Shown here piece after piece: positions 1-7,646 of a stretch of DNA of 7,646 nucleotides. A program made the position numbers and the translations under genes. The notes beneath the pieces were generated by a model. It searched no databases, was not told the DNA's origin, and saw only the letters and a list, made by a program, of their open reading frames with translations. The stretch comes from Candidatus Raymondbacteria bacterium RIFOXYA2_FULL_49_16. Lineage in GTDB: Bacteria; Fibrobacterota; OXYB2-FULL-49-7; XYB2-FULL-49-35. Every line of letters starts with the position of its first letter. The first letter of the stretch is position 1. The stretch is from assembly GCA_001789205.1 (NCBI GenBank), contig MFYT01000066.1, forward strand, positions 1-7,646, in the 5' to 3' direction.

Positions 1-66
1 TGTATACACCTGAGTGAATCCGTAACCCCTTGTAGTACAACCAATTGAGTGCCATGTCTGTAGAAT
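1..66 (-). other. Left edge: downstream flank, possibly the start of another gene
   Basis: This lies downstream of the 239-aa gene on the minus strand. An ATG at 55-53 opens a frame that runs off the window edge and reads MALNWLYYKGLRIHSGVY. No purine-rich ribosome site precedes it, and the other two minus frames are also open over these few bases, so the frame carries little weight. It could be the first codons of a sixth gene in the same unit, a frame-shifted continuation of the 239-aa gene, or non-coding. No terminator hairpin is visible here. I do not recognise the peptide. Confidence 0.2.
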
Positions 67-786
67 TTATAGTAAACTCACGCTAGAGGCCGGGTTGTTG
101 AGGGTATAGGTGTTAATGATCAGCGTGGGATGGTCCTGTCCGCCCTGGTTCCTGCTCCATAGGGCGTAGTTACCTCCAACGCTGGTCGTGTCTGTCAGGC
201 ATAGCCCATAGGCGGTTTTGGCAAGCAGCTTCTGATAAATGGAAAGGTCGATGGGTATGCCCATAATTCTGCTTGTGTCGTTGTTCGTGATGGCCCAGCT
301 GTTCCAGACCGAACCATTGTTCCCATTGCACACATTAATTGAATGGTTTGCCGAACTACTAAGCCAGTACGTTGTTTTACCTTGCTTGTATAGATGGCTA
401 CTTCCATTGGCATCATATACCCATTGGCTTGCGCCCTCATGAAAAGTATCAACAATAGTGGATATCCAGAAGGTTTTTGAAATGATATCCGCCGAGGCTG
501 CATTCGACCATTTGAAAGAGAGCGAGCAGGAAGAGACCGGAGAAGTGGAGAGAGACGCAAGGTTCCAGCCGATAAAGGCAAGATACTGGCTATATGGCTT
601 TATCCGCATATAACCGTACGAACCGTTGTTCAGCGTATCTTCCGAGAAAGTCATAGTGCATGTTGTAAAATTATCGTTATTGGTTTCGTATGTGGTCCTG
701 GTGGCAAAAGCAGTGCCAGTGCAAATAATAAGCGACCCCAGAGATAGTGCCAATATTTTGAATATTAATGATACTCTAATCCCCAT
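67..786 (-). CDS. Secreted DNRLRE (CBM96-like) domain protein without sorting tail
   Basis: This is a 239-aa exported protein. Residues 1-28 form a signal peptide: MGIR start, a hydrophobic stretch to about residue 25, then an AFA site with cleavage likely after Ala28. The remainder reads as one DNRLRE-type beta-sandwich. Typical elements are YGYMRI near the start, a buried FIGWNL strand, an FHEGASQW loop (compare the family's 'W.EG..TW' pattern), PIDLS, YALWSRN, and a closing HPTLIINTY strand. Members of this family, now linked to CBM96, are thought to bind polysaccharides or form extracellular structural modules; no catalytic residues are evident. The ATG touches the TAA of the URO-D-like gene (zero spacing) and no strong ribosome site is visible, so translation is probably coupled. 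Unlike its two DNRLRE neighbours it ends at LNNPASSVSLL with no T9SS tail. It may be a periplasmic or freely secreted form, or a copy truncated near the left edge. The fold call is by eye; the ligand is unknown. Confidence 0.8.
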   Translation of the reverse strand: MGIRVSLIFKILALSLGSLIICTGTAFATRTTYETNNDNFTTCTMTFSEDTLNNGSYGYMRIKPYSQYLAFIGWNLASLSTSPVSSCSLSFKWSNAASADIISKTFWISTIVDTFHEGASQWVYDANGSSHLYKQGKTTYWLSSSANHSINVCNGNNGSVWNSWAITNNDTSRIMGIPIDLSIYQKLLAKTAYGLCLTDTTSVGGNYALWSRNQGGQDHPTLIINTYTLNNPASSVSLL

Positions 787-1926
787 TTAATACATGCTCT
801 GCTTGGAATATTCATCCAGCATGGCCATGTAGTTGTCGTACCGCGTTCCCACGGAAATGGAATGACTGGCGCCAAGGATGAACCTGCCGCCCTGTTTGGC
901 GCACTGCATAGCGCGCCGGACATCAGCCCGGACATCATCCATAGTGCCACCGATGAGTAACTCGACTGAAACCCCTCCCCAGAGGGCCATCCTGTTTCCG
1001 TGTGACTTCTTCACCTCACAGATGTCCATGCCTGCGGTGGGCTGGATAGACTGGTAAACATCGTATCCGATATCGATGAAGGAATCGAGCAATACCTTTG
1101 TATTACCGCAGCAATGCTTGAAGACCTTCTTTCCATATCGTGTATGGATAGCATTGACCCTGGTCTTGTTCACGGCAAGGAATTGCGCCTTGAACATTTC
1201 CGGATCAATGAAGGGGCCGTTGTTGAAGCAGAAATCCATACCCCAAAACACTGCATCCGAATCAGGATGGACCATGATGGCATCGTCCATGTTCCGCTTT
1301 TTCAGAAAATAGCCTGTTGCCGCCTCAACAGCCTCGGGATTCATGATCAATTCCTCAAGCCCGCGCTCCAGGCCTCCGAGAAGCACAATGCCCACTTCGC
1401 CACCCGAAGGCCCTATGATGTATTTTTCGTCTTTAAAAACATTGATGACCGAATCAAGTATTTCCCGCGAACGTTTGTCCTGTACGCACGGCATTGGCTC
1501 TTTTTCATATTCCTCTTTTGTAAAAACCATCTGTTCCATGACAGGATCGAACACACAGGTAATGTCAGCGGTCACTTCTGAATATTTATACACGCGGCCA
1601 TACTTGTCTTCCCAGGTCGTGGGATCCACCTTGCGCGGCGCCGGATCATCGCTGGGCCAGGGGACATCCCAGGTGCACATGGGAAAAGTGATGATATCAA
1701 GGTCAAGTTTTTGGAACAACTCAATGTGGTCCCTGCGCCAGCTTTCCGCGACCTCGTCGTGCCTGCCTTCCCAGAACGCGATCTGGGACTTTGCCTTTGC
1801 GCGCAGGTATGTGTCGTGGCCAATGATCTTCTCGACCGTATCAAAATCAATGGCATATTCGCCGATGGGCACGCGGTCTGGTATTCTCCCTTCAACAACC
1901 GCACGGACCCTTTGCTTGGAATTCAT
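787..1926 (-). CDS. Uroporphyrinogen decarboxylase-like (MtaA/CmuA-type) protein
   Basis: A 379-aa cytoplasmic protein with no signal peptide. It opens with the family start pattern (SKQRVRAVVEGRIPDRVPIGEY) and holds one URO-D TIM-barrel domain over nearly its full length. MtaA/CmuA-like members move methyl groups to or from corrinoid or thiol carriers and bind zinc through H-x-C plus a later Cys. Here His271-Cys272-Cys273-Gly (KHCCGN) supplies H-x-C, but the segment where the later Cys is expected reads GGRFILGASHSI, with Ser354-His355 and no Cys. The start ATG has a ribosome site, GAGGTGG (minus strand, 1934-1928), one base upstream of the ATG. A 73-base AT-rich gap separates it from the lyase gene; no hairpin terminator is seen there and a promoter could fit. 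True haem-pathway HemE is unlikely because the sequence has the methyltransferase-type H-x-C motif and sits in a polysaccharide locus. The methyl donor and acceptor are unknown. A corrinoid-linked role on methylated sugars is only inference. Confidence 0.85.
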   Translation of the reverse strand: MNSKQRVRAVVEGRIPDRVPIGEYAIDFDTVEKIIGHDTYLRAKAKSQIAFWEGRHDEVAESWRRDHIELFQKLDLDIITFPMCTWDVPWPSDDPAPRKVDPTTWEDKYGRVYKYSEVTADITCVFDPVMEQMVFTKEEYEKEPMPCVQDKRSREILDSVINVFKDEKYIIGPSGGEVGIVLLGGLERGLEELIMNPEAVEAATGYFLKKRNMDDAIMVHPDSDAVFWGMDFCFNNGPFIDPEMFKAQFLAVNKTRVNAIHTRYGKKVFKHCCGNTKVLLDSFIDIGYDVYQSIQPTAGMDICEVKKSHGNRMALWGGVSVELLIGGTMDDVRADVRRAMQCAKQGGRFILGASHSISVGTRYDNYMAMLDEYSKQSMY

Positions 1927-1999
1927 TCCACCTCAGTTTTTAAATACGATTAAGCATAATCTGAACTATTTGCTATCATATCTTCATTACATTTATTCA

Positions 2000-4900
2000 T
2001 TAATCACCTGCAGGCCGGCTCAACAAAGTAATCCTGAAATCATCGAAATACGCCTCGTCATTTCTGGTACACAACCCAACCCGTGCAGGAAAGGGTATTT
2101 TCTCGGGTATCTTTGCCTTTTCAACCCCGTCCACGAAGACCGTGACAGTATCATTCCGTATCCGAAGCTTAACTGTCTGATATATATCATCAGTGACCAA
2201 TCCATCATACAGCCACCGCACATATCTTCGCGTGCCTTTTTCAACTTTTTGCAATGCATTCCCCGCCACATACCTGTAAAATTCAAAAAAATGGTAGTTG
2301 TTCGTATCAAGAAATCCAAATATTACACCATAATGTCCCCATGGGCTGTCCAAGGGTTCAGGGGAACGCGCGGTCACCTCAATTTCATAATTCGCGGAAT
2401 CTATCACCTGCTCAAGAATGGAATATTCACCTGGAGTCATGTCTCTGCCCGATTCGAAGTCCTTCTCATGAAGATGGTATGAATAATCACCACGATCCAA
2501 ATCGATACTCCATCTGGAGGGCGTCTTGGGCCGCCATTTAAGTTTTGCCCCCTTTTCAAAATCATCAAAATAACTATCCATGACCCTGACCATGCTGCTG
2601 TCTGCAAAACCGGTTGTTTTTAAAATACATCCCACTGATGCCTGGCCTTTCTTGCCTAAGGCCCGGACTGTTCCATTCTGGTCAACAGTGACAATCCCCT
2701 GGGGACGGGTAAACCAGGTTAATTCTCCGGTAATAGGGTGCTTTGTGTTGTCCTTTCTTATTTCCATGGAAGAGACAGTGAACATTGTGTTTGGGCCTAT
2801 TTCAACATATGATGGAGATACAGAGATTCCTGTTATTGGCAAAACCGGAAGAGTAACCTGAATATTCGAAGTATCGTGCTCTGCGACCAACACCGCGCCA
2901 ATCTCTTTTATCGAATATCCCTCTTTTGTTATTCTTATTGTGTTCTCTCCTATACGTGCTGGAAATTCAAGAATACCGTCTTTGCCTGTCAGGTCCGTTG
3001 CCATAAGAGAATTTTTAGACAAAAGTTCGACCCTGGCCCCTGTCAGTGCATTCCTGTTTGTTGAATCCTTAACAGTTACCCTGATAAGTTCTGATTTGCC
3101 CATTTTACGGCGCATAAATTTGGCCACATAATTATTCCCGTTTTGTGATGTATATGTGATAAGCGTGTTGTAGCCAGTGTTGTTGTATGTGACCCCTTCA
3201 GGGATCTGGGTCCCTTCCAATGGCTCATTCACGGTAACATGAAAGACCTTTGGCGTATGCGATGGATAACACGCAGCCAGAACAAACGTATCACCTGAAG
3301 TTTCATAGAAGACAAGGCATGGGGAATCCACCCTGATCTTATCAATTATCCCGCGTTCCCAGAAAACAATACCCGTGGCATTCAGCGTATTGTCCCGTAC
3401 AGCATGGATGCTTTCCGTGTTGGCCAGGATTGTGACCGGACATTTGGCAGAGTATTCCTCTGTCTGTTTTTCTGATTTTCCAGGCAGCACAATATAGGAA
3501 TATCGCTGGTCTTTCGCATTTGTACCATGGTCAATCCAAAGACAGAACATTGGACAGGAATGCATGGTGTCGCTCGCGGGTTCATCAATCTCGCGCCAGG
3601 TGCCGGACTGGATTCCTTGCTCAATGTTAATGGCTTGTTTTTCAGGGAAACAATAACCTATGCCGTCGCTATGGACCCAATTGGCGCTGATTGCCCCCTG
3701 GTAATCAGGCTGTGTTGATGTTTTATTCTGTCCATCCACATATAAAGGCACGCCTTGCTTTGAAAGCGGCCGCTGGTTGATGATGGTTTCCGCGCGGTTT
3801 TTTCCAGGGCACGATATTCCACTGCCCAAACAGACCATCTGGTCCTTAAAAAAGAACCAGCTTTTCTTTGCCTTCAGGTTGGAGCGGTAAGCCTCGAAAT
3901 CCATTGCTGTTACGCCATTTTTATCTGTATGAACCCCGCCGACAAAGCTTTTTTTACCCATGGCCCCGACCGTGGATACGTTCCTCGGTTTTCTCTCAAC
4001 AGTGGTGCCGGGAATCCTGTACCAGTCAAGGGCTGGCAGGGCATTGTTATATTCGTCTCCATTGAGCAGGATCAAGGTCATTCCGTCACAAAGGTGCCAA
4101 CCCTTAAGGTTCTCATCATTTATGGATTCGCTTGCTATTGTCCTGCATGAAACGGTCTTGACCGATATATAATAATTAGGCTGTCTATAGATCGTATAAT
4201 CTGAATAATTATAATGCACAATACCCGAAGGCCAGGCCGCCAATATTGGGGAAAGCTTTACCTTTTGGGCCAACCCGGCCATTTCCAAACTAAGCGGCCC
4301 GTCCCATGTATCGAGCATGCTTTTTGCGGCCGCTGTCAATTGTACCTGCCTTTTACCAGGGACATTTGACAGAACCAGCATGGCAGTAAGGCCTGACTCC
4401 GCGCATTTTTGAGGGTGTGAAATCCTGCGGCCTATTACTGCCAAATCAAAATAATTGTCGTATATGCACCACCGTATGCCTTCGGACACAAAATCCATCA
4501 AATCGTTAAATTGCCTGTCTGGTATCTGGAACCTGGTCCCGCGGGTAAAAAGAAGATATAGTGAAAGTTCCTTGGCATAGCCCGCGCCATACACCCCGGT
4601 ATATAAAAGCGGGCCGTGCGCGTGGAAGGAATTGTCGGGCTGATGGCCTTCGGTTGTACCATCGGGCTTATGGCCTTCGGGCGTACCATCTGATTTCATA
4701 GCAATTTTAGCTGCTTTTTTGCGAACAACATCTATTTTTGATGGGTCATTAACAAGAAGGGCATGATAAAAATGACCCATGGCATACCAAATGCCATTGG
4801 CGCCGCCATACTTCATGAAATTTTCTTCAGAGACCCCGAACGTCTGGTCAAAAATGCAGTATTCTATTGTAGATAGCGTTTTATTAAAAGTCTTTGCGTC

Positions 4901-5413
4901 CACTTCATTCTGAAGCAGCAGAAGCGTTTGGCCCAAGGTCAGGGGCAATGATATCTGCCAGAAGTACCAATTGGACTTTTCCGTGCCAGGATGTATGAAT
5001 TTGTATCCATAGCTTAGCGCCTTTTCTATGTTCCGCACCAGTCCCTTGTCTCCATATAGATTTTGTCCAGGGGTCGCATATGCCGTTGCCATGACAAGCA
5101 TGCGTTGATAATGGTTGAACATGCCGTTATCACCCCTTCTGGCCAAATCGAAGTCTTTGTCCCTGTAATCAATGCGTCGCCAACTGCCATTGGGTTGGAT
5201 TGAATCATTATACGCTTGGGCATCGGCATATAGCTTTTTAATGGCCGTAGATACCAACGGATCGTTCCTGTCTGCGCCGCTGGCAGTCAGAAAATCCAAT
5301 ATGTTTGATTTAATTTTTTTTATGTCGTTGTGCCGTAAATTCCCCGTACATGCGCAGAAAACGCATACAAAATAAAACCATATGAAGACACCGGCTGTTT
5401 TTTGGCTTATCAT
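2000..5413 (-). CDS. Family 8 polysaccharide lyase, multidomain, probable lipoprotein
   Basis: 1137 aa. The export signal ends FCAC at Cys22, an imperfect lipobox (Phe at -3). Residues about 30-770 form the PL8 alpha/alpha toroid and beta-sandwich, the fold of hyaluronan, chondroitin AC and xanthan lyases, which cut uronic-acid glycans by beta-elimination. Visible marks are the aromatic patch NWYFWQISLP (148-157), Asn206 in GGAN, His266 in SFHAHGP with Tyr275 nine residues on (the family spacing), Arg329 in GRRIS, Glu434 in NDENLKGW, and DWYRIPGTTV (463-472). The second Arg of the usual RxISR motif is His333. The C-terminal part adds a carboxypeptidase-regulatory-like domain (about 775-855), a Big_2-like Ig domain (858-945) and a concanavalin A-like domain (947-1132), making it longer than a simple PL8 enzyme. 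There is no T9SS tail. The ATG lies 13 bases after the upstream TGA and lacks a clear ribosome site, suggesting coupled translation; no nearby in-frame Met offers an alternative. Family assignment is firm; substrate is not determinable. Confidence 0.93.
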   Translation of the reverse strand: MISQKTAGVFIWFYFVCVFCACTGNLRHNDIKKIKSNILDFLTASGADRNDPLVSTAIKKLYADAQAYNDSIQPNGSWRRIDYRDKDFDLARRGDNGMFNHYQRMLVMATAYATPGQNLYGDKGLVRNIEKALSYGYKFIHPGTEKSNWYFWQISLPLTLGQTLLLLQNEVDAKTFNKTLSTIEYCIFDQTFGVSEENFMKYGGANGIWYAMGHFYHALLVNDPSKIDVVRKKAAKIAMKSDGTPEGHKPDGTTEGHQPDNSFHAHGPLLYTGVYGAGYAKELSLYLLFTRGTRFQIPDRQFNDLMDFVSEGIRWCIYDNYFDLAVIGRRISHPQKCAESGLTAMLVLSNVPGKRQVQLTAAAKSMLDTWDGPLSLEMAGLAQKVKLSPILAAWPSGIVHYNYSDYTIYRQPNYYISVKTVSCRTIASESINDENLKGWHLCDGMTLILLNGDEYNNALPALDWYRIPGTTVERKPRNVSTVGAMGKKSFVGGVHTDKNGVTAMDFEAYRSNLKAKKSWFFFKDQMVCLGSGISCPGKNRAETIINQRPLSKQGVPLYVDGQNKTSTQPDYQGAISANWVHSDGIGYCFPEKQAINIEQGIQSGTWREIDEPASDTMHSCPMFCLWIDHGTNAKDQRYSYIVLPGKSEKQTEEYSAKCPVTILANTESIHAVRDNTLNATGIVFWERGIIDKIRVDSPCLVFYETSGDTFVLAACYPSHTPKVFHVTVNEPLEGTQIPEGVTYNNTGYNTLITYTSQNGNNYVAKFMRRKMGKSELIRVTVKDSTNRNALTGARVELLSKNSLMATDLTGKDGILEFPARIGENTIRITKEGYSIKEIGAVLVAEHDTSNIQVTLPVLPITGISVSPSYVEIGPNTMFTVSSMEIRKDNTKHPITGELTWFTRPQGIVTVDQNGTVRALGKKGQASVGCILKTTGFADSSMVRVMDSYFDDFEKGAKLKWRPKTPSRWSIDLDRGDYSYHLHEKDFESGRDMTPGEYSILEQVIDSANYEIEVTARSPEPLDSPWGHYGVIFGFLDTNNYHFFEFYRYVAGNALQKVEKGTRRYVRWLYDGLVTDDIYQTVKLRIRNDTVTVFVDGVEKAKIPEKIPFPARVGLCTRNDEAYFDDFRITLLSRPAGD
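4635..4688. repeat. Two tandem 27-base units inside the lyase gene
   Basis: The units 4635-4661 and 4662-4688 match at 24 of 27 positions, differing at unit positions 8, 20 and 21. In the protein they correspond to DGTPEGHKP (242-250) and DGTTEGHQP (251-259). The next nine residues, DNSFHAHGP (260-268), keep D1, H7 and P9 of the unit and contain the catalytic His266. The repeat is in frame and lengthens the segment leading into the active-site loop. Confidence 0.9.
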
Positions 5414-5426
5414 TGGTAAGTGATAC

Positions 5427-6383
5427 TCACTTTAAAAGGGTAATCTGCTTTGTTATTGTTCTGCCGTTGTTGACAGCGCGCACTATATATATGCCCGAAT
5501 GATAGTTGCACGCGCGCCATGCGGCCTGTCCGGTGATTCTGTCAGGAGTCAAGTCCGCGGCCATCCGGCCGTTGGTATCGTAAATCCGCAGAGACGTGTT
5601 ACCACGCATGCTTACGGTAATTGTTACGTCCGGGTTGAACGGATTGGGCTGGGCAGTCACGATCTGCCCGGAAACGACTGGCCTGCTCTCCTGTTCGCTA
5701 TCTGTCAGCCTGGCATACACCCATAATTCGTTCGGCTGCCTGTAAAAATACCACTGATCCCATCCGTTCGCAGCAGCATCCCATCCCCAGACGCATATTC
5801 CATGCGCGTTTCCCTCGAGATAGTCTTTTACAACCGACAGATCAAGATCGAGTACAAGGTATGAACCCACTATATTCGACGAATCACCCTGAAGCGGAGC
5901 CTTGCCCTCGTTCACCAGGACCGACAGATTTGCGTATCCCTGTTTCCATGGAACAGAGGGGCTCTGTGCGTACAGAAAACTCGGTTCACCCGCAGGCGGG
6001 GGGCTGGTGAAATTCTGCTGTGTACCTTGAATCCAGTCGCTGTCTGACTGTATACAATTGTAATACATGCCTGCAAGTCCTCTCCAGTTATTTTCAGGCC
6101 CCAATGCGAGCTGGACGCCCGCGATCTGATCGAATGGAGGCAGATTTGAAACAGTGTAATCCATGAGCCAGTAATGGGCGCTGTTGGTCTTGAAAAAACC
6201 AAAGTTCGGGTCGCTGTAATTGCCCGCCTGCTCTCTGGAAGCGCTGGAAAGCCAGCCGTCCTTGATGGTGGGCAGCCTGAATTTCTGGTATTGGGATCTC
6301 GCGTAGTTAATCGGAGCTGCCCATGCGCTGGCGCAGATTATAAACGCGAAACAAAGCGCAAATGCACTGATTGAAAATCTCAT
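5427..6383 (-). CDS. Secreted DNRLRE-like protein with T9SS type A sorting domain
   Basis: 318 aa. Signal peptide is residues 1-22 or 1-23 (MRFSIS start, hydrophobic core, ASAWAA cleavage region). Residues about 24-235 form a beta-rich module resembling DNRLRE/CBM96 domains, with IAGVQLALG, a tryptophan-bearing SDSDWIQGTQQ loop, a LVLDLDLSVVKDYLEG segment and a C-terminal YFYRQPNELWVYARL strand. Residues 245-318 are a Por_Secre_tail-like T9SS type A domain: PNPFNPDVTI, LRIYDTNGRM, SGIYIVRAV and the terminal KQITLLK. In T9SS bacteria such tails direct passage across the outer membrane and are usually removed, often with attachment to the surface. The gene starts 9 bases after the 371-aa gene and stops 13 bases before the lyase gene, so all three are probably co-transcribed. 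It likely acts as a surface glycan-binding or structural partner of the lyase. The tail is clear; the N-terminal family call is by eye, and no catalytic motif is visible. Confidence 0.82.
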   Translation of the reverse strand: MRFSISAFALCFAFIICASAWAAPINYARSQYQKFRLPTIKDGWLSSASREQAGNYSDPNFGFFKTNSAHYWLMDYTVSNLPPFDQIAGVQLALGPENNWRGLAGMYYNCIQSDSDWIQGTQQNFTSPPPAGEPSFLYAQSPSVPWKQGYANLSVLVNEGKAPLQGDSSNIVGSYLVLDLDLSVVKDYLEGNAHGICVWGWDAAANGWDQWYFYRQPNELWVYARLTDSEQESRPVVSGQIVTAQPNPFNPDVTITVSMRGNTSLRIYDTNGRMAADLTPDRITGQAAWRACNYHSGIYIVRAVNNGRTITKQITLLK

Positions 6384-6394
6384 GCACCCCCCCT
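6384..6394 (-). promoter_or_regulatory. G-rich ribosome binding site with a seven-G run
   Basis: On the minus strand the junction reads TAGGGGGGGTGCATG. The run of seven G (6393-6387) begins with the last base of the upstream TAG stop and provides the Shine-Dalgarno-like element for the 318-aa gene, three bases from its ATG. Such a homopolymer could change length by slippage, which would alter spacing but not either reading frame. Confidence 0.6.
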
Positions 6395-7508
6395 ATTTAA
6401 TCAGGATAATTCTTTTGGAAACAGTGCTGTTGCCCACCGTAAGGCGCGAGAAATAGACGCCGGAAGGCAGGTTCCCGGCATCCCACATTTTAGAACCCTT
6501 GCCGCTGACTATGGTTGAATAGACCATTTTGCCGACAGAGTTGAAGACCTTGAGCGCGCCCCTGTTTCCCAGCGTGTTGTAGGAGATGTTGGTAGTGGGG
6601 TTGAAGGGGTTGGGTTCGTTAGTAAGGGAGACCTTGCCAGCGACTGCGGCAGAGGCGTTTTCTGCCTTGACCTGCGCGAGATTGCCCACGCAGAGCAGGT
6701 GGGCAGTGTTTCCGTCGGTTGACCAATATTCGGCCAGCGGTGGTGTGGCGCCGCCGTCAACACCGGAGCAGTTTTCATTAGCAGAAATAGAGGCTTTGCC
6801 CGTGCTGCCGGCGCCGATTGGGGCGAGGCATACAATTGCCCATGCTGAGATGTCCGTGATGTTGTTCAGTATCCAGTTGACTTGCGCGGTAACGTCGACC
6901 TGCATGAACTGCTTGCCAAGGAGAGGAGTGCCGTCAATCGCGGGACGGCCCGCTGGGGCCGTGTAATTAATGGTCGACTCCGCACCTGCGATGGTGAGTG
7001 CATAATCGAGGGTGTTCATGGGATCGAGATCTGACCATACAGCATCGTCGGGCATGGCAGCAGGGCCGCCCCACATTGAAACACCGAAAGAGACGTCAAC
7101 CACACCGCAACGTATGGCAACAGGGCCAGCGTTGCAGAGGGGACCGTTGGCGCTCCAGTAGTCGATGAATTCGCCGCGGAGGTATGCGGAGGTAACATTG
7201 CCGCCCGCATTGGCGATATCGTTGAGGTTCGCTGAGTAGAACACTCCGCACCAGCCCTGGTTGTCGAGCGGGTTGGAGCCGAAACTGAAGCCCTTACCTG
7301 CATAGCCAAGGCCCGAGCTATTATTCGCCGTAACTATTTTACCTTCATGCACAAAAGCCCCTGCGGAAATGCCCGGACCAGGGTTGTCCTGAAGAGTGTA
7401 CGCGTTTGTCGTGGCCTTGTACCAATAGACATGCGTCCCGCTGCTCAACTGGGCATACGCGCACAAACTGAGTGTCAACATTAACACTCCGACCAGTGCT
7501 TTTCTCAT
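6393..7508 (-). CDS. Secreted DNRLRE-like protein with T9SS type A sorting domain
   Basis: 371 aa from the ATG at 7508. Signal peptide MRKALVGVLMLTLSLCAYA is cleaved after Ala19. Residues about 20-280 form a beta-rich, Gly/Ala-rich module with six cysteines (WCGVF, LCNAG, IRCGV, IVCLA, ENCSG, LLCVG), hence possible disulfides. The segment FMQVDVTAQVNWIL matches the conserved 'DVT..V..W' part of DNRLRE domains, and LAEYWSTD fits the last strand. Residues 298-371 are a T9SS type A tail: PNPFNPTTNISY, LKVFNSVGKM, LPSGVYFSRL and SKRIILIK. A longer frame opens at 7634, but its first 41 codons are group II intron RNA and lack signal-peptide character. AGGAGGAG at 7520-7513 sits 6 bases (core) from the 7508 ATG and 3 from the adjacent ATG at 7511, so 7508 is preferred. 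It is the first gene of the visible unit. Its ligand is unknown; a surface binding or structural role is inferred from the domain and neighbours. Confidence 0.85.
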   Translation of the reverse strand: MRKALVGVLMLTLSLCAYAQLSSGTHVYWYKATTNAYTLQDNPGPGISAGAFVHEGKIVTANNSSGLGYAGKGFSFGSNPLDNQGWCGVFYSANLNDIANAGGNVTSAYLRGEFIDYWSANGPLCNAGPVAIRCGVVDVSFGVSMWGGPAAMPDDAVWSDLDPMNTLDYALTIAGAESTINYTAPAGRPAIDGTPLLGKQFMQVDVTAQVNWILNNITDISAWAIVCLAPIGAGSTGKASISANENCSGVDGGATPPLAEYWSTDGNTAHLLCVGNLAQVKAENASAAVAGKVSLTNEPNPFNPTTNISYNTLGNRGALKVFNSVGKMVYSTIVSGKGSKMWDAGNLPSGVYFSRLTVGNSTVSKRIILIK

Positions 7509-7512
7509 CATT

Positions 7513-7520
7513 CTCCTCCT
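7513..7520 (-). promoter_or_regulatory. Strong ribosome binding site fixing the start of the 371-aa gene
   Basis: The minus strand reads AGGAGGAG, followed by two consecutive ATG codons at 7511 and 7508. The spacing from the AGGAGG core is 3 bases to the first and 6 to the second. The site argues against initiation at 7634 inside the intron sequence. Confidence 0.85.
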
Positions 7521-7557
7521 TTTGCGGTTGTTTATACTACACCTAAAAAATGGTTTT

Positions 7558-7590
7558 GTTGAGTAGACCGGGCAGTTGCCTGCCCAGCCC
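7558..7590 (-). ncRNA. Group II intron domain VI with candidate branch-point A
   Basis: An 8-pair stem CUGGGCAG/CUGCCCGG (7587-7580 with 7575-7568, one U-G pair) closes a GCAA tetraloop, a GNRA type. The basal part UCUACUC holds the candidate branch adenosine at 7564. It follows domain V directly, as expected for an intron 3' end. Confidence 0.82.
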
Positions 7591-7596
7591 CTCGCG

Positions 7597-7629
7597 GAAC
7601 CGTACGAGCAGCTTTCCCGCATACGGCTC
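7597..7629 (-). ncRNA. Group II intron domain V
   Basis: 33 bases folding as a hairpin. The outer stem GAGCCGUA pairs along all 8 positions with UACGGUUC, including one G-U pair in the catalytic AGC triad region. A CG bulge on the 3' side, an inner stem GCGG/CUGC and a GAAAG loop follow. These are the hallmarks of the intron's catalytic core. One apparent flaw is a U-U opposition next to the bulge (5' position 9 against 23), where many bacterial copies have U-A. Confidence 0.87.
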
Positions 7630-7646
7630 TTCATTCGGTCTTCGGG

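Follow-up and report, generated by a model that had tools for sequence, protein, structure and literature searches.

Which features of a genome decide where the group II intron found in this locus comes to rest, and how can its hosts tolerate it there? The window under study, a stretch of 7,646 nt analysed as a whole, constitutes the entire contig C66 of a 5.43 Mb genome assembled into 112 contigs. The preliminary description had recognised domains V and VI on its minus strand and had suggested an Rfam covariance-model search, in which RF00029 (score cut-off 40 bits) indeed matches positions 7631-7558 (-) over its full length with 49.7 bits (E 1e-7), while the predicted V–VI fold reaches -41.6 kcal/mol (z = -5.0), equalled by 0 of 200 shuffles. 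From the RF00029 match and the fold, the domain V helix spans 7597..7629 (-) and is identical on six other contigs of the genome; the domain VI helix, at 7561..7593 (-) in the fold and the RF00029 alignment, carries a GCAA loop and a branch-point A bulged at 7564, seven nt from the 3' end. Full-length match, fold and copies together confirm the 3' end of a group II intron. Eight copies are alike down to ..CTACTCAAC and diverge beyond, which fixes the 3' splice junction between the last intron base 7558 and the first exon base 7557 (7557..7558, minus strand). The claimed distance of 49 nt to the ATG (7508) of a 371-aa gene is thereby upheld, with the position now set by the other copies. The suspicion of some decay is not borne out, V–VI being identical in seven copies. 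Upstream of domain V the intron is retained at 7633..7646 (-), as the alignment with copy C84 shows, and is cut by the contig end. The intron body is absent from the window because this contig, covered by the window in full, breaks off within a repeat.

Downstream of the junction, the 3' exon starts with AAA ACC ATT TTT TAG (7543..7557, minus strand) and would read (M)KTIF* if the preceding exon, as in the other copies, ends in ATG. It is followed by AGGAGG (7515..7520, minus strand), the Shine–Dalgarno sequence (SD) of the 371-aa gene at 6393..7508 (-), whose secreted product carries a C-terminal sorting domain (Por_Secre_tail, Pfam PF18962), and for which a second ATG lies 3 nt upstream of 7508, at 7511. 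Positions 67-7508 encode, on one strand, a polysaccharide lyase family 8 enzyme, a URO-D-like protein and two type IX-like C-terminal-sorting-domain proteins. A second intron family (V–VI 40.8 bits) occurs on contigs C39 and C48, and its 3' exon on C39 (L014) is a homologue of the 371-aa gene of the window, from the second codon on. In this genome, two homologous secreted-protein genes (6393-7508 of the window and L014) each have an intron at the start or shortly ahead of it, and the two introns belong to separate group II families.

The 74-bp V–VI segment lies on seven contigs including the window, in each case at most ~170 bp from a contig end, and 63 bp of it form an eighth copy at the end of contig C100. 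With a relative, L031, as query, the 5' end of the intron was located at seven contig ends; the pattern ATGGTGCGNC, used for the 5' end in this genome, matched two unrelated sites only. On most contigs the element runs for ~65-95 nt before the contig stops, on the 5' and 3' sides alike, as happens where a repeat interrupts an assembly, and the middle of the element is missing from the assembled contigs. The 3' ends reside on eight different contigs and at unrelated genes, and loci with several D5/6 units were not encountered. As a separate observation, contigs C11, C39 and C34 of this genome (G000; loci L011, L015 and L016) hold three near-identical copies of a domain V whose domain VI is shortened (GCTATCTATTACCCAYAA); their flanks are unrelated, and they constitute a further repeat family.

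All seven 5' exons end in ATG, with GTTAACCTGGCAATGAG immediately after. A strict SD at proper spacing precedes this ATG in four of the seven, compared to 7% of the ATGs of the genome (p = 7e-4), while the remaining three show weaker purine-rich stretches. The proposal that this might be a class C intron inserted behind a terminator is therefore not supported by the 5' exons; a terminator-like hairpin was seen by eye upstream of the 5' exon on C87. On the other side, six of the eight 3' exons begin directly with an open phase-0 frame of 173-500 codons and resemble secretion signals, a response regulator-Hpt protein and a FolE2-like protein missing only their Met, with the FolE2-like and response-regulator domains beginning at the junction. 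From 5' exons ending in ATG and coding 3' exons we therefore conclude that the intron separates the first codon of a gene from the second, the exceptions being the window copy and the one on C102, which interrupt no gene in phase. What the preliminary description had overlooked is an intron family placed behind start codons and equipped with start signals of its own.

The build of the element can be followed in its relatives. L031 is whole (0.68 kb) and L049 nearly so, both without an RT gene; their domains I–IV match RF02005 in full and join V–VI contiguously in normal domain order, and the first 90 nt of the window family match the 5' ends of both. If it is like these nearest whole relatives, the window intron would measure ~0.7 kb and lack an RT gene; other RTs of the genome are encoded on contigs C1, C40, C42 and C34. 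The 5' boundary reads GUUAAC in seven copies instead of GUGYG, a motif which is usual at this position, not strictly required, and boundaries are not reliably found with one consensus (PMC4028801). We considered a 5'-truncated intron and rejected it: the distance from the 5' end of the intron to the beginning of the RF02005 match is 35 nt in L031, against 33 nt in the canonical L084, and the window family therefore seems 5'-complete. A circularly permuted group II RNA (PMC8637638) was likewise rejected, L031 and L049 having their domains in normal order.

How start codons are recognised is suggested by EBS1, which was read in relatives only, that part of the window family being absent from the assembly. 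The loop is complementary to the six exon bases that precede the intron and changes along with them from one target to another; in most readable copies it pairs with AUG(A). At start codons we find the pairs UCAUUU/..AUGA, UCAUAU/GUAUGA and CAUUUU/AUAAUG, and the choice between a target ending in ATG and one ending in ATGA corresponds to a one-base shift of EBS1. The pairs CGAAAU/AUUUCG (L049), ACCAAU/AUUGGU (L107) and CUUUUU/GAAAAG (L073) belong to introns that do not sit at start codons, and these three have no SD in domain VI. Given the covariation of EBS1 and the absence of the SD away from start codons, targeting of start codons is therefore tied to the presence of spare start signals. 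In L097, EBS1 pairs over AUGA only, and in L092 and L104 no EBS1 match was found. These last two come from Sulfurimonas, where they follow the starts of a pglD-like and a citrate synthase gene; their domain I is shorter or of another kind, and no UCAUUU loop was found in it.

Within the window family, an SD with ATG upstream of domain V is visible in one copy only, C84, which is readable furthest upstream. There, AGGAGGAACCT-ATG opens the frame MSVSSMNTKPRRPNEEPYAGKLLVRFREGLGRQLPGLLN, which passes through V–VI into the host gene in phase; taken alone this is only suggestive, because ~1.3% of shuffles reach the same arrangement. Positions 7633..7646 (-) of the window are open in the frame that begins at this start in C84, and L031 possesses an SD and an ATG that are poorly spaced.

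A second type of intron, in which SD and ATG lie within domain VI, was observed in G014 and G025, genomes of the same phylum as that of the window, and on contig C60 of the window's own genome. The latter locus (L116, G000:C60, 192-1729) apparently contains a second group II intron nested in domain V, that is, a twintron, and has a doubled 3' end (TCTACTCGACGCTCTACTCGAC). We scanned one genome per species for 84,980 species with a pattern for domain V–VI that includes the ATG, demanding neither SD nor gene; the resulting 42 stretches, from Sulfurimonas, Sulfurovum, Spirochaetes, Melioribacteraceae, Neomarinimicrobiota, Bdellovibrio and Gammaproteobacteria, give no share of introns lacking an ATG, as the pattern required it. 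Pooled with the earlier loci, they amount to 49 loci with 23 distinct domain VI sequences. The AUG is preceded by an SD of 4-6 bases at a spacing of 4-8 in 18 of these 23, and all 18 SDs are at least half paired in the predicted domain VI fold. At 34 of the 44 loci with enough DNA, the longest downstream frame is in phase with the intron AUG (nominal p = 3e-9, a value that overstates independence because loci of one family share one intron); frames of at least 100 codons are in phase at 26 loci, compared to 1 in the other phases.

Complete copies of this second type follow the layout SD..ATGA/GTGYG....SD..ATG TCT ACT CTA C/NN (or CGA C/NN, splice junctions marked by a slash), with a strict SD in eight of ten 5' exons, and the gene is therefore in frame both spliced and unspliced. 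The proteins fused in this way include sdhA-, bcp-, pglD- and dTDP-glucose dehydratase-like proteins, citrate synthase and HtpG. No citrate synthase other than the interrupted one gives a full-length match in that MAG, and the interrupted htpG is the only htpG in its genome, another MAG. A domain VI with SD and ATG is also present on plasmid pKAP298 of Caedibacter taeniospiralis (NC_005915.1; L135, 3600-3710), reading TAGGAG..ATG TCT ACT CGA C. The frame from this ATG is short, and its TGA overlaps a downstream ATG, as in translational coupling. The domain VI pattern had no match in viral contigs, nor did a domain V–VI query in E. coli; Persicobacter plasmids hold copies 79% like the V–VI of the window, within repeats and away from gene starts.

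We propose that these introns home to start codons and bring along an in-frame spare SD and AUG which lets the unspliced host gene be translated, a reading to which we assign a probability of roughly 0.6. Target site, phase and the intron-borne SD and AUG can be read directly from the sequences; what we infer from them is that the intron splices, that ribosomes can begin at its internal start and that the two processes compete. In this model, an EBS1 able to pair with the last bases of a start site (..AUG or ..AUGA) would direct insertion, by reverse splicing of the intron ribonucleoprotein, to the position directly behind the start codon. Insertion would part the SD and AUG of a gene from its body, and splicing would rejoin AUG(A) to the second codon and restore the normal protein. 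The intron's own SD and AUG, set in the frame of the gene, would in the window family act from before domain V, with translation reading through V–VI; in the second type they are part of the helix of domain VI, and folding of the ribozyme probably conceals them, which would make splicing and translation mutually exclusive. Unspliced mRNA would be translated from the intron start with an N-terminal extension of MSTLQ-, MSTR- or ~39 residues, so insertion could be tolerated even in core genes. In more general terms, we see even odds that a family of bacterial group II introns targets translation starts as such, and that a folded in-frame ribosome-binding site and start codon within their catalytic part act as a splice-or-translate switch, the host protein being made in either case, at most with a few extra residues at its N-terminus.

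The strongest alternative accepts homing to start codons and denies the intron SD and AUG any role in host expression: the AUG would be a structural partner of GGCAU, the GA-rich strand would close the helix, and the phase would be set by the fixed target. We consider this unlikely, while acknowledging that nearly all folds show the AUG paired to CAU at the foot of domain VI, including those of the SD-less L073 and L107 and of Spirochaetia copies without an in-phase gene, and that a phase fixed once per family matches by chance in one of three families. The Spirochaetia copies comprise seven loci of Bin_56_1 with a domain VI ATG, some with SD, and no in-phase gene. Their 3' exons (L080, L082, L087, L090, L098, L100 and L102) begin alike, with AATACTTTCTGG or AATAATTTCTG, and the copies are perhaps inserted in another repeat. 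A purely structural AUG is, however, difficult to reconcile with SDs of that length and spacing in 18 of the 23 distinct domain VI sequences, across several phyla and in helices that otherwise differ. It would further have to account for the correct phase in each family examined at gene starts (Sulfurimonas, Gammaproteobacteria, Melioribacteraceae, Bdellovibrio, G014, G025 and C60) and for the window family, where the start sits elsewhere, before domain V, and is still in phase.

An ordinary group II intron or fragment lying by chance before a secreted-protein gene, unrelated to translation starts, is all that the window alone would suggest, its copy being 49 nt ahead of a gene with its own SD; identical copies placed exactly behind start codons elsewhere in the genome, seen from both the 5' and the 3' side, contradict this and render it very improbable. 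We give hardly any credence to the idea that scattered stand-alone V–VI units offer a small number of full introns other 3' splice sites, by trans- or alternative splicing, for which the separate contigs of 5' and 3' ends and the several D5/6 motifs of C. tetani C.te.I1 holding start codons of downstream ORFs (PMC3919590) would speak, since contigs enter the element by ~80-95 nt on both sides as at an assembly repeat, 5' ends (seven) are about as numerous as 3' ends (eight), and in L031 and L049 all domains from I to VI follow one another without a break.

If start-codon homing with a replacement start is true, the intron would encode the N-termini of some annotated proteins (MSTLQ..., MSTR...), and genetic tools could draw on a natural expression switch built from a ribozyme and on an intron that targets start codons; it would also bear on how splicing and coupled translation coexist. 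Bacterial group II introns are generally thought to be tolerated by avoiding genes, by landing behind terminators or by splicing well. The proposed strategy would, if true, be another way to inhabit core genes such as those for citrate synthase, sdhA-like proteins, htpG and folE2. A search of the open-access literature found no start-codon-homing group II introns with their own SD.

Among known systems, class C introns are alike in that they too are group II introns that move within bacteria and settle at a site of conserved type; they sit behind terminators, in contrast to the translation starts occupied here by introns with relatives whose domains I–IV match RF02005. At a translation start, the riboswitch-controlled group I intron of Clostridioides difficile, which responds to c-di-GMP, governs by self-splicing whether the ribosome-binding site is joined to the start codon. 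That intron is ligand-controlled and of group I, whereas those described here are group II, multicopy and supply their own start. Structure hiding ribosome-binding sites inside introns is known for intron-encoded genes (PMC3073962), while here such hiding would serve the host gene. The nearest precedent for insertion adjoining a start codon is given by the F3 introns of Thermosynechococcus elongatus, which insert at a single position within the RT frame of sister introns (PMC2882425), in contrast to the start codons of unrelated genes targeted here by an intron with its own start. For start codons in D5/6, the nearest precedent is C.te.I1 of Clostridium tetani (McNeil et al., PMC3919590). According to that paper, in which neither 'Shine-Dalgarno' nor 'ribosome binding' occurs, start codons of downstream frames lie within D5/6 motifs, the main mRNA is the unspliced transcript, and a single intron, situated after the end of an open frame, uses four D5/6 units for alternative splicing. 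The introns described here differ in that each copy stands behind the start codon of a gene and would restore that same gene.
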